From assembly GCA_947625285.1 (NCBI GenBank), contig CANQNS010000002.1:62001-126000 (forward strand): a DNA stretch of 64,000 bases. The letters are read 5' to 3'. Below the pieces are notes generated by a model. The model made no database searches. It worked only from the letters and a program-made list of their open reading frames with translations, and was not told the origin of the DNA. The stretch is from an uncultured Oscillospiraceae bacterium. GTDB lineage: Bacteria > Bacillota > Clostridia > Oscillospirales > Oscillospiraceae. The stretch's first letter is position 1. Each line of letters starts with the position of its first letter. Both the position numbers and the translations under genes were made by a program. Shown piece by piece: positions 1 through 64,000 of this stretch.

Positions 1-653
1 GCGCCGTGCTGGTGGGCGGCCACTCCATCCAGACGGAGGAGCCGCTGTACGGCCTTTGCGTCACCGGCTTCGTCCACCCGGAGCGGATATGGAAGAACTT
101 CGGGGCCCGGCCGGGCGACGCGCTGATCCTCACCAAGCAGATCGGCTCCGGCATCATCAACACCGCCGTGAAGGGCGATCTGGCCTCGGAGCAGGCCCAG
201 CGGGAGGCGGTCACGGTCATGGCCTCTCTCAACCGCAGGGCGAAGGAGGCCGTGGAGGGGTTGCCTATCCACGCCTGTACGGACGTGACAGGTTTCGGGC
301 TTTTGGGCCACGCCGTGGAGATGAGCGAGGCCAGCGATGTGACGCTGGTGCTGGACACCGAACGCATCCCCCTGATCGGGGAGGCGGAGGACTACGCGGC
401 GATGGGCCTGGTGCCCGCCGGCGCCTACCGAAACAGGGGTTATTACCTGGATAAAGTAGACGTGGGCGGCGTGCGCGAGTCCATGGTGGACATGCTCTTC
501 GACCCCCAGACCTCCGGCGGGTTGCTGATCAGCCTGGACGCCGACGCGGCGGAAAAGGCCATGCACCGTCTGGCCGACGCGGGGCTGGACACCGCCTTCG
601 CGGTGATCGGACACGCGGCGGAGAAGAGCGGCAAGCTCATCCGGCTGGTCTGA
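1..653 (+). CDS. selD: Selenide, water dikinase SelD, C-terminal part (5' truncated by window edge)
   Basis: SelD-like motifs (ACTDVTGFGLLGHAVEM, LFDPQTSGGLL); followed directly by selA and selB. Confidence 0.93.
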   Translation, partial: AVLVGGHSIQTEEPLYGLCVTGFVHPERIWKNFGARPGDALILTKQIGSGIINTAVKGDLASEQAQREAVTVMASLNRRAKEAVEGLPIHACTDVTGFGLLGHAVEMSEASDVTLVLDTERIPLIGEAEDYAAMGLVPAGAYRNRGYYLDKVDVGGVRESMVDMLFDPQTSGGLLISLDADAAEKAMHRLADAGLDTAFAVIGHAAEKSGKLIRLV

Positions 654-736
654 AAGGTTTTCTATGCAAAGCAAGAACGACGCTTCTCCCGCCTGCCAAC
701 AGACGGGAGAAGCGAACTGTTGCGGAGAAAACTATT

Positions 737-2134
737 ATGAATAAAAACGAACTTTACAGAGACATACCCAAAGTGGACGTACTGCTGGAGAGCGAGGCGG
801 TCGCCGGGCTCATCGGCCAGTACGGGCGCAGCCTCGTCATGGAGGCCATCCGGGAGCAAACGGAGCGGCTGCGCCGCTTCATCCGCGAGACGGAGGACGA
901 GACCGCCGCCCGGGCGGAGCTCGCCGGCCTTACCCGGAGCATCGCCGCGTATCTGAAGACGCTGCGCCAGCCCCGTGTGCGGAAGGTCATCAACGGCACG
1001 GGGACCATCCTGCACACCAATCTGGGCCGTGCGCCCATCAGCCGGGACCAGGCGCAAAAGCTGGCGGAGATCGTGACCGGCTACTCCAATCTGGAGTACG
1101 ACCTGGAGGGGGCCTGCCGGGGCGAGCGGTACGCCCATTTCGAGGGGCTGCTGTGCCGGCTCACCGGGGCGGAGGCCGCCATGGTGGTCAACAACAACGC
1201 CGCGGCGGTGCTGCTGACGCTCAGCACGCTGGCCCGGGGCGGTGAGGTGATCGTGTCCCGGGGGGAGCTGGTGGAGATCGGCGGCAAGTTCCGCATCCCG
1301 GACGTGTGCCAGCAGAGCGGGGCCGCGCTGCGGGAGGTGGGCACCACCAACAAGACCCATTTCTCCGATTATCAGCAGGCTCTCACCGACGAGACGAAGG
1401 CCATCTTGAAGGTGCACACCAGCAACTATCGGATCGTGGGCTTCACCGAGTCGGTGGACGCATCGGAGCTGGCCGGGCTCGCCCATGAGCGGGGCCTGCC
1501 CATGATCGAGGACCTGGGCAGCGGCGTGCTGGTGGACCTGGAAAAGTACGGCCTGACCCACGAACCTACGGTCCAGGAATCGATCCGGGCCGGTATCGAC
1601 GTGGTCTGCTTCAGCGGCGACAAGCTGCTGGGCGGCCCCCAGGCGGGGATCATCGTGGGCAGAAAGGAATACATCCAGCGGATGAAGCGTCATCCCCTGA
1701 CCCGGGCGCTGCGGGTGGACAAGTTCACCGTCACGGCGCTGGAGCTGGTGCTGCTGGAGTATCTGGACCCGGACCGCGTGGCCCGGAATATCCCGGCGCT
1801 GCGTATGCTCAGCGAGACGGAGCAGTCGATCCGGGAGCGGGCGGAGCGGCTCAGGGAGCTTTTGAAGCAGAGCTGCCATTCGGCGGACATCGACCTGCGG
1901 CCCTGCCAGTCCCAGGTGGGCGGGGGGAGCCTTCCTATGGAGCGGCTGCCCAGCTGCGGCGTGTCCATCTGGCCCTGGGCCATGAGCACCCAGGCCCTGG
2001 AGCGGCGGATGCTGGATATGCCGGTCCCCATCGTGCCTCGGGTGGCGGACGACCATATCCTTTTGGATATGCGTACCGTGGACAGCGAGGATCTTCCCGT
2101 TATCGCGGAGATGTTGGGCGAGGTGCTGGGATGA
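737..2134 (+). CDS. selA: L-seryl-tRNA(Sec) selenium transferase SelA
   Basis: RKVINGTGTILHTNLGRAP and FSGDKLLGGPQAGIIVG PLP-lysine region; stop overlaps selB start. Confidence 0.96.
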   Translation: MNKNELYRDIPKVDVLLESEAVAGLIGQYGRSLVMEAIREQTERLRRFIRETEDETAARAELAGLTRSIAAYLKTLRQPRVRKVINGTGTILHTNLGRAPISRDQAQKLAEIVTGYSNLEYDLEGACRGERYAHFEGLLCRLTGAEAAMVVNNNAAAVLLTLSTLARGGEVIVSRGELVEIGGKFRIPDVCQQSGAALREVGTTNKTHFSDYQQALTDETKAILKVHTSNYRIVGFTESVDASELAGLAHERGLPMIEDLGSGVLVDLEKYGLTHEPTVQESIRAGIDVVCFSGDKLLGGPQAGIIVGRKEYIQRMKRHPLTRALRVDKFTVTALELVLLEYLDPDRVARNIPALRMLSETEQSIRERAERLRELLKQSCHSADIDLRPCQSQVGGGSLPMERLPSCGVSIWPWAMSTQALERRMLDMPVPIVPRVADDHILLDMRTVDSEDLPVIAEMLGEVLG

Positions 2135-4053
2135 AGCATGTTATCATTGGAACGGCGGGACATATCGACCACGGCAAGACGCGGCTCATCCAGGCGCTCA
2201 CCGGCCGGAACACGGACCGTCTGGAGGAGGAAAAGCGGCGGGGCATCACCATCGACCTGGGCTTCACCTGGTTCGACCTGAAGGACGGGACCCGCTGCGG
2301 GATCATCGACGTGCCGGGCCATGAGAAGTTCATCAACAACATGGTCTCCGGCGTGGTGGGTATGGACCTGGTGCTCATGGTGATCGCCGCGGACGAGGGC
2401 ATCATGCCCCAGACCCGGGAGCACCTGGACATCCTCCAGCTGCTGGGCATCCAAAAGACCATCCTTGTCATCACCAAGTGCGACCTGGTGGAGCCGGAGT
2501 GGCTGGATATGATGGAGGAGGAGATACTGGAGGGACTCAAGGGCACCATCCTGGACGGCGCGCCTGTGGCACGGGTATCCTCCACCACCGGGGAGGGCAT
2601 CGACGAGCTGAAAGACACCATCTGGAAGATGGTGCGGGATGAGGTGCCCGCCAGGGACGTCAACAGCATCCCCCGGCTTCCCATCGACCGGGTGTTCACC
2701 CTGTCCGGCTTCGGCACCATCGTCACGGGCACGCTCCTGTCCGGGACCATCACCAAAAACGACGATCTGGAGCTGTACCCCGTGGGGAAGATGTGCAAGA
2801 TACGCAGCATCCAGGTCCATGAGAAGGCCCAGGACGCGGGCGAGGCCGGCCAGCGTGTAGCCATCAACCTGTCCAACGTAAAAAAGAGCGAGATCAAGCG
2901 GGGCTACTGCCTTGCCCCGCCCAACAGCATGGAAAACAGCCGCTTGCTGGACGTGCGCCTGCGGGTGCTTGCCAGCTCCGAGCGGGTCATCCGCAACCGG
3001 GAGCGGCTGCATCTGTTCATCGGCACCAGCGAGGTGCTGTGCCGGGCCGTGCTGCTGGATAAGGACGATCTGGGCCCCGGCGAGGAGGGTCTGGCCCAGC
3101 TCATATTGGAGGACGTGCTGACCGTGAAGCGGGGCGACCGCTTTGTGGTGCGGTTCTATTCCCCCTTGGAGACCATCGGCGGCGGCACCGTGCTGGGGGC
3201 GAACTCCCGGAAGAAAAAACGCTTCCAGGAGGGCGTGCTCACCGATCTGCAGCGCAAGGAGTCCGGCTCCCTGGCTGACCTGGCGGAGTTGCAGATCCGG
3301 GAGGCGTGGGACAATATGATCACCCTCTCGGAGCTTGCCAAGACCGTGGCCCACTCCAGGGAGGAGCTGCTGCCCTATCTGCGGGAGCTGACGGAGGAGG
3401 AATCCATAGAGGCCTACGAGATGACCTCGGACATCTGCTACTGGCACGCCGACGCCGCCTTCAAGGTGCGCCAGGACATCACCAACGCCCTGAAGGAATA
3501 CCACCGGCAATACCCGTATCGCTACGGCATCAACAAGGCCGCGATCCACCACACCTACCTCAAGCGGGTAAAGACCAACATCTTCGACCGGGTGCTGCGC
3601 CGTATGATCGACCAGGGCTATTTCAAGCTCCACAACGAGTTTCTGATGCTGGCCGAGTTCGACATCCCCCATGACAAGACCTATCAGGCGGTGGAGAAGC
3701 TGCTGATCTCCACCTTTGAGAAGGCGGGCTACGAGATGCTGCGGTTCAGCGAGATCGACAAGAAGGGCTATCCGGACGAAACGGTCATGGATATCCTGGC
3801 GCTGCTGATCGACGACGGCCGGTGCGTGCGGGTGGGCGACAGCCTGCAGCTGTATACGATGAAGCATTTCATGGATTCGGCAGAGGAGATGGTCAGACGC
3901 TATTTTGAAACGAACGATCTGATAACCATCAAGGACGTCAAGGAGATGTGCGGCTGCAGCCGCAAGTGCGCCAAGCCCATCGTGGAGTACATGGACTCCA
4001 TCAAGCTGACGAAGAAGGTGGGCGCGGAGACGGAACGGGTGGCGTTTCGCTGA
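2131..4053 (+). CDS. selB: Selenocysteine-specific translation elongation factor SelB
   Basis: GTPase motifs GTAGHIDHGKT, DVPGHEKF, TKCD, plus C-terminal winged-helix extension. Confidence 0.96.
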   Translation: MKHVIIGTAGHIDHGKTRLIQALTGRNTDRLEEEKRRGITIDLGFTWFDLKDGTRCGIIDVPGHEKFINNMVSGVVGMDLVLMVIAADEGIMPQTREHLDILQLLGIQKTILVITKCDLVEPEWLDMMEEEILEGLKGTILDGAPVARVSSTTGEGIDELKDTIWKMVRDEVPARDVNSIPRLPIDRVFTLSGFGTIVTGTLLSGTITKNDDLELYPVGKMCKIRSIQVHEKAQDAGEAGQRVAINLSNVKKSEIKRGYCLAPPNSMENSRLLDVRLRVLASSERVIRNRERLHLFIGTSEVLCRAVLLDKDDLGPGEEGLAQLILEDVLTVKRGDRFVVRFYSPLETIGGGTVLGANSRKKKRFQEGVLTDLQRKESGSLADLAELQIREAWDNMITLSELAKTVAHSREELLPYLRELTEEESIEAYEMTSDICYWHADAAFKVRQDITNALKEYHRQYPYRYGINKAAIHHTYLKRVKTNIFDRVLRRMIDQGYFKLHNEFLMLAEFDIPHDKTYQAVEKLLISTFEKAGYEMLRFSEIDKKGYPDETVMDILALLIDDGRCVRVGDSLQLYTMKHFMDSAEEMVRRYFETNDLITIKDVKEMCGCSRKCAKPIVEYMDSIKLTKKVGAETERVAFR

Positions 4054-4115
4054 CGCTGCGCGGGCCGGACGGCGTTTCGCCGTCATATAGTCATTATCGC
4101 CGGGGGTGATACACT

Positions 4116-5030
4116 GTGAATTTGAAACAGATCGAGGCGTTCGTGAAGATCGCCAACAACAACAGCTTTTCCAGGACGGCAAAGGAACTGTATCTGACGC
4201 AGCCTACGGTGAGCGCCTATATCACCAGTCTGGAGGCCGAGCTGGGCACCCAGCTCTTTGCCCGGACCACCAAGGCCGTGCAGCTGACGGAGGACGGCAA
4301 AAAGATATATCTCTATGCCCGGGAGATGGTGGAGCTGTCCTATGCGATAAAGAATATGTTCCGGGACACGGAGCAGGACGACGCCGAGCGGGAGATCATC
4401 ATCGCCGCCTCCACGATCCCCACCCACTATCTGCTTCCCCGGATCCTGGCGGAGTACAGCAAGCGGTACCCCCGGTCCCGGTTCCGGGTCATCGACTCCG
4501 ACAGCGCGGGGGTCATAGAGGATATCGCCAACCACAAGGCGGACGTGGGATTCGTGGGCACGGTCATCAACCGCTCCCACTGTGAGTACATACCGCTGTT
4601 CGACGACGAGCTGATCATCACCACGCCGAACACTGGGAAGTACCGCGCTCTCCGGGACCGGGGCCAGCCGCTGGATTGGCTGGCGGAGGAGAACTTCGTG
4701 CTGCGGGAGGACGGCTCCGGCACCCGGCGGGAGGCGATCAGGAGCCTGAAGGAGCTGGGCCTTGAGCCGGAGCGGCTGAAGGTGGTCGCCAGCTTTGCCA
4801 ATACGGACGCGGTGCTGATGAGCGTGAAGGAGGGCGTGGGCATCTCGGTGGTGTCCCGGCTGGCCGCCCAGGAGAAGATCGACCGGGGAGAGATATTGGA
4901 CTTCAAGCTGTCCGCCAAAGGCAGCTTCCGCAAGATATGCATGGTCCTGAGTACGGTCCATCCCATCTCCGAGCCCACCCAGAAGCTCATAGAGCTGGTG
5001 AAAAAGCTCTATGCCGGCGGAAAGAACTGA
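4116..5030 (+). CDS. LysR family transcriptional regulator (selenium-locus associated)
   Basis: N-terminal LysR HTH (MNLKQIEAFVKIANNNSFSRTAKELYLTQPTVSAYITSLEAELGTQLFAR) and substrate-binding domain; GTG start. Confidence 0.9.
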   Translation: MNLKQIEAFVKIANNNSFSRTAKELYLTQPTVSAYITSLEAELGTQLFARTTKAVQLTEDGKKIYLYAREMVELSYAIKNMFRDTEQDDAEREIIIAASTIPTHYLLPRILAEYSKRYPRSRFRVIDSDSAGVIEDIANHKADVGFVGTVINRSHCEYIPLFDDELIITTPNTGKYRALRDRGQPLDWLAEENFVLREDGSGTRREAIRSLKELGLEPERLKVVASFANTDAVLMSVKEGVGISVVSRLAAQEKIDRGEILDFKLSAKGSFRKICMVLSTVHPISEPTQKLIELVKKLYAGGKN

Positions 5031-5658
5031 CGCGCCCCGGCGGGCGCTGCTGTACGGCGACTCCAACACCTGTGGCACGGACCCCGGCCCGGGGAGAGGC
5101 GCCGGAGGCCGCTATGGCGCCGGGACCCGGTGGCCGGACGTGCTGGCCCGGAGGCTGCGGGGCCGCTGGGACATATGCACGGACGCGCTGCCGGGCCGGT
5201 GCATCCCGACGCTGGATTTCGAGTGGGCCGACTGGGTGGCGTGCGTGCGGCGCAGCGCGCCTGTGGATCTGGCGGCCGTCATGCTGGGCGCCAACGACTA
5301 TTTGAGCGGCCCGCGGCCGGACGCCGCCGCTGTCGCCGGGCGGATGGAGCGGTTCGTGGAAAGGCTCCTGTCCGGCGGAGAGGGGAGCGTGGGCCGGGCG
5401 CGGGTGCTCATCATCGCGCCGCCCTATCTGGATTTTGGGGACGACCGGTTTTACGGTCGGTACAGTACGGTGTCCGGCGTGCTGTCCGAGGCGCTGCGGG
5501 GCTGTGCCCGCCGGCTGGGCGTGGACTTTTTGGACGCCGGCGCGTGGCGGGCCCCTCTGGCCCCGGACGGCATACACCTTACGCCGGAGGGACACAGGGT
5601 GTTTGCCGAGAACATGTACCGATACTTTTTGACCGCCCTGCCCGGCGGGGACGCCTGA
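5011..5658 (+). CDS. SGNH/GDSL-type hydrolase
   Basis: GDSNT block, GANDY, C-terminal DGIHLTPEGH catalytic block. Confidence 0.85.
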   Translation: MPAERTDAPRRALLYGDSNTCGTDPGPGRGAGGRYGAGTRWPDVLARRLRGRWDICTDALPGRCIPTLDFEWADWVACVRRSAPVDLAAVMLGANDYLSGPRPDAAAVAGRMERFVERLLSGGEGSVGRARVLIIAPPYLDFGDDRFYGRYSTVSGVLSEALRGCARRLGVDFLDAGAWRAPLAPDGIHLTPEGHRVFAENMYRYFLTALPGGDA

Positions 5659-5693
5659 AGGGACGGACCAGGAGCAAAACGGCATAAAAGAGA

Positions 5694-5750
5694 CCCCGGA
5701 GGGCTTGCTTGCAAGCAAGCCCTCCGGGGTCTTTGCCGTCATTCCCACTC
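5694..5750. repeat. Left boundary direct repeat of RM island (guaA-terminator and guaA 3'-end copy)
   Basis: CCCCGGAGGGCTTGCTTGCAAGCAAGCCCTCCGGGGTCTTTGCCGTCATTCCCACTC matches 14583-14635 except for a 4-bp CTTG indel and one G/A difference. Confidence 0.85.
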
Positions 5751-5893
5751 GCCAAGGCGAAGATGATTCTAAACGTTCTTGTTTAGATTGTTTGAGTTTT
5801 CCTTATATGATTTGATACCGATCATCCAACGCTCACGGTGTTGCTGAAAGAATGTTATCAGATTTGTATCAAGGGGGGAGGCGAATACTGACT

Positions 5894-6076
5894 CTATAAT
5901 CCCATGAGATAAGATATAACAGCGGTACAGATCTCTTCTGGGGAGCGTCCAACATCAATTATAGAAATTACATTTTGTTTGACCTCGTCAGAATAATTCT
6001 GACTTCCTCTTACGAATCCTTTTAATGTCTCTTTATACAGATGCTCCTGCAGTTTCTCTTCTTCTATAGTACTCAT
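5894..6076 (-). CDS. Small hypothetical protein (60 aa), last gene of the RM operon
   Basis: ATG-start ORF 17 bp downstream of the hsdR stop, same strand. Confidence 0.5.
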   Translation of the reverse strand: MSTIEEEKLQEHLYKETLKGFVRGSQNYSDEVKQNVISIIDVGRSPEEICTAVISYLMGL

Positions 6077-6093
6077 ATGATTTCCTTCTCCGG

Positions 6094-9000
6094 CTATGCC
6101 GCAGCGTTGGCATTGATGCGGTCGATGATCCGGCGGATGCCCATCCAGACGGACAGATCTGTGAACACCTCCACGATGCTGCCCTGGTCGGTGAAAGGGG
6201 GCTCCTGCAGAACGGACAGGTCTTTCATCAGCCCGTTGTGGACGATATACTCCACGATTTGGTTGACGAAGTATATCTGCCGGCTGTCCAGACTCGTGCT
6301 TTCCAGGTATTCCGCAAAGGCTGCCTTGGCGGCGCTCATATCCATCCCCACGATTCCCCGGACGAACTCGCCCAGGGGCTTGGAGCCAAACTCCGCCTCA
6401 TAATCCTGGCGCGTGCCCACCTCGCTCCAGAGGATGTCCTCCAACTGTTTCACATCCGCTTCGGTCAGCGGCACATTGCTGCGCAGCTTGGCGATGGCGG
6501 CGTTGTCCAGATGGTGCTGCACATAGTATTCCGCCTTGAAGCGATATCCCTGCAGCTCGTCGCTGTCTAGGTCGGCATCCTTCCAGTCCATGGACAGGAT
6601 CGTATCCTTGATATCTATGTCATAGCGGAGCTTTGAGATCGGGATAAATTTTATCAGATCCCGCAGGCATTGCCGGATGTGCTCAAACTCGTTGATGCCG
6701 GCGTTGTCCAGATAATCCGTGTGCAGAAGCTTGTCGATCAGTTCCGCCTGCATCATGATCGCCGGAATGTTGGCAACGCTTGCCACGGCGGCCGCTTTAT
6801 TCAAAAGGTCGTTGCGGGCGCGGGTGTACTTCTTTCCCGCCAGCCAGGCGAGTTCTATGCTGTACATCAGATAATCGAACCGCAGCGCCTTGGGGTCATC
6901 CCGCTCCGGCTCAATCAGCGGAGCCAGTTCCTGGCCCATGAGCAGCGTGTCCTCATAGGTGAGAACCTGATATTTTTTCGGTTCGGCGTATAGCTCCACA
7001 TATTTCAAATGCTGCCGCACGGCGAAATTCTCCCGGTTTAACTCCCGGACCTTGCCCGCCATATCCTCCACCAGCGAGGCGCGAAAAGCGGTCAGCTCCT
7101 CCGTTTGATAAGCCAGATCCTGCAGCTTAAAGGCGATCTGTGCCTTCAGCTGGAAGATGGAGCCGGACAGGGCGATCATATTGGCGGTGGGCCGGTCTTT
7201 GTTCATGCGGAAGAATTCAAAGTTGCCGCAGAAGTCAAAGATATAGAATTTGCTCTTGTCCTCGCCGTTGATGAGCCCTGGGCACAGCCGGGTGCCCCGG
7301 CCGATCATCTGCCAGAACTTAGCCTTGCTCATGACCTTTTTGAAGAACACCAGATTCAGCACCTCCGGCACGTCGATGCCGGTGTCCAGCATATCCACGG
7401 AGATGGCGATCTGGGGCAGCTTGTCCGGGTCGGAGAACTCGTCGATGGCACTCTGGGAATAGCTGATGTAGTTGTCGATGACCTTGGCAAAGCCGGTCAG
7501 ATGTGGATATTCCCTGCCGAATACCTCCAGTATCTTTTCCGCGTGGGAGTGGTTTTTCGCGAAGATGATGGTCTTGCCGATCTTGTTGCCGTAGTCGATC
7601 CTGAGCCCCTCTGTCATGAGCACATGCAGCACCTGCCGGATGGTGTCCTCGTTGAATATCCACTCGTTGAGGGCGGAGGAAGCGATGCGCTCCGGAAGTT
7701 CGCCGTTCTCGTCCTCGAAGGTATCTTCATAGATCAGCTTGTCCTCCTCGGACAGCTCATCGTATGCGATGCCCTCCTGGATGAACTTCAGCGTGGTCTC
7801 TACCGAGACGAAGTCGACCAAATAACCGTCCCTGACCGCTTGGGCCAGCTCGTAGCCATAGGTGGGTTCGCCGGGGCCCAGATCAAAGACGTTATAGGTA
7901 TTTTTGTCGATCTCATCCTTTGGCGTGGCGGTGAGGCCCACCAGCGGCGCGTCAAAGTATGTAAAGATATCCTTGTATTTGTTATAGATGGAGCGATGGG
8001 CCTCGTCGCATATGACCAGGTCGAAGTGGCCGCAGGTGAACAGCTTTCCTTCCTCGTCCTTGACGGCGTCTATGCAGTTCATCATGGTCTGATAGGTGGA
8101 GAACACACCGTGGGCGGTGTAGTTATCCTTTTCCTCGCAGAGATTCGTTACAGAGAAGTCGGGCAGAAGATTGACAAAGCTGCGTTTGGCCTGGGTGACC
8201 AGGCTGTTGCGGTCGGCCAGGAACAGGACGTTTTTCACCCATCCCTGCTCCAGCAGTACTTTCACCAACGCGATCACCGTCCGGGTCTTGCCGGAGCCTG
8301 TTGCCATAACCAGCAGGGCCTTGCGGCGGTTTTTCCGCCCGAAAGCGTCGCATACCGCCTTGATGGCGCCCTCCTGATAGTAGCGTCCGGCGATGGCCCG
8401 ATCCACTACGATGTTGTTTAAGGACGAGCGCATGGCCTGGAGATTGAATAGCTTTTCCAGATCCCGCTTGGAGAAGACAGCCGCCACCTTCCGTTCGGGA
8501 TATTGGTTATCCACGATGCGTGTCTCAAAGCCGTTGGTGAGGAACACGACAGGCCGGCGGCCCTGGGCCTTCTCGATGATATCCGCGTACAACGACGCCT
8601 GTTGGCGGCCCTTGGACACGTCCACACAGGTGCGCTTGGCCTTGATGATCGCCAGGGCCCGGCTGTCGCTGCCGTAGAGCACATAGTCGGCATAGCCCAC
8701 CTCGCTCCGGTTGGGCATGCCGGGCAGCTCCACCTCGTTCAGCCAGTCCTTGCCCTCGGTCCAGCCCGCGTCGATGAGCATCTCGTCGATGTAGAGCTTG
8801 CGGGTGGCGTATTCGGACAGCTCCAGCGGCTTTGGCACATAGGTCTGCTGCTGCTCTGCTCGGCGGGCGGACAACTCCTCTTTGAGAGCTTTGTTCTCAT
8901 CCATGAGCCGGGCAAGATCGGCTTCGATCTCCGGCAACGCGGGCGGAGGCGTCAGGGGCTCCTGGTCTAGCAGGGCGCGGTCAAAGGTCCCCTCCGTGTA

Positions 9001-9384
9001 ATTCTCGCTGTAGCAATATGCCACGAAGTCCAGAAATACAAAGAGGTTTTCCAGACACAGTTCTGCCTGCTCCCGGGTGACTTTTTTCCCGCCGTGGGCG
9101 GCATTGTTGCCGATCTTGCGGACAAAGTCCATCCGCCGCCAGATGTCCGCGCCCACGATGTCCCGGAAGTCATCCGCGTTTATGAGATTGACCAACGTGC
9201 TTTGCCAGGGTGTCTGCAGGTCCTTGTCCACAGAGTACATCCACTTGACGGCAAACTCCATCGCCCTGCGGCAGTTGAGCACGCAGGCGTCCAGGTCCAT
9301 ATGCAGAAGCTTCTCCGCTGACGCCGCCACCTCCCCAAAGGAGGCAAAATCAGGGGAGGAGAGGAGGAAATCAAAATTGGTCAT
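6094..9384 (-). CDS. hsdR: Type I restriction endonuclease subunit R
   Basis: HsdR architecture: N-terminal DUF4145-like region, VMATGSGKTRTVIALV, ICDEAHRSIYNK, VGLTATP, SF2 helicase motifs. Confidence 0.95.
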   Translation of the reverse strand: MTNFDFLLSSPDFASFGEVAASAEKLLHMDLDACVLNCRRAMEFAVKWMYSVDKDLQTPWQSTLVNLINADDFRDIVGADIWRRMDFVRKIGNNAAHGGKKVTREQAELCLENLFVFLDFVAYCYSENYTEGTFDRALLDQEPLTPPPALPEIEADLARLMDENKALKEELSARRAEQQQTYVPKPLELSEYATRKLYIDEMLIDAGWTEGKDWLNEVELPGMPNRSEVGYADYVLYGSDSRALAIIKAKRTCVDVSKGRQQASLYADIIEKAQGRRPVVFLTNGFETRIVDNQYPERKVAAVFSKRDLEKLFNLQAMRSSLNNIVVDRAIAGRYYQEGAIKAVCDAFGRKNRRKALLVMATGSGKTRTVIALVKVLLEQGWVKNVLFLADRNSLVTQAKRSFVNLLPDFSVTNLCEEKDNYTAHGVFSTYQTMMNCIDAVKDEEGKLFTCGHFDLVICDEAHRSIYNKYKDIFTYFDAPLVGLTATPKDEIDKNTYNVFDLGPGEPTYGYELAQAVRDGYLVDFVSVETTLKFIQEGIAYDELSEEDKLIYEDTFEDENGELPERIASSALNEWIFNEDTIRQVLHVLMTEGLRIDYGNKIGKTIIFAKNHSHAEKILEVFGREYPHLTGFAKVIDNYISYSQSAIDEFSDPDKLPQIAISVDMLDTGIDVPEVLNLVFFKKVMSKAKFWQMIGRGTRLCPGLINGEDKSKFYIFDFCGNFEFFRMNKDRPTANMIALSGSIFQLKAQIAFKLQDLAYQTEELTAFRASLVEDMAGKVRELNRENFAVRQHLKYVELYAEPKKYQVLTYEDTLLMGQELAPLIEPERDDPKALRFDYLMYSIELAWLAGKKYTRARNDLLNKAAAVASVANIPAIMMQAELIDKLLHTDYLDNAGINEFEHIRQCLRDLIKFIPISKLRYDIDIKDTILSMDWKDADLDSDELQGYRFKAEYYVQHHLDNAAIAKLRSNVPLTEADVKQLEDILWSEVGTRQDYEAEFGSKPLGEFVRGIVGMDMSAAKAAFAEYLESTSLDSRQIYFVNQIVEYIVHNGLMKDLSVLQEPPFTDQGSIVEVFTDLSVWMGIRRIIDRINANAAA

Positions 9385-9410
9385 AGGAGGGTACCTCTCA
9401 AGTGGTATGT

Positions 9411-9785
9411 CTACGCACGCCAGCCCTGTTCTTTTGCAATTTGCTTGACATGGGCGACAAATGCGTCGTTAGGCCTCTTTTCCCGAACAGTTTTGTCGTC
9501 GGTGGAAGCCCACCGGTATATCTGCTCAATGCTGCCATAGCCACGGGAGAATATTCTGGAAAACTTGATGCAGTTGCTCTTTGTCGGGGCGTTTGAGAGG
9601 ATAGTGCGAAGCTCTTCATCTGTCCAGGACTTACCGTAGTTTTCCGGATCCCGCTGTGTATCGTTTTTGATTTGGTATTCGATGAAATACTTCTCGATGA
9701 GACTCATTCTTTCCTCGTACGTGAGGCGGTCTACCGGTGCGGAGAACAATTCAAACAAGCGCGCCTTAAAATCAGATTTTTTCAT
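9411..9785 (-). CDS. Hypothetical protein (124 aa) between hsdR and the AlbA_2 gene
   Basis: Complete ORF with upstream RBS (aaaggaggtatc), same strand as the hsd genes. Confidence 0.6.
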   Translation of the reverse strand: MKKSDFKARLFELFSAPVDRLTYEERMSLIEKYFIEYQIKNDTQRDPENYGKSWTDEELRTILSNAPTKSNCIKFSRIFSRGYGSIEQIYRWASTDDKTVREKRPNDAFVAHVKQIAKEQGWRA

Positions 9786-9847
9786 AGATGATACCTCCTT
9801 TAAAATTGTAATATCTTATCTTTTTCTTAAATTGTGAGATTCGGGCT

Positions 9848-9942
9848 GCTTTTCTACTGACTCTGTCACCTCTCCAAAGGAAGCAAATTCGGGAGAGGAT
9901 AGGAAGAAATCAAAAATGGTTATAGAGGGACACCTCCCAAAA
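9848..9942 (-). pseudogene. Degenerate duplicate of the hsdR 5' end
   Basis: Minus-strand reading ITIFDFFLSSPEFASFGEVTESVEK parallels hsdR MTNFDFLLSSPDFASFGEVAASAEK; nucleotide similarity to 9309-9402 is continuous, start codon ATG became ATA. Confidence 0.8.
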
Positions 9943-9950
9943 GAATTTCG

Positions 9951-10775
9951 TCACCGCAAATCTAAAACACGTTCGATTTTCCTTTTCTTCTTCTCTATGA
10001 GTGTAGATACAAACTCTTCATACGATTCTTCAGGATATAAAGGATTTTTTACATATTCATACCCGCCATATCCGCTAGCTAATTGAAGTTTCAATCTTTC
10101 TAAAGCTCTTGCTGCTTGGGCCACGAACGAGTTTTCTTGATCCGTTAACTTGGGAACGGTTGGCTTGATACTGTTGTATAAGACTTTTAGTTGCTCAAAA
10201 TGTTCTTGTAAACTCAACGGTTTCCCTGTTTCTGGGTAAATATATTTTATTCTTCGCTCGAGAATACCGGATAATTCTTCTTCTGTGACCTGTTCATCAG
10301 ATGTTCCACGCCGTATGTAAATGGCGGCTTGTTTTATATTTGTACTTTCCTTTCGAGATATAAATGGTAAAAATTCAGGCGTATCTTCAATGACAAGTAT
10401 TTGGAATTGCTTTCCTATTAATACCTCATATTCAGAAGACTGATAACTATAATCATATACTTCATATTTTAAGTTAGAAGAAATGTACGATTTTACCCAT
10501 GATGAAATCACTTCTTTTGCCTGCAACTCTGGTAAACCATCACAGGAAAAGGTCTTGTCCTCATTTTCGTGTACCCCAAAGACGACGATCCCGCCCCCAT
10601 AGTTGGCCAGAGCAAGCATTAGCTTAGCAAGTTTGTCTTTTTCAATCCATTCTTGCTTAAAGTCAATAGCATTGTGCTCTCCTGTTTCACATTGCAAAAA
10701 CTCTCGAAAATTATCTAGAGTTGGCTCTTGAAGAAGCTGGTATATCATGTCCTTAAACTGTTTAGGGAATTCCAT
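9951..10775 (-). CDS. AlbA_2 (Schlafen/AAA-4-like) putative DNA-binding domain protein
   Basis: Motif IDFKQEWIEKDKLAKLMLALANYGGGIVVFGVHE; clearly AT-rich. Confidence 0.75.
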   Translation of the reverse strand: MEFPKQFKDMIYQLLQEPTLDNFREFLQCETGEHNAIDFKQEWIEKDKLAKLMLALANYGGGIVVFGVHENEDKTFSCDGLPELQAKEVISSWVKSYISSNLKYEVYDYSYQSSEYEVLIGKQFQILVIEDTPEFLPFISRKESTNIKQAAIYIRRGTSDEQVTEEELSGILERRIKYIYPETGKPLSLQEHFEQLKVLYNSIKPTVPKLTDQENSFVAQAARALERLKLQLASGYGGYEYVKNPLYPEESYEEFVSTLIEKKKRKIERVLDLR

Positions 10776-10784
10776 TTCCTCACC

Positions 10785-11831
10785 TCATCCAAAATATTTC
10801 TGCATAAGGCTGTCGAAGAGCAGCTGGGCCTTGTCCAGCGCGCTCTGGGCGGCGGCTTTTGTTTTTTCAACTTGGGTGGCAAAAATAGCAAATTGGTCTT
10901 GACGTGTGATGGTAACTATAGGTATTGCCACCGAGTTTAATGTATTTACTGCCAATCCCGGCTGAGCAGCACCGGTGTGATAGCGGTATAGATCCATTAG
11001 CTGCAAGAGATGAAACAACCAGGTAATATTTGTTTTGACGACTGGTTTTACAAGTACAGCATGTTCTGTCGCATGAAACTGCCCTGTTGCGAGTTGGATA
11101 TTTCCACATAGTGCGCCCTGCCTGCCAATGAGGGGATAATCGCCACTTTGTGTGGCGTCCTTCACATACCCGCGAATACCATTTCCACCGTAGCAAGGGA
11201 TTGGGTACTCTGGACACTGTTCATGAATACTGTCTGCTGGAGTAGTTATCCCGGCTTTCAAATTACATACTTCCCCAAGTTGTGTGGTCGGCAAGTGTAA
11301 ACTATTGTTGATGGGGTCCCCAAACATCTCAACAAACTGGGCTCTGACAAGATCGTCCAGTTCGGTAAGCTGCTGCTTGCGGAGGCCAATTAAACTTAAT
11401 GCCTTATTCAATATAGAAACAATATATTTTTGTTCTGACAATGGAATTACTGGGATTTCCATTTCTCGCATATCTGCTTGGGTCAGTTTCTGACGGGTAG
11501 CACCGTTTACAATAGAGCTTACGTCATAAAGCATTAGCGAGTAACAGAGATAGTCTACGTCTAAACAATCTTTTGGCTTTAAAACATGAGCATGATTATT
11601 CACCCAACACTTCCCTGAAACCCTGTATGCGATGGGCTTTTCTTTAGAGCCAAAATTACCGCCGTCTTCTGCCAACAGCACTAATTCATCATCGAATATG
11701 TACCCCGCAACATGATCTTGAATGCCATTGGCTCCGTAATAAGGATATGGGCCGGGGTCTCTCTCTGAAGCTGTAATTGGGATGCGTTTGCTATCGAGTA
11801 TCTCACATACGTCCCCTAGTTTTGCCATCAC
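10785..11831 (-). CDS. hsdS: Type I restriction specificity subunit S
   Basis: Two TRD halves (KLGDVCEI...YPYYGANGI; QLGEVCNLKAG...IPCYGGNGI) with conserved helices; overlaps hsdM stop. Confidence 0.92.
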   Translation of the reverse strand: MMAKLGDVCEILDSKRIPITASERDPGPYPYYGANGIQDHVAGYIFDDELVLLAEDGGNFGSKEKPIAYRVSGKCWVNNHAHVLKPKDCLDVDYLCYSLMLYDVSSIVNGATRQKLTQADMREMEIPVIPLSEQKYIVSILNKALSLIGLRKQQLTELDDLVRAQFVEMFGDPINNSLHLPTTQLGEVCNLKAGITTPADSIHEQCPEYPIPCYGGNGIRGYVKDATQSGDYPLIGRQGALCGNIQLATGQFHATEHAVLVKPVVKTNITWLFHLLQLMDLYRYHTGAAQPGLAVNTLNSVAIPIVTITRQDQFAIFATQVEKTKAAAQSALDKAQLLFDSLMQKYFG

Positions 11832-13324
11832 AGCATCGCCTCCAACTCCGCCAAGTTTTTGGCGACATCGGCTTCCAGTTGCCTCAATTCCGCCATGATC
11901 TCGCTGGTGGGCGGGTATTCTACCGGGACGTACTCGGTCTTTTTGTACTTGTTGATGGACAGATCATAGTTGTTCCCGGCGATCTCGTCCTTGGGGACAA
12001 GGAAGCTCTGGTCCGTGCGGGCACGGGATTCCTCGGCGGTCAGGTCGTGGAACCGGGCCACGATGTCGGGGATGTCATTTTCCTTCGTGGGCGTGCGCTT
12101 GTCGTCCAGGCTGAAGCCGTCGGCCCGCATGTCGTAAAACCAGACCTTGTCCGTGCCACCGTGGCCGGTCCTGGTGAACACCAGCACGGCGGTGGACACG
12201 CCGGCATAGGGCTTGAACACCCCGGAGGGCATGGAGACCACGGCCTCCAGGCGGTTGTTCTCGATGAGTTCACGGCGGATGTCTTTATGGGCCTTGGAGG
12301 AGCCGAACAGCACCCCGTCCGGGACGATGCAGGCACAGCGGCCGCCCACCTTCAGCATCCGCAGAAACAGCGCCAGAAACAGCAGCTCCGTCTTTTTTGT
12401 CTTGCAGACCTTCAACAGATCCGTGCTGACGATATCCGCGTCCAGACTGCCCTTGAACGGGGGATTTGCCAGAATGAGCGAGTACTTCTCCCGGTCCGGG
12501 TTCTGGTCGCTGAGGCTGTCCCGGTACTCGATGAAGGGGTTGTCCACGCCGTGGGTCATCATGTTCATGGCGCCGATGCGGAGCATGGTCCGGTCCATGT
12601 CGTAGCCGTGGAACATGTGGTTCATGTAGTGGTCCTTGTTCTGCCGGTCAAAAAAGACGTCCGACTTGCGGTTTTCCTTCAAGTAGTCGCTGACGGCCAC
12701 CAAGAAGCCGGAGGTGCCGCAGGCCGGGTCGCAGACCGTGTCGTCCGGCTGGGGCTGGAGCATGTCCACCATCATGCGGATGATGTGCCGGGGCGTGCGA
12801 AACTGGCCATTGACCCCGGCGGTAGAGAGCTTGGACAGCAGATACTCGTATACGTCGCCCCGGATGTCGGCGGACTTGACCTGCTCCATCTGCTCGTAAA
12901 TGCCGTCCATGGCCGTGACTACCTTGTCCAGAATCAGGGGTGTGGGCAGCTTAAAGATGGCGTCGGACATGTACTTGGAATAAGCACTCTCCTTATCGCC
13001 GTGCAGCTCCTTAATGAACGGGAACACCCATTCCTGCACGGTGGTGTACATCTTCCCGGCGGGGAAATCGTGGAACACGCTCCACTTGAGCTGGCTGCCG
13101 TCGATGGTCCGACCGCCGATCTGCACCTCTGAGGGGAACATGCTCGTATAGGGCAGACCCAGCATGGCGCTCTCCCTCGCCCGGAGGTTGTCCGCATCGT
13201 CCAGGTCGTGGATGAACATGAGGTAGGTCATCTGCTCGATCACGTCCAGAGGGTTGGTCAGGCCGCCGGTCCAGAATATCTCCCAGAGGCTGTCTATTTT
13301 ATTTTTCAGTTCTCCAGTCACCAT
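11828..13324 (-). CDS. hsdM: Type I restriction-modification N6-adenine methyltransferase subunit M
   Basis: VCDPACGTSGFLV and ILANPPFKGS motifs. Confidence 0.96.
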   Translation of the reverse strand: MVTGELKNKIDSLWEIFWTGGLTNPLDVIEQMTYLMFIHDLDDADNLRARESAMLGLPYTSMFPSEVQIGGRTIDGSQLKWSVFHDFPAGKMYTTVQEWVFPFIKELHGDKESAYSKYMSDAIFKLPTPLILDKVVTAMDGIYEQMEQVKSADIRGDVYEYLLSKLSTAGVNGQFRTPRHIIRMMVDMLQPQPDDTVCDPACGTSGFLVAVSDYLKENRKSDVFFDRQNKDHYMNHMFHGYDMDRTMLRIGAMNMMTHGVDNPFIEYRDSLSDQNPDREKYSLILANPPFKGSLDADIVSTDLLKVCKTKKTELLFLALFLRMLKVGGRCACIVPDGVLFGSSKAHKDIRRELIENNRLEAVVSMPSGVFKPYAGVSTAVLVFTRTGHGGTDKVWFYDMRADGFSLDDKRTPTKENDIPDIVARFHDLTAEESRARTDQSFLVPKDEIAGNNYDLSINKYKKTEYVPVEYPPTSEIMAELRQLEADVAKNLAELEAML

Positions 13325-13325
13325 G

Positions 13326-14387
13326 TCAATCTCTCTCCCTGTTCCATGTGTACGACGTATAGCGTCCGCCGCCCAATTTGATGATCTCGCCGGACTTCAC
13401 CAGCTCGCTCAGTGCCCGCTGCACCGTGATCTGGGCGATGTCCGGGCACTTTTCCATGATCTCCGCCTTCGTGATCTTCCCCGGTGTCCCCTTGATGATT
13501 TCCCGCACCCGGTCGGGCTTGGAAAGCTCCGGTGCGGTCAGCAGCCGTGCCCGGTCGTTGAACTCCCGGTAGGCCGCTGCCACCACGCCCAGCATGTACC
13601 GGGCAAAGGGGGCGTAGTCGTTGGCGCCATCGTGCCAGCGGTCGGAGCTTTCCTGCAGCGCCTCGTAATAGGTCTCCTTGGACATCTCAATAAGCCGCTC
13701 AATGGAGATATATTTCCCCACGGCATAGCCGGCACGGTACAGGAGCAGCAGCGTAAGCAGCCGGCTCATGCGGCCGTTGCCGTCGTTGAATGGGTGGATG
13801 CAGAGGAAGTCCAGAATGAACATGGGCATGAGCAGCAGCGGGTCCAATGCCGAGTCCCGCAAAGCCGCGTCGTGGGCCGCGCACAGCCGATCCATGGCCT
13901 CGGAGATCTCCCAGGCGGGGACGGGCTGGAAGCGCACGGTCTTGTTCCCGGCGGCGTCTGTTTCCTCAATGATGTTATCAGAGTTTTTATAGTGCCCGCC
14001 AATGGAGAGGCCGCTGTATTTATAGAGATCCCGGTGGAGCTGCAAAATGACGGATGGTCGGAGGGGGATATAGTCGTAGCTCTCATGGATGGCGGCTAGT
14101 ACGTCCCTGTACCCGGCGATCTCCCTCTCGGCGCGGGTCCTGGGCATGGTCTTTTCCCGCGCGATCTTCTTCAGCCGTTCGTCCGAGGTATAGATGCCCT
14201 CGATCTTATTGGATGCCTCCGTGCTCTGGATCCTGGCGATTTCCACCAGCTGCGTGAGCGTGTCGGTCTTGGCCGCCATGAGCTTGGCCTGTTCGCCCTT
14301 GAACTCGTGGATCTGTGATAGCAGCGCCACGATGTCGGGGGAAAGAAGCTGGTCGTATTTGCCTGTGAAGTCGTAGTTTCGCATCAA
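13326..14387 (-). CDS. Fic family protein
   Basis: Fic motif HPFNDGNGRMSR; N-terminal Fic_N-like region; C-terminal winged helix. Confidence 0.93.
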   Translation of the reverse strand: MMRNYDFTGKYDQLLSPDIVALLSQIHEFKGEQAKLMAAKTDTLTQLVEIARIQSTEASNKIEGIYTSDERLKKIAREKTMPRTRAEREIAGYRDVLAAIHESYDYIPLRPSVILQLHRDLYKYSGLSIGGHYKNSDNIIEETDAAGNKTVRFQPVPAWEISEAMDRLCAAHDAALRDSALDPLLLMPMFILDFLCIHPFNDGNGRMSRLLTLLLLYRAGYAVGKYISIERLIEMSKETYYEALQESSDRWHDGANDYAPFARYMLGVVAAAYREFNDRARLLTAPELSKPDRVREIIKGTPGKITKAEIMEKCPDIAQITVQRALSELVKSGEIIKLGGGRYTSYTWNRERD

Positions 14388-14423
14388 TTCAAATCACCTA
14401 AATAATGGAGATTATCTATGCTG

Positions 14424-14453
14424 ATTATATAACTAGAGATACATATCTGTCAA
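14424..14453 (-). promoter_or_regulatory. Putative sigma-A promoter for the fic-hsd operon
   Basis: Minus strand TTGACA-18 bp-TATAAT. Confidence 0.6.
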
Positions 14454-14582
14454 CATTCAATTTAATCATAATTCAGGAAATGATTAAATTAAATATTGCG
14501 GAGGAGAAAAAGTGCCATCGGGACGCAGCGGCCTCTTATATCTGATTTTTCGTAAAATGTGTGGTCAAATGGATATAAAAAT

Positions 14583-14635
14583 CCCCGGAGGGCTTGCAAG
14601 CAAGCCCTCCGGGGTCTTTGCCATCATTCCCACTC
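14583..14635. repeat. Right boundary direct repeat of RM island; includes guaA terminator and last guaA codons
   Basis: CCCCGGAGGGCTTGCAAGCAAGCCCTCCGGGGTCTTTGCCATCATTCCCACTC; TCATTCCCACTC is the reverse complement of guaA ...GAG TGG GAA TGA. Confidence 0.85.
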
Positions 14636-16165
14636 CACGGTGGCGGGGGGTTTGGCGGTGATGTCGTAGACGATGCGGTTGATGCCGGGCACCTCGTTGA
14701 CGATGCGGGTGGAGACCGCGTCCAAAACCTCGTAGGGGATGCGGGTCCAGTCCGCCGTCATGAAATCCGAGGTAGTCACACTGCGCAGAGCCAGGGTGTA
14801 GTCATAGGTCCGGCCGTCGCCCATGACCCCCACCGAGCGCATATCGGTCAGCACCGCGAAATACTGGTCCATGGTCCTTTCCAGATGGGCCTTGGCGATC
14901 TCGTCCCGGAAGATGAAGTCTGCCTGGCGCAGCGTGTCCAGCTTTTCCTTCGTGATGTCCCCGATGACCCGGATAGCCAGGCCCGGCCCCGGGAAGGGCT
15001 GGCGCGTGACCAGATACTCCGGCAGGCCCAGCTCCCGGCCCAGCTGGCGCACCTCGTCCTTGAAAAGCGGCCGCAGCGGCTCGATGATCTCCTTGAAATC
15101 CACATAGTCCGGCAGGCCGCCCACGTTGTGGTGGCTCTTGATCACCGCCGCGTCGCCGGTTCCGGACTCCACCACGTCGGGATAGATGGTGCCCTGGACC
15201 AGATAGTCCACCGCGCCGATCTTTTTTGCCTCCTCCTCGAAGACCCGGATGAATTCCTCGCCGATGATCTTCCGCTTGCGCTCCGGCTCCCGGACGCCGG
15301 CCAGCTTGTCCAAAAACCGCTTCTCGGCGTTGACCCGGACGAAGTGGACGGGCCAGGGGGCGAAGGCCGCCTCTACCTCGTCGCCCTCGTCCTTTCGCAT
15401 CAGGCCGTGGTCCACGAACACGCAGGTGAGCTGACTGCCCACGGCCTCCGCCAGCAGCGCGGCCGCCACGGAGGAGTCCACGCCCCCGGACAGGGCCAGC
15501 AGCGCCTTCCCGCCGCCTATCTTTTCCCGCAGACCGGCCACGGCGGTCTTTTTATAGTCGTCCATGGTCCAGGTCCCGTGGGCGCCGCAGACGTCGTAAA
15601 GGAAGTTTTTCAGCATCTGCGCGCCGTACTCGGTGTGGTTAACCTCCGGGTGATACTGCACGCCGTAAAAGCCCCGGGCCTCGTCGGCAATGGCTACGTT
15701 GGGGCAGTTGTCGCTGTGGGCGGCCAGTGAAAAGCCCTCCGGCACCCGGGCCATATAGTCCCCGTGGCTCATCCAGGTGACGCTTTCGGCGGGCAGGCCC
15801 CGGAACAGCTTACAGCCCGTATCGAAATAGGTGCGGGTCTTGCCGTACTCCCGGGCGGTGTCCTCCTGGGCGGGGGTCACCTGGCCCCCCAGGTGATGGG
15901 CCATCAACTGGCAGCCGTAGCAGATGCCCAGGATGGGCACGCCCAGGCTGAATATCGCCGGGTCCACCTGGGGCGCGCCGGGGGCGTAGACGCTGGCCGG
16001 TCCGCCGGTGAAGATGATGCCGATGGGGTCAAAGGCGCGTATCTCCTCCAGCGTGACGGCATAGCTTTTCAGCTCGCAGTACACATGATGCTCCCGGACC
16101 CGCCGGGCGATGAGCTGGTCATACTGGCCGCCGAAGTCGATTACAAGGACAGCTTCGCGTTTCAT
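14624..16165 (-). CDS. guaA: GMP synthase (glutamine-hydrolyzing)
   Basis: Class I glutamine amidotransferase motif [11 protein letters not shown]-loop [12 protein letters not shown], terminal PPATVEWE. Confidence 0.97.
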
Positions 16166-16179
16166 GTTGCACCTCTATG

Positions 16180-16764
16180 TCAAATGTCGTAAGTACGGAT
16201 GATGGTCTCGGCCACGGCCCGGCGGGTGACGCAGCGGTCCATGGCGGTCTTTTCGATGAAGCGGTGGGCCTGCTTTTCGGTCATCTTGAACCGCTGGATC
16301 AACAGCAGCTTGGCCCGGTCAACGACCCGCAGCTCTTCCATCTTCTTCTGCAGGGACGCGGCCCGGGATTCCAGCGCGTGCATCCGATGGGAGAGGGTAG
16401 CCATCATGCCCAGGCTCTGCTTTAAAAGAGACGGATCCACGGGGCTTTGCAGGGCCATGAACCCGTGCTGGTCCGCGTGGCGGCTCACGGCCTCAAAGTC
16501 CTCCGCCTCCGCCAGCAGCAGCACGCCGGACACCCCGTTCTCCGCCGCGGAGGTGGCCAGGGCCATGGCGGCGTCGGAGGGGACGGAGCCGTCTATGACT
16601 ACCACGTCGTAGACCGTCTCGCCCAGCACGTAACCGGCCTCCAGCGGGGAGCAGACGTTCAGCTCCGGGGCGAACCGGTCGGCGGGGAGAAAGGCGGCGA
16701 AATGGGCGGCCGTGTCCCGGGAATCGGTGATGAGCAGAAGCGACGCGTAGGGCCGTGGCTGCAC
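16180..16764 (-). CDS. ANTAR domain response-regulator-like protein (GTG start preferred; ORF open to 16833)
   Basis: C-terminal ANTAR helices (VDRAKLLLIQRFKMTEKQAHRFIEKTAMDRCVTRRAVAETII); AAAGGGGG RBS before GTG at 16764. Confidence 0.8.
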   Translation of the reverse strand: MQPRPYASLLLITDSRDTAAHFAAFLPADRFAPELNVCSPLEAGYVLGETVYDVVVIDGSVPSDAAMALATSAAENGVSGVLLLAEAEDFEAVSRHADQHGFMALQSPVDPSLLKQSLGMMATLSHRMHALESRAASLQKKMEELRVVDRAKLLLIQRFKMTEKQAHRFIEKTAMDRCVTRRAVAETIIRTYDI

Positions 16765-16841
16765 CTTTTCGGACCCCCTTTCATAGAATGGCCGGTAAGC
16801 GAAAGCGTCGGCAAGCGCGCGGGCATCATACATTTATGAAA

Positions 16842-16870
16842 ATTCTACTCACAAAAAACCCGTTTGTCAA
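16842..16870 (-). promoter_or_regulatory. Putative promoter of the ANTAR gene
   Basis: Minus strand TTGACA-17 bp-TAGAAT. Confidence 0.6.
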
Positions 16871-16953
16871 TTTTTTAGGAAAGAATGGGGCAACTGTCAA
16901 TAACCCCCCGAGGGGGGCGGCGGATTTTGTGGGAAATGCCCAGCGCGGGCCTC

Positions 16954-16983
16954 TTGACAGCAGGGGCGCAAATCATGTAAAAT
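16954..16983 (+). promoter_or_regulatory. Putative promoter of glnN
   Basis: TTGACA-18 bp-TGTAAAAT (extended -10). Confidence 0.6.
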
Positions 16984-16993
16984 CAAACCGATG

Positions 16994-17042
16994 AAACGGC
17001 AAAGGCGTCGCGGATATGTTTCCGTATGCCTGTGCCGTTTTT
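16994..17042 (+). terminator. Leader hairpin plus U-tract upstream of glnN (attenuator-like)
   Basis: AAACGGCA (16994-17001) pairs with TGCCGTTT (17033-17040), inner GGCGT/ATGCC and CGGA/TCCG, then T-run. Confidence 0.6.
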
Positions 17043-17085
17043 GCTTTCGCGGCAAGAGCATCATGACAGTAAAGGAGAGGCGTCA

Positions 17086-19179
<2,094 letters not shown>

Positions 19180-19233
19180 AAAGGGGCATGCCCCTTGAGG
19201 CTTGTTTGAAATCTAGAAAACGGAGGGAGACAT

Positions 19234-20241
19234 ATGCTGACCATCCCTGAGGGATACAAAACGGTCCTGGACGTCTATGACACCCAGCAGTGCATCGAGT
19301 TCATCAAGAGCCATTTCCAGTCCAACTTTCGGGCCGCGCTGAATCTGAAGCGGGTCTCCGCGCCCCTGTTCGTCCGGGCCGACACGGGCTTGAACGACGA
19401 TCTCAACGGCGTGGAGCGGCCCGTGAGCTTCGACGTGCCCGCCACCGGGGAGGGGGAGTACCAGATCGTCCACTCCCTGGCAAAGTGGAAACGCTGGGCC
19501 CTGCGCCAGTATGACTTCCGGGTGGGCAACGGCCTGTACACGGACATGAACGCCATCCGCCGGGACGAGCCGGTGCTGGATAACCTCCACTCGGTATATG
19601 TGGACCAGTGGGACTGGGAGAAGATCATCACCGCCGAGCAGCGGAACGTGGACTATCTGAAGTACACGGTGCAGCGGATCGTGGACGCCATCGGCATGAC
19701 CTGCGACGAGGTCCGCTGGGCCTTTCCCCAGATCAAGACCGAGATCTGCCGGGACGTCACCTACATCACCGCCCAGGAGCTGGAGGACCTGTACCCCCAT
19801 CTGGCACCTCCCGAGCGGGAGAACGAATTCACCAAGACCCACGAGACCGTGTTTCTGATGCAGATCGGCAAAAAGCTCCGCTCCGGCCAGCCCCACGACG
19901 GCCGGGCCCCTGACTATGACGACTGGGAGCTGAACGGGGACATCATCGTCCGCAGCCATGTGCTGGACCGGGCCTTTGAGGTGTCCTCCATGGGCATCCG
20001 GGTGGACCCGGCCAGCCTGGATAAGCAGCTGACCGAGGCCGGGTGCGACTACCGGCGTGAAATGCCCTTCCACAAGGCCCTGCTGGCCGGGGAGCTGCCC
20101 CTTACCATCGGCGGCGGCATCGGCCAGAGCCGGCTGTGTATGCTGCTGATGGGCTGCGCCCACATCGGCGAGGTCCAGTCCGGCGTGTGGGATGACGTGA
20201 CCTACGCCGCCTGCCGGGCCGCCGGCATCAATTTGCTCTGA
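19234..20241 (+). CDS. asnA: Aspartate--ammonia ligase
   Basis: AsnA motifs (RVSAPLFVRADTGLNDDLNGVERPVSF; GGGIGQSRLCMLLM). Confidence 0.95.
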   Translation: MLTIPEGYKTVLDVYDTQQCIEFIKSHFQSNFRAALNLKRVSAPLFVRADTGLNDDLNGVERPVSFDVPATGEGEYQIVHSLAKWKRWALRQYDFRVGNGLYTDMNAIRRDEPVLDNLHSVYVDQWDWEKIITAEQRNVDYLKYTVQRIVDAIGMTCDEVRWAFPQIKTEICRDVTYITAQELEDLYPHLAPPERENEFTKTHETVFLMQIGKKLRSGQPHDGRAPDYDDWELNGDIIVRSHVLDRAFEVSSMGIRVDPASLDKQLTEAGCDYRREMPFHKALLAGELPLTIGGGIGQSRLCMLLMGCAHIGEVQSGVWDDVTYAACRAAGINLL

Positions 20242-20263
20242 ACTGTTCCTTCCTGTAAAGCAG

Positions 20264-20291
20264 GGCCCCCGTCCAAACGGACGGGGGCCTT
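20264..20291. terminator. Intrinsic terminator downstream of asnA
   Basis: GGCCCCCGTCC-AAAC-GGACGGGGGCC hairpin. Confidence 0.7.
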
Positions 20292-20314
20292 GTGATGTTC
20301 AGCGGGAAAATCGG

Positions 20315-20560
20315 TCAAACGAATAATTCCTCAAAGCTCACGGCCAGCAGTTCCCGCAGACACTTGAGCTCGTCCGGGTAGATGTGCCGCTGACCGGCTT
20401 CCATCTTGGCAAGAGCGCTGCGGGTGATATCGCAGCCCAGCACCTGCAGCCGGGCGGAAAGCTGCTCCTGGGACAGACCCCTCTCCATCCGCAGCCTTCG
20501 GATGTTCTGCCCAAGCGCCCGCTCGTAAGACATATCCATGCCGATCAACACCTTTCGCAC
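20315..20560 (-). CDS. XRE family helix-turn-helix regulator
   Basis: ALGQNIRRLRMERGLSQEQLSARLQVLGCDITRSALAKMEAGQRHIYPDELKCL. Confidence 0.88.
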   Translation of the reverse strand: MRKVLIGMDMSYERALGQNIRRLRMERGLSQEQLSARLQVLGCDITRSALAKMEAGQRHIYPDELKCLRELLAVSFEELFV

Positions 20561-20606
20561 CGGTTTCGGTGCAGTATGTGTTGATTTTAGGGGATAAATG
20601 CGTTAT

Positions 20607-20630
20607 GATTGCACTTATATAGGTGCAATC
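20607..20630. promoter_or_regulatory. Putative XRE operator (inverted repeat over the start region of the divergent promoter)
   Basis: GATTGCAC-8 bp-GTGCAATC, immediately after TTGATT-17-TATGAT (20581-20609). Confidence 0.5.
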
Positions 20631-20648
20631 ACGCGAAGGAGGAACAAA

Positions 20649-21008
20649 ATGAAAGAGGACAGAGGGGTAGACTACAAAGAGATGTATCTTTGCATAATGA
20701 TCATCGCAAGGCGAAAACGAATGTTTTCGCCGCCAAACGACACGTTTGGTGGCAAATGATCCATGGATCATTTGCGCGATGCTCATTGTAATGAATATCT
20801 AGCAAAACAGCTACGCTGTTTTGCTGAGCCGCAAAGCGGCTCGGCGCAACGCCTTACGGCGTTTCGCTATCAGATAATCATTATGGTGCGGGCGACAGAG
20901 AAAGCGCTTGATATACTGATCCAGGCGCAGCGGGAATGTGAGGAGCTATATATCCGCGGCGGCGAGCAGGGGAAAGTCATCGAGCTGCCAGAACACGAGC
21001 GGAAATGA
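20649..21008 (+). pseudogene. Small gene interrupted by the 191-bp multi-hairpin element
   Basis: 5' part MKEDRGVDYKEMYLC and 3' part MVRATEKALDILIQAQRECEELYIRGGEQGKVIELPEHERK lie in the same frame on either side of the element; RBS gaaggagg upstream. Confidence 0.65.
20694..20884 (+). mobile_element. 191-bp multi-hairpin (MITE/REP-like) element, copy 1
   Basis: Ends ATAATGATCATC / GATAATCATTAT (11/12 inverted); differs from copy 2 at about 5 positions; series of consecutive hairpins. Confidence 0.8.
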
Positions 21009-21074
21009 CCGCGCAAACAAGACCATGAAGACGGCATTATGTAAATAAAGTTATGTAAACTATATGGAAATGTA

Positions 21075-21106
21075 AACGCCTCCGGCCCGAAGGGCGGAGG
21101 CGTTTT
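21075..21106. terminator. Intrinsic terminator hairpin
   Basis: AACGCCTCC...GGAGGCGTTTT. Confidence 0.65.
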
Positions 21107-21138
21107 GTGCCGCGGCGAGCGGCGGTTTTTCAGATGGA

Positions 21139-21513
21139 TTACTTGAGCTCGACCTTCGCGCCCACGTCCTCCAGACGCTTTTTCAGCTCCTCGGCCTCGT
21201 CCTTGGAGACCTGCTCCTTGATGACGGCGGGGACGCCCTCCACCTTGGCCTTGGCCTCGGCCAGACCCAGGTTGGTGATAGCGCGGACTTCCTTGATGAC
21301 CTTGATCTTCTCAGCGCCGAAGTCGGTCATCACAACGTCGAACTCGGTCTTTTCCTCGGCGGCGGGGCCGGCGGCGGCAGCCACGGGAGCGGCCACGGCG
21401 GCGGCGGCGGAAACGCCGAACTCATCCTCGATCGCATGTACGAGCTCGGCCAGGTCCAGAACGGACAGAGCCTTGATCTCTTCGATCATAGCGGTAACTT
21501 TTTCGCTAGCCAT
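21139..21513 (-). CDS. rplL: 50S ribosomal protein L7/L12
   Basis: C-terminal domain [42 protein letters not shown]. Confidence 0.97.
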
Positions 21514-21552
21514 TATCATTATCCTCCAAATGATTTGTCAGAATGTTTCGCC

Positions 21553-22122
21553 TTACTCGGCGGCGGCTTCCGGAGCCGAGGCCTCTTCGGCGGCGGCGGG
21601 AGCCTCGTCAGCGGCGGCGGGAGAGCCGCCCTTCTGCTCCAGGACCTGTCCCAAGACCACGGCCAGGGACGTGATGGGAGCCAGCATGGTGCCAAGGACC
21701 TTGGAATACAGCGCGTCGCGGCTGGGCAGCGGAGCCAGCTCCGCCACCTCGGCGTCCGTCAGGACCTTGCCGTCCACAAACACGCCCTTGATGGTGAACA
21801 GGTCGCCCATCTTGTCGCTGAACTCGGTCAGCTCATGGATGGGGACCAGGGGGTCGGACGCGCTGGTGGCAAGGCTGGTGGTGCCGCTCAGATGGCCGTC
21901 CAGACCGGACAGGCCCGCCTTGTCCAGAGCCAGCTTGGTAAGGGTGTTCTTCACCACGGTGTACTCCACGCCCTTTTCCCGCAGGTCCCGGCGCAGCTCC
22001 GTGTCCTGGGCCACGTTGATGCCCTTGTAGTCCACCAGAAGACCGCCCTGGGCTCCCTGCAGACGCGCTGCCAGCGCGTCAACGATGGCCTGCTTTTCGG
22101 TCAGTACTGCTTTGCTGGGCAT
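21553..22122 (-). CDS. rplJ: 50S ribosomal protein L10
   Basis: MPSKAVLTEKQAIVDALAARL...GLLVDYKGINVAQDTELRRDLRE; RBS AGGAGGTG. Confidence 0.96.
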   Translation of the reverse strand: MPSKAVLTEKQAIVDALAARLQGAQGGLLVDYKGINVAQDTELRRDLREKGVEYTVVKNTLTKLALDKAGLSGLDGHLSGTTSLATSASDPLVPIHELTEFSDKMGDLFTIKGVFVDGKVLTDAEVAELAPLPSRDALYSKVLGTMLAPITSLAVVLGQVLEQKGGSPAAADEAPAAAEEASAPEAAAE

Positions 22123-22124
22123 AA

Positions 22125-22245
22125 GTTGGTTTTCACCTCCTGTAATGAAAAATGTCCTTGTCCAAAGAGACAAAGACACATGAAAACCGTATCGTCATGG
22201 TGTCCTCGGCAGGTCTTACGCCCGGAAAACGGGCCGCCGGCTGTC
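22125..22245 (-). ncRNA. L10 leader (ribosomal protein leader) candidate
   Basis: Leader of rplJ containing CCTGCCGAGG as typical for L10 leaders, downstream of TTGACA-17-TAACAT. Confidence 0.65.
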
Positions 22246-22347
22246 TTTGAACGGCTCATATGTTACCATATCCGCCCGGCCATGTCAAGAATGAATTTTC
22301 TTTTAATTCCGACAGGCTCCCCCTTGCGGGCGCGGGGCGTGCTTGTT

Positions 22348-22538
22348 ATAATGATCATCGCAAGGCGAAAACGAACGTTTTCGCCGCCAAACGACACGTT
22401 TGGCGGCAAATGATCCATGGATCATTTGCGCGATGCTCATTGCAATGAATATCTGGCAAAACAGCTGCGCTGTTTTGCTGAGCCGCAAAGCGGCTCGGCG
22501 CAACGCCTTACGGCGTTTCGCTATCAGATAATCATTAT
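22348..22538 (+). mobile_element. 191-bp multi-hairpin (MITE/REP-like) element, copy 2
   Basis: Same ends and length as copy 1; about 7 successive hairpins, e.g. GCAAATGATCCATGGATCATTTGC (22406-22429). Confidence 0.8.
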
Positions 22539-22620
22539 AATAGTTACAGAAGAAACAAGTTTGTGTCTTTGTCCGGCGGCCATTCCGCCGGGCGAAAGGC
22601 GAGAAAGGAGCCCGTTGCTA

Positions 22621-24878
22621 TGAAGCGCACGTTATCCATACTGCTGGCCCTTGTCATGGTCCTGGGCCTGACCGTGCCCGCCCTGGCGGCCGCCAGCGAC
22701 ACGGCGGCGCCGGAGGCGGAGGACGAATACGCCGTGGACGACATGATGCCGGAGGACCTGGAGGAGATGCCCTCGCTGCCGGCGCCGGAGGAGGAGCAGC
22801 CGGCGGAGCAGACCGAGATGGAGGCGGAACTGACCGATCTCATACTGCGGGTGAAGGCCACCCTGGAGGTGGACAACCAGTACGACGATCTTACCAGCGA
22901 CTACCACGACGGGGTGACGCCCCAGTGGAGCCTGACCTGGTCCGACGCCGGGCGGCAGATGACGGCCCTGGTCCGGCAGGACGGGACCATCCTCAGCGCG
23001 GACTACTGGGAGGAGAGCCAGGATAACGACAGCTTTTACGGCTTCGACCCGGCGTTCCCGACCCTCTCCGCCGATCAGGCGGACGAGCTGGCGCAGGAGT
23101 GGCTGGACAAGCTGCTCCAGGGGGAGGAGAGCGCACGGGTGGACGGCTCGTACGCCGGCACGGGCCGGGACGGCTATTACCGTTACACGGGCGTGGTGGA
23201 GAAAAACGGCCTGCCCAGCCCCGTGACCTTTGCTCTGATCGTCAACAGCCGGGGCCTTTCCAGCTTCTACCGCTCTGACAGCTACAGCGGCTATGTGGGG
23301 CGGCTCCCCGAGCCGGAGCCCGCTGTGAAGAAGGCCGCCGGGGCCAAGGGCCTGGCCGGGGCGGTGGAGATGGAGCTTTACTACGTCTCCGATGGTGAGA
23401 ACGAGGGCCGGGCGCGGCTGCGCTATGTGCCCGTGGGGCCCTACGCGGTGGTGGACGCCCACAGCGGCGAGACGGTGGATATGGACGCGCTGTACGCCTC
23501 CTTCGGCGGCGGTGCCATGGCTGCCGGCGCGTATGGCCGGGCCCCGGAGCCCATGGCGGAGGCGGCCATGAGCGACAGCGGAGCCTATGTCACCGAGGCG
23601 GAGCGGCAGTCCATCAGCCAGTACGGGGACGTGCTGGACGGGTCCGCGCTGGATATCGAGCTGCGTAAGCTCACCGCCCTGGGGCTGGACGCGTTCCAGC
23701 TGCAGCGGTGTTCCTATGCCATGGCCCCGGACGGGGAGACCATCGCCGCCTCCCTGCGCTATGTGACGGAGATGACGGCGGAGCAGCTTTATGGCTGCAG
23801 CCAGGACAGCTTCCAACAGGTGGAGGCCGCGGGCGGGGAGCTGACGATTTATAAGGACCTGACCGCCGACGCCAAGACAGGGCGGCTGCTGTCGGTGAGC
23901 ACCACCTATCCCATCTACGAGCGGGACGAGGCCGTCACCATGACGGAGACCAACCGGGTCCGGGCGGCGGAGAATTTCATCGGCCTGGCGGCCCCGGAGC
24001 TGGCGGAACAGGCGGCTCTTTGCACCCTGTCCGGCTACAACGAGGGCGAGCGGGTGACCTTCGCCCAGGTCCACGAGGGGTATTTCTTCCCGGAGAACAG
24101 CCTGTCCGTGACCGTCAATCCCGGCTCCGGCACGGTGGACAGCTACAGCCTGGACTGGGACGAGGATGTGAAATTCGGCCCGGCGGACAAGGTGATAGAG
24201 CCGGAGGCGGCGAAGGCGGCCTATGCCGGCGCGCTGGACGTGACGCTGGGCTATGTGGCCTGGCCCCTGGATATCACGCTGGAGGAGAACGCGGTCTACG
24301 CGGACCTGCTGGCCCAGGGATATACCTATGTGGAGGAGCTGCACCTGGCTTGGTACTATGAGGGCAAGGACGCGGTGGCCGGCGTGGACGCTGTCACCGG
24401 CGAGGCCATCGTCGCGGAGGACGCCGGGGAGCAGACCTATACATACGACGATCTGGACGGCGTGGCCCAGGCGGAGCAGATCGAGGCCCTGGCCCGGGCG
24501 GGCATCGGCTTTGCCGGCGGCCGGTTCGAGCCGGAGGCGGAGCTGACGGGCCGGGACGCGCTGACGCTGCTGCTGCAGGCGGCGGGCCAGAGCGTTGACA
24601 AGTGGGACGACGGGACGCTGGCGGAGCAGGCGGCCCGGCACGGACTCATGCCGGAGGATGAGGACTTCGAGCTGGACGGGACCCTGACCCGGATGGCGTT
24701 CATCCGTATGCTGCTGAGGCCCTCCCGTTACGGGGACGCGGCGGAGCTTCTGAGCGTGGAGGCGGACCGGGGCTACAGCGTCATCGCCCTGGCTCTGGGC
24801 ATGGACGTGTCCGAGCCGGAGGAGACCGCCACCCGCGCCGACGCGGCGGCCATGCTCTGCGCCTTCATGAGCCGGTAA
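22621..24878 (+). CDS. Secreted YcdB/YcdC-like (PepSY-type) protein with C-terminal SLH-like region
   Basis: Signal peptide MKRTLSILLALVMVLGLTVPALAA; YcdB/YcdC-like repeats; degenerate SLH-like C-terminus. Confidence 0.7.
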
Positions 24879-24884
24879 GGGGCC

Positions 24885-24938
24885 CTGGCTCCGACACCAC
24901 GATAGACGCTCTGTTTTGGTATCGGGACCAGCCCGACA
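24885..24938 (+). repeat. 54-bp intergenic direct repeat, copy A
   Basis: CTGGCTCCGACACCACGATAGACGCTCTGTTTTGGTATCGGGACCAGCCCGACA. Confidence 0.8.
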
Positions 24939-25142
24939 GCATTTCCGCCCGCTCGCGGCTCGCTTCGCGCCCGAAATCGCGTGGCGGAAACGCTGCCGGT
25001 TCTGGTCTTCGGACCGTCGGTGCGCCGCTCCCCTGGGGGCGCGGCCTTGGCAGTAATGGTTTGAGAGCCAGGGCCGGAAGTGTCTCTCGACCCGCATGAT
25101 GAGAAGCGAAGCGAAACCGTGCGGGCGAGAGATACTTTCGGA

Positions 25143-25196
25143 CTGGCTCCGACACCCAGTTAGACGCTCTATTTCGGTATCGGGACCAGGCCGACA
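25143..25196 (+). repeat. 54-bp intergenic direct repeat, copy B
   Basis: CTGGCTCCGACACCCAGTTAGACGCTCTATTTCGGTATCGGGACCAGGCCGACA. Confidence 0.8.
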
Positions 25197-25224
25197 CCAA
25201 AATAGAGCGGCAGGCTAAAAAACA

Positions 25225-25270
25225 ACAGACAGCGGAGGGTGCATTTTAGCACCCTCCGCTGTCTGTTTTG
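25225..25270. terminator. Strong intrinsic terminator
   Basis: 18-bp perfect stem ACAGACAGCGGAGGGTGC / GCACCCTCCGCTGTCTGT followed by TTTTG. Confidence 0.8.
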
Positions 25271-25479
25271 AATTGCTTAAAATTTCCGCCTTCCCTCATG
25301 GATCATCGCCATTATTGCCTATACAAGAAGGGAGGATCGGCAGGCAGGGCAGCGCTCATTGTAGGGCTAAGCTCCGACAAGGGGCATCAAATAGTGATCT
25401 GCAAAACAGGGAAAAATAAGTTCAGTGCGACCCGGGTTTCCTCTAAACTAGTCAGTATCATAGATTTGGAGGGAACGAT

Positions 25480-26145
25480 ATGAGAGGATTGTATGGATAT
25501 GTTCGTGTTTCCAGCAGGGATCAGAATACAGATCGCCAGCAGATCGCGATGTGTGAGTATGGCGTAGCCGACGAGAACGTCTTCATTGATAAGCAATCAG
25601 GGAAAGACTTTAATCGTCCCGCCTATTGCCGACTTGTCCGAAAGTTAAAGCCGGACGACACCCTGGTCATCAAGAGCATCGACCGGCTTGGCCGGAATTA
25701 TGAGGATATTTTGGAGCAGTGGCGGCTTCTTACAAAAAAGAAGTGCGTGGAGATCGTGGTGTTGGACATGCCCCTGCTGGACACAAGGCGGGGCCGCGAC
25801 CTGACGGGGACGCTCATCGCGGACATCGTGCTGCAGCTTTTAAGCTATGTGGCCCAGACGGAGCGGGAGTTCATCCGCCAGCGGCAGGCCGAGGGGATCG
25901 CCGCGGCGAAAGCGCGAGGCGTCCGGTTCGGACGGCGGCCCATGGAGCGCCCAGCGGCGTTTGAGGAGGTCTGCCGTGACTGGGAACAGGGGCTGCTTAC
26001 GGCAAGAAAAGCAGCGGAACGCCTTGGCGTAACGCATAAGACGTTCCTGAAATGGGCATCAAAAGATGTAAATGGTGAAAAAAGTAGAGGTTTGTCCCCA
26101 GTTGAAACCATTGTAGAAGAGACCCGTGGATCGCACTCGCACTAA
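25480..26145 (+). CDS. Serine recombinase/resolvase family protein
   Basis: YGYVRVSSRDQNTDRQ, DTLVIKSIDRLGRNYEDI, C-terminal HTH. Confidence 0.93.
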   Translation: MRGLYGYVRVSSRDQNTDRQQIAMCEYGVADENVFIDKQSGKDFNRPAYCRLVRKLKPDDTLVIKSIDRLGRNYEDILEQWRLLTKKKCVEIVVLDMPLLDTRRGRDLTGTLIADIVLQLLSYVAQTEREFIRQRQAEGIAAAKARGVRFGRRPMERPAAFEEVCRDWEQGLLTARKAAERLGVTHKTFLKWASKDVNGEKSRGLSPVETIVEETRGSHSH

Positions 26146-26392
26146 TAATTATGTGTAATTATAGCAAATCCTTGATAAAAATACAATAGCCTTTTTGGTT
26201 CCTATCCTCTACTTATTTCGCCAGTTGACGGGGAGCATGGCCTAAACGTTCGTAACCATGTGTAGGCCGCCATCCGGGCCGGAGGCGCAAAGGCGACTGC
26301 GGCAACGCAGCGAATGCAGCGGAGGTATAAGTAACGGCAAAGAACGGGCGTCCTCTATGTAAAGATGTGGAAAGAGCGTCAGGTGCGGCGGC

Positions 26393-27136
26393 ATGAAAGG
26401 CATTTACTGTTTCGCGGGGCACCGCGTGGAGATCGATTCCATTTTCATGCGGGTCCACGAGCTGTGCGCGCTGTACCGCTCCGACGGGCGTCCAGAATAC
26501 ACAGTGCGGACTACCTGGGACGACATCGGCTATGAACGGGAAAAGTCCGATACGGAGAGCCGTATAGAGGGGCGGGAGCCGCCCCGTCACACGGACGCGT
26601 ATCTGGAAACGCTGGCCGTCTACCGCAAGATCGCGGAGAGCCTGATAGAATACGACATCCTGCTGTTCCACGGTTCCGCCGTGGCGGTGGACGGCGCGTG
26701 TTATCTCTTCGCCGCGAAAAGCGGCACGGGTAAATCCACCCATACCCGCCTATGGCGGGAGCTGCTGGGCGAGCGGGCCGTCATGGTGAACGACGATAAA
26801 CCGCTCCTGGAGATCTCCGGCACAGGCGTCGCCGTCTGGGGGACCCCGTGGGACGGGAAGCACCATTTGAGCCGCAATATCTCCGTTCCTTTGCGGGCGA
26901 TCTGCTTTTTGGAGCAAGGGAAGGAGAATCGCATGAAGGCCATCTCCGCGAAAGAGGGGTGGCCCGCGCTCTGGCGGCAGAGCTACCGGCCGTCTGGACC
27001 GGATAAGCTGAAGCGGACGCTGGCGATGGTAGACAGTCTTTCAACGCGCGCCCGGCTTTACCGGCTGCGCTGCGCCCCGGACATCCAAGCGGCCCGCATG
27101 GCTTATGAGACCATGAGCAAAGGAGGAGCTCTATGA
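26393..27136 (+). CDS. HPr kinase/phosphorylase C-terminal-like kinase (RiPP-cluster associated)
   Basis: Walker A-like FAAKSGTGKSTHTRLW, MVNDDKPLL, WGTPWDGKHHLSRN. Confidence 0.8.
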   Translation: MKGIYCFAGHRVEIDSIFMRVHELCALYRSDGRPEYTVRTTWDDIGYEREKSDTESRIEGREPPRHTDAYLETLAVYRKIAESLIEYDILLFHGSAVAVDGACYLFAAKSGTGKSTHTRLWRELLGERAVMVNDDKPLLEISGTGVAVWGTPWDGKHHLSRNISVPLRAICFLEQGKENRMKAISAKEGWPALWRQSYRPSGPDKLKRTLAMVDSLSTRARLYRLRCAPDIQAARMAYETMSKGGAL

Positions 27137-27387
27137 AACTGAAGGACACATTTATCACTTATAACGCCGCCGGGGAGCATACCACGGTAGCGACGGAGGG
27201 CTTTTCCGGCATAATTCGCAGCAACAAGACGGCCGCGTTTATTATTGAAGCGCTGAAAGGACCCACTACTTTGGAACAGATCGTGGATGCCATGGCCGCA
27301 AAGTACGACGCGCCGCGGGATGTTCTTGAAAAGGATGTTGCGGAAACGCTGGCCCGGCTGCGCTCTATCGGGGCTATCGAGGATTGA
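27133..27387 (+). CDS. PqqD family protein (RiPP recognition element)
   Basis: 84 aa PqqD-like fold sequence; overlaps preceding stop. Confidence 0.85.
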   Translation: MKLKDTFITYNAAGEHTTVATEGFSGIIRSNKTAAFIIEALKGPTTLEQIVDAMAAKYDAPRDVLEKDVAETLARLRSIGAIED

Positions 27388-27914
27388 GCGTCCGCTTTGA
27401 GGAGGTGCTGGCCCGGGACGGGAAGCTGGTCCACACCGGCGTGGGCGACAGTATGCTGCCCATGCTGCGGCCGAAACGGGACCTGGTCATCATAGGGCGG
27501 CCGTCCGGCAGGCTGAAGCGGTACGACGTGGCGCTGTATAAGCGCGGTTCGGGCCAATATGTGCTGCACCGGGTGCTGAAGGCGCGTGGCGACGAATACG
27601 TCCTGTGCGGCGACAACCAGTGGTCGAGGGAGCGCGGCGTCACCGACCGGCAGATCATCGGTGTGCTGACCGCCTTTGTGCGGGACGGAAAAGAGATCCC
27701 GGTGACAGACCCGCGCTACCGGCTGTATGCGCATCTTTGGTGCGACCTGTTCTGGCTGCGGGCGGCGGTCCTGTGGTGCCTGACCCTATTCGGCCGGATC
27801 AAAAGAAAACTCACAAGACGCCATAACAAAACGCCTGGATCGGGCGAGCGTAGTATCTCGTCCGTTCAGAATATAGATCAAGGCATCCTGACCGAAAGGA
27901 GGAAAGAGCCATGA
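27384..27914 (+). CDS. S24/S26 (signal peptidase-like) peptidase
   Basis: Catalytic Ser motif GDSMLPMLRP; GRLKRYDVALYKR; CGDNQ; TTG start overlapping PqqD stop. Confidence 0.8.
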   Translation: MSVRFEEVLARDGKLVHTGVGDSMLPMLRPKRDLVIIGRPSGRLKRYDVALYKRGSGQYVLHRVLKARGDEYVLCGDNQWSRERGVTDRQIIGVLTAFVRDGKEIPVTDPRYRLYAHLWCDLFWLRAAVLWCLTLFGRIKRKLTRRHNKTPGSGERSISSVQNIDQGILTERRKEP

Positions 27915-28051
27915 AGGAAAAGTACACCACCCCCGAGATGGAGATCGTCGACATCGATGAGGAGGACATCATTTTCGCCAGCGAGGGATCTGGGGGCGAA
28001 GAAGAAGAAGGTCTAGGTCCGTGCAGCGTTCAGGGACCGGCAGAAAATTAA
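27911..28051 (+). CDS. Candidate RiPP precursor peptide (46 aa), absent from the ORF track
   Basis: MKEKYTTPEMEIVDIDEEDIIFASEGSGGEEEEGLGPCSVQGPAEN; ATGA overlap with upstream peptidase; RBS AGGAGG; directly precedes radical SAM genes. Confidence 0.75.
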   Translation: MKEKYTTPEMEIVDIDEEDIIFASEGSGGEEEEGLGPCSVQGPAEN

Positions 28052-28069
28052 GACAGTTATAGCCAAGGA

Positions 28070-28103
28070 GCGCTGTAAGTGAAGGTTACTTGCAGCGCCT
28101 TTT
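28070..28103 (+). terminator. Hairpin plus T-run between precursor and radical SAM genes (attenuator-like)
   Basis: GCGCTGTAAGT (28070-28080) / ACTTGCAGCGC (28088-28098), then CTTTT. Confidence 0.65.
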
Positions 28104-28134
28104 GGTCGTTTTACATTTACGAGGAGAAAATGGT

Positions 28135-29493
28135 ATGCAGCAGGTCGTCCCGCAGATCCGGCTCGTTCAGAAAATACTGGGAGAACAGAAGATAGACACG
28201 GGTCTTTCTTATCGGATCAGCGCGTACTGTATGCGCGTCGAGCAGCCCGAGGGGCTTTTGCTTTATAATACCCTGACCGGAGAGATCCTCCTGTTGACTG
28301 CCGAGGAGGCGGCAGGATTGGAGAAGATCCCCGGCCGCGTCCCCGCCGCGCTGACGGAGTTGGTCTCACGTCGATTCCTTGTGCCCGAGGAAGCGGACGA
28401 CATGGCTGTCGCGGATCTGGTGCGTCAAATAGCGGAGCGTTTTGGAAAAAAAGAGACCGCTCTGACGGCGTACAGGATCTTCACCACCATGGAATGCAAC
28501 GCCCGGTGTTTTTACTGCTACGAGAGAAGGTGGGAAAAAGACACCATGACGGAGCAGACCGCTCTGGATACGGCAAGATATATCGCGGCGCATTGCGGCG
28601 GCAAGTCGATCCGTCTTCAGTGGTTCGGCGGCGAGCCGCTTGTGAACATAAAAGCCATCGATATCATCACGGACTTCCTGCAACGGCAGGGCTTGAAATA
28701 CCGCTCCACCATGACGAGCAACGGATATCTTTTTGACCGTGCGCTCGTACAGCGGGCAAAAAGCCTATGGAAGCTAAAGAAGGTGCAGATCACGCTGGAC
28801 GGCACGGAGGAGGTCTATAACAAACGCAAAGCGTATGTCGATCCGAAGGGCAGCCCCTATCAGCGCGTTCTCCGTAATATAGATCTTTTGCTGGAGGCAG
28901 GCATCTCGGTCAATGTTCGTCTGAATATGGATGAGAACAACGAGCGGGATCTTTATGAATTGGTGGATATATTGGCGGAGCGGTTTGGAAAAAGGCCGGG
29001 ATTTGGCGTCCATTTGTTGGATATTCGGGGAGATCAGGATGGGATCGGATCACCAAGCGGTGTGGAAGAAACGCGCCGGGTCTACGAGGAAAAGCTCCGG
29101 TCATTGTGGGCGTATGTGGAGAAAAGGGGAATACTGGCCCGTGTGTCACTGAATCGGAGAGTCACCGTCAATTGCTGCAGGGCGGACAACGACAGTTGTA
29201 CTACTGTGACGCCGGACGGGAGGCTGGGCCGGTGTGATGGCTGTGAGGATGACGGCATTTGGGGGAGTATTTACTCCGAGGATGCGGATGAGGAAGCGCT
29301 CCGGCAGTGGCGGGAGCGCTTGCCGGCGGAAGAAGCATGCAGGACCTGCGTCATCTATCCGCAATGCATCCGGCTTAAAAAATGCATGGGCTCTGAGAAC
29401 TGTTTCTCATTAGCGCGGCTGTATCGCGAGAATAGGCTTCGCAGGGCTGTTCTCGCGGCCTACGGGGATTGGAAGACCGCCGGCCGGCCTTGA
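28135..29493 (+). CDS. Radical SAM/SPASM peptide maturase 1
   Basis: CxxxCxxC (ECNARCFYCYE), LQWFGGEPL, SPASM-like Cys-rich C-terminus. Confidence 0.92.
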   Translation: MQQVVPQIRLVQKILGEQKIDTGLSYRISAYCMRVEQPEGLLLYNTLTGEILLLTAEEAAGLEKIPGRVPAALTELVSRRFLVPEEADDMAVADLVRQIAERFGKKETALTAYRIFTTMECNARCFYCYERRWEKDTMTEQTALDTARYIAAHCGGKSIRLQWFGGEPLVNIKAIDIITDFLQRQGLKYRSTMTSNGYLFDRALVQRAKSLWKLKKVQITLDGTEEVYNKRKAYVDPKGSPYQRVLRNIDLLLEAGISVNVRLNMDENNERDLYELVDILAERFGKRPGFGVHLLDIRGDQDGIGSPSGVEETRRVYEEKLRSLWAYVEKRGILARVSLNRRVTVNCCRADNDSCTTVTPDGRLGRCDGCEDDGIWGSIYSEDADEEALRQWRERLPAEEACRTCVIYPQCIRLKKCMGSENCFSLARLYRENRLRRAVLAAYGDWKTAGRP

Positions 29494-29521
29494 CCGGCGG
29501 CGCGGCATAGGAGGAGATGAT

Positions 29522-30886
29522 ATGCGGCAGATCGTTCCGCCGTTTGCTCTGACGCAAAAGATCCTGGGACAACAGAAGACCGGCGCGGGGACCCCGTACC
29601 GGCTGACCGTCCACTGCTTGCGGGCGGAGCGGCCAGAGGGGGTCCTGCTCTATCACACCCTGACGGGGGAGCTGGTCCTGCTGTCCCATGAGGAAGCCCG
29701 GCAGCTTGCGGGGCTCCCCGGCCCCGTCCCCGCCGTGCTGGGGGAGCTTGTCCCCCGCCGGTTCCTGGTCCCCCGGGAGGCGGACGATATGGCCCTGGCG
29801 GACCAGACCCGGGACATCGCCCGGCGTTTCTCAAAGAAGGACGGCGTACTGACGGAGTATCTGATCTTTACCACCACGGCCTGCAACGCCCGGTGTTTCT
29901 ACTGCTTCGAGGCGGGCATCCAAAAAGCGGTCATGTCGGAGGAAACGGCCCGGGCGGCGGGGGCGTACATTGCGGCCCACTGCGGCGGACGGCCGGTCCA
30001 TCTGGTCTGGTACGGAGGCGAGCCCCTGCTGAACGTCAGGGCCATCGACGCCATCACGGGCATCCTCCGGCAGAAGGGCGTGACGTTCCGCTCCCGGATG
30101 GATAGCAACGGGTATCTTTTCGACGCCTCTCTGGCGGCCCGGGCCAAGGCGGACTGGGGGCTGTACCAGGCGCAGATCACCCTGGACGGCACGGAAGACG
30201 TCTACAACCGGCGCAAGGCCTATGTGGATCCCCAGGGCAGCCCCTTTCAGCGGGTGCTCCGGAACATCGACCCGCTGCTGGACGCGGGCATCCGGGTCCT
30301 CGTCCGACTGAACATGGACGAGAACAACGAAAAAGACCTGTACGCGCTGGTGGACCAGTTGGCGGAGCGGTTCGGGGGGCGGCCTGGCTTCTCCATCTAT
30401 TTCCGGGTGTTGCTCGAGAACAGGGGGGTGGAGCCCACCGCCTATACGGAGGAGGAGCGCCGCTCCCTGGCGGAGAAGGCCGGGGCCATGCACGAGTACC
30501 TCGCCGGCAAGGGGCTGCTGCTCAAGTGGTCTCTTCCCCAGGGCCCTACGCTCCGGTCCTGCTGGTCGGACGATGTGAACGCCGCCACCATCACGCCGGA
30601 GGGGCGGCTGGGCCGGTGCGAGTCCCACATCGACAAGGGGCTGTGGGGCAGCGTCTTCTCCGAGGAGCGAAACGAGGCGGTGCTGCGGCAGTGGCGGGAA
30701 CGCCGCCCGCCGGGGGAGTTTTGCCGGACCTGCGCCCTCTATCCCCGGTGCGCCCGGCTGAAAAACTGCGTGATCCACCCGGCGCGCTGCTCCCCCATTG
30801 AGCGGGCGGAAGTGGAGCTTCGGTTCCGGCAGGGCATTTTGAATGCCTACGAGGAGTGGAAAGCGGGCGGCCAGGGAGAGGCATGA
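29522..30886 (+). CDS. Radical SAM/SPASM peptide maturase 2 (paralog of 1)
   Basis: ACNARCFYCFE, LVWYGGEPL; full-length similarity to the upstream gene. Confidence 0.92.
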   Translation: MRQIVPPFALTQKILGQQKTGAGTPYRLTVHCLRAERPEGVLLYHTLTGELVLLSHEEARQLAGLPGPVPAVLGELVPRRFLVPREADDMALADQTRDIARRFSKKDGVLTEYLIFTTTACNARCFYCFEAGIQKAVMSEETARAAGAYIAAHCGGRPVHLVWYGGEPLLNVRAIDAITGILRQKGVTFRSRMDSNGYLFDASLAARAKADWGLYQAQITLDGTEDVYNRRKAYVDPQGSPFQRVLRNIDPLLDAGIRVLVRLNMDENNEKDLYALVDQLAERFGGRPGFSIYFRVLLENRGVEPTAYTEEERRSLAEKAGAMHEYLAGKGLLLKWSLPQGPTLRSCWSDDVNAATITPEGRLGRCESHIDKGLWGSVFSEERNEAVLRQWRERRPPGEFCRTCALYPRCARLKNCVIHPARCSPIERAEVELRFRQGILNAYEEWKAGGQGEA

Positions 30887-32043
30887 TGGCGAAACGGACA
30901 AGCGAGACCCTGTGCCGCCTGCTGGCGGCATGGGTCCACGGCGTTGCCCTGGAGGCGGCGGACATATCGGACTTTGAGGCGCTTTTCCAGACTGCGGACA
31001 GACATCTGTTGTCCGCCGCCGTATGCGCGGCGCTGGAACAGACCGGCCTGATGGGAGACTGCCCTCCCGAGATCGCGAAACGCTTCCGGGAGGCGAAGGC
31101 AAGATCCATCCGCAAGACGATCCTTATGGATGCGGAACGAGGGAAGATCCTCGAAGCGATGGATGAGAAGGGCATCTGGTACGCGCCCTTAAAGGTCGCC
31201 GTCAACACCGTCTATCCTCAGTACGGCACCCGGCGCTTCGCGGACAACGACATCCTTTTTGACGCGGAGCGTTGGCGCGCAGTGCGGGATATCATGGAAA
31301 CGCGGGGCTACAAGGCCGAGAGCGTAGGCAAAGGAGCCAACGATGTCTATTACAAGCCGCCCTATAATTTCGAGATGCACCGAAAGCTGTTCCTGGCGGA
31401 CGGCAGACGTGATTTCCTCTCTGTCTGTGCCGACTACTATGAGGACGTAAAGACGCGGCTGATAAAAGACGAGGATGACCGATGCGGCTATCATTTCAGC
31501 GACGAGGATCTTTACATCTATTTTCTCGCTCATGCCTATAAGCACTATGGCGACAGCGGCACAGGACTGCGCACGCTGCTGGATCTGTACCTGTACCGGC
31601 GCGCCAAACCGGATCTGGACGCGGCGTATATCGCGGAGGAAGTACAAAAGCTGGGTCTGGAAGATTTTGAGGCTGCCAGCCGCACGTTGACGGAGAAGAT
31701 CTTCGGCCCCGCGAGCCCCCCGGCGTTGACGGAGAAGGAGCGGGATATGCTGCGCTGGGTAGCCAGCTCCGGCGCGTACGGCACCACGGCCCACCATATC
31801 GAGGCCGAGCTGCGCAGGCTCCAAAACGGCGACGGCCCCGTGACCGCCCGGACAAAGATGAAATACCTGCTGCGGCGCCTCTTCCCCGAGTGGAGCTGGT
31901 ACAGCGTCAACGCGCCGTTCGTTTATCGCCACCGATGGACCGTGCCGTTTTACTGGGCGTACAGGCTGGGACGGGGCGTGTTCGTAAAAGGACGACGGAA
32001 TCTGCGCGAAGCGGGCATGGTATGCGCACGGCGCGAACGATAA
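30883..32043 (+). CDS. Nucleotidyltransferase family protein (NTP_transf_5-like)
   Basis: LKVAVNTVYPQYGTRRFADNDILFD and downstream NTase-like pattern; ATGA overlap with rSAM2. Confidence 0.75.
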   Translation: MMAKRTSETLCRLLAAWVHGVALEAADISDFEALFQTADRHLLSAAVCAALEQTGLMGDCPPEIAKRFREAKARSIRKTILMDAERGKILEAMDEKGIWYAPLKVAVNTVYPQYGTRRFADNDILFDAERWRAVRDIMETRGYKAESVGKGANDVYYKPPYNFEMHRKLFLADGRRDFLSVCADYYEDVKTRLIKDEDDRCGYHFSDEDLYIYFLAHAYKHYGDSGTGLRTLLDLYLYRRAKPDLDAAYIAEEVQKLGLEDFEAASRTLTEKIFGPASPPALTEKERDMLRWVASSGAYGTTAHHIEAELRRLQNGDGPVTARTKMKYLLRRLFPEWSWYSVNAPFVYRHRWTVPFYWAYRLGRGVFVKGRRNLREAGMVCARRER

Positions 32044-32075
32044 CGAGGGGCTGCCCACACAGGAACGGATCGACG

Positions 32076-33809
32076 ATGTTGAAGGAAATGCTTTCGCTCA
32101 TAGGCCCAAAACGAAGAAACCAGATGCTGGCGCTGGTCCCACTTATGCTGCTGGCCTCCCTGCTGGAGATAGTGGGACTGACGATGGTGGTGTCGGTCTG
32201 CGCTGCCCTGGCGGACAGCGCGGGGGCGGGGGAGAACCCGGTCATGGCGTGGCTGCGGGCCGCGCTGCATATAAGCTCGGAGGCGTCTTTGACGACGGCG
32301 ATCCTTCTCGCGCTGATCGCGCTGTACGCCTTCAAGATACCCTATCTGGCCTGGGAAAACTACATGACGGCGAAATTCATCCGCACCATCCGGCATGAGA
32401 TGTCCACCCAACTATGCCAGCGCATCGTTCACAGCCCGTACCCCTTTTTCACCCGCCACAGCACGGCGGAGGTGCAAAACCTGCTGGGGCAGGACACGCT
32501 CCAATTTACTGCGGGGCTCAGCGCGTATATGCGCATACTCATGGAAGCGCTGGTCGTGCTGGGGATGGGTACCTGCCTGCTGCTGATCGACCCGGCCATG
32601 ACGCTGTTTTTGACCGGCGGGATCGTTTCTCTGACGGTCCTGGTCCGCGTGATCCTTGCCCGGCCGATACGCGAAGCCTCCCAGCGGCAGCGGGACGCGA
32701 ACCGCGGACGCTGGAAATGGCTGCATCACATCGTCGGCGGGATCAAGGACATCAAGACCGGACGCCATGAGGACTATTTCGCGGGGCGCTTTGCCGAGGC
32801 CAGCGCGGAATGCGCACGCTCCGATTACCTGCGGCAGTTTTGGATCAAGCTGCCCACGCTGTGCATCGAGGGCGTCATGGTGTTCACCGTGCTGCTGTAT
32901 ATGCTCTTTTTCGTGCGCACCGGAAGACGGCTGCTGGATTACCTGCCCAGCCTTTCCGCTCTGGCGTGGACGGCGATGCGCCTTTTGCCGGCATTCAGCC
33001 GGATCAACGGCAATCTGACGCAGATAGGCTATGCAAAGGCCTCTGTGGAGGCGATCCGCCGCGTGATGGAGGAAACGGCGGCCCAGCAGGATGCGGCGCG
33101 CGCTCCGCAGACGGACGTGGCCATCAGCACGGGCATCGCGCTGCGGCGGGTATCTTTTTCCTACGAGGGCAGGCCGAACCCTGTATTGCGGGATGTGGAT
33201 ATGGAGATACCGGCGGGCGCGGCAGTGGGGATCATCGGCCCGTCCGGAGCGGGAAAGACCACGCTGCTGGACGTGATTTTGGGCCTGCTGGAGCCCGAGC
33301 GGGGCGAGGTGCTGGTCGATGGGATACCCGTCGGCCAGTGCGCGGAGAGCTATCTGCAAAAGGTGGCCTATGTGCCCCAGGACACGTTTTTGCTGGACGA
33401 CACCGTCCGCAGCAATGTGGCGCTGGGCGAGGGACCGGACGAGGCGGATGACAGCCGCGTATGGGCGGCCCTGAAGCAGTCCGAACTGGACCAGATGGTC
33501 CGGGGGCTTCCCGACGGGCTGGACACATATGTCGGCGAGCGCGGCGTCCGGCTTTCCGGCGGCGAGCGGCAGCGTCTGGGCCTGGCGCGGGCCATGTATC
33601 AGGACCCGGCCCTGATCGTGTTTGACGAGGCGACCTCCTCCCTGGATCTGGAGACAGAGGCCGCTGTGCTGCGATCTGTTTTCCGGCTTCAAGGAAAGAA
33701 AACGCTCGTCATAGTTTCCCACCGCATGACGGCTATCGAGCATTGTAATGTGGTTTATCGTGTTCACGATGGAACTGTTTTTGAGGAAAAATCGGGGTCA
33801 AACTCATAA
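32076..33809 (+). CDS. ABC transporter ATP-binding/permease protein (peptide exporter type)
   Basis: Fused TMD and NBD; GPSGAGKTTLL, LSGGERQRLGLARAMYQDPALIVFDEATSSLD. Confidence 0.93.
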   Translation: MLKEMLSLIGPKRRNQMLALVPLMLLASLLEIVGLTMVVSVCAALADSAGAGENPVMAWLRAALHISSEASLTTAILLALIALYAFKIPYLAWENYMTAKFIRTIRHEMSTQLCQRIVHSPYPFFTRHSTAEVQNLLGQDTLQFTAGLSAYMRILMEALVVLGMGTCLLLIDPAMTLFLTGGIVSLTVLVRVILARPIREASQRQRDANRGRWKWLHHIVGGIKDIKTGRHEDYFAGRFAEASAECARSDYLRQFWIKLPTLCIEGVMVFTVLLYMLFFVRTGRRLLDYLPSLSALAWTAMRLLPAFSRINGNLTQIGYAKASVEAIRRVMEETAAQQDAARAPQTDVAISTGIALRRVSFSYEGRPNPVLRDVDMEIPAGAAVGIIGPSGAGKTTLLDVILGLLEPERGEVLVDGIPVGQCAESYLQKVAYVPQDTFLLDDTVRSNVALGEGPDEADDSRVWAALKQSELDQMVRGLPDGLDTYVGERGVRLSGGERQRLGLARAMYQDPALIVFDEATSSLDLETEAAVLRSVFRLQGKKTLVIVSHRMTAIEHCNVVYRVHDGTVFEEKSGSNS

Positions 33810-33855
33810 CAGCGCGATCCTGGCAAGCAATGCAGAGCGGTACACACTCTGCGAA

Positions 33856-33894
33856 AATGGGTCATCCCGGCCTTGCGCCGGAATGACCCATTTG
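33856..33894 (+). terminator. Intrinsic terminator downstream of the RiPP cluster
   Basis: AATGGGTCATCCCGGC...GCCGGAATGACCCATTT. Confidence 0.75.
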
Positions 33895-33972
33895 CTTGTC
33901 GGGGCAGCATCCCCGAACCCCTTTGTACTGTCTTATGAGGGCGCGTCGTGTGACGCGCCCTTTGCTGTTTTT

Positions 33973-34839
33973 TTATACCTCTATGAGCTCGTAGGACCGG
34001 GAGCCCACGCCCAGAGCCTCGGCGGCCTCCACGGTGTGGAAGCCGTGCCGGGAGTTGATGCGCTCCAGCAGATGGTCCCGGCCGGGGTCGTCGGAGGCCA
34101 GCACCAGGTCCAGACAGGCCTGGTCGATGGCTACCGGGTCAAGACTTGCCAGGATGCCGATGTCCGCCATGCAGGGGTCCTCCGCCACGTCGCAGCAGTC
34201 GCAGTCCACGGACATATTCTTCATGACGCTGATATAGGCGATGTTGCCGCCGAAATGCGCCGCCACGGCGGAGGCCGCGTCGGCCATGGCCTCCAGGAAC
34301 TGGTCCTGGTCCCGGGTCCAGAAGGCGTCGGGGTCGCCCACGCCGTGGATATACTTCTTGCCGTAGGAGGAGGCGAAGCCGATGGCAAGCTGCTTCAGCG
34401 CGCCGCCAAAGCCCCCCATGGGGTGGCCCTTGAAGTGGCTCAGCACCAGGACGGAGTCGTAGTCGTCGATGTGCTTGCCAACAAAATCCTTTTTGATCCG
34501 CCTGCCGTTGGGGATGGGGAGCTCCTTGTCCGGCCCCTCGGCGTCCAGGATGTCCACGGTGAAGTATTTGCTCCAGCCGTGCAGCTCCATGGTCTTCCAG
34601 TGCTTTTCCGTGGTGTCCCGCTTGCCCTCATAGGCGGTGTTGCACTCGATCACCGTGCCGCCGAACCGGTCCACGATGGGCTTGCAGAAGTCCGGCCGCA
34701 GGAAGTTCTGGTTGCCAACCTCCCCGGAGTGGAGCTTGACCGCCACCTTGCCGGGCAGGTCCTTTCCCAGCTTGTCAAAGACCTTCAAGGCCCCCTCCGG
34801 GGTCAGGTCGCGGGTGAAATAGACGATGGAATTTGCCAT
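33973..34839 (-). CDS. DUF362 domain-containing protein
   Basis: VAVKLHSGEVGNQNFLRP, HFKGHPMGGFGGALKQLAIG. Confidence 0.85.
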   Translation of the reverse strand: MANSIVYFTRDLTPEGALKVFDKLGKDLPGKVAVKLHSGEVGNQNFLRPDFCKPIVDRFGGTVIECNTAYEGKRDTTEKHWKTMELHGWSKYFTVDILDAEGPDKELPIPNGRRIKKDFVGKHIDDYDSVLVLSHFKGHPMGGFGGALKQLAIGFASSYGKKYIHGVGDPDAFWTRDQDQFLEAMADAASAVAAHFGGNIAYISVMKNMSVDCDCCDVAEDPCMADIGILASLDPVAIDQACLDLVLASDDPGRDHLLERINSRHGFHTVEAAEALGVGSRSYELIEV

Positions 34840-34885
34840 GATCGTTCCTCCCTGATATTCGTCTGATGTTAGTATGTCCGTTTTT

Positions 34886-36274
34886 TCAGGCCAGCTTGCG
34901 GCCCATGAGCACGCCCATGACCGAGCTCATCATGAGCCCGCGGGTCCAGCCGGAGCTGTCCCCCAGACAGTGGAGCCCCGCCACGTTGGTGTTGAAGTTT
35001 TCGTCCATGCGGATGCGGTTGGAATAGAACTTCAGCTCCGGGGAGTACAAAAGGGTCTCATAGGCGGCGAAGCCGGGGACCACCTGGTCCATGGCCTTGA
35101 TGAAGTTGATGATGTTCAGCATGGCCCGGTAGGGCATGGCGGCGGTGATGTCCCCGGCCACCGCGTCGGGCAAAGTGGGGCGGACGTTGGACCGGTCCAG
35201 CTCCTTCTGCCAGGTGCGCTTGCCGTCCAGGATGTCCCCGAACCGCTGGACGAGAAGCTGGCCGTTTGCCAGCATGTTAGTCAGCTCGCCCACCTTCTGG
35301 GCGTAGGCGATGGGCTGGTTGAAGGGCACGGAGAAGTTGTGGGACACAAGGATGGCGAGGTTGGTGTTCTCGCTTTTCAGCTCCTTGTAAGAGTGGCCGT
35401 TGACTACCGCCAGGCCGTTATCGTAATTCTCCTGGGCCACGAAGCCCCCCGGATTCTGGCAGAAGGTGCGGACCTTGTTCTTGAAGGGGGGCGGATAGCC
35501 GATGAGCTTGGACTCGTAAAAGGCCCGGTTCACCACCTCCATGACCTCGTTGCGGACCTCCACCCGAACGCCGATGTCCACGGTGCTGGGCACATGGTCC
35601 ACGCCGTAGGCGGAGCACATGCCCTCCAGCCAGTCCGCGCCCCGGCGGCCGGTGGCTACCACCGTCTCCGCCGCGGTCAGCTCATGCTCGGAGCGGCCGT
35701 CGGAGAAAGTGACGCCCCGGCAGCGGCCGTTGTCGATGAGCAGGCCCGTGCATTCGGTGTCGAAGAGGATCTCCACGCCCCGGTCCAGCAGCCAGTGCTC
35801 GATATCGGTGTAGATCTGGTGGGCCCGCTCGGTGCCCATGTGGCGGATGGGGCAGCTGACCAGCTTCAGCCCCGCCCGGATGGCGCGGGTACGGATGCGC
35901 TTGACCTCCTCGGTCTCCTCGATGCCCTCGATATGCTCGTCCGCGCCGAATTCCAGATAGATCTTGTCGGTGTAGTCGATGGTCTCCTGGGCCAGCCGCT
36001 CACCGATGAGCTGGGGCAGCTCCCCGCCCACCTCGCAGCTTAGCGACAGCTTCCCGTCGGAAAACGCCCCGGCCCCGGAAAAGCCCGTGGTGATGGCGCA
36101 ATAGGGCTGGCAGTTCATGCAGCGGTCCGTCTGGTCCTTGGGGCAGCGGCGGTTCTCCACCCGCTTGCCCTTTTCCAGAATGGTGATCTTCTTCCCGCTG
36201 CCCCGCCGCAGCATCTCGATGGCGGTGAATATGCCGGCGGGCCCGGCCCCCACGATGGCGATATCTGTGTTCAA
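34886..36274 (-). CDS. FAD-dependent oxidoreductase
   Basis: N-terminal dinucleotide-binding IAIVGAGPAGIFTA; GFSGAGAFSDGKL; C-terminal GDSSGWTRGLMMSSVMG. Confidence 0.85.
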   Translation of the reverse strand: MNTDIAIVGAGPAGIFTAIEMLRRGSGKKITILEKGKRVENRRCPKDQTDRCMNCQPYCAITTGFSGAGAFSDGKLSLSCEVGGELPQLIGERLAQETIDYTDKIYLEFGADEHIEGIEETEEVKRIRTRAIRAGLKLVSCPIRHMGTERAHQIYTDIEHWLLDRGVEILFDTECTGLLIDNGRCRGVTFSDGRSEHELTAAETVVATGRRGADWLEGMCSAYGVDHVPSTVDIGVRVEVRNEVMEVVNRAFYESKLIGYPPPFKNKVRTFCQNPGGFVAQENYDNGLAVVNGHSYKELKSENTNLAILVSHNFSVPFNQPIAYAQKVGELTNMLANGQLLVQRFGDILDGKRTWQKELDRSNVRPTLPDAVAGDITAAMPYRAMLNIINFIKAMDQVVPGFAAYETLLYSPELKFYSNRIRMDENFNTNVAGLHCLGDSSGWTRGLMMSSVMGVLMGRKLA

Positions 36275-36394
36275 AGGCTCTCCCTCCGTGAAAACGAAAA
36301 GTGGTGCATATCGGCCAAAGCTGTGCTATACTGAAAGCGGCTTGCCGACACATTATTAAATCACGGAACGAACGCCGCTGTCAAGAGGACGCCC

Positions 36395-37801
36395 ATGGAC
36401 CTGTATCTCATTGGACACGATCATAAATACGCCGTGGAGCAGATGCTGCTGACGCTTTTCCCGTCGGAGCGGCCCGTATACCCGGACGGGGACCTGGCCG
36501 GGGAGGGGGCGCGCATCGCGCTGGACGCGGACGGCGCGGCCTGCACGCTGGTCCGGTCCGGCCGGACAGGCGCGGGCCGGGCGGCCCTGGGCCGCTGGAC
36601 CACGGAGCGGGAGCGGGTCCGCCTGGAGCAGCAAGCGGTGAAGCTGGCATTTTACCGGGCGGCCCTGGCCTGGGGCGTGGAGAAGCCCGTGTGGGGGGCC
36701 CTGACCGGGGTGAAGCCCGGCAAGCTCATGGCCCGGTATCTGACCGAGGGCCGGACCGCCGCCGATTTTGCCCGGGACTTCGATGTGGCCACGGAGCGGG
36801 CGGAGCTTTGCGAGCGGACCGCCCGGGCGGCTCTGGAGGCCAAAGCGTCCCTGGCCCCGGAGGACGTGGGCCTTTACGCGGGCATCCCCTTTTGCCCCAC
36901 CCGATGCGCCTACTGCTCGTTCATATCCAGCGCGGTGGGGGCCAACGAAAAGCTGATGGAGCCCTATCTGCGGGCCCTCTTGCGGGAGGCGGGCCGGACG
37001 GGAGCGGCGGTGAAGGCGGCGGGCCGGCGGCCGGTGGCCCTGTATCTGGGCGGCGGCACCCCCACCAGCCTGTCGGCGGAGCAGCTGGACGCCCTCTGCG
37101 GGGGGCTGGAGGAGAGCTTCGACCTGACAGCCCTGCGGGAGTACACCGTGGAGGCGGGCCGGCCGGACACTATCACCGCCGAGAAGCTGGCGGTGCTGCG
37201 CGCTCACGCTGTCAGCCGGGTATCGGTGAATCCCCAGACCATGTCGGACCGGGTGCTGGAGGCCATCGGCCGCCGGCACACCGCGAAAGACGTGCTGGAC
37301 GCGCTGGAGCTGGTCCGGGCCGCCGGCGGCTTCGCGGTGAACATGGACCTGATCGCGGGGCTGCCCGGCGACACCCTCGCCGGGTTTGAGAGGACGCTGG
37401 AGACCGTGCTGGACCTGGCGCCGGAGAACGTGACCGTCCACACCCTGGCTATCAAAAACGGCTCCTACCTGGCGCAAGACCGGGCCGATCTGCCGGACGG
37501 CGCGGCGGTGGGCCGGATGCTGGACTACGCCGCCAGGCGGTTGTCTCAGGCGGGGTATGAGCCATACTATCTCTACCGGCAAAAATATATGTCCGGGGGC
37601 TTTGAGAACGTGGGCTGGGCGAAGCCCGGAACGCGCAGTCTCTATAACATCGTCATGATGGAGGAGCTGTGCCCCGTGATCGCCATGGGGGCGGGCGCCT
37701 CCACCAAGATCCCCGGCCCGGACGGCTCCGTCCGCCGGCATATGAATCCGAAATATCCGAAGGAATATATTGAAAGGGTGTTATTAGATAATGGCATTTG
37801 A
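36395..37801 (+). CDS. hemZ: Coproporphyrinogen III dehydrogenase HemZ-like radical SAM protein
   Basis: GIPFCPTRCAYCSFIS radical SAM motif, YLGGGTPTSL, HemN-type architecture. Confidence 0.88.
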   Translation: MDLYLIGHDHKYAVEQMLLTLFPSERPVYPDGDLAGEGARIALDADGAACTLVRSGRTGAGRAALGRWTTERERVRLEQQAVKLAFYRAALAWGVEKPVWGALTGVKPGKLMARYLTEGRTAADFARDFDVATERAELCERTARAALEAKASLAPEDVGLYAGIPFCPTRCAYCSFISSAVGANEKLMEPYLRALLREAGRTGAAVKAAGRRPVALYLGGGTPTSLSAEQLDALCGGLEESFDLTALREYTVEAGRPDTITAEKLAVLRAHAVSRVSVNPQTMSDRVLEAIGRRHTAKDVLDALELVRAAGGFAVNMDLIAGLPGDTLAGFERTLETVLDLAPENVTVHTLAIKNGSYLAQDRADLPDGAAVGRMLDYAARRLSQAGYEPYYLYRQKYMSGGFENVGWAKPGTRSLYNIVMMEELCPVIAMGAGASTKIPGPDGSVRRHMNPKYPKEYIERVLLDNGI

Positions 37802-38726
37802 CCTGGAGGACATCAACCGCGCCGTCACGGACGACCCGGAGGGGTTCATCGCGGACTGCGACCGGCTCTACAACGAGCGCATCGCCAAGACGGCGGAGAA
37901 GATCATCGCCAACCTGGCCCACAGCCCCATCGTGCTGCTGTCGGGCCCCTCCGGCAGCGGCAAGACCACCACGGCCATGAAGCTGCGGGACGAGCTGAGC
38001 CGCCGGGGGGTGCGCAGCCACAGCGTCTCCATGGACAACTACTTCAAGACCGTCCGGCCCGAGACCGTGCCCCGCACCGAGACGGGGGAGCCGGATCTGG
38101 AAAGCCCCCTGTGCATGGACATGGAGCTTTTGAACGAGCATTTTTCCCTTTTGAGCCAAGGCAAAAAGGTCTATGTGCCCAAGTACGAATTCGCCCGGCA
38201 GATGCGCTCCATCAAGGCCAGCATGAGCCTGCGCCTGGCGGACAACGAGGTGGCTATCTTCGAGGGCATCCACGCGCTGAACAACTCCATCACCGACGTG
38301 CACCCGGAGGCCTTCAAGCTGTATGTCTCCGCCCGGGACAACGTGGTGGACGACCGGGGGGAGTACGCCTTCAAGGGCACCTGGATGCGGCTGACCCGCC
38401 GGGTGGTCCGGGACCATCTGTTCCGGGGCTGCGACCCGGTGGACACCATGCGTATGTGGGAGAACGTGCGCCACGGGGAGCTGCGAAACATCTCCCCGTA
38501 TAAGAACAAAGCGGACGTGCAGCTGGACACCGCCTTCGGCTACGAGCCCTGCGTCATGCGGCCCATCGCGGAGCCTCTGTTCGAGCATATCCCCCGGGAT
38601 ATCCCCTACGAGCAGATATACCAGGTGGGGCCGGCCCTGAGAAATTTCGTGCCCCTTCCGCTGGAATACCTGCCCGCGGACGCCATGCTCCGGGAGTTCA
38701 CCGGCGGCGGGATATACGAATACTGA
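37791..38726 (+). CDS. Uridine kinase-like nucleoside kinase
   Basis: VLLSGPSGSGKTTTAMKL; VSMDNYFKTV. Confidence 0.88.
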   Translation: MAFDLEDINRAVTDDPEGFIADCDRLYNERIAKTAEKIIANLAHSPIVLLSGPSGSGKTTTAMKLRDELSRRGVRSHSVSMDNYFKTVRPETVPRTETGEPDLESPLCMDMELLNEHFSLLSQGKKVYVPKYEFARQMRSIKASMSLRLADNEVAIFEGIHALNNSITDVHPEAFKLYVSARDNVVDDRGEYAFKGTWMRLTRRVVRDHLFRGCDPVDTMRMWENVRHGELRNISPYKNKADVQLDTAFGYEPCVMRPIAEPLFEHIPRDIPYEQIYQVGPALRNFVPLPLEYLPADAMLREFTGGGIYEY

Positions 38727-38881
38727 GCCTATGGCCGCCGGCACAGCCGGCGGCCATAACATTTTGCGGGGACATTTGACCGTTTCCTCTTTTCTTTGAC
38801 CGGCCTGTGTGTTATAATAACTTGTCATACCATAGATCTGAGCGCGGAGTCGGACGCTCCGCGGGAGAAAGGCAATCGCAC

Positions 38882-41659
38882 ATGATTCTGGATAAGATAT
38901 TCGGCACCCACTCCGCCCGGGAGGTAAAAAAGCTCCAGCCCCTGGCGGACAAGATAGAGGCTCTGGAGGACCAGTACCGGGCCCTGACGGACGATGAGCT
39001 CCGGGCCAAGACGGACGAATTCAAGGCCCGGCTGGCGGCGGGGGAGACCACCGACGATATTCTGCCGGAGGCCTTCGCCACCGTCCGGGAGGCGGCGGAC
39101 CGGGTGCTGGGGATGCGGCCGTTCCGGGTCCAGCTCATCGGCGGCATCGTGCTGCACCAGGGCCGCATCGCGGAGATGAAGACCGGCGAGGGCAAGACCC
39201 TTGTGGCCGTGCTGCCCAGCTATCTGAACGCCCTGGAGGGCAAGGGCGTGCATATCGTCACCGTCAACGACTACCTGGCCCGGCGCGACAGCGAGTGGAT
39301 GGGCAAGGTACACCGGTTCCTGGGCCTGGAGGTGGGCCTGATCGTCCACGGCCTGAGCCGGGAGGAGCGGCAGAGGGCCTATAACGCCGACATCACCTAC
39401 GGCACCAACAACGAGCTGGGTTTCGACTACCTGCGGGACAACATGGCCCTTTACAAGCGGGACATGGTCCAGCGGGGACACAACTTCGCCATCGTGGACG
39501 AGGTGGACTCCATCCTCATCGACGAGGCACGGACCCCCCTGATCATCTCCGGCCAGGGGGACGAGAGCACCGACCTGTACCGCCGGGCGGACGATTTCGT
39601 GCGCACGCTGCGCAAGGGCGTGGTGGTGTCCGTGGAGGAGAAGGAGGAGATCGAGACCGCCGACGAGAACGCGGACTACCTGGTGGACGAGAAGGCCCGC
39701 ACCGCCACCCTGACCGCCAACGGCATCGCCAAGGCGGAGCGGTATTTCGGCGTGGAGAACCTGTCCGACCTGGAGAACACCACCCTGACCCACCACATCA
39801 ACCAGGCCATCAAGGCCCACGGCATCATGAAGCGGGACATCGACTACGTGGTGAAGGACAACGAGGTCATCATCGTGGACGAGTTCACCGGCCGGCTCAT
39901 GCTGGGCCGCCGGTATTCCGAGGGGCTCCATCAGGCCATCGAGGCCAAGGAGAACGTGGAGGTCCAGCGGGAGAACAAGACCCTGGCGACGATCACGTTC
40001 CAGAACTATTTCCGCCTGTACGGAAAGCTGTCCGGCATGACCGGCACCGCCTTGACGGAGGAGGAGGAATTCACCTCCATCTACAACCTGGACATCATCG
40101 AGGTCCCCACCAACAAGCCGGTGATCCGCGTGGACAGCCCGGACGTGGTGTATAAAAACGAGGCCGGGAAGAACCGGGCCATCATCCGCCAGATCCTGGA
40201 GTGCCACGAAAAGGGCCAGCCGGTGCTGGTGGGCACGGTGAGCATCGAAAAGAGCGAGTACCTGTCCGGCCTTTTGAAGCGGGAGGGCGTGGCCCACAAC
40301 GTATTGAACGCCAAGCACCATGAGAAGGAGGCCGAGATCGTGGCCCAGGCCGGCAAGCTGGGGGCCGTGACCATCGCCACCAACATGGCCGGCCGCGGCA
40401 CGGATATCATGCTGGGGGGCAACGCGGAGTATCTGGCCCGGCAGGATCTGAAAAAAGCCGGCTATGACGAGCAGGTCATCGCCGAGGCCACCGGCTACGC
40501 CGACACCGAGGACGAGACCATCCTGGAAGCCCGCGCCCTGTTCGCCCAGCGGCAGGCCGAGCATAAAAAGGTCACCTCCGCCGAGGCGGAGCAGGTCCGG
40601 GCCGCCGGAGGGCTCTTCATCCTGGGCACCGAGCGGCATGAGTCCCGGCGCATCGACAACCAGCTCCGGGGCCGGTCCGGCCGTCAGGGGGACCCGGGCC
40701 AGAGCCGGTTCTTCATCGCGCTGACCGACGACGTGATGCGGCTTTTCGGCTCCGCCCGGATCATGAACATGATGGAGAATCTGGGTCTGGAGGAGGATAT
40801 GCCTCTGGACAACAAGATGCTCTCCAACGCCATCGAGCAGGCCCAAAAGACCGTGGAGAGCCGCAACTTCCAGGCCCGGAAGAGCACTCTGGAATACGAC
40901 GACGTGATGAACGTGCAGCGCAACATCATCTACGAACAGCGTCGGAAGGTGCTGGATGGGGAGGACCTGCACGGCTACGTCCACAACATGATCTCCGAGG
41001 TGATCGCCGCGGACGTGGCGGACGGGCTGGGGGGCATGCCCCATCCGAACGACGCCGAGCAGCTGGAGAAGCTCCTGGAGCCGTTCTATCAGCTCTTTCT
41101 TGCCAGAGGCCAGATCACGGCGGACGGCGGCCTCTCCGCCCTGACGGCGGAGGCCCTCACCGAAAAGCTCCAGGCCATCGCGGACGACGTGTACGCCCGG
41201 CGGGAGCAGCAGTTCGGCCCCATGCCCGACGGGACCCCCGTTATGCGGGAGCTGGAGCGGGTCATCATGCTCCGGGTGGTGGACGAGTACTGGATGGACC
41301 ACATCGACGCCATGGACGATCTGCGCCAGGGCATCGGCCTGCGGGCCTACGGCAACGTAAAGCCGGTGGACGCCTATAAGCAGGAGGGCTTCGAGATGTT
41401 CGAGGCCATGATAAACGGTATCAAAAACGAGGTGGTCCGCCGGATCTTCACGGTCCAGGTCCGCCGGGAACAGACCATTGAGCGCAAGGCCGCCGCCAAG
41501 GCCAATCTGAACAACGTGGGCGGCGACGCCAGCGTGAAACGCCAGCCTGTGAAGAAGATCAAAAAACCCGGCCGCAACGATCCCTGCCCCTGCGGCAAGT
41601 GGAAGGCCGACGGCAGCCGCCCGCTCAAGTACAAAGAGTGCTGCGGCAGGAACCAGTGA
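38882..41659 (+). CDS. secA: Preprotein translocase subunit SecA
   Basis: [41 protein letters not shown]-terminal [12 protein letters not shown]...KYKECCG. Confidence 0.98.
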
Positions 41660-41660
41660 T

Positions 41661-42440
41661 ATGCAGAAGATCGAGTATTTTACGTCCCGCCTGCTCACCT
41701 GTCCCCACGGCTTCTCCACGAAGCTGGGCGGCGTGAGCCAGGGCCGGTTCGAGAGCCTGAACCTGGGCGCCAACCGGGGCGACGCCATTGAGAACGTGCT
41801 GGAAAACTGGCGGCGGTTCGGCCAGGCCCTGGGCGTGGACACGTCCCGGTTCGTCCACGGCCGCCAGAGCCACGGGACCACGGTGCGCGTCGCCGTCCGG
41901 GCCGACGCTCATTCCATCGCCGAGCCCACCCCCTGGCCGGAGGCCGACGGGTATGTGACGGCGGAGCGGGGGGTGCCCCTGGTGGTGTTCACCGCCGACT
42001 GCACGCCGCTGCTGATGCAGGACCCGGACGCCGGCGTCATCGCCGCGGTCCACTGCGGCTGGCGCAGCGCGGTGGCGGACATCGAGGCGCAGGCGGTGAA
42101 GGCCATGGTATCGCTGGGGGCGGAGCCCGCCCATATCCGGGCCGCCATCGGCCCCGGCATCCGCCGGTGCTGCTTCCAGACCGGGCCGGAGGTGCCCAGG
42201 GCCGTCGACGGGCTGCTGGGCGGCGATTCGGCGGGGCTGTACGGGCCCGACGAGGCCGAGGCCGGAAAGTTCAAGGTGGATCTGCCGGGCGCGGTGAAGC
42301 GCAGGCTGCTCCAACTGGGACTGACGGAGGAAAACATAGACGAGCTGGGCATCTGCACCTCATGCCGCCAGGACCTTTTCTGGTCCCACCGGCACCAGGG
42401 GGCGGACCGGGGCTCCCAGGCCAATTTGATCGTATTATGA
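41661..42440 (+). CDS. pgeF: Peptidoglycan editing factor PgeF (laccase-domain protein)
   Basis: TADCTPLLMQDP, AAVHCGWRS. Confidence 0.93.
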   Translation: MQKIEYFTSRLLTCPHGFSTKLGGVSQGRFESLNLGANRGDAIENVLENWRRFGQALGVDTSRFVHGRQSHGTTVRVAVRADAHSIAEPTPWPEADGYVTAERGVPLVVFTADCTPLLMQDPDAGVIAAVHCGWRSAVADIEAQAVKAMVSLGAEPAHIRAAIGPGIRRCCFQTGPEVPRAVDGLLGGDSAGLYGPDEAEAGKFKVDLPGAVKRRLLQLGLTEENIDELGICTSCRQDLFWSHRHQGADRGSQANLIVL

Positions 42441-44026
42441 AGCATTCTCTTCAAAAGCTGGTATGCCTGCTGCTGGCCGCGCTGTTTCTGGCCCTGTCCG
42501 GCTGCGGCTTTCTGTCGGAGGAGGACGTGGACGAGCTGGCCGAGGACGCCGCCAGGCAGGCCCCGGTCCAGAACATCGGCGAGCAGCTCCAGGACAGCTA
42601 TAAGGCCGACCATGTGTTCTCCCTGAACAGTCTGCCGGGGCAGTCTTTCAACCCCTATACCACCGGGAGCCTGTGGAACCGGGTGGTGAGCATGCTGGTA
42701 TACGAAACGCTTGTCAAGACCGACGACTCCTTTGAGGCGCAGCCCAACCTGATAACCCGCTGGGAGTCCGCCGACGGCATGAACTGGACCTTCTATGTGG
42801 ACACGTCGCGGAGCTTCCACGACGGGGGCGTCATGACGGCGGTGGACGCGATGACCTGCGTCGACATGGCCCGGGCCGAGGGACAGTACGCCCGGCGGTT
42901 CGCCCATGTGACCGGGCTCAACGCCGTCAGCGAGGAGGCCTTCACCGTCACCCTGGACCAGCCCAACTGGCGGTTTTACCAGCTGCTCAACATCCCCTGC
43001 GTGGAGGCGGGCACCTTCTATAACGATATGCCCCCCGGCACGGGACCTTATAAATTCAACAGCCGGGGCACCGCCCTGCAGTTGGACACCAACCACCCCC
43101 TGGCGGACAAGATGCCCCTCAAATCCATCCGGCTGAAGCGGTATTTCGCCCCGGAGGATATCCTGCAGGCCTTTGAGGATTCGCTGCTGGACCTGGTGGT
43201 GAACAACCCCCTGGATATGTCCAGCCTGGGCTATTCCAGCACCAACCTGGTCAAGTATGTGGAGACCAGCAACCTGCACTATCTGGGCTTCAACATGACC
43301 AGCCGCCTGTTCTCCCAGCCCATCATCCGGGCCATGATGACCTACGCCATCGACCGGGACGCCATCGTGTCCACCAGTATGCAGGGCGCGGCGGTGTCGG
43401 CCACGCTGCCCATCCACCCCAGCAGCCCCCTCTATCCCAAGAGCCTGGCCCGGGGCCTGGCCTATTCCGAGCAGGATCTGGCCGTGTCGCTGCAAAATGC
43501 CGGAGCCCAGGACATAGACTATGACGGGGTGCTGGACTTCGGCCCGGTGCGGGCGGAGATCACCTTCCTGGTATGCTCCGACAGCGCCGTCAAGGTGTCC
43601 GCCGCCCGGCAGATCGCCACCCAGCTTCGCAACGTGGGCTTTTCCGTCATCATGGCCGAGCAGGAGTACGCTGACTATATCGCCTCGCTGGAGAGCGGCG
43701 CGTTCGATATGTATTATGGCGAGGTGAAGCTCTGCGACGACTGGGACCTGTCCCAGCTTCTGGGCACGGGGGGCGATCTGAACTACGGCGGCGTCCGGGA
43801 CCCCAATCTGGAGGGGTATATCGGCGGCTTCCTGTCCGCTGGGGCGGACGCCCTGGCCGCCAACGCGGAGACGCTGTACAGCTACCTGGCCCAGAGCGCG
43901 CCCATCGTCGCCGTCTGCTTCGAGCGGACGGAGGTGCTGTATCACCGGGGCGTGCTCACCACCATCGACCCCACCCAGGACAATATCTTCAATGATATGC
44001 AGAACTGGGTGGTGGATCTGGAATGA
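42437..44026 (+). CDS. Peptide/nickel-type ABC transporter substrate-binding lipoprotein (SBP family 5)
   Basis: Lipobox LALSGCG; SBP_bac_5-like sequence; ATGA overlap with pgeF. Confidence 0.87.
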   Translation: MKHSLQKLVCLLLAALFLALSGCGFLSEEDVDELAEDAARQAPVQNIGEQLQDSYKADHVFSLNSLPGQSFNPYTTGSLWNRVVSMLVYETLVKTDDSFEAQPNLITRWESADGMNWTFYVDTSRSFHDGGVMTAVDAMTCVDMARAEGQYARRFAHVTGLNAVSEEAFTVTLDQPNWRFYQLLNIPCVEAGTFYNDMPPGTGPYKFNSRGTALQLDTNHPLADKMPLKSIRLKRYFAPEDILQAFEDSLLDLVVNNPLDMSSLGYSSTNLVKYVETSNLHYLGFNMTSRLFSQPIIRAMMTYAIDRDAIVSTSMQGAAVSATLPIHPSSPLYPKSLARGLAYSEQDLAVSLQNAGAQDIDYDGVLDFGPVRAEITFLVCSDSAVKVSAARQIATQLRNVGFSVIMAEQEYADYIASLESGAFDMYYGEVKLCDDWDLSQLLGTGGDLNYGGVRDPNLEGYIGGFLSAGADALAANAETLYSYLAQSAPIVAVCFERTEVLYHRGVLTTIDPTQDNIFNDMQNWVVDLE

Positions 44027-44092
44027 ACATACATATTATTATACTGCATGGGCCCGGACCACGGCCGGGCGTCCATGAGGACGGGGGATAAA

Positions 44093-44482
44093 ATGACGGA
44101 CCGGGATCTTCTCAATCTGGCGCGGGAGGCCGCGCAAAACGCCTATGTGCCCTACTCCCACTTCCCGGTGGGGGCGGCGCTGGAGTGCGCCGACGGGTCG
44201 GTGTTCACCGGCTGCAACGTGGAAAACGGGGCCCTGGGCTCCACCATCTGCGCCGAGCGCACCGCCATCGTCAAGGCCGTCAGCGAGGGCCGGCGGAAAT
44301 TCGTGCGCATCGCCATCTACGGGGAGGGGGAGAACTACTGTATGCCCTGCGGCGCGTGCCGGCAGGTCATGAGCGAGTTCGTGGGCCCCGGCGGGGACCT
44401 GGAGATACTCTGCACCCGCTCCGGGGGCCGGTATGTCAGTTACCGGCTCAGCCAGCTCATGCCCCATCCCTTCCAGCTGTGA
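44093..44482 (+). CDS. cdd: Cytidine deaminase
   Basis: NAYVPYSHFPVGAALE, TICAERTAI, PCGACRQVM. Confidence 0.95.
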   Translation: MTDRDLLNLAREAAQNAYVPYSHFPVGAALECADGSVFTGCNVENGALGSTICAERTAIVKAVSEGRRKFVRIAIYGEGENYCMPCGACRQVMSEFVGPGGDLEILCTRSGGRYVSYRLSQLMPHPFQL

Positions 44483-44510
44483 GCGCAAAAAAATTTTTTC
44501 AAAATAATGC

Positions 44511-44540
44511 AAGATCCCCCTTGACGGCGAGGGGGATCTT
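44511..44540. terminator. Intrinsic terminator downstream of cdd
   Basis: AAGATCCCCC...GGGGGATCTT. Confidence 0.7.
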
Positions 44541-44718
44541 TGCTATAGTATCAAGGCACGCTGCTCCGGCGGGAGCAGTATGCCCTGCGACGATCCGGGA
44601 GATTGCGCCGACGGGCGGGAACTCACGGGGAGCAAGTCCGGGGCTTCTGAGGGAAAAGGAGCCTGGAATCGGACGGAGCGGTTTTTCCGTACCGCGTATA
44701 TCGCCTGGCAAAAGAAAC

Positions 44719-44743
44719 ACCGGCCCAGCCGGGTTGTTTTTTG
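44719..44743 (+). terminator. Attenuator-like hairpin plus U-tract in the rpsJ leader
   Basis: CCGGC-CCA-GCCGG-GTTGTTTTTT about 95 nt upstream of rpsJ. Confidence 0.5.
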
Positions 44744-44836
44744 GGACGGGGCCTGATACGCACGGAACAGTGTACAGAAAATCCGCGGCCCGTGCGAGAA
44801 CACGTAAAACTCGTACAAAATCATGGAGGAAAATCA

Positions 44837-45148
44837 ATGGCATCCAAAAAAATGATCCGCATCCGCCTGAAGGCATACGATCACCAGTTGATCGACAAGG
44901 CCGCTGAGACCATCGTGGAGACCGCCAAGCGGACCGAGGCCCGCGTCTCCGGTCCTATCCCTCTGCCCACCCAGAAGGAGGTCGTCACCATCCTGCGGGC
45001 CGTCCACAAAGATAAGGACAGCCGCGAGCAGTTCGAGCGGCGCACCCACAAGAGACTGATCGACATCATGAACCCCACCCAGAAGACCGTGGAAGCCCTG
45101 ATGAGCCTGGAGCTGCCCGCCGGCGTGGAGATCGAGATCAAGCTGTAA
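44837..45148 (+). CDS. rpsJ: 30S ribosomal protein S10
   Basis: [27 protein letters not shown]. Confidence 0.97.
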
Positions 45149-45256
45149 AGACACATTGTAAAATAGTCAGCTAACCCACAGTCTGCGCGAGCAGACGGGT
45201 CATGTTGCGCGGCCGCCGTTACCGGCCGTCCAACCAATAACCGAAGGAGGAAAACC

Positions 45257-45979
45257 ATGAATAAAGCCATCATTGGCAAGAAGGTCGGGATGACCCAGAT
45301 CTTCGACGAGACGGGCAAGGTCGTCCCCGTCACGGTCATTGAGGCCGGCCCCTGCGTGGTCGCCCAGAAAAAGACCGTGGAGAAAGAGGGCTACGACGCC
45401 GTCCAGCTGGGCTTCGAGGATGTTGCCGAGAAGAAGCTCACCAAACCGGAAAAAGGCCACCTGGAAAAAGCGGGCGTGCCTTTGAAGAAGCACCTGCACG
45501 AGTTTAAGCTCGATGACGCCGCCTCCATGAACGTGGGCGACGAGCTGAAGGCCGACGTGTTCGCCGAGGGCGACCATGTGGACGTCACCGGCGTCAGCAA
45601 GGGCAAGGGCTACGCCGGCGTCATCAAGCGCTGGGGCGCCCAGCGCACCCCCACCAGCCACGGCGGCGGCCCGGTCCACCGGCACGCCGGTTCCATGGGC
45701 TCGTCCACCGATCCCTCCCGGATCTTCAAGGGCAAGATCGGCGCCGGCCACATGGGCGTGGAGCAGGTCACGGTCCAGAACCTGGACGTGGTGAAGGTAG
45801 ACCCCGAGATGAACATGATCGTCCTGCGGGGCGCGGTCCCCGGACCCAAGGGCGGCATCGTGTACATCGAGTCCACCGTCAAGCACATCGCGGAGAAGCA
45901 CGCGGCCGCCGCGGTCAGCGTCAACCCCCAGAAGCAGTCCGGGCGCAACCCCCAGAAGGCCTCTGCGCGTAACCGCTGA
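45257..45979 (+). CDS. rplC: 50S ribosomal protein L3
   Basis: [29 protein letters not shown]. Confidence 0.97.
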
Positions 45980-45997
45980 GAGAAAGGAGAGTAACAA

Positions 45998-46621
45998 ATG
46001 CCTAAAGCGAAATTGGTCAATATGGCCGGCCAGCAGATCGGCGAGTATGAGCTCTCCGAGGCCGTTTTCGGCATCGAGCCGAACAAGGCCGTGCTCCATT
46101 CCAGCGTAGTGAACTACCTGGCAAACCAGCGGCAGGGCACCCAGAGCGCCTTGACTAAGGGCGAGGTGTCCTACACCACCAAAAAGCCCTGGCGGCAGAA
46201 GGACACCGGCCGTGCCCGCGCCGGCTATGCCGGCTCCCCCGTGTGGCGTCACGGCGGCGTGGCTTTCGCGCCCAAGCCCCGGGATTACAGCTATTCCCTC
46301 ACCAAGAAGACCAAGCGTCTTGCCATGAAGAGCGCGCTGTCCGGCAAGGCGGCCGACAACGCCGTGGTGGTGGTGGACGGCCTGCACATGGACGAGATCA
46401 AGACCAAGAGCTTCAAGTCCTTCCTGGATAACGCCGGCATCGCCGGTAAGGCCCTTGTCATCACGGAGAACGTGGACGAGAACGTGCTCAAGTCCGCCCG
46501 GAACATCGCCGGCGTCAGCGTGACTACCGCCACCATCCTCTCCCCGTACACCATCCTGTGCGGCGGGACCCTTGTGGTGGACAAGGCCGCGGTCCAGAAA
46601 ATCGAGGAGGTGTTCGCCTGA
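45998..46621 (+). CDS. rplD: 50S ribosomal protein L4
   Basis: RQGTQSALTKGEV...KPWRQKDTGRARAG. Confidence 0.97.
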   Translation: MPKAKLVNMAGQQIGEYELSEAVFGIEPNKAVLHSSVVNYLANQRQGTQSALTKGEVSYTTKKPWRQKDTGRARAGYAGSPVWRHGGVAFAPKPRDYSYSLTKKTKRLAMKSALSGKAADNAVVVVDGLHMDEIKTKSFKSFLDNAGIAGKALVITENVDENVLKSARNIAGVSVTTATILSPYTILCGGTLVVDKAAVQKIEEVFA

Positions 46622-46917
46622 TGAAATCCCCCTATGATGTGATAATCAGCCCGGTGATCACCGAGCAGTCCATGGAGGACCTGGACATCAAGAAGTATGC
46701 CTTCAAGGTCGCCAGGGACGCCAACAAGATCGAGATCAAAAAAGCGATCGAGGAGATCTTCGGCGTGACCGTCATCAAGGTCACCACGACCCATATGCGG
46801 GGCAAGACCCGCCGGCAGGGCCGGTTCCCCGAGGGGACCAGCGCCAGCTGGAAGAAGGCCGTCGTGAAGCTCTCCGCCGACTCGAAGAACATTGAGATCT
46901 TCGAAGGCATGGCGTAA
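46621..46917 (+). CDS. rplW: 50S ribosomal protein L23
   Basis: [45 protein letters not shown]. Confidence 0.96.
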
Positions 46918-46931
46918 GGGAGGAAGAAGAA

Positions 46932-47768
46932 ATGGCTATCAAGACTTATAAACCCGTTACGCCGTCCCGCCGGCACATGACCGTCTCGGGATTCGAGGGC
47001 GTGGAGAAGCATGTCCGGCCCGAGCGCACCCTCACCGAGACCGTCAAGAAGCACGCCGGCCGCAACAGCTACGGCCGCATCACCGTCCGCCACCACGGCG
47101 GCGGCAACAAGCAGAAGTACCGCGTCATCGACTGGAAGCGGTCCCGGGAGGGCGAGGACGCCACCGTCCAGCGGCTGGAGTACGACCCCAACCGTTCCGC
47201 CTTCATCGCGCTGCTCCAGTACCCCGACGGCCAGAAGAGCTATATCCTGGCTCCCGTGGGCCTGAAGGCCGGCGACACCGTGGAGGCCGGCCCCGCCGCC
47301 GACATCAAGCCCGGCAACTGCCTGCCTCTGGCAAACATCCCCGTGGGCACCGTGATCCACAACGTGGAGATGTACCCCGGCAAGGGTGCCCAGCTGGTCC
47401 GTGCGGCGGGCAACGCCGCCCAGTTGATGGCGAAGGAAGGCGCCATGGCTACCATCCGTATGCCCTCCGGCGAGATGCGGAAGATCCGCCTGGAGTGCAA
47501 GGCCACCGTGGGCCAGGTGGGCAACGCCGACCACGCCAACGTGGCTATCGGCAAGGCCGGCCGCAAGCGGCACATGGGCTGGCGGCCCACCGTCCGCGGC
47601 TCCGTCATGAACCCTGTGGACCACCCCCACGGCGGCGGCGAGGGCAAGGCCCCCGTTGGCCGGCCCGGTCCTGTGACCCCTTGGGGCAAGCCCACTCTCG
47701 GCTATAAGACGCGCAAGAAGAAGAACGCTTCCGACAAGTTCATCGTCAAGCGCCGCAACGCCAAATAA
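46932..47768 (+). CDS. rplB: 50S ribosomal protein L2
   Basis: [47 protein letters not shown]. Confidence 0.98.
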
Positions 47769-47780
47769 GGAGGGAAGAAC

Positions 47781-48050
47781 ATGTCAAGAAGCATCAAGAA
47801 AGGTCCGTTCGCCGCTCCCGAGCTTTTGAAGCGCGTGGACGAGCTGAACAAGACGGGCGAAAAGAAGGTCCTGAAGACCTGGAGCCGCGCTTCCACCATT
47901 TTCCCGTCCTTCGTCGGTCACACCATCGCCGTCCACGACGGCCGCCGTCATGTTCCCGTGTACGTCACCGAGGACATGGTGGGCCACAAGCTGGGCGAGT
48001 TTGCTCCCACGCGGACCTTCCGGGGCCACGCTGGCAGCAAGACCAAGTAA
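47781..48050 (+). CDS. rpsS: 30S ribosomal protein S19
   Basis: [18 protein letters not shown]. Confidence 0.97.
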
Positions 48051-48062
48051 GGGGGACCGGAC

Positions 48063-48398
48063 ATGGAAGCAACTGCGAAAGCAAAGTATATCCGCATCTC
48101 GCCCCGTAAGGCGCAGATCGTGTGCGAGCTGATAAAGGGAAAGCCCACCAAGTACGCCGAGGCGATCCTGAAAAGCACGCCCAAGGCCGCCAGCGAGCCG
48201 CTGCTGAAGCTGCTCAAAAGCGCCTGCGCCAACGCGGAGAACAACTACGAGATGGACCCGGACAACCTGGTGATCACCGAATGCATCGCCACCGCCGGCC
48301 CCATCCTGAAGCGGGGCCAGCCCCGCGCCCACGGCCGGATGTACCGCATCAACAAGCGCACCAGCCACATCACCCTGACCGTGGCTGAGAAAGAGTAA
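48063..48398 (+). CDS. rplV: 50S ribosomal protein L22
   Basis: [21 protein letters not shown]. Confidence 0.97.
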
Positions 48399-48413
48399 GG
48401 GAGGAGGCAGAAT

Positions 48414-49307
48414 ATGGGACAGAAAGTTCATCCCCACGGTATGCGCGTGGGCGTCATCAAGGACTGGGACTCTCGCTGGTATGCCCGTGCCGATAAGGTG
48501 GGCGACCTGATCGTCGAGGACTACAAGATCCGCAATTATCTGAAGAAGGCCCTCTATTCCGCCGGCGTTCCCACCATCGAGATCGAGCGCGACAGCGCCA
48601 AGGTCCGCATCTTCATCCACTGCTCCCGCCCCGGCGTCGTGATCGGCAAGGGCGGCGCGGAGATCGAGCGGCTGCGCCTGGAGGTGGAGAAGCTGATCGG
48701 CAAGCCCGTGGCGCTTTCCATCGTGGAGGTCCGCACCCCCGACACCAACGCCCAGCTGGTGGCTGAGAACATCGCCGCCCAGCTTGAAAAGCGCATCGGC
48801 TTCCGCCGGGCCATGAAAAACGCCATCGGCCGCGCCATGCGCATGGGCGCCAAGGGCATCAAGGTCATGTGCGCCGGCCGTCTGGGCGGCGCGGAGATCG
48901 CCCGCTCCGAGAGCTATCACGAGGGCACCATCCCCCTGCAGACCATCCGTGCCGACATCGACTACGGCTTCGCTGAGGCGGCCACCACCTATGGCCGCGT
49001 GGGCGTGAAGGTCTGGATCTACAAGGGCGAGGTCCTCACCACCACCCTGCGTACCACCCCCCGGGTCATGGATATGAACCGGCGGGATAACCGCGACCGG
49101 CGCGACCGTCGTGACCGCCGGAACGACCGGGGCGGCCGCGGCGGCTATAACCGGGACAACCGGGGCGGCTACAACCGGGGCGGCCAGGGCGGCTATAACC
49201 GGGATAACCGGGGCGGCTACAACCGCGACGGCGCCCGTCCGGCGGGCCCCCGCCCGGCGGCTCCCCGTCCCGCGGCCCCCGCTGCTAAGGAAGGAGGCGA
49301 CGCGTAA
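48414..49307 (+). CDS. rpsC: 30S ribosomal protein S3 with Arg/Gly/Asn-rich C-terminal extension
   Basis: S3 core [23 protein letters not shown]; tail [29 protein letters not shown]... Confidence 0.96.
49140..49235 (+). repeat. 48-bp tandem repeat inside rpsC (two units, 16 codons each)
   Basis: GGCGGCTATAACCGGGAYAACCGGGGCGGCTACAACCG units start at 49140 and 49188. Confidence 0.75.
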
Positions 49308-49756
49308 TGCTGATGCCCAAACGTGTTAAGTACCGCCGCGTCCAGCGCGGACGCATGCGCGGCAAGGCCACCCGCGGCAACTTCGTCGCCTACGGCGATT
49401 ACGGCATGGCCGCTACCGAGCCCTGCTGGATCACCGCCAACCAGATCGAGGCGGCCCGTGTTGCCATGAACCGTTACATGAAGCGCGGCGGCAAGGTCTG
49501 GATCAAGATCTTCCCCGACAAGCCCGTGACGAAGAAACCCGCCGAGACCCGTATGGGCTCCGGCAAGGGCGCGCCGGAATTCTGGGTAGCCGTGGTCAAG
49601 CCTGGCCGCGTGCTGTTCGAGATCGCCGGCGTGGACGAGGCCACGGCCCGCGAGGCCGTCCGCCTGGCCAGCCACAAGCTGCCCTGCAAGACCAAATTCA
49701 TCGCCCGCGAGGGTGTCGCGGCCGAGGAGACTGGAGGCGAAGCAGATGAAGGCTGA
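49307..49756 (+). CDS. rplP: 50S ribosomal protein L16
   Basis: [24 protein letters not shown]. Confidence 0.97.
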
Positions 49757-49937
49757 AGAGATCCGCTCCCTGTCTGTGAGCGAGCTGGAAGGCAAGCTGG
49801 CGGAACTGAAAAAGGACCTTTTCATGCTCCGTATGCAGCACGCCACCAATCATCTTGACAACCCCCTGAAGATCCCCGCCGTGCGCCGGGATATCGCAAG
49901 GGTCAAGACCGTGATCCGCGAGAAGAAGGAGGCTTGA
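49746..49937 (+). CDS. rpmC: 50S ribosomal protein L29
   Basis: [31 protein letters not shown]. Confidence 0.95.
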
Positions 49938-49939
49938 AG

Positions 49940-50203
49940 ATGAGCGAAGTGAGAACGAGTACCCGCAAGACCCGCGTGGGCAAGGTGGTCTCCGACAAGA
50001 TGGATAAGACCGTCGTCGTCATCGTGGAGGACCGGGTGGCCCATAAGACGTATAACAAGATCATCGGACGCACCTACCGGCTGAAGGCCCACGACGAGAA
50101 CAACGAGTGCGGCGTCGGCGACCGCGTCCGGGTGATGGAGACCCGCCCCCTGAGCCGCGATAAGCGTTGGCGCGTGGTCGAGATCATCGAGAAGGCTAAG
50201 TAA
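49940..50203 (+). CDS. rpsQ: 30S ribosomal protein S17
   Basis: [33 protein letters not shown]. Confidence 0.97.
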
Positions 50204-50215
50204 GGAGGCGTCGAA

Positions 50216-50584
50216 ATGATACAGGCTGAAAGCTATCTGAAAGTAGCCGACAACACCGGCGCCAAGGAGATCAAGACCATCCGCGTGCTGGGCGGCTCCC
50301 GGCGCAAGTACGGCAACATCGGCGACGTGATCGTCGCCTCCGTGCGTAAGGCCGCTCCCGGCGGGACGGTGAAAAAGGGCGACGTGGTGAAGGCCGTCAT
50401 CGTCCGCACCGCCAGCGGCGTGCGCCGCGCCGACGGCACCTATGTGCGCTTCGACGAGAATGCCGCCGTGCTGATCCGCGAGGATGGCAATCCCACCGGC
50501 ACCCGTATTTTTGGACCGGTCGCCCGCGAGCTGCGCGACAAGGATTACATGAAGATCCTGTCCCTGGCTCCGGAAGTAATTTAA
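50216..50584 (+). CDS. rplN: 50S ribosomal protein L14
   Basis: [43 protein letters not shown]. Confidence 0.98.
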
Positions 50585-50597
50585 GGAGGCCGGAAGT

Positions 50598-50903
50598 ATG
50601 GAAATTCGTAGAGACGACACCGTCGTCGTCCTGTCCGGCAAGGACAAGGGCAAGAAGGGCAAGGTCCTGAAGGCCTTCCCCAAGGAGGGTAAGGTCATCG
50701 TGGCCGGCGTCAACGTGGCCAGCCGCCACCGCAAGCCCCGTAACCAGCAGGAAGAGGGCGGCATCATCAAGATGGAGACCCCCATCTATACCTGCAAGGT
50801 GCAGGTCGTCTGCCCCAAGTGCGGCAAGGCCACCCGCGTGGCCCATACCGCCAAGGACGGCAAGAACGTCCGCGTCTGCAAGAAGTGCGGCGCGGAGCTG
50901 TAA
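50598..50903 (+). CDS. rplX: 50S ribosomal protein L24
   Basis: KOW motif [24 protein letters not shown]. Confidence 0.97.
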
Positions 50904-50916
50904 GGAGGAGGAAGCA

Positions 50917-51456
50917 ATGGCCAGATTGAAAGAAATGTACGTCAAAGAGGTCGCTCCCGCCCTCATGCAGAAGTTCCAGTACAAGTCCTCCATGCAGATC
51001 CCCCGGCTGGATAAGATCGTGGTGAGCGTGGGCTGCGGCGACTGCAAGGACAACGCCAAGGCTCTGGACAACGTGATCAAGGAGATCACCGCCATCACCG
51101 GCCAGAAGGCCGTGGCCACCACCGCCCGCAAGTCCATCGCTAACTTCAAGCTGCGCGAGGGCATGAAGGTGGGCGTGAAGGTCACGCTGCGTCAGGAGCG
51201 GATGTGGGAGTTTCTGGACAGGCTCTTCAACGTGTCCCTGCCCCGTGTCCGCGACTTCCGGGGCATCAGCCCGGACGCCTTTGACGGCCGCGGCAACTAC
51301 TCCCTGGGTCTGAAGGAGCAGATCATCTTCCCGGAGATCGACTATGACAAGATCGAAAAGCTCCGGGGCATGAACATCGCCATCTGCACCACCGCCAAGA
51401 CCGACGAGGAAGCACGCGAGTTCCTGCGCCTGATGGGCGCGCCGTTCGCGGGTTAA
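50917..51456 (+). CDS. rplE: 50S ribosomal protein L5
   Basis: [14 protein letters not shown]...[23 protein letters not shown]. Confidence 0.97.
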
Positions 51457-51470
51457 GGAGGAGATTCGTA

Positions 51471-51656
51471 ATGGCTAAACTTTCTATGAAGCTCAAGCAG
51501 CAGGCTCCGGCCAAGTACTCCACCCGGAAGTACAACCGCTGCAAGATCTGCGGCCGTCCCCACGCCTATCTGCGCAACTACGGCATCTGCCGTATCTGCT
51601 TCCGCAACCTGGCCTACAAGGGCCAGATCCCCGGCGTGCGCAAGGCTTCCTGGTAA
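51471..51656 (+). CDS. rpsN: 30S ribosomal protein S14, zinc-binding type
   Basis: 61 aa with [22 protein letters not shown]. Confidence 0.96.
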
Positions 51657-51857
51657 GCCGAAAGGGACCCGCACAGGTGGCCCCAGGACCGGGCTGACCC
51701 GGCCCTGGGCACACCCATGTTTTAAGGTATCACGCCCCGAGGGGTCGGGGCACGATATACACCCGTGAAAGGCCGCGCTTCAATCGCGTATTGACCCGGA
51801 ACCTCACGGCATCCACCGCTGACAACAGCGGTAACTCTGAATGAAGGAGGATCATCC

Positions 51858-52256
51858 ATGCAGATCACCGACCCCATCGCAGATATGCTGACCCGCATCC
51901 GCAACGCCGGAACGGCCAAGCATGAGACAGTGGACGTTCCCGCGTCCAAGATGAAAAAGGCCATCGCCGATATACTTCTCAACGAGGGTTATATCAAGGG
52001 CTATCAGCTCGTGGACGACGGCACCCAGGGCGTCATTCGCATCACCCTGAAGTACCTCCCCGGCAAGGAGAAGGCTATCACCGGTCTGCGCCGCGTGTCC
52101 AAGCCCGGTCTCCGCGTCTATGCCGGGGCTGACGAGCTGCCCCGCGTGCTGCGCGGTCTGGGCATCGCCATCATCTCCACCTCCAAGGGCATCATGACCG
52201 ACAAGGAAGCCCGCAAGCTCCATGTCGGCGGCGAGGTCCTTGCGTTCGTATGGTAA
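51858..52256 (+). CDS. rpsH: 30S ribosomal protein S8
   Basis: [33 protein letters not shown]. Confidence 0.97.
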
Positions 52257-52270
52257 GGAGGTAGCGGAAT

Positions 52271-52813
52271 ATGTCTAGAATCGGCAGAGCGCCCATCGCC
52301 ATTCCCGCCGGCGTCACCGTCACGGTAGGCGAGGGCAACGAGATCACCGTCAAAGGCCCCAAGGGTCAGCTGACCCAGTTCGTGTCCCCCAACATGACCG
52401 TGGAGGTCGAGGGCAACGTGCTGCACGTCAAGCGTCCCGACGACGAGGCCGCCAGCCGCTCCGTACACGGCCTGACCCGGACTTTGATCCACAACATGGT
52501 CGTGGGCGTCACGGAGGGCTTCTCCAAGACTCTGGAGATCAATGGCGTGGGCTACCGCGCCGCTAAGGAAGGCAAGAACCTTGTCATGAACCTGGGCTTC
52601 AGCCATCAGGTGACCGTCCCCGACACGGAGGATATCACCACGGAGGTGCCCAACCCCAACCAGGTCATCGTGAAGGGTATCGATAAACAGAAGGTCGGCC
52701 AGTTTGCGGCCGATGTCCGCGCCAAGCGTCCGCCGGAGCCCTATAAGGGCAAGGGCATCAAGTACGCCGACGAGGTCATCATCCGCAAGGAAGGCAAGAC
52801 CGGCGCGAAGTAA
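52271..52813 (+). CDS. rplF: 50S ribosomal protein L6
   Basis: [32 protein letters not shown]-type end. Confidence 0.97.
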
Positions 52814-52828
52814 GAGGAGGTGTGCTGA

Positions 52829-53188
52829 ATGGTTACAAGACCCGATACGAAGGCAAAGCGTGAAAGACGCCATTACCGGCTGCGCTTCAAGATCAAAGGC
52901 ACGCCCGAGCGTCCTCGTCTTTGCGTGTTCCGCAGCGAGAAACACATTTACGCCCAGGTCATCGACGACGTGGCCGGCAAGACCCTGGCGGCCGCCGGCA
53001 GCAACGAGAAGGGCTTCGAGGGCGTGGGCTCCAATCAGGAGGCCGCGAAGAAGGTCGGCAAGATGGTGGCGGAACGGGCCGTCAAGGCCGGCGTCGAGAC
53101 CGTGGTGTTCGACCGTGGCGGCTATGTCTATCACGGCCGCGTGAAGGCTCTGGCCGAGGGCGCCCGCGAGGGCGGCCTGAAATTCTGA
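52829..53188 (+). CDS. rplR: 50S ribosomal protein L18
   Basis: [21 protein letters not shown]. Confidence 0.96.
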
Positions 53189-53204
53189 GGGAGGAGGAAA
53201 CGAA

Positions 53205-53732
53205 ATGGCATATCAGAACGATCGGCGGCCCCGCCGCAGAGAGGAGCAGGAAGCTCCCGAATTCGTGGAAAAAGTAGTTTCCCTCAACCGCGTCGCCAAG
53301 ACCGTCAAGGGCGGCCGCATCATGCGCTTCGCCGCGCTTTGCGTGGTGGGCGACGGCAAGGGCCGGGTGGGCTACGGCACCGGCAAGGCCAACGAGGTGT
53401 CCGAGGCCATCCGCAAGGGCCTGGAGGACGCCAAGAAGAATCTGACCAACATCACCCTGTCCGGGACCACCATCCCCCATGAGGTGATCGGCGCGTTCGG
53501 CGCGGGCCGGGTCATCTTGAAGCCCGCCGCCCCCGGTACCGGCATCATCGCCGGCTCCGCGGTCCGTGCGGTCATGGAGGCCGCCGGCATCAGCGACATC
53601 CGCGCCAAGTGCCTGCGCAGCAACAACCCCGGCAACGTGGTGGCCGCCACCATGGCCGGCCTGACCAGTCTGCGCGACGTCCAGCAGGTGGCCGCCGTCC
53701 GGGGCAAGACCCCCGGTGAGATCCTGGGTTAA
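53205..53732 (+). CDS. rpsE: 30S ribosomal protein S5
   Basis: [38 protein letters not shown]. Confidence 0.97.
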
Positions 53733-53745
53733 GGAGGCGCACACC

Positions 53746-53928
53746 ATGGAAAAGAAACTGAGGATCGAGCTCGTCAAGAGCCTGAACGGCCGTCACGACA
53801 AGCACATCGCGACCGCCGCATCCCTGGGCCTGCACAAGATCGGCCAGTCCACCGTGCAGCCCGATAACCCCCAGACCCGCGGCAAGATCGCCCAGATCGG
53901 CTATCTTGTGAAGGTCACGGAAGAATAA
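53746..53928 (+). CDS. rpmD: 50S ribosomal protein L30
   Basis: LRIELVKSLNGRHDKHIATAASLGLHKIGQSTVQPDNPQTRGKIAQIGYLV. Confidence 0.95.
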   Translation: MEKKLRIELVKSLNGRHDKHIATAASLGLHKIGQSTVQPDNPQTRGKIAQIGYLVKVTEE

Positions 53929-53940
53929 GGAGGGGCCAAA

Positions 53941-54384
53941 ATGGAAATTCATGAACTTTCCCCCGCTCCCGGCAGCCGCAAGGCGGCCTGGCGGAAGGGC
54001 CGCGGCCATTCCACCGGCAACGGCAAGACCGCCGGCCGGGGCCACAAGGGCCAGAACGCCCGCAGCGGCGGCGGGGTCCGCGTGGGCTTCGAGGGCGGCC
54101 AGATGCCTCTGGCCCGCCGCGTCCCCAAGCGGGGCTTCAACAACATCTTTGCCAAGCCCCTGGAGTCGGTCAATGTGAGCGTGCTCAACGACCGCTTCCC
54201 CGACGGCGCGGAGGTGGACGCCCAGGCCCTGCTGGACGCCGGCGTGCTCAGCAAGTGCCAGTACGGCGTCAAGATCCTGGGCAACGGCGATATCACCAAG
54301 AAGCTCACGGTCCGCGCCAAGGCCTTCTCCGCCTCTGCCAAAGAAAAGATAGAGGCCGCAGGCGGAAAGGCTGAGGTGGTGTAA
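53941..54384 (+). CDS. rplO: 50S ribosomal protein L15
   Basis: [44 protein letters not shown]. Confidence 0.97.
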
Positions 54385-54385
54385 A

Positions 54386-55669
54386 GTGTTCAAGACGTTT
54401 GCAAACGCCTGGAGGATCGCGGAGATCCGCAAGAAGATCCTCTTCACGCTGTTCATCGTTCTCCTGTACCGGGTAGGCAACGCGGTGCCAGTGCCCTATG
54501 TCAATGTGGCATACCTCCAGGAGTATTTCCGCTCTTTGGAGAACACCGTGCTGGGCCTGTACAACGTCATGAGCGGCGGCGCGTTCTCTCAGGCCACCAT
54601 TTTTGCCCTGAGCATCCAGCCCTACATCAACGCCTCCATCATCATCCAGCTGCTGTGCGTGGCCATCCCGGCCCTGGAGCGGCTCAGCAAGGACGGCGGC
54701 GAGGAAGGGCGCAAGAAGATCGCCTCCATCACCCGTTATTCCACCGTGGGCATCGCTCTCATCCAGGGCTTCGCCTACTACATGCTCATCAAGAACAACA
54801 GCCTCCTGGCCTCCGACGGCACCGGCGTCTGGCCCGCGATCATCATCGTGGCTACCTTCTGCGCCGGCTCCGCGCTGATCATGTGGCTGGGCGAGCAGAT
54901 CACCGAGTTCGGCATCGGCAACGGCATCTCCATCATCCTGTTCGCCAGCATCGTCAGCCGCTTCCCCTCCAGCATCATCCGTACCTTCACCGGCGTGGCC
55001 GACGGCACGGTGGCCTGGTGGGCGGCCTGCCTGACTATCCTGGGCGCGCTGGCGATCATCGTGCTGATCGTGTTCGTCACCGACGCCGAGCGGCGCATCC
55101 CCGTGCAGTACTCCAAGCGGGTGGTGGGCCGGAAGATGTACGGCGGCCAGAGCACCCACCTTCCCATGAAGGTGAATATGTCCGGCGTCATGCCCATCAT
55201 CTTCGCCCAGTCCATCGCCACCCTGCCCGGCACCATCGCACGCCTGGCGGGCTGGAACGGCGGATTCTGGAAATATATGTCCAGCACCAAGACCTGGACC
55301 TTCGTCATCGGCTATGCGCTGCTGATCGTGTTCTTTGGGTACTTCTATTCCACCATCCAGTTCAACCCCATCGAGATCAGCAACAACCTGCGTAAGAACG
55401 GCGGCTTCATCCCCGGCTACCGGCCGGGCAAGCCCACCAGCGAGTTCATCCAGAAGGTGCTCAACAAGATCACCCTGTTCGGCAGCATCTATCTGTGCAT
55501 CATCGCGGCCGTTCCGTATATCGTGAGCATGTACTCCACCACCGCCGACAGCCTGGGCATCTCCCTGGGCGGCACCTCCATCATCATCGTGGTGGGCGTG
55601 GCCCTGGAGACCGTGCAGGCGTTGGAGAGCCAGATGCTCATGCGGCACTACAAGGGTTTCCTTGAATAA
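54386..55669 (+). CDS. secY: Preprotein translocase subunit SecY
   Basis: Multi-pass SecY sequence (RVGNAVPVPYVN; YINASIIIQLL). Confidence 0.97.
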   Translation: MFKTFANAWRIAEIRKKILFTLFIVLLYRVGNAVPVPYVNVAYLQEYFRSLENTVLGLYNVMSGGAFSQATIFALSIQPYINASIIIQLLCVAIPALERLSKDGGEEGRKKIASITRYSTVGIALIQGFAYYMLIKNNSLLASDGTGVWPAIIIVATFCAGSALIMWLGEQITEFGIGNGISIILFASIVSRFPSSIIRTFTGVADGTVAWWAACLTILGALAIIVLIVFVTDAERRIPVQYSKRVVGRKMYGGQSTHLPMKVNMSGVMPIIFAQSIATLPGTIARLAGWNGGFWKYMSSTKTWTFVIGYALLIVFFGYFYSTIQFNPIEISNNLRKNGGFIPGYRPGKPTSEFIQKVLNKITLFGSIYLCIIAAVPYIVSMYSTTADSLGISLGGTSIIIVVGVALETVQALESQMLMRHYKGFLE

Positions 55670-55687
55670 TAAGGAGGGCGTTTTTCA

Positions 55688-56320
55688 ATGAAGATCATCA
55701 TGCTTGGCGCCCCCGGCGCCGGAAAGGGCACCCAGGCGGAGATCATCTCCAAGAAGCTGGGCATCCCCACCATCTCCACCGGTAATATCCTCCGGGCGGC
55801 CGTGAAGGCCGGCACCCCCGTGGGCCTGCAGGCCAAGGCCTATATGGACGCAGGCAAGCTGGTCCCGGACGACGTGATCATCGGCATCCTGGCCGAAGCT
55901 CTGGCGGGCCCCGAGTGCGCTAAGGGCTACATCCTGGACGGCGTGCCCCGCACGATCCCCCAGGCGGAGGCCATGGAGAAGCAGGGCGTGGACATCGACG
56001 TGGCCCTGGATCTGGCGGTGAAGGACGAGGATATCGTGGTCCGCATGGGCGGCCGGCGCGTGTGCCCCGCCTGCGGCGCGACCTATCACATCAAAAATGC
56101 CCCTCCCAAGAAGGAGGGCGTCTGCGACAAGTGCGGCACGGAGCTGATCATCCGGGCCGACGACGCGCCGGAGACCGTGAAGGACCGGCTGCGTACCTAC
56201 CACGAGCAGACGGAACCCCTGCTGGCGTTCTACAGGGAGCGCGGCAAGCTCAAAACCGTGGAAAACAAACCCTCCATCGAGGAGAACACGGCGGAGATAA
56301 TGAAAGCTCTGGGGATCTGA
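55688..56320 (+). CDS. adk: Adenylate kinase, Zn-binding lid type
   Basis: MKIIMLGAPGAGKGTQAE; lid CPACGATYHI...CDKCG. Confidence 0.97.
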   Translation: MKIIMLGAPGAGKGTQAEIISKKLGIPTISTGNILRAAVKAGTPVGLQAKAYMDAGKLVPDDVIIGILAEALAGPECAKGYILDGVPRTIPQAEAMEKQGVDIDVALDLAVKDEDIVVRMGGRRVCPACGATYHIKNAPPKKEGVCDKCGTELIIRADDAPETVKDRLRTYHEQTEPLLAFYRERGKLKTVENKPSIEENTAEIMKALGI

Positions 56321-56327
56321 CGGCTGT

Positions 56328-57089
56328 ATGAGCAACATCATCGTCAAGTCCCCCCGGGAGATCGAGATCATGCGCCAGGCCGGAAGGATTACCGCGGCTG
56401 CCCGGACTTTGGCCCGGGAAATGGTGACCCCTGGCGTCACGACCGCTCAGATCGACCGGGAAGTACGCCGCTTCATCGTCAAAAACGGCGCGACGCCCAC
56501 CTTTTTGGGCTACAATGGCTATCCGGCCAGCGTGTGCCTGTCGGTGAACGATGAAGTGATCCACGGCATCCCCGGTCCACGCGTCATCAAGGAAGGCGAT
56601 ATCGTCTCCGTGGACGTGGGGGCCACCTGGAAGGGCTATGTAGGCGACTGTGCGGGGACCTTCGTTGCGGGCCAATGCACAGAGGCGGCGAAAAACCTCA
56701 TCGCCGTCACGCGGCAGAGCTTTTTCGAGGGGATCAAATTCGCCCGTGCGGGCAACCGCGTCGGAGACATATCCCACGCCGTGCAGGAATACGTTGAGCG
56801 CAACGGCTGCTCGGTGGTGCGGGAATATGTCGGTCACGGCGTAGGGGCCCGGATGCACGAGGCCCCGGAGGTCCCGAACTTCGGCCGGCCCGGACATGGT
56901 CCCGCCTTGGTGAAAGGCATGACCATCGCGGTGGAGCCCATGGTGAACGCGGGAACGTGGGAGGTAAAGGTCCTGCCGGACGGCTGGACCGTAAAGACGG
57001 CCGACGGCAGTCTCTCCGCCCACTACGAGAACACCATCCTCATCACCGACGGGGAGCCGGAGATCCTGACCTGGGCGGAGGACCTGTGA
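56328..57089 (+). CDS. map: Methionine aminopeptidase type I
   Basis: GYPASVCLSVNDEVIHGIP, GHGVGARMHEAPEVPN. Confidence 0.97.
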   Translation: MSNIIVKSPREIEIMRQAGRITAAARTLAREMVTPGVTTAQIDREVRRFIVKNGATPTFLGYNGYPASVCLSVNDEVIHGIPGPRVIKEGDIVSVDVGATWKGYVGDCAGTFVAGQCTEAAKNLIAVTRQSFFEGIKFARAGNRVGDISHAVQEYVERNGCSVVREYVGHGVGARMHEAPEVPNFGRPGHGPALVKGMTIAVEPMVNAGTWEVKVLPDGWTVKTADGSLSAHYENTILITDGEPEILTWAEDL

Positions 57090-57365
57090 ATGAGGCGGCC
57101 AGAGCCATACGACATCGTGGTGTCCCTGGCGGGACACGACGAGGGAAAGCTGTTCATGGTCACCGGCACGGCGGGGGAGAAGCTCCTGCTGTGCGACGGG
57201 AAAAACCGCAAAATGGACGCTCCGAAGAGCAAAAGCCCCAAGCATGTGCGTGTCGTGGTCCGGGGGGAGGCCCCGCCGGCCACGGACAGGGAGATCCGGC
57301 AGACATTGGCACAGGCGGCCGAAGCCGCCCCGGCGAAGGAGGGAAGACTTCTTGGCGAAAGATGA
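57090..57365 (+). CDS. KOW domain-containing RNA-binding protein
   Basis: [17 protein letters not shown]...[22 protein letters not shown], in the typical map-infA interval. Confidence 0.75.
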
Positions 57366-57570
57366 CGTTATCGAACTTGAGGGAACGGTAGTCGAATCCC
57401 TGCCCAACACCATGTTCCAGGTGGACATCGGCGGCGGGCATACGATCCTGGCGCACATCTCCGGCAAGCTGCGGATGAACTTCATCCGTATCCTCCCGGG
57501 AGACAAGGTAACGGTGCAGATGTCGCCCTACGACCTCACCCGAGGCCGTATCACCTGGCGCACGAAGTAA
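57352..57570 (+). CDS. infA: Translation initiation factor IF-1 (TTG start)
   Basis: [25 protein letters not shown]...[32 protein letters not shown] before TTG. Confidence 0.94.
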
Positions 57571-57612
57571 GCACAACAACATCGCGTTAGAGAATATTAG
57601 GAGGCTCAAAAC

Positions 57613-57726
57613 ATGAAAGTAAGGCCCAGTGTCAAGCCCATGTGCGAGAAATGCAAGGTCATTAAACGCCATGGCCGGGTCATGGTGATCTGCTCCAACC
57701 CGAAGCATAAGCAGAGACAAGGCTGA
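57613..57726 (+). CDS. rpmJ: 50S ribosomal protein L36, zinc-binding type
   Basis: 37-aa [40 protein letters not shown], below the ORF-track size cut-off. Confidence 0.95.
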
Positions 57727-57763
57727 GAGCCCATCTTGATGAAGAAAGGACTGATCGAGAAAA

Positions 57764-58132
57764 ATGGCACGAATCGCCGGCGTTGACTTGCCGAAGGACA
57801 AGCGTGTGGAGATAGGGCTCACCTATGTCTACGGCATTGGTAGGACATCCGCAAAGAAGATACTGGCCGAGACCGGTATCGCTCCGGACACCCGCGTGAA
57901 GGACCTCACCGAAGCGGAGGAGGCCAAGCTCCGTGAGTGCATCGACAAACAGTTCGTTGTGGAGGGCGACCTTCGCCGCCAGAACGCTCTGGATATCAAG
58001 CGGCTGATGGAGATCGGCTCCTACCGTGGCACCCGCCATCGGAAGGGCCTGCCCGTGCGCGGCCAGCGGACCAAGACCAACGCCCGCACCCGCAAGGGTC
58101 CCAAGCGCACCATCGCCAACAAGAAGAAGTAA
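57764..58132 (+). CDS. rpsM: 30S ribosomal protein S13
   Basis: [46 protein letters not shown]. Confidence 0.97.
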
Positions 58133-58147
58133 GGGAGGGAAGAGAAA

Positions 58148-58552
58148 ATGGCAACTGCTCAGAAGGGCAAGAAAGTCGTTCGCACCCGCCGCAGAGAGCG
58201 GAAGAACATCGAGAAGGGCCAGGTCCATATCAGCTCTTCCTTCAACAACACCATGGTCACCGTGACCGACCCCAACGGCAACGCCATCAGTTGGGCCAGC
58301 GCGGGCGGCATGGGCTTCCGGGGCAGCCGGAAATCCACCCCCTTCGCCGCGTCCACCGCGGCCGAGACCGCGGCACGCGCCGCCATGGAGCACGGTCTGA
58401 AGACCGTGGAAGTGTTCGTCAAGGGGCCCGGCAGCGGCCGTGAGGCGGCCATCCGCGCTCTGCAGACCGCGGGCCTGGAGGTCACCATGATCAAGGACGT
58501 GACGCCCATCCCCCACAACGGCTGCCGGCCGCCCAAGCGCCGCCGCGTCTGA
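58148..58552 (+). CDS. rpsK: 30S ribosomal protein S11
   Basis: [28 protein letters not shown]. Confidence 0.97.
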
Positions 58553-58572
58553 TGTAAGGGAGGAACGATAAT

Positions 58573-59199
58573 ATGGCAAGATATACGAATGCGGTGTGCC
58601 GTCTTTGCCGCCGCGAGAACCAGAAGCTGTTTCTGAAGGGCGACCGGTGCTACACGGACAAGTGCTCCATCGCCGTCCGCTCCTATCCCCCCGGAATGCA
58701 CGGCCAGGGCCGGAGCAAGACCTCCGAGTACGGCATGCAGCTGCGTGAGAAGCAGAAGGCCAAGCGTTACTACGGCGTGCTGGAAGCCCAGTTCCGCAAG
58801 TATTTCGACATGGCCGAGCGGCGCAGCGGCCAGGCCGGCGAGAACCTGCTCTCCATCCTGGAGTCCCGTCTGGACAACGTGGTGTACCGCCTGGGCTTCG
58901 CCATGAGCCGGCCTGAGGCGCGCCAGCTCATCACCCACGGCCACTTCACCGTGGACGGCCGCAAGGTGGATATCCCCAGCTTCCTGGTAAAACCCGGTAT
59001 GGTGATCTCTGTCAAACCCTCCAGTCGTGATATGGAAAAGCTCAAGGCCAACATCGAGGCCAATGCGTCCCGCCAGCCGCCCAAGTGGCTGGACTACGAC
59101 GCGGCCAATATGCTTGCCAAGGTCACCGGCGTCCCCGCCAAGGAGGACATCGATCTGCCCATCGAGGAGCATCTGATCGTCGAGCTGTATTCCAAATAA
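58573..59199 (+). CDS. rpsD: 30S ribosomal protein S4
   Basis: [34 protein letters not shown]4 domain. Confidence 0.97.
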
Positions 59200-59274
59200 G
59201 ACCCTCACAGGTTGATAAGCTGAAAACCGCGTGACGCTTATTGAAGCGTACATTATGAAGGAGGGTAACAACAC

Positions 59275-60228
59275 ATGATAGAGATCGAAAAGCCGCGCAT
59301 CGAATGTGTGGAAAATCCGGCGGACGAGAGCTATGGAAAGTTCATCGTGGAGCCGCTGGAGCGGGGCTACGGCACGACCCTCGGAAACTCCCTGCGGCGG
59401 GTGCTTTTGAGCTCCCTGCCCGGCACGGCGGTCACCACCATCAAGATCGCCGGCGTCCAGCATGAATTCTCCACGATCCCCGGCGTCAAAGAGGACGTGA
59501 CGGAGATCGTCCTGAACATCAAGAGCCTGATCGCCCGCCTGCATCGGGACGGTCCCAAGACCGTCTACATCGAGGCGGACGGGGAGTGCGAAGTCACCGC
59601 CGCGGACATCAAGGCCGACGGCGAGGTGGAGATCCTCAACCCGGAGCTGCATATCGCCACCCTGGGCCCGGAGGCGTCCCTGTCTATGGAGCTGACGATC
59701 AACCACGGCCGGGGCTATGTGCCTGCGGAGCGGAACAAGCCCGCCCAGGCGGTGGCCGGCGTCATCCCCATCGACTCCATCTATACGCCCGTCCTGAAGG
59801 TGAACTACGCCGTGGAGAACACCCGCGTGGGCAACCAGACGGACTATGACAAGCTGACGCTGGAGGTCTGGACCGACCGGACCATCACCCCCCGGGACGC
59901 CGTCAGCCTGGGCGCGAAGATCCTGTGCGACCACTTCACCCTGTTCACCGACCTCAGCCAGAGCATGAACATGGGCTCCACGGTGGTGGAGAAGACCGAG
60001 GCCGTGAAGGACAAGGTGATGGAGATGACCATCGAGGAGCTGGACCTGAGCGTACGCAGCTTCAACTGTCTCAAGCGCGCTAACATCAACACGGTGGAGG
60101 ACCTGGTGTCCAAGACCCAGGACGAGATGATCAAGGTGCGTAACCTTGGCCGGAAGAGCCTGGAGGAAGTCATCCAGAAGCTGGCGATGATGGGCCTGAG
60201 CCTTGCCAGCGACGACGACGGCAAGTGA
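59275..60228 (+). CDS. rpoA: DNA-directed RNA polymerase subunit alpha
   Basis: [28 protein letters not shown]; alpha-CTD. Confidence 0.98.
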
Positions 60229-60263
60229 CCCCACCGACCACTCACATTTGGAGGTAAACGAAA

Positions 60264-60605
60264 ATGCCCGGAACTCGCAAGCTCGGCAAGCCCACGGCTG
60301 CCCGCATGGCTATGCTGCGTCAGCAGGTCACCGATCTGCTGGATACCGGCCGCATGGAGACCACTGTCACCCGCGCCAAGGAGGTCCGTCCTCTGGCGGA
60401 GCGGATGATCACCCTGGGGAAGAAGAAGGGGCTGGCTAACTACCGTCTGGCCCTGCGGTTTCTGACCCGGGAGGATGTGGCGAAGAAGGTCTTCGACGAG
60501 CTGGCCGTGAAGTATGCCGACCGCAACGGCGGCTATACCCGCATCACCCGCACCGGCGCCCGCCGGGGCGACGCGGCGGAAATGGCTGTCATAGAGCTGG
60601 TTTAA
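60264..60605 (+). CDS. rplQ: 50S ribosomal protein L17
   Basis: [22 protein letters not shown]. Confidence 0.97.
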
Positions 60606-60618
60606 AAGCAAAAATGGC

Positions 60619-60653
60619 AAGGGTGCGGTGAAAACCGCGCCCTTACTTTATTT
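60619..60653 (+). terminator. Intrinsic terminator downstream of rplQ
   Basis: AAGGGTGCGGT-gaaa-ACCGCGCCCTT followed by a T-rich tract. Confidence 0.7.
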
Positions 60654-60841
60654 TACAGCCTCGCAGAGTTTGGCTCCGCAGAGCCAAATAAATTGAGATA
60701 TGATTTCCGGGGACATGTGCCTCGGAAATCATTCTTTGCGGCCCGCAAACGTGAAGCGTCCCCGCTGCTTGGCGGGGACGCTTTGCGCTGCGGCGGGCCG
60801 CAGCCTTCTCGTTTGAAAGGAGCTTGCTCCTTTCAAACGAC

Positions 60842-61786
60842 TTAGTAGAACGTTGCCACAGTCTGTTCCGGGGGCGTGGCGGTCTCCAGGTTCAGGACCG
60901 TCAGCACCGGGCCCTTTTTGCCGTAGCCCTTGTGCCACTTCACGTCCACATGGGCGGTGACGGTGAGCCACTGGCCGCTGGAGAGCCGGGCCGCGTCCGG
61001 CCAGCGGCAGATGAGGCCGGTGAACTGGATGTCGTTGACGCAGCAGGTCATCAGCTGCCGGCCAAAGACGAAGTTGTCCGCCGCCAGGCGGGGGCTCTTG
61101 GCGACCATGGCCTTGTAGCGCAGGGTCTTGCCGTCGTACTTGGAGAAGTCCTCGGACAGATCCGAGTAAAAGAGGGCGTAGTCCTCGTCCTTGATCTCCA
61201 CCACCGGGGCGTTCAGGTCGAAGGGCAGGGGGTCCTCGATCTCGTCATACTCCACCTTGCCGTCCGGGGCCTCGTAGGCGATATCCGCCCGGCGGGTGAC
61301 GGCGCGGACGATCTTGTGCAACTCCAGCTTGTCGATATCCGGCTTGCAGCGGTTGAACACCACCAGCTCGCAGCTTTTCAGCTTGTCGTACACAAGCTGG
61401 CGCATATTGGCGTTGTAATTGACGAAGGTGTTGGCGTCGCAGAACAAAAACTCCTGCGCCACCACCCAGCTCTGGGGCATCCGCTGGTAGAGGCTGTCCA
61501 GCATCCACATGCCGTTGTACTCCACCAGCACCCGCTCCGCCCGGTGCTTTTTCACCAGCGCGTCCAGCGGCTCTGCCTGCAGGTCCTCCTCGTTTTCGAT
61601 GGGCTCGATGAACACGTTCCTGCCGGAAAAGCTGTCCGGCTCGTATTCCTCCTCGCCCTCCTCGCACAGCAGCAGAAGCGTCCGCTCTCCCTGGTTGAAG
61701 CGGGGATCGGCCAGGGTCTCCTGGATGAACTTAGTCTTGCCGGCCTCCAGAAAGCCGGTGAAAAGATAGACGGGTATCTGTTTCAC
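60842..61786 (-). CDS. CobW/HypB/UreG-type GTPase family protein with C-terminal extension
   Basis: VYLFTGFLEAGKTKFIQETL; NRCKPD. Confidence 0.82.
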   Translation of the reverse strand: MKQIPVYLFTGFLEAGKTKFIQETLADPRFNQGERTLLLLCEEGEEEYEPDSFSGRNVFIEPIENEEDLQAEPLDALVKKHRAERVLVEYNGMWMLDSLYQRMPQSWVVAQEFLFCDANTFVNYNANMRQLVYDKLKSCELVVFNRCKPDIDKLELHKIVRAVTRRADIAYEAPDGKVEYDEIEDPLPFDLNAPVVEIKDEDYALFYSDLSEDFSKYDGKTLRYKAMVAKSPRLAADNFVFGRQLMTCCVNDIQFTGLICRWPDAARLSSGQWLTVTAHVDVKWHKGYGKKGPVLTVLNLETATPPEQTVATFY

Positions 61787-62898
61787 AGCCCGAACAGCTC
61801 CTTCACGGCGTTCTCATGGAGATCCGCGCCAATGACGCACACCCGGCCGGCCACGTTGGCGGGGCCGGTGCGGACGTCCTTCTCCCCGGGGGTGTAGTCA
61901 AAGTGGACCCAGGTCCCGTCCGGGGCGGGCACGTAGCCCTTGGCCCGGATCACCAGGCCATAGGCCGCCTGGTCCGACAGGGCGTCCAGTATGGCGTCGA
62001 TGTCCGCGGCGGCGTACTTCTTAGAGGTCTCCGCGCCCCAGCTCTGGAACACCTCGTCCGCGTCGTGGCCGTGGTGGTGATGATGGTGGTGGTGTCCGTG
62101 TTCATCGTGGTCGTGGTGGTGGTGATGCTCATGCTCATGCTCGTCACCGTCCTCGTCCTCGTCATGGTCGTGGTGGTGGCGCTCATGCTCGTCATGGTCG
62201 TGGTCGTGGTGGTGATGGTGGTGGCAGGCGCAGTCCGGGTCGTCGCACTCCTCTTCTTCCTCCCGGTAATGCTCCTCCAGCAGAGCGGCCAGCTCCGCGC
62301 CGATGGAATTTTTCCTGTCGATGGCGTCCAGGATCTGCCCGCCGGTGAGGGCGTCCCAATCGGTGGAGACGATCACGGCCTCGGGGTTTTTCTCCCGCAG
62401 CAGGGCCTCGGCCTGGGCGATCTTGTCCTGGGAAAGACCGCCGGTGCGGCTGAGGACGATGCAGTTGGCGGACTGGACCTGGTTATTGAAAAACTCACCG
62501 AAGTTTTTCATGTACATTTTTGCCTTGGAGGCGTCCACCACGGTGGTGAGGCCCCCCAGGACGAACTGGTCCCCGGCGGACTGGACCGCCGCCACGATCT
62601 CCGACAGCTTGCCCACGCCGGAGGGCTCGATGAGGATGCGGTCAGGGTGATACTGCTCGTCCACCATCCGCAGGGCCTGGCGGAAGTCGCCGGTGAGGCT
62701 GCAGCAGATGCAGCCGGACTCGATCTCGTTGACCACCACGCCGGCGTCCTTCAAAAAGCCGCCGTCGATGCCGATCTCACCGAACTCGTTTTCGATGAGC
62801 ACCAGCTTCTGGCCCTTATAGCCGTCGGCCAGGAGCTTCTTGATCAGCGTGGTCTTGCCCGCGCCCAGGAAACCGGAAAAGATGTCGATCCTTGTCAT
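61783..62898 (-). CDS. CobW-family GTPase/metallochaperone with His-rich metal-binding segment
   Basis: FSGFLGAGKTTLIKKLL, ESGCICCSL (CxCC), and a His/Asp/Glu-rich stretch. Confidence 0.9.
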   Translation of the reverse strand: MTRIDIFSGFLGAGKTTLIKKLLADGYKGQKLVLIENEFGEIGIDGGFLKDAGVVVNEIESGCICCSLTGDFRQALRMVDEQYHPDRILIEPSGVGKLSEIVAAVQSAGDQFVLGGLTTVVDASKAKMYMKNFGEFFNNQVQSANCIVLSRTGGLSQDKIAQAEALLREKNPEAVIVSTDWDALTGGQILDAIDRKNSIGAELAALLEEHYREEEEECDDPDCACHHHHHHDHDHDEHERHHHDHDEDEDGDEHEHEHHHHHDHDEHGHHHHHHHHGHDADEVFQSWGAETSKKYAAADIDAILDALSDQAAYGLVIRAKGYVPAPDGTWVHFDYTPGEKDVRTGPANVAGRVCVIGADLHENAVKELFGL

Positions 62899-63182
62899 GA
62901 ATATCGCCTTTCTTGTGGTAAATAATAAGAAACTGTTCACAAAAGACCCATAGAGATGGGGTATAATCTGCTACTGTGAGGATTATAGCACATTTTTCCC
63001 CCAAAGAAAAGGGAGGGAGAACTTTTCCCGCCGGGGGGATCTTATATTGTCGATTTTGCTATGGCATATTCAAAAACAGTGTGCTATAATACCGAAGTAC
63101 GGCTATTTTGCCGGGAACGACGAGCGCGTAACGGTGGGCCGGCGGGAGCCGGCGGCCGTCTGCCATATATCGGAGGGAAGAT

Positions 63183-64000
63183 ATGAAACGACTGTTGGCA
63201 TTGATCCTTGCCGTATTGACGCTGCTGCCCTGTGTGTTGACCGCCTGCATCAGCCGGCAGGCCGCCGAGATGCAGCAGGGCGGCACGGTGCAGGCGAGCA
63301 GCGGAGCGCAGTTCCACACCGTGACTTTCCATCAGAACGACACGATCATCCAGCAGGTCACCGTGCTCCACGGCGCGTGGCTGGACCAATACCCGAAGGG
63401 CTTTGAGTGGCGGGACGCGGAAGGCTCGCCGGTGGACCCGGCGCGGCTGTCCGTCATGGAGGACATGGACCTGTTCGTCCGGGAGGATATCGACGTGCGG
63501 GCCCAGCACGTGATGTTCCTGGCCTGTGAGGACAAGCTGTTCCGGCCTGATGACAACGTGACCCGGGGCCAGTTGGCCCAGATCGTGGAGATGCTGCTGG
63601 GCGAAGAGGAGGAGAAGAAGTCCAAAAAGGCCGCGAAGAGCGACTTCTCCGACGTGGCCGCCACGGACGAATGCTTTGACGCGGTGGAGCGGGTCAGCGA
63701 GCTGGGCCTCATGCACGGCAACGGGGACGGCCTGTTCCGGCCCGATGACAACGTGACCCGGGCGGAGCTGGTGACGGTGCTGTGTCGGGTCATGGACGTG
63801 GGGGAGACCCCCGCTCTGGCCTTCCCGGACGTGACGGCGGACCACTGGGCCATGGGCAGCATAGCCGCCGCCATGAGCGCGGGCTGGCTCAACGGCTTTG
63901 ACGACGGCAACTTCTATCCCGACGCGCCCGTGACCCGGGCGGAGGCCGCCGTGCTGATAAACCGGGCCCGGGGCCGGCAGGTGAACCAGAACGCCATCAG
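63183..64000 (+). CDS. SLH-domain lipoprotein (3' truncated by window edge)
   Basis: Open frame from ATG 63183: MKRLLALILAVLTLLPCVLTACIS lipobox; SLH repeats LFRPDDNVTRGQLAQIVEML, LFRPDDNVTRAELVTVLCRV, NFYPDAPVTRAEAAVLINRA. Confidence 0.85.
   Translation, partial: MKRLLALILAVLTLLPCVLTACISRQAAEMQQGGTVQASSGAQFHTVTFHQNDTIIQQVTVLHGAWLDQYPKGFEWRDAEGSPVDPARLSVMEDMDLFVREDIDVRAQHVMFLACEDKLFRPDDNVTRGQLAQIVEMLLGEEEEKKSKKAAKSDFSDVAATDECFDAVERVSELGLMHGNGDGLFRPDDNVTRAELVTVLCRVMDVGETPALAFPDVTADHWAMGSIAAAMSAGWLNGFDDGNFYPDAPVTRAEAAVLINRARGRQVNQNAI

Follow-up and report, generated by a model that had tools for sequence, protein, structure and literature searches.

A probable non-autonomous, MITE-like element family with a conserved double-cloverleaf fold and a preference for promoter -10 boxes in gut Clostridia

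Bacterial genomes carry several families of short repeats to which the element described here can be compared. It resembles Correia, RUP and Nezha elements in being short and gene-less, with terminal inverted repeats, a 2-bp duplication and many intergenic copies, and Correia ends also bear promoter-like sequence. MITEs derived from IS630 duplicate TA, and the IS30, ISL2 and IS427 groups make duplications of 2-3 bp. Clostridial serine transposons of the Tn4451 type have repeats that are short and imperfect, together with a shared dinucleotide; these and IS607 are like the present element in having the same core dinucleotide at both ends and relaxed targets. Helitrons share with it an AT target and single-strand hairpins. 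Enzymes of the IS200/IS605 group read one side of the target, and quasi-palindromes are known to mutate through template switching. REPINs have paired palindromic units, compensatory changes, a mostly intergenic location and singlets beside doublets, as in our element (PMC3116915, PMC2817692). They are an earlier example of a hairpin element in which compensatory changes occur, and a clover configuration has been proposed for them also (PMC3116915).

We analyzed a stretch of 64,000 nucleotides (the window) from an uncultured Oscillospiraceae bacterium, in which an earlier note, made from the sequence alone, had marked two near-identical hairpin-rich repeats with imperfect terminal inverted repeats. 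The pair is present as described: the repeats at 20694-20884 and 22348-22538 are 191 bp each, align without gaps, differ by five substitutions and carry the terminal repeats ATAATGATCATC / GATAATCATTAT, the 21-bp element end being AATGATYATMGGATGGCGAAA. Both copies have the same orientation. Empty-site comparison places the outermost AT at either end of the 191-bp repeat in the target, outside the element, and the two copies are composed as follows.

20694..20884, + strand: copy 1, full element with AT on each side (sequence, genome-wide copy search)
20696..20787, + strand: copy 1, left cloverleaf (alignment to copy 2)
20788-20789, + strand: copy 1, inner dinucleotide GT (alignment to copy 2)
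20790..20882, + strand: copy 1, right cloverleaf (alignment to copy 2)
22324..22352, + strand: copy 2, candidate rebuilt promoter TTGCGG-N17-TATAAT (sequence and register)
22348..22538, + strand: copy 2, full element with AT on each side (sequence, genome-wide copy search)
22348..22349, + strand: copy 2, left AT, target dinucleotide (empty sites)
22350..22441, + strand: copy 2, left cloverleaf, AATGATCATCGC paired with GCGATGCTCATT around three hairpins (fold, covariation)
22442..22443, + strand: copy 2, inner dinucleotide GC between the cloverleaves (alignment)
22444..22536, + strand: copy 2, right cloverleaf, AATGAATATCTG paired with CAGATAATCATT around three hairpins (fold, covariation)
22537..22538, + strand: copy 2, right AT, target dinucleotide (empty sites)

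Copy 1 interrupts a small ORF (~20649-21008; 56 aa with the element removed), and sequences related to this region occur without the element in several species of the genus, where the alignment at the site is too gapped to give an exact empty site. Copy 2 lies within a candidate promoter, at its -10 box, and a secreted-protein gene follows downstream (start ~22620). Other features lie nearby. The minus strand at 22138-22268, upstream of rplJ/rplL, matches the Rfam ribosomal protein L10 leader at 38.2 bits (gathering 44) and is probably a genuine divergent L10 leader. An unrelated repeat was seen by eye at 24888-25210, comprising two similar stretches of ~50 bp that are ~255 bp apart (CTGGCTCCGACACC...GGTATCGGGACCAG..CGACA). 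The ORF list, read by eye, shows HPr-kinase-like, PqqD-like, signal-peptidase-like and radical SAM/SPASM-like proteins in a row at 26393-29493 (+), possibly a peptide-modification cluster.

The limits of the mobile unit were taken from carriers whose joined flanks could be compared with element-free relatives. At three loci (L002, L006 and L017) the empty site reads flank-AT-flank and the filled site flank-ATAATGA...TCATTAT-flank, and the empty site of copy 2 in a related species (G010, L398) is CTTGTT-AT-AATGGTTACAG. The empty site at L002 has no TA at the junction. These exact-AT empty sites, from independent loci, define a mobile unit of 189 bp, AATGATCATC...GATAATCATT, with AT flanking each side; of 128 sites, 121 show AT at either end. 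Such precision, with a duplicated target, is what is expected of a MITE; a 2-bp duplication, an AT-core exchange and an insertion at A^T would all leave the same sequence. At one orthologous site, two species carry the element in opposite orientations (L015 versus L019/L269), and the flank differences there are compatible with either an inversion or two insertions. A 9-bp tandem duplication (ATCACGGTG) adjoins the insertion in one of these species.

The window genome (G000; 2.06 Mb, 46 contigs) contains six full copies, five of them at 97-98% identity, and 23 of 99 sampled related genomes match the element, mostly within the same genus, so that the earlier note's refuting outcome of no further copies anywhere did not occur. 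Eight matches to a longer form of ~204 bp were found in another genus of the same family, and one weak 31-bp match among the 99 relatives was discounted as a copy. The unit measures 189 bp in the window genome and about 202 bp in rumen relatives. A scan of GTDB genomes with the core pattern gave at least 115 matching stretches, and among the matches listed almost all belong to MAGs of Oscillospiraceae, Ruminococcaceae or Clostridia from rabbit caecum and rumen; single matches on small contigs in bins labelled Rikenella and Synergistes may be binning errors. We extracted 168 full copies, and the 128 with distinct flanks are the insertion sites used for the counts given here. Viral contigs scanned with the core pattern, and PLSDB plasmids and INPHARED phages searched with the element sequence, gave no match, and carriage by phage or plasmid was dropped on these grounds. 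Membership of a known Rfam family, a second outcome that was to refute the initial proposal, did not materialize either: no family reached its gathering score across the window, and sub-threshold matches on the element were at chance level. Our literature searches retrieved no description of the family.

The element folds as RNA at -103.4 kcal/mol, compared with -55.5 +/- 4.1 in dinucleotide shuffles (z -11.6), and DNA parameters and the opposite strand give similar values (z about -11.6 to -12). The fold confirms that hairpins run over nearly the whole length and groups what had been listed as separate hairpins into two tandem cloverleaves of three hairpins each, every cloverleaf being closed by a terminal repeat that pairs with its own internal inverted copy. 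The inner dinucleotide between them is GC in 99 of 123 readable copies and AT in none. A single left cloverleaf with AT on both sides occurs at L169 and L319 (one rabbit genome and one rumen genome), and adjacent elements have one AT in common, from which we infer that two cloverleaves, once independent, make up the unit. The double unit may derive from two neighboring single cloverleaves, and a change of the inner AT to GC would let the pair move as one. The idea that the two halves descend from one ancestor in inverted form was considered and rejected, as only the outer 21 bp can be aligned at matching offsets and scores fall within or near the shuffle range. Stems are nearly fixed and hairpin loops hypervariable (e.g. 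the 3-nt loop of hairpin 4), the first hairpin is ~12 bp longer in some lineages, and some copies are shortened by deletion to 49, 66 or 81 bp. No terminator or outward promoter was seen by eye within the element.

Covariation in the stems backs the designation "structured DNA/RNA element" of the earlier note. Across 46 sequences, 98.0% of pair cells in the 76 pairs are paired, and two-sided changes affect 18 of the 76 pairs, compared with 7.1 in shuffles, exceeding every shuffle and slid register. Divergence from the consensus in ~120 sequences is 7% in paired and 24% in unpaired columns. The frequency of variants is informative as to where this constraint acts. Private changes in paired columns kept pairing in 33 cases and broke it in 53 (38% kept, with 33% expected under neutrality), whereas the share of non-consensus pair types that still pair rises from 35% of those seen once to 59% of those seen 3-5 times and 79% of those seen more than 5 times (once versus 3 or more copies, Fisher p = 2e-4; each variant counted once, without a tree, in tests designed after the data were seen). 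Since rare variants break pairs at about the neutral rate and common ones keep them, the fold appears to be needed in propagating copies and to decay in residents. This pattern speaks against a function of individual copies for the host, and against repair of resident copies through their hairpins. Among one-step wobbles, G-T outnumbers A-C by 19:9 on the strand as written for variants in at least 3 copies, compared with 23:37 for rarer ones (p = 0.01); at other thresholds p lies between 0.005 and 0.28, and significance is lost in each subgroup taken by itself, so the bias is a suggestive hint of one folded strand instead of a double-stranded cruciform.

The insertion sites have a symmetrical flank composition, with T or C at -2, T favored at -1, the AT, A favored at +1 and A or G at +2. 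The preferred core, (T/C)T-AT-A(A/G), is therefore palindromic; its best representative, TTATAA, is the commonest target hexamer (16/128 sites) and is also the core that the element ends would form if joined (CATT-AT-AATG). This core is contained in TATAAT, and promoter -10 boxes are favored as a result. In the reconstructed empty sites, AT forms positions 2-3 of an exact TATAAT in 29 of 128 cases, compared with 13 of 1024 nearby AT dinucleotides, and a -10 box with at least 5/6 matches accompanied by a -35 box with at least 4/6 at 16-18 bp is found at 25 of 128 sites and 18 of 1024 nearby ATs. Two sites, L223 and L335, have TTGACA-N17-TATAAT. The share of exact TATAAT is 22/57 for the long rumen form and 9/71 for the short form. 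The preference also holds within intergenic DNA (16/69 sites versus 110/7086 intergenic ATs); further enrichment for a -35 box among intergenic TATAAT is only suggestive (11/17 insertion sites versus 43/109, p = 0.07). Sites are intergenic in 99 of 128 cases by a simple codon-usage caller, versus 14% of random positions, and in 69 of 128 by a more permissive caller. Convergent gene pairs are under-used (5/93, p = 0.02), and orientation relative to genes is 30 versus 19 (p = 0.15) overall and 12 versus 13 at promoters. Where copies are now found may be a matter of survival as well as of targeting.

Read inward, either end gives ATAATGAT, so that a T before the cut restores TATAAT. On the left this is the case at 60 of the 128 sites, on the right at 63. 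A -10 box that has been cut by the insertion thus keeps its old -35 spacing. The candidate promoter of copy 2 is put together in this manner, with T from the host and ATAAT from the element end, and its -35 box TTGCGG is weak (3/6 match to TTGACA). Copy 1, in its small ORF, is not of this kind.

Taken as a whole, we consider that these copies belong to a non-autonomous MITE-like family that is moved in trans, favors -10 boxes and rebuilds them, and keeps its fold in propagating copies, with a probability of roughly 0.75. Movement in trans is inferred, since our search turned up neither an autonomous partner nor a fitting transposase. The unit inserts at AT in a palindromic target, best fitted by TTATAA, and ends with AT on both sides. 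A promoter entered at its -10 box would stay active, transcription would start at the edge of the element, and the element would become the folded 5' leader of a host mRNA. A single folded strand probably takes part in movement, as a substrate or an intermediate, instead of regulating the host.

The nature of the mover is where the explanations diverge. The search covered the DDE_3, DDE_Tnp_1, rve, Y1 and serine recombinase families, and the absence of a mover within it is weak evidence because MAGs lose multicopy elements at contig breaks. Of the transposases with the same termini that the earlier note proposed to look for (Y1/RAYT or DDE), none was found in this search. In the loci examined, no recognizable transposase is enclosed by end pairs 0.35-6.5 kb apart with exact or one-mismatch ends; two candidate pairs (L183 and L315) were examined as an autonomous element and set aside, as the enclosed genes are ordinary.

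An ordinary MITE with passive hairpins, served by a DDE transposase that makes a 2-bp staggered cut (IS30-like or uncatalogued), is a possible if unlikely explanation. It would account for the terminal inverted repeats, the 2-bp duplication and the symmetrical target. However, DDE_3 (PF13358, IS630-type) was found in none of seven carrier genomes and DDE_Tnp_1 in neither the window genome nor G038; rve gave two matches in the window genome and none in G038, and both appear IS3-like, one of them degraded. Passive hairpins would also leave the kept pairing of propagated variants unexplained.

Somewhat less probable is the movement of a circle by a serine recombinase through AT-core exchange, with the inner GC core inert. 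The joined ends CAGATAATCATT-AT-AATGATCATCGC resemble a crossover site, the 2-bp core is identical at both ends and at the target, core and target are palindromic, both orientations occur, and the window genome has nine serine recombinase genes. None of the nine, however, lies within an element bearing these ends or has such ends in its neighborhood. The window itself encodes a small serine recombinase at 25480-26145 (+), one of three relatives in the window genome. As a partner it was rejected for want of co-occurrence: most species of the genus have it, whether or not they carry the element, and it was not detected in G017 despite 14 element matches there.

We rate as improbable a single-strand mechanism (HUH or Helitron-like) in which excision of a strand folded into the cloverleaves is followed by its insertion between A and T, without duplication. 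Structure kept in propagating copies and the lean of common wobbles toward G-T would both fit, but the strand bias depends on threshold, both target flanks are biased, and Y1 (PF01797) was not found in the window genome despite its near-identical copies; the Y1 loci of other genomes are not flanked by element ends. A related and still more tentative proposal is that an uncharacterized enzyme inserts a folded single strand (DNA or RNA) of the double cloverleaf into -10 boxes, perhaps at the melted bubble, and that the element, whose end then rebuilds the box, secures its own transcription.

The covariation could instead be mutational, with template switching copying one hairpin arm onto the other and selection unnecessary. 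Hypervariable loops and the extended stem in some lineages are compatible with this, but correction of residents would also fix private changes, which stay uncorrected, and we find this explanation very doubtful. Least likely is a host-beneficial RNA leader or regulator spread as a repeat and folded through selection on each resident. Many copies lie just upstream of genes, would be transcribed and fold strongly on both strands, but their orientation to genes lacks significant bias, stems are broken by private changes about as often as expected under neutrality, and copies reduced to 49-81 bp by internal deletion persist.

The preferred reading of a MITE-like family moved in trans also bears on classification. 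The term "MITE/REP-like" used at the outset stands in its first half, as the copies are many, short, non-coding and bounded by terminal inverted repeats, with precise empty sites and recent bursts, and falls in its second, as Y1 was not found in the window genome. Neither the arrangement in two cloverleaves nor the targeting of promoters had been anticipated at that stage. Judged by comparison with Rfam, PLSDB, INPHARED and the literature, the family would be new, and it agrees with the definition of a MITE save for a partner, none having been found. The family is not REP/RAYT and is not IS630-derived. Like REPINs it is a hairpin doublet with compensatory changes, but REP/RAYT systems need the Y1 transposase and lack terminal repeats with a duplicated dinucleotide, whereas this element is ~190 bp with terminal repeats and AT at each end. 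It duplicates AT where IS630-derived MITEs duplicate TA, and an IS630-type transposase was not found in seven genomes. It has the identical 2-bp core at ends and target that marks serine transposons, but no serine recombinase was found linked to or co-occurring with its ends. Unlike Helitrons it has terminal inverted repeats and ends that differ from TC...CTRR, and no Rep/helicase partner was identified. What sets it apart from Correia, RUP and Nezha, and is unusual for such a family, is that its double cloverleaf is conserved and that it uses -10 boxes in register.

These results have several implications. The variant-frequency test separates selection on spread from selection on residents and can be applied to other structured repeats as well. 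That no transposase was found despite near-identical copies is a lead to an unrecognized mobilizing enzyme, and if the single-strand reading of the -10 preference is true, the element would be a promoter-homing, structure-dependent mobile element outside the known transposase families. The element abounds in gut Clostridia that are dominant and for the most part uncultured. If the main reading is true, it would enter the -10 box and yet rebuild it, invading the intergenic position that is most sensitive while doing little damage, and placing a folded leader of 190 nt on the mRNAs of its hosts.

Follow-up and report, generated by a model that had tools for sequence, protein, structure and literature searches.

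The window, the whole stretch of 64,000 nucleotides that was analysed, carries an operon in which the genes for an HPr-kinase-fold protein, a PqqD protein, an S24/S26-type peptidase, a small precursor peptide, two radical SAM (rSAM)/SPASM enzymes (rSAM1 and rSAM2), an NTP_transf_5 nucleotidyltransferase and an ABC transporter follow each other in this order (Table 1). The start codon of the precursor ORF overlaps the stop codon of the peptidase ORF (ATGA). The sequence-only reading had described this 46-residue ORF with its ATGA start, its good ribosome-binding site and its location before two rSAM genes, all of which are exact in the sequence. A resolvase/invertase-family serine recombinase (25480-26145) is encoded directly upstream of the operon and may relate to cluster mobility; the gene upstream of it specifies a large protein in which a YcdB/YcdC domain is repeated (PF16244, 22563-24878). 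The large plus-strand ORFs past 33809 (o372, o389) were rejected as operon members. The operon was ended at the ABC gene because these ORFs have no family match and their antisense-like composition makes them look like artefacts.

Table 1. Operon features, with positions in the window
Feature	Position	Strand	Basis or remark
HPr-kinase-fold protein (ScmC-like), 247 aa, P-loop AAKSGTGKST and NDDK motif	26393-27136	+	TIGR04249 ScmC E 2.5e-6, below cut-off
PqqD-family RiPP recognition element, 84 aa	27133-27387	+	Pfam PF05402 E 6.2e-17
S24/S26-type peptidase, SMLP and LHRV motifs	27384-27914	+	PF00717 E 0.042 only
Ribosome-binding site of the precursor, AAAGGAGGAAA	27895-27905	+	sequence; graded strong
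Precursor ORF, 46 aa	27911-28051	+	ATG 27911, stop TAA 28049-28051
Leader, residues 1-24, MKEKYTTPEMEIVDIDEEDIIFAS	27911-27982	+	profile match E 4e-10, window excluded from profile
Core, residues 25-46, EGSGGEEEEGLGPCSVQGPAEN, single Cys38	27983-28048	+	variable among relatives
13-bp hairpin followed by CTTTTGG, between precursor and rSAM1	28070-28098	+	whole intergenic fold z -4.1
rSAM/SPASM enzyme 1 (rSAM1), CNARCFYC, N-terminal RRE-like domain	28135-29493	+	PF04055 E 6.3e-16
rSAM/SPASM enzyme 2 (rSAM2)	29522-30886	+	55% identical to rSAM1; both Fe-S motif sets intact
NTP_transf_5 nucleotidyltransferase	30856-32043	+	PF14907 E 3e-40; true start probably near 30883
ABC transporter, membrane and ATPase domains	32076-33809	+	PF00005, PF00664; ORF opens 31890, ATG 32076 likely start
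Terminator-like hairpin at operon end	33937-33962	+	–

The AlphaFold model of the HPr-kinase-fold protein (pLDDT 88.9) matches PEPCK and HPrK/P structures. Both are among the 49 PDB entries that it matches with E of 0.001 or less and, at modest TM-scores, place it in the HPr kinase fold. Of 70 relatives, 69 retain the P-loop and 68 an NDDK-like motif. Relatives of the peptidase keep SMxP in 34 of 44 and HR[VI] in 33 of 44 sequences under a strict regular expression. From established knowledge of S26 peptidases, SMLP and LHRV presumably form a Ser-His dyad of the ER/SipW signal-peptidase kind. Judged by sequence, this enzyme is the probable leader peptidase and the ABC transporter the probable exporter.

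The hairpin behind the precursor also occurs at locus L183 and in L010, a syntenic operon from another MAG (contig CANQPH010000013.1). It is a probable attenuator and would let the precursor be made in excess over the enzyme. The start of rSAM1 is most likely ATG 28135 and not TTG 28090, since the latter lies inside this strong hairpin.

The leader family and the division of the precursor

At the position equivalent to that of the precursor, L010 encodes MKEKYEAPVVEIIAIDKEDIIFASGGSCGE, preceded by the RBS-like AAAGGAGGAAAAATC. DNA similarity between both operons (77%) spans 26594 to 27983 and ends at the first base past leader codon 24, a point that marks the boundary of leader and core. Residues 1-24 are conserved and residues 25-46 variable among relatives, the kind of division for which the sequence-only reading had proposed an alignment. 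Between the window and L010 leaders, 12 of the 20 base differences fall on codon position 3.

A leader profile was built from 86 relatives at other loci, with the window and its nearest relative, L010, left out. Of the 723 window ORFs of at least 20 residues it matches the precursor alone (Table 1). A second match in the same genome (G000:C13, E 0.01) was discarded as chance; it sits within a 1023-aa frame. The Asp of the E-D-I/V-I motif is invariant in the profile (86/86), a Tyr or Phe is found in 85 and the Pro of YxxP in 70 of the 86 leaders. The junction Ser (the Ser24 column) is present in 73 of 74 leader-family peptides, even though the core that follows it varies strongly. This near-invariant residue is a candidate cleavage site or a candidate target of the HPr-kinase-fold protein.

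It is extremely improbable that the 46-residue ORF is a chance or degenerate frame and no precursor. The ORF is short and its peptide has no match in Pfam, NCBIfam or PHROGs, but the synteny and DNA similarity with L010, the leader profile and the third-position differences led to the rejection of this reading. With a conserved leader, a variable core and adjoining modifying-enzyme genes in several genomes, the features that define a RiPP precursor, the ORF is, as far as sequence comparison goes, a genuine one.

Leader-family peptides occur in 103 of the 394 genomes of a same-order sample, with up to 11 per genome; those relatives that were compared with NCBIfam had leader matches below threshold only. 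The HPr-kinase-fold protein is encoded in 86 of 295 genomes, and in most cases genes for PqqD and the S26-type peptidase adjoin it. Peptide and kinase occur together in 63 genomes, the peptide only in 8, the kinase only in 17 and neither in 184 (P 1e-36), a count that assumes nested peptide and kinase samples for genomes G151 to G422. Many Cys-free leader peptides (e.g. L153, L151, L163, L158, L154, L168, L165) are scattered singly, away from HprK, PqqD, peptidase or rSAM genes, and in several of these the C-terminus is a short Trp/Asp/Glu-rich tail. A single HprK-PqqD-peptidase machine may serve the scattered peptides in trans. At locus L012, a second leader-like ORF (1313-1402) ends right past the leader (MYLEIVNLASDIITASQ) and is perhaps a degenerate precursor beside an intact one.

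As a tentative extension, the leader could mark a large undescribed modular RiPP class of gut Clostridia. Such a class would have a common HPrK-fold/PqqD/S26-peptidase machine and many scattered, mostly Cys-free precursors, to which rSAM enzymes and a core Cys are added as a plug-in in some genomes; the kinase might then act on the junction Ser.

The core cysteine and the radical SAM/SPASM enzymes

Among 102 distinct leader-family peptides, a core Cys is present in all 13 that are linked to an rSAM gene and in none of the 89 others (Fisher P 1e-16), where the relatives are partly dependent, rSAM genes were called by motif and similarity, and 17 of the 89 negatives lie within 1.5 kb of the end of the fetched sequence. 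The two properties were scored separately, as a Cys after the leader match and as a same-strand rSAM ORF within 4 kb, and their coupling is not built in because the leader model excludes core residues. At loci with HprK, PqqD or the peptidase nearby, the counts are 10 of 10 with and 0 of 15 without an rSAM gene (P 3e-7). Two further peptides found by their position upstream of an rSAM gene (L011 and L182) also have a Cys, which brings the rSAM-linked cores to 15 of 15. Genome G036 holds both kinds, one peptide with a Cys and an rSAM gene (L046) and one with neither (L178). The rSAM-positive loci span several families (f1, f20, f23, f26, f40 and f43) and named MAGs.

One locus with Cys cores and no detected rSAM gene (L064) was dropped as an exception, as a more distant rSAM gene (7335-8783) adjoins these cores. 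A looser CxxxCxxC scan around the 89 negatives gave no convincing missed rSAM maturase. The opposite-strand CNMNCSFCHG protein at L205 looks like an activase and was not retained as one. Locus L044 was left out; its related rSAM gene, with HprK, PqqD and peptidase, lacks an upstream leader peptide and is soon followed by the end of the contig. L047 and L141 are truncated by the ends of their contigs.

The sequence-only reading took the peptide for a precursor with leader and core that is tied to both rSAM genes, and the leaders and rSAM genes of the relatives bear this out. It made the absence of homologous peptides beside homologous rSAM genes the point on which the proposal would fall; homologous leaders in fact lie directly upstream of such genes in at least 10 other genomes. 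The coupling makes Cys38 very probably the substrate of the rSAM enzymes, and it is probably cross-linked by these neighboring enzymes. A single core Cys occurs in five of the 15 rSAM-linked cores (window, L010, L052, L062 and L142) and permits one thioether at most. The earlier argument from the single Cys against a multi-thioether peptide holds, but it does not extend to one Cys-dependent modification, which the coupling indicates. The rSAM-linked peptide of L142 (8790-8903, minus strand) has the core EEEEEEWFCVVPPSMQ, in which an acidic run and the single Cys are followed by Pro/Gln; this layout resembles that of the window core, and the L142 leader is shorter.

Both rSAM enzymes contain CNARCFYC and the SPASM cysteines. 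The model of rSAM1 (pLDDT 76) has its best fold matches in TigE, CteB and SuiB, and CteB is its sole PDB match by sequence. CteB is a thioether-forming enzyme, and the class of its product is now called ranthipeptide. To our knowledge, TigE and SuiB make no thioethers. The N-terminal segment of rSAM1 (strands 32-54, then helices) fits an RRE domain, as read from the order of elements in the model. The locus thereby shows the combination by which ranthipeptides are recognized, a core Cys and an rSAM/SPASM enzyme with an RRE-like N-domain, the latter predicted from the order of strands and helices in the model and from CteB and SuiB as matches over the whole chain.

In the enzyme tree, rSAM2 groups with the second rSAM of L010 and rSAM1 falls outside the other three. 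rSAM1 is 53-55% identical to rSAM2 and the L010 rSAMs, whereas the other operon proteins are 63-82% identical between the window and L010. The rSAM adjoining the precursor has thus diverged or was replaced, as did the core, which suggests that rSAM1 may be the core-specific enzyme.

Neither rSAM comes close to the cut-off of any named maturase family in NCBIfam. Their best match there is TIGR04463 (E 1.9e-48 with 165 bits for rSAM1 and 2.4e-44 with 152 bits for rSAM2, where the cut-off is 525), while the PapB model reaches 78 of the 340 bits required and the six-Cys SCIFF maturase model 48 of 425. The peptide was filed neither as a ranthipeptide nor as a sactipeptide, because no maturase model is matched at its cut-off and the defining bond is a predicted one.

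Proposed maturation and the nature of the bond

The reading that we favor, with fair confidence, is that the ORF encodes the precursor of a single-thioether rSAM RiPP, which would mature by leader binding, modification of Cys38, S26-type cleavage and ABC export. Both the free PqqD protein and the rSAM enzymes, the latter by their RRE-like N-domain, would bind the leader with its Y5xxP8 and its E-D-I-I-x-x-S stretch. One or both of the rSAM/SPASM enzymes would then act on Cys38, the sole core Cys, most likely by forming one thioether to a nearby residue. The later steps are drawn from gene content and from lasso clusters that share the accessory genes. The S26-type Ser-His peptidase would cut past Ser24 and the ABC transporter would export the product, which the HPr-kinase-fold protein may phosphorylate and the nucleotidyltransferase may glycosylate. 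The kinase may target the junction Ser instead of a C-terminal Ser, a target for which there is no support, as only 3 of 102 family peptides end in Ser. Against this single-thioether reading, the two rSAM enzymes for one Cys would remain unaccounted for, and the CteB-like sequence would leave the acceptor carbon unfixed.

In the 15 rSAM-linked cores, acidic residues lie three to four positions past a Cys 16 times, against 9.4 expected from shuffles (P 0.008), a weak signal for a spacing picked post hoc. CX2-3(D/E) was rejected as a fixed motif; its enrichment is only weak, and neither the window nor L142 keeps it. The window has CSVQGPAE (CX6E), L010 has CGE (CX1E) and L142 has no acid past its Cys. 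With PapB, zero to six residues may separate Cys and Asp, and Glu is accepted too (PMC9413430). For PapB-like chemistry, Glu45 would be the best candidate acceptor.

A sactipeptide, in which the single thioether would go to the alpha-carbon of a residue such as Gly, Pro, Ala or Asn, like the one in sporulation killing factor (SKF), is unlikely. Sactipeptide maturases belong to the same enzyme superfamily, the cores are Gly-rich, and a single sactionine has a precedent in SKF (PMC8172795). The nearest solved enzyme by sequence is nevertheless the ranthipeptide maker CteB, and the acidic spacing leans to Asp/Glu acceptors, neither of which is decisive.

Non-thioether rSAM chemistry is unlikely as well. 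The enzymes would catalyze epimerization, a C-C or cyclophane bond, or Cys decarboxylation or another oxidation, and the Cys would be needed otherwise, e.g. for disulfide or dimer formation. The fold neighbors TigE, SuiB and EpeE catalyze other reactions, and two enzymes per single Cys leave room for a second, Cys-independent reaction. The complete coupling of Cys and rSAM genes, however, is hard to explain unless the Cys is the substrate, and the cores lack a conserved pair of aromatic residues such as cyclophane or streptide chemistry would call for.

Within one leader family, the coupling amounts to a predictive rule, by which a core Cys is expected next to an rSAM gene and nowhere else, and this makes many unlisted small ORFs testable RiPP precursors. 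With one Cys in a 22-residue core (six residues in L010), the peptide is also a natural minimal substrate for probing two paralogous rSAMs on a single Cys.

Comparison with known systems

Searches of the open-access literature on TIGR04463, on SynChlorMet and on HPr kinase with PqqD and rSAM gave no description of this system, and by its leader the peptide belongs to a large uncatalogued family. The locus shares with ranthipeptides (PapA/PapB, freyrasin; CteA/CteB, thermocellin) a leader and Cys core beside an RRE-bearing rSAM/SPASM enzyme (the RRE being predicted here), acidic residues near the Cys, and CteB as the nearest solved sequence. It differs in its single Cys, its other leader family, its extra HprK, PqqD, S26 and NTase genes and its rSAMs, which stay below the PapB model cut-off; the bond is here a predicted one. 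Sactipeptides (SKF, streptosactin, ruminococcin C) likewise combine an rSAM/SPASM maturase with a short Cys-bearing precursor, but leader and enzymes match none at a family cut-off, and the neighboring genes are others. For the TIGR04463 rSAM/SPASM RiPP maturases, the likeness is that of best NCBIfam match; both rSAMs remain below the cut-off, and the target peptide is not Cys-rich.

The SynChlorMet cassette, which going by the TIGRFAM model names comprises ScmC (TIGR04249), the PqqD-like ScmD and the rSAMs ScmE and ScmF, likewise pairs an HPr-kinase-like and a PqqD-like protein with two rSAM/SPASM enzymes. The kinase-like protein has its best NCBIfam match in ScmC (27 bits against a cut-off of 125), and the ScmC, ScmE and ScmF models all stay far under their cut-offs (27, 43 and below). 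The locus differs from this cassette in its additional S26 peptidase, NTase and ABC genes and its other leader.

The kinase of paeninodin uses a C-terminal Ser. Lasso clusters of the paeninodin/pseudomycoidin kind share with the locus the YxxP leader, PqqD, an HPr kinase homologue, a nucleotidyltransferase and an ABC transporter (PMC8498205, PMC7533575), and YxxP is a lasso leader motif (PMC12710340). A lasso-type peptide is very improbable all the same and was rejected on gene content: the operon has rSAM enzymes and neither an asparagine-synthetase-like cyclase nor a transglutaminase-like B2 protease, and the precursor offers no C-terminal Ser to a kinase. Under the favored single-thioether reading, the locus would link rSAM chemistry with an HPr-kinase/nucleotidyltransferase tailoring so far known from lasso peptides.
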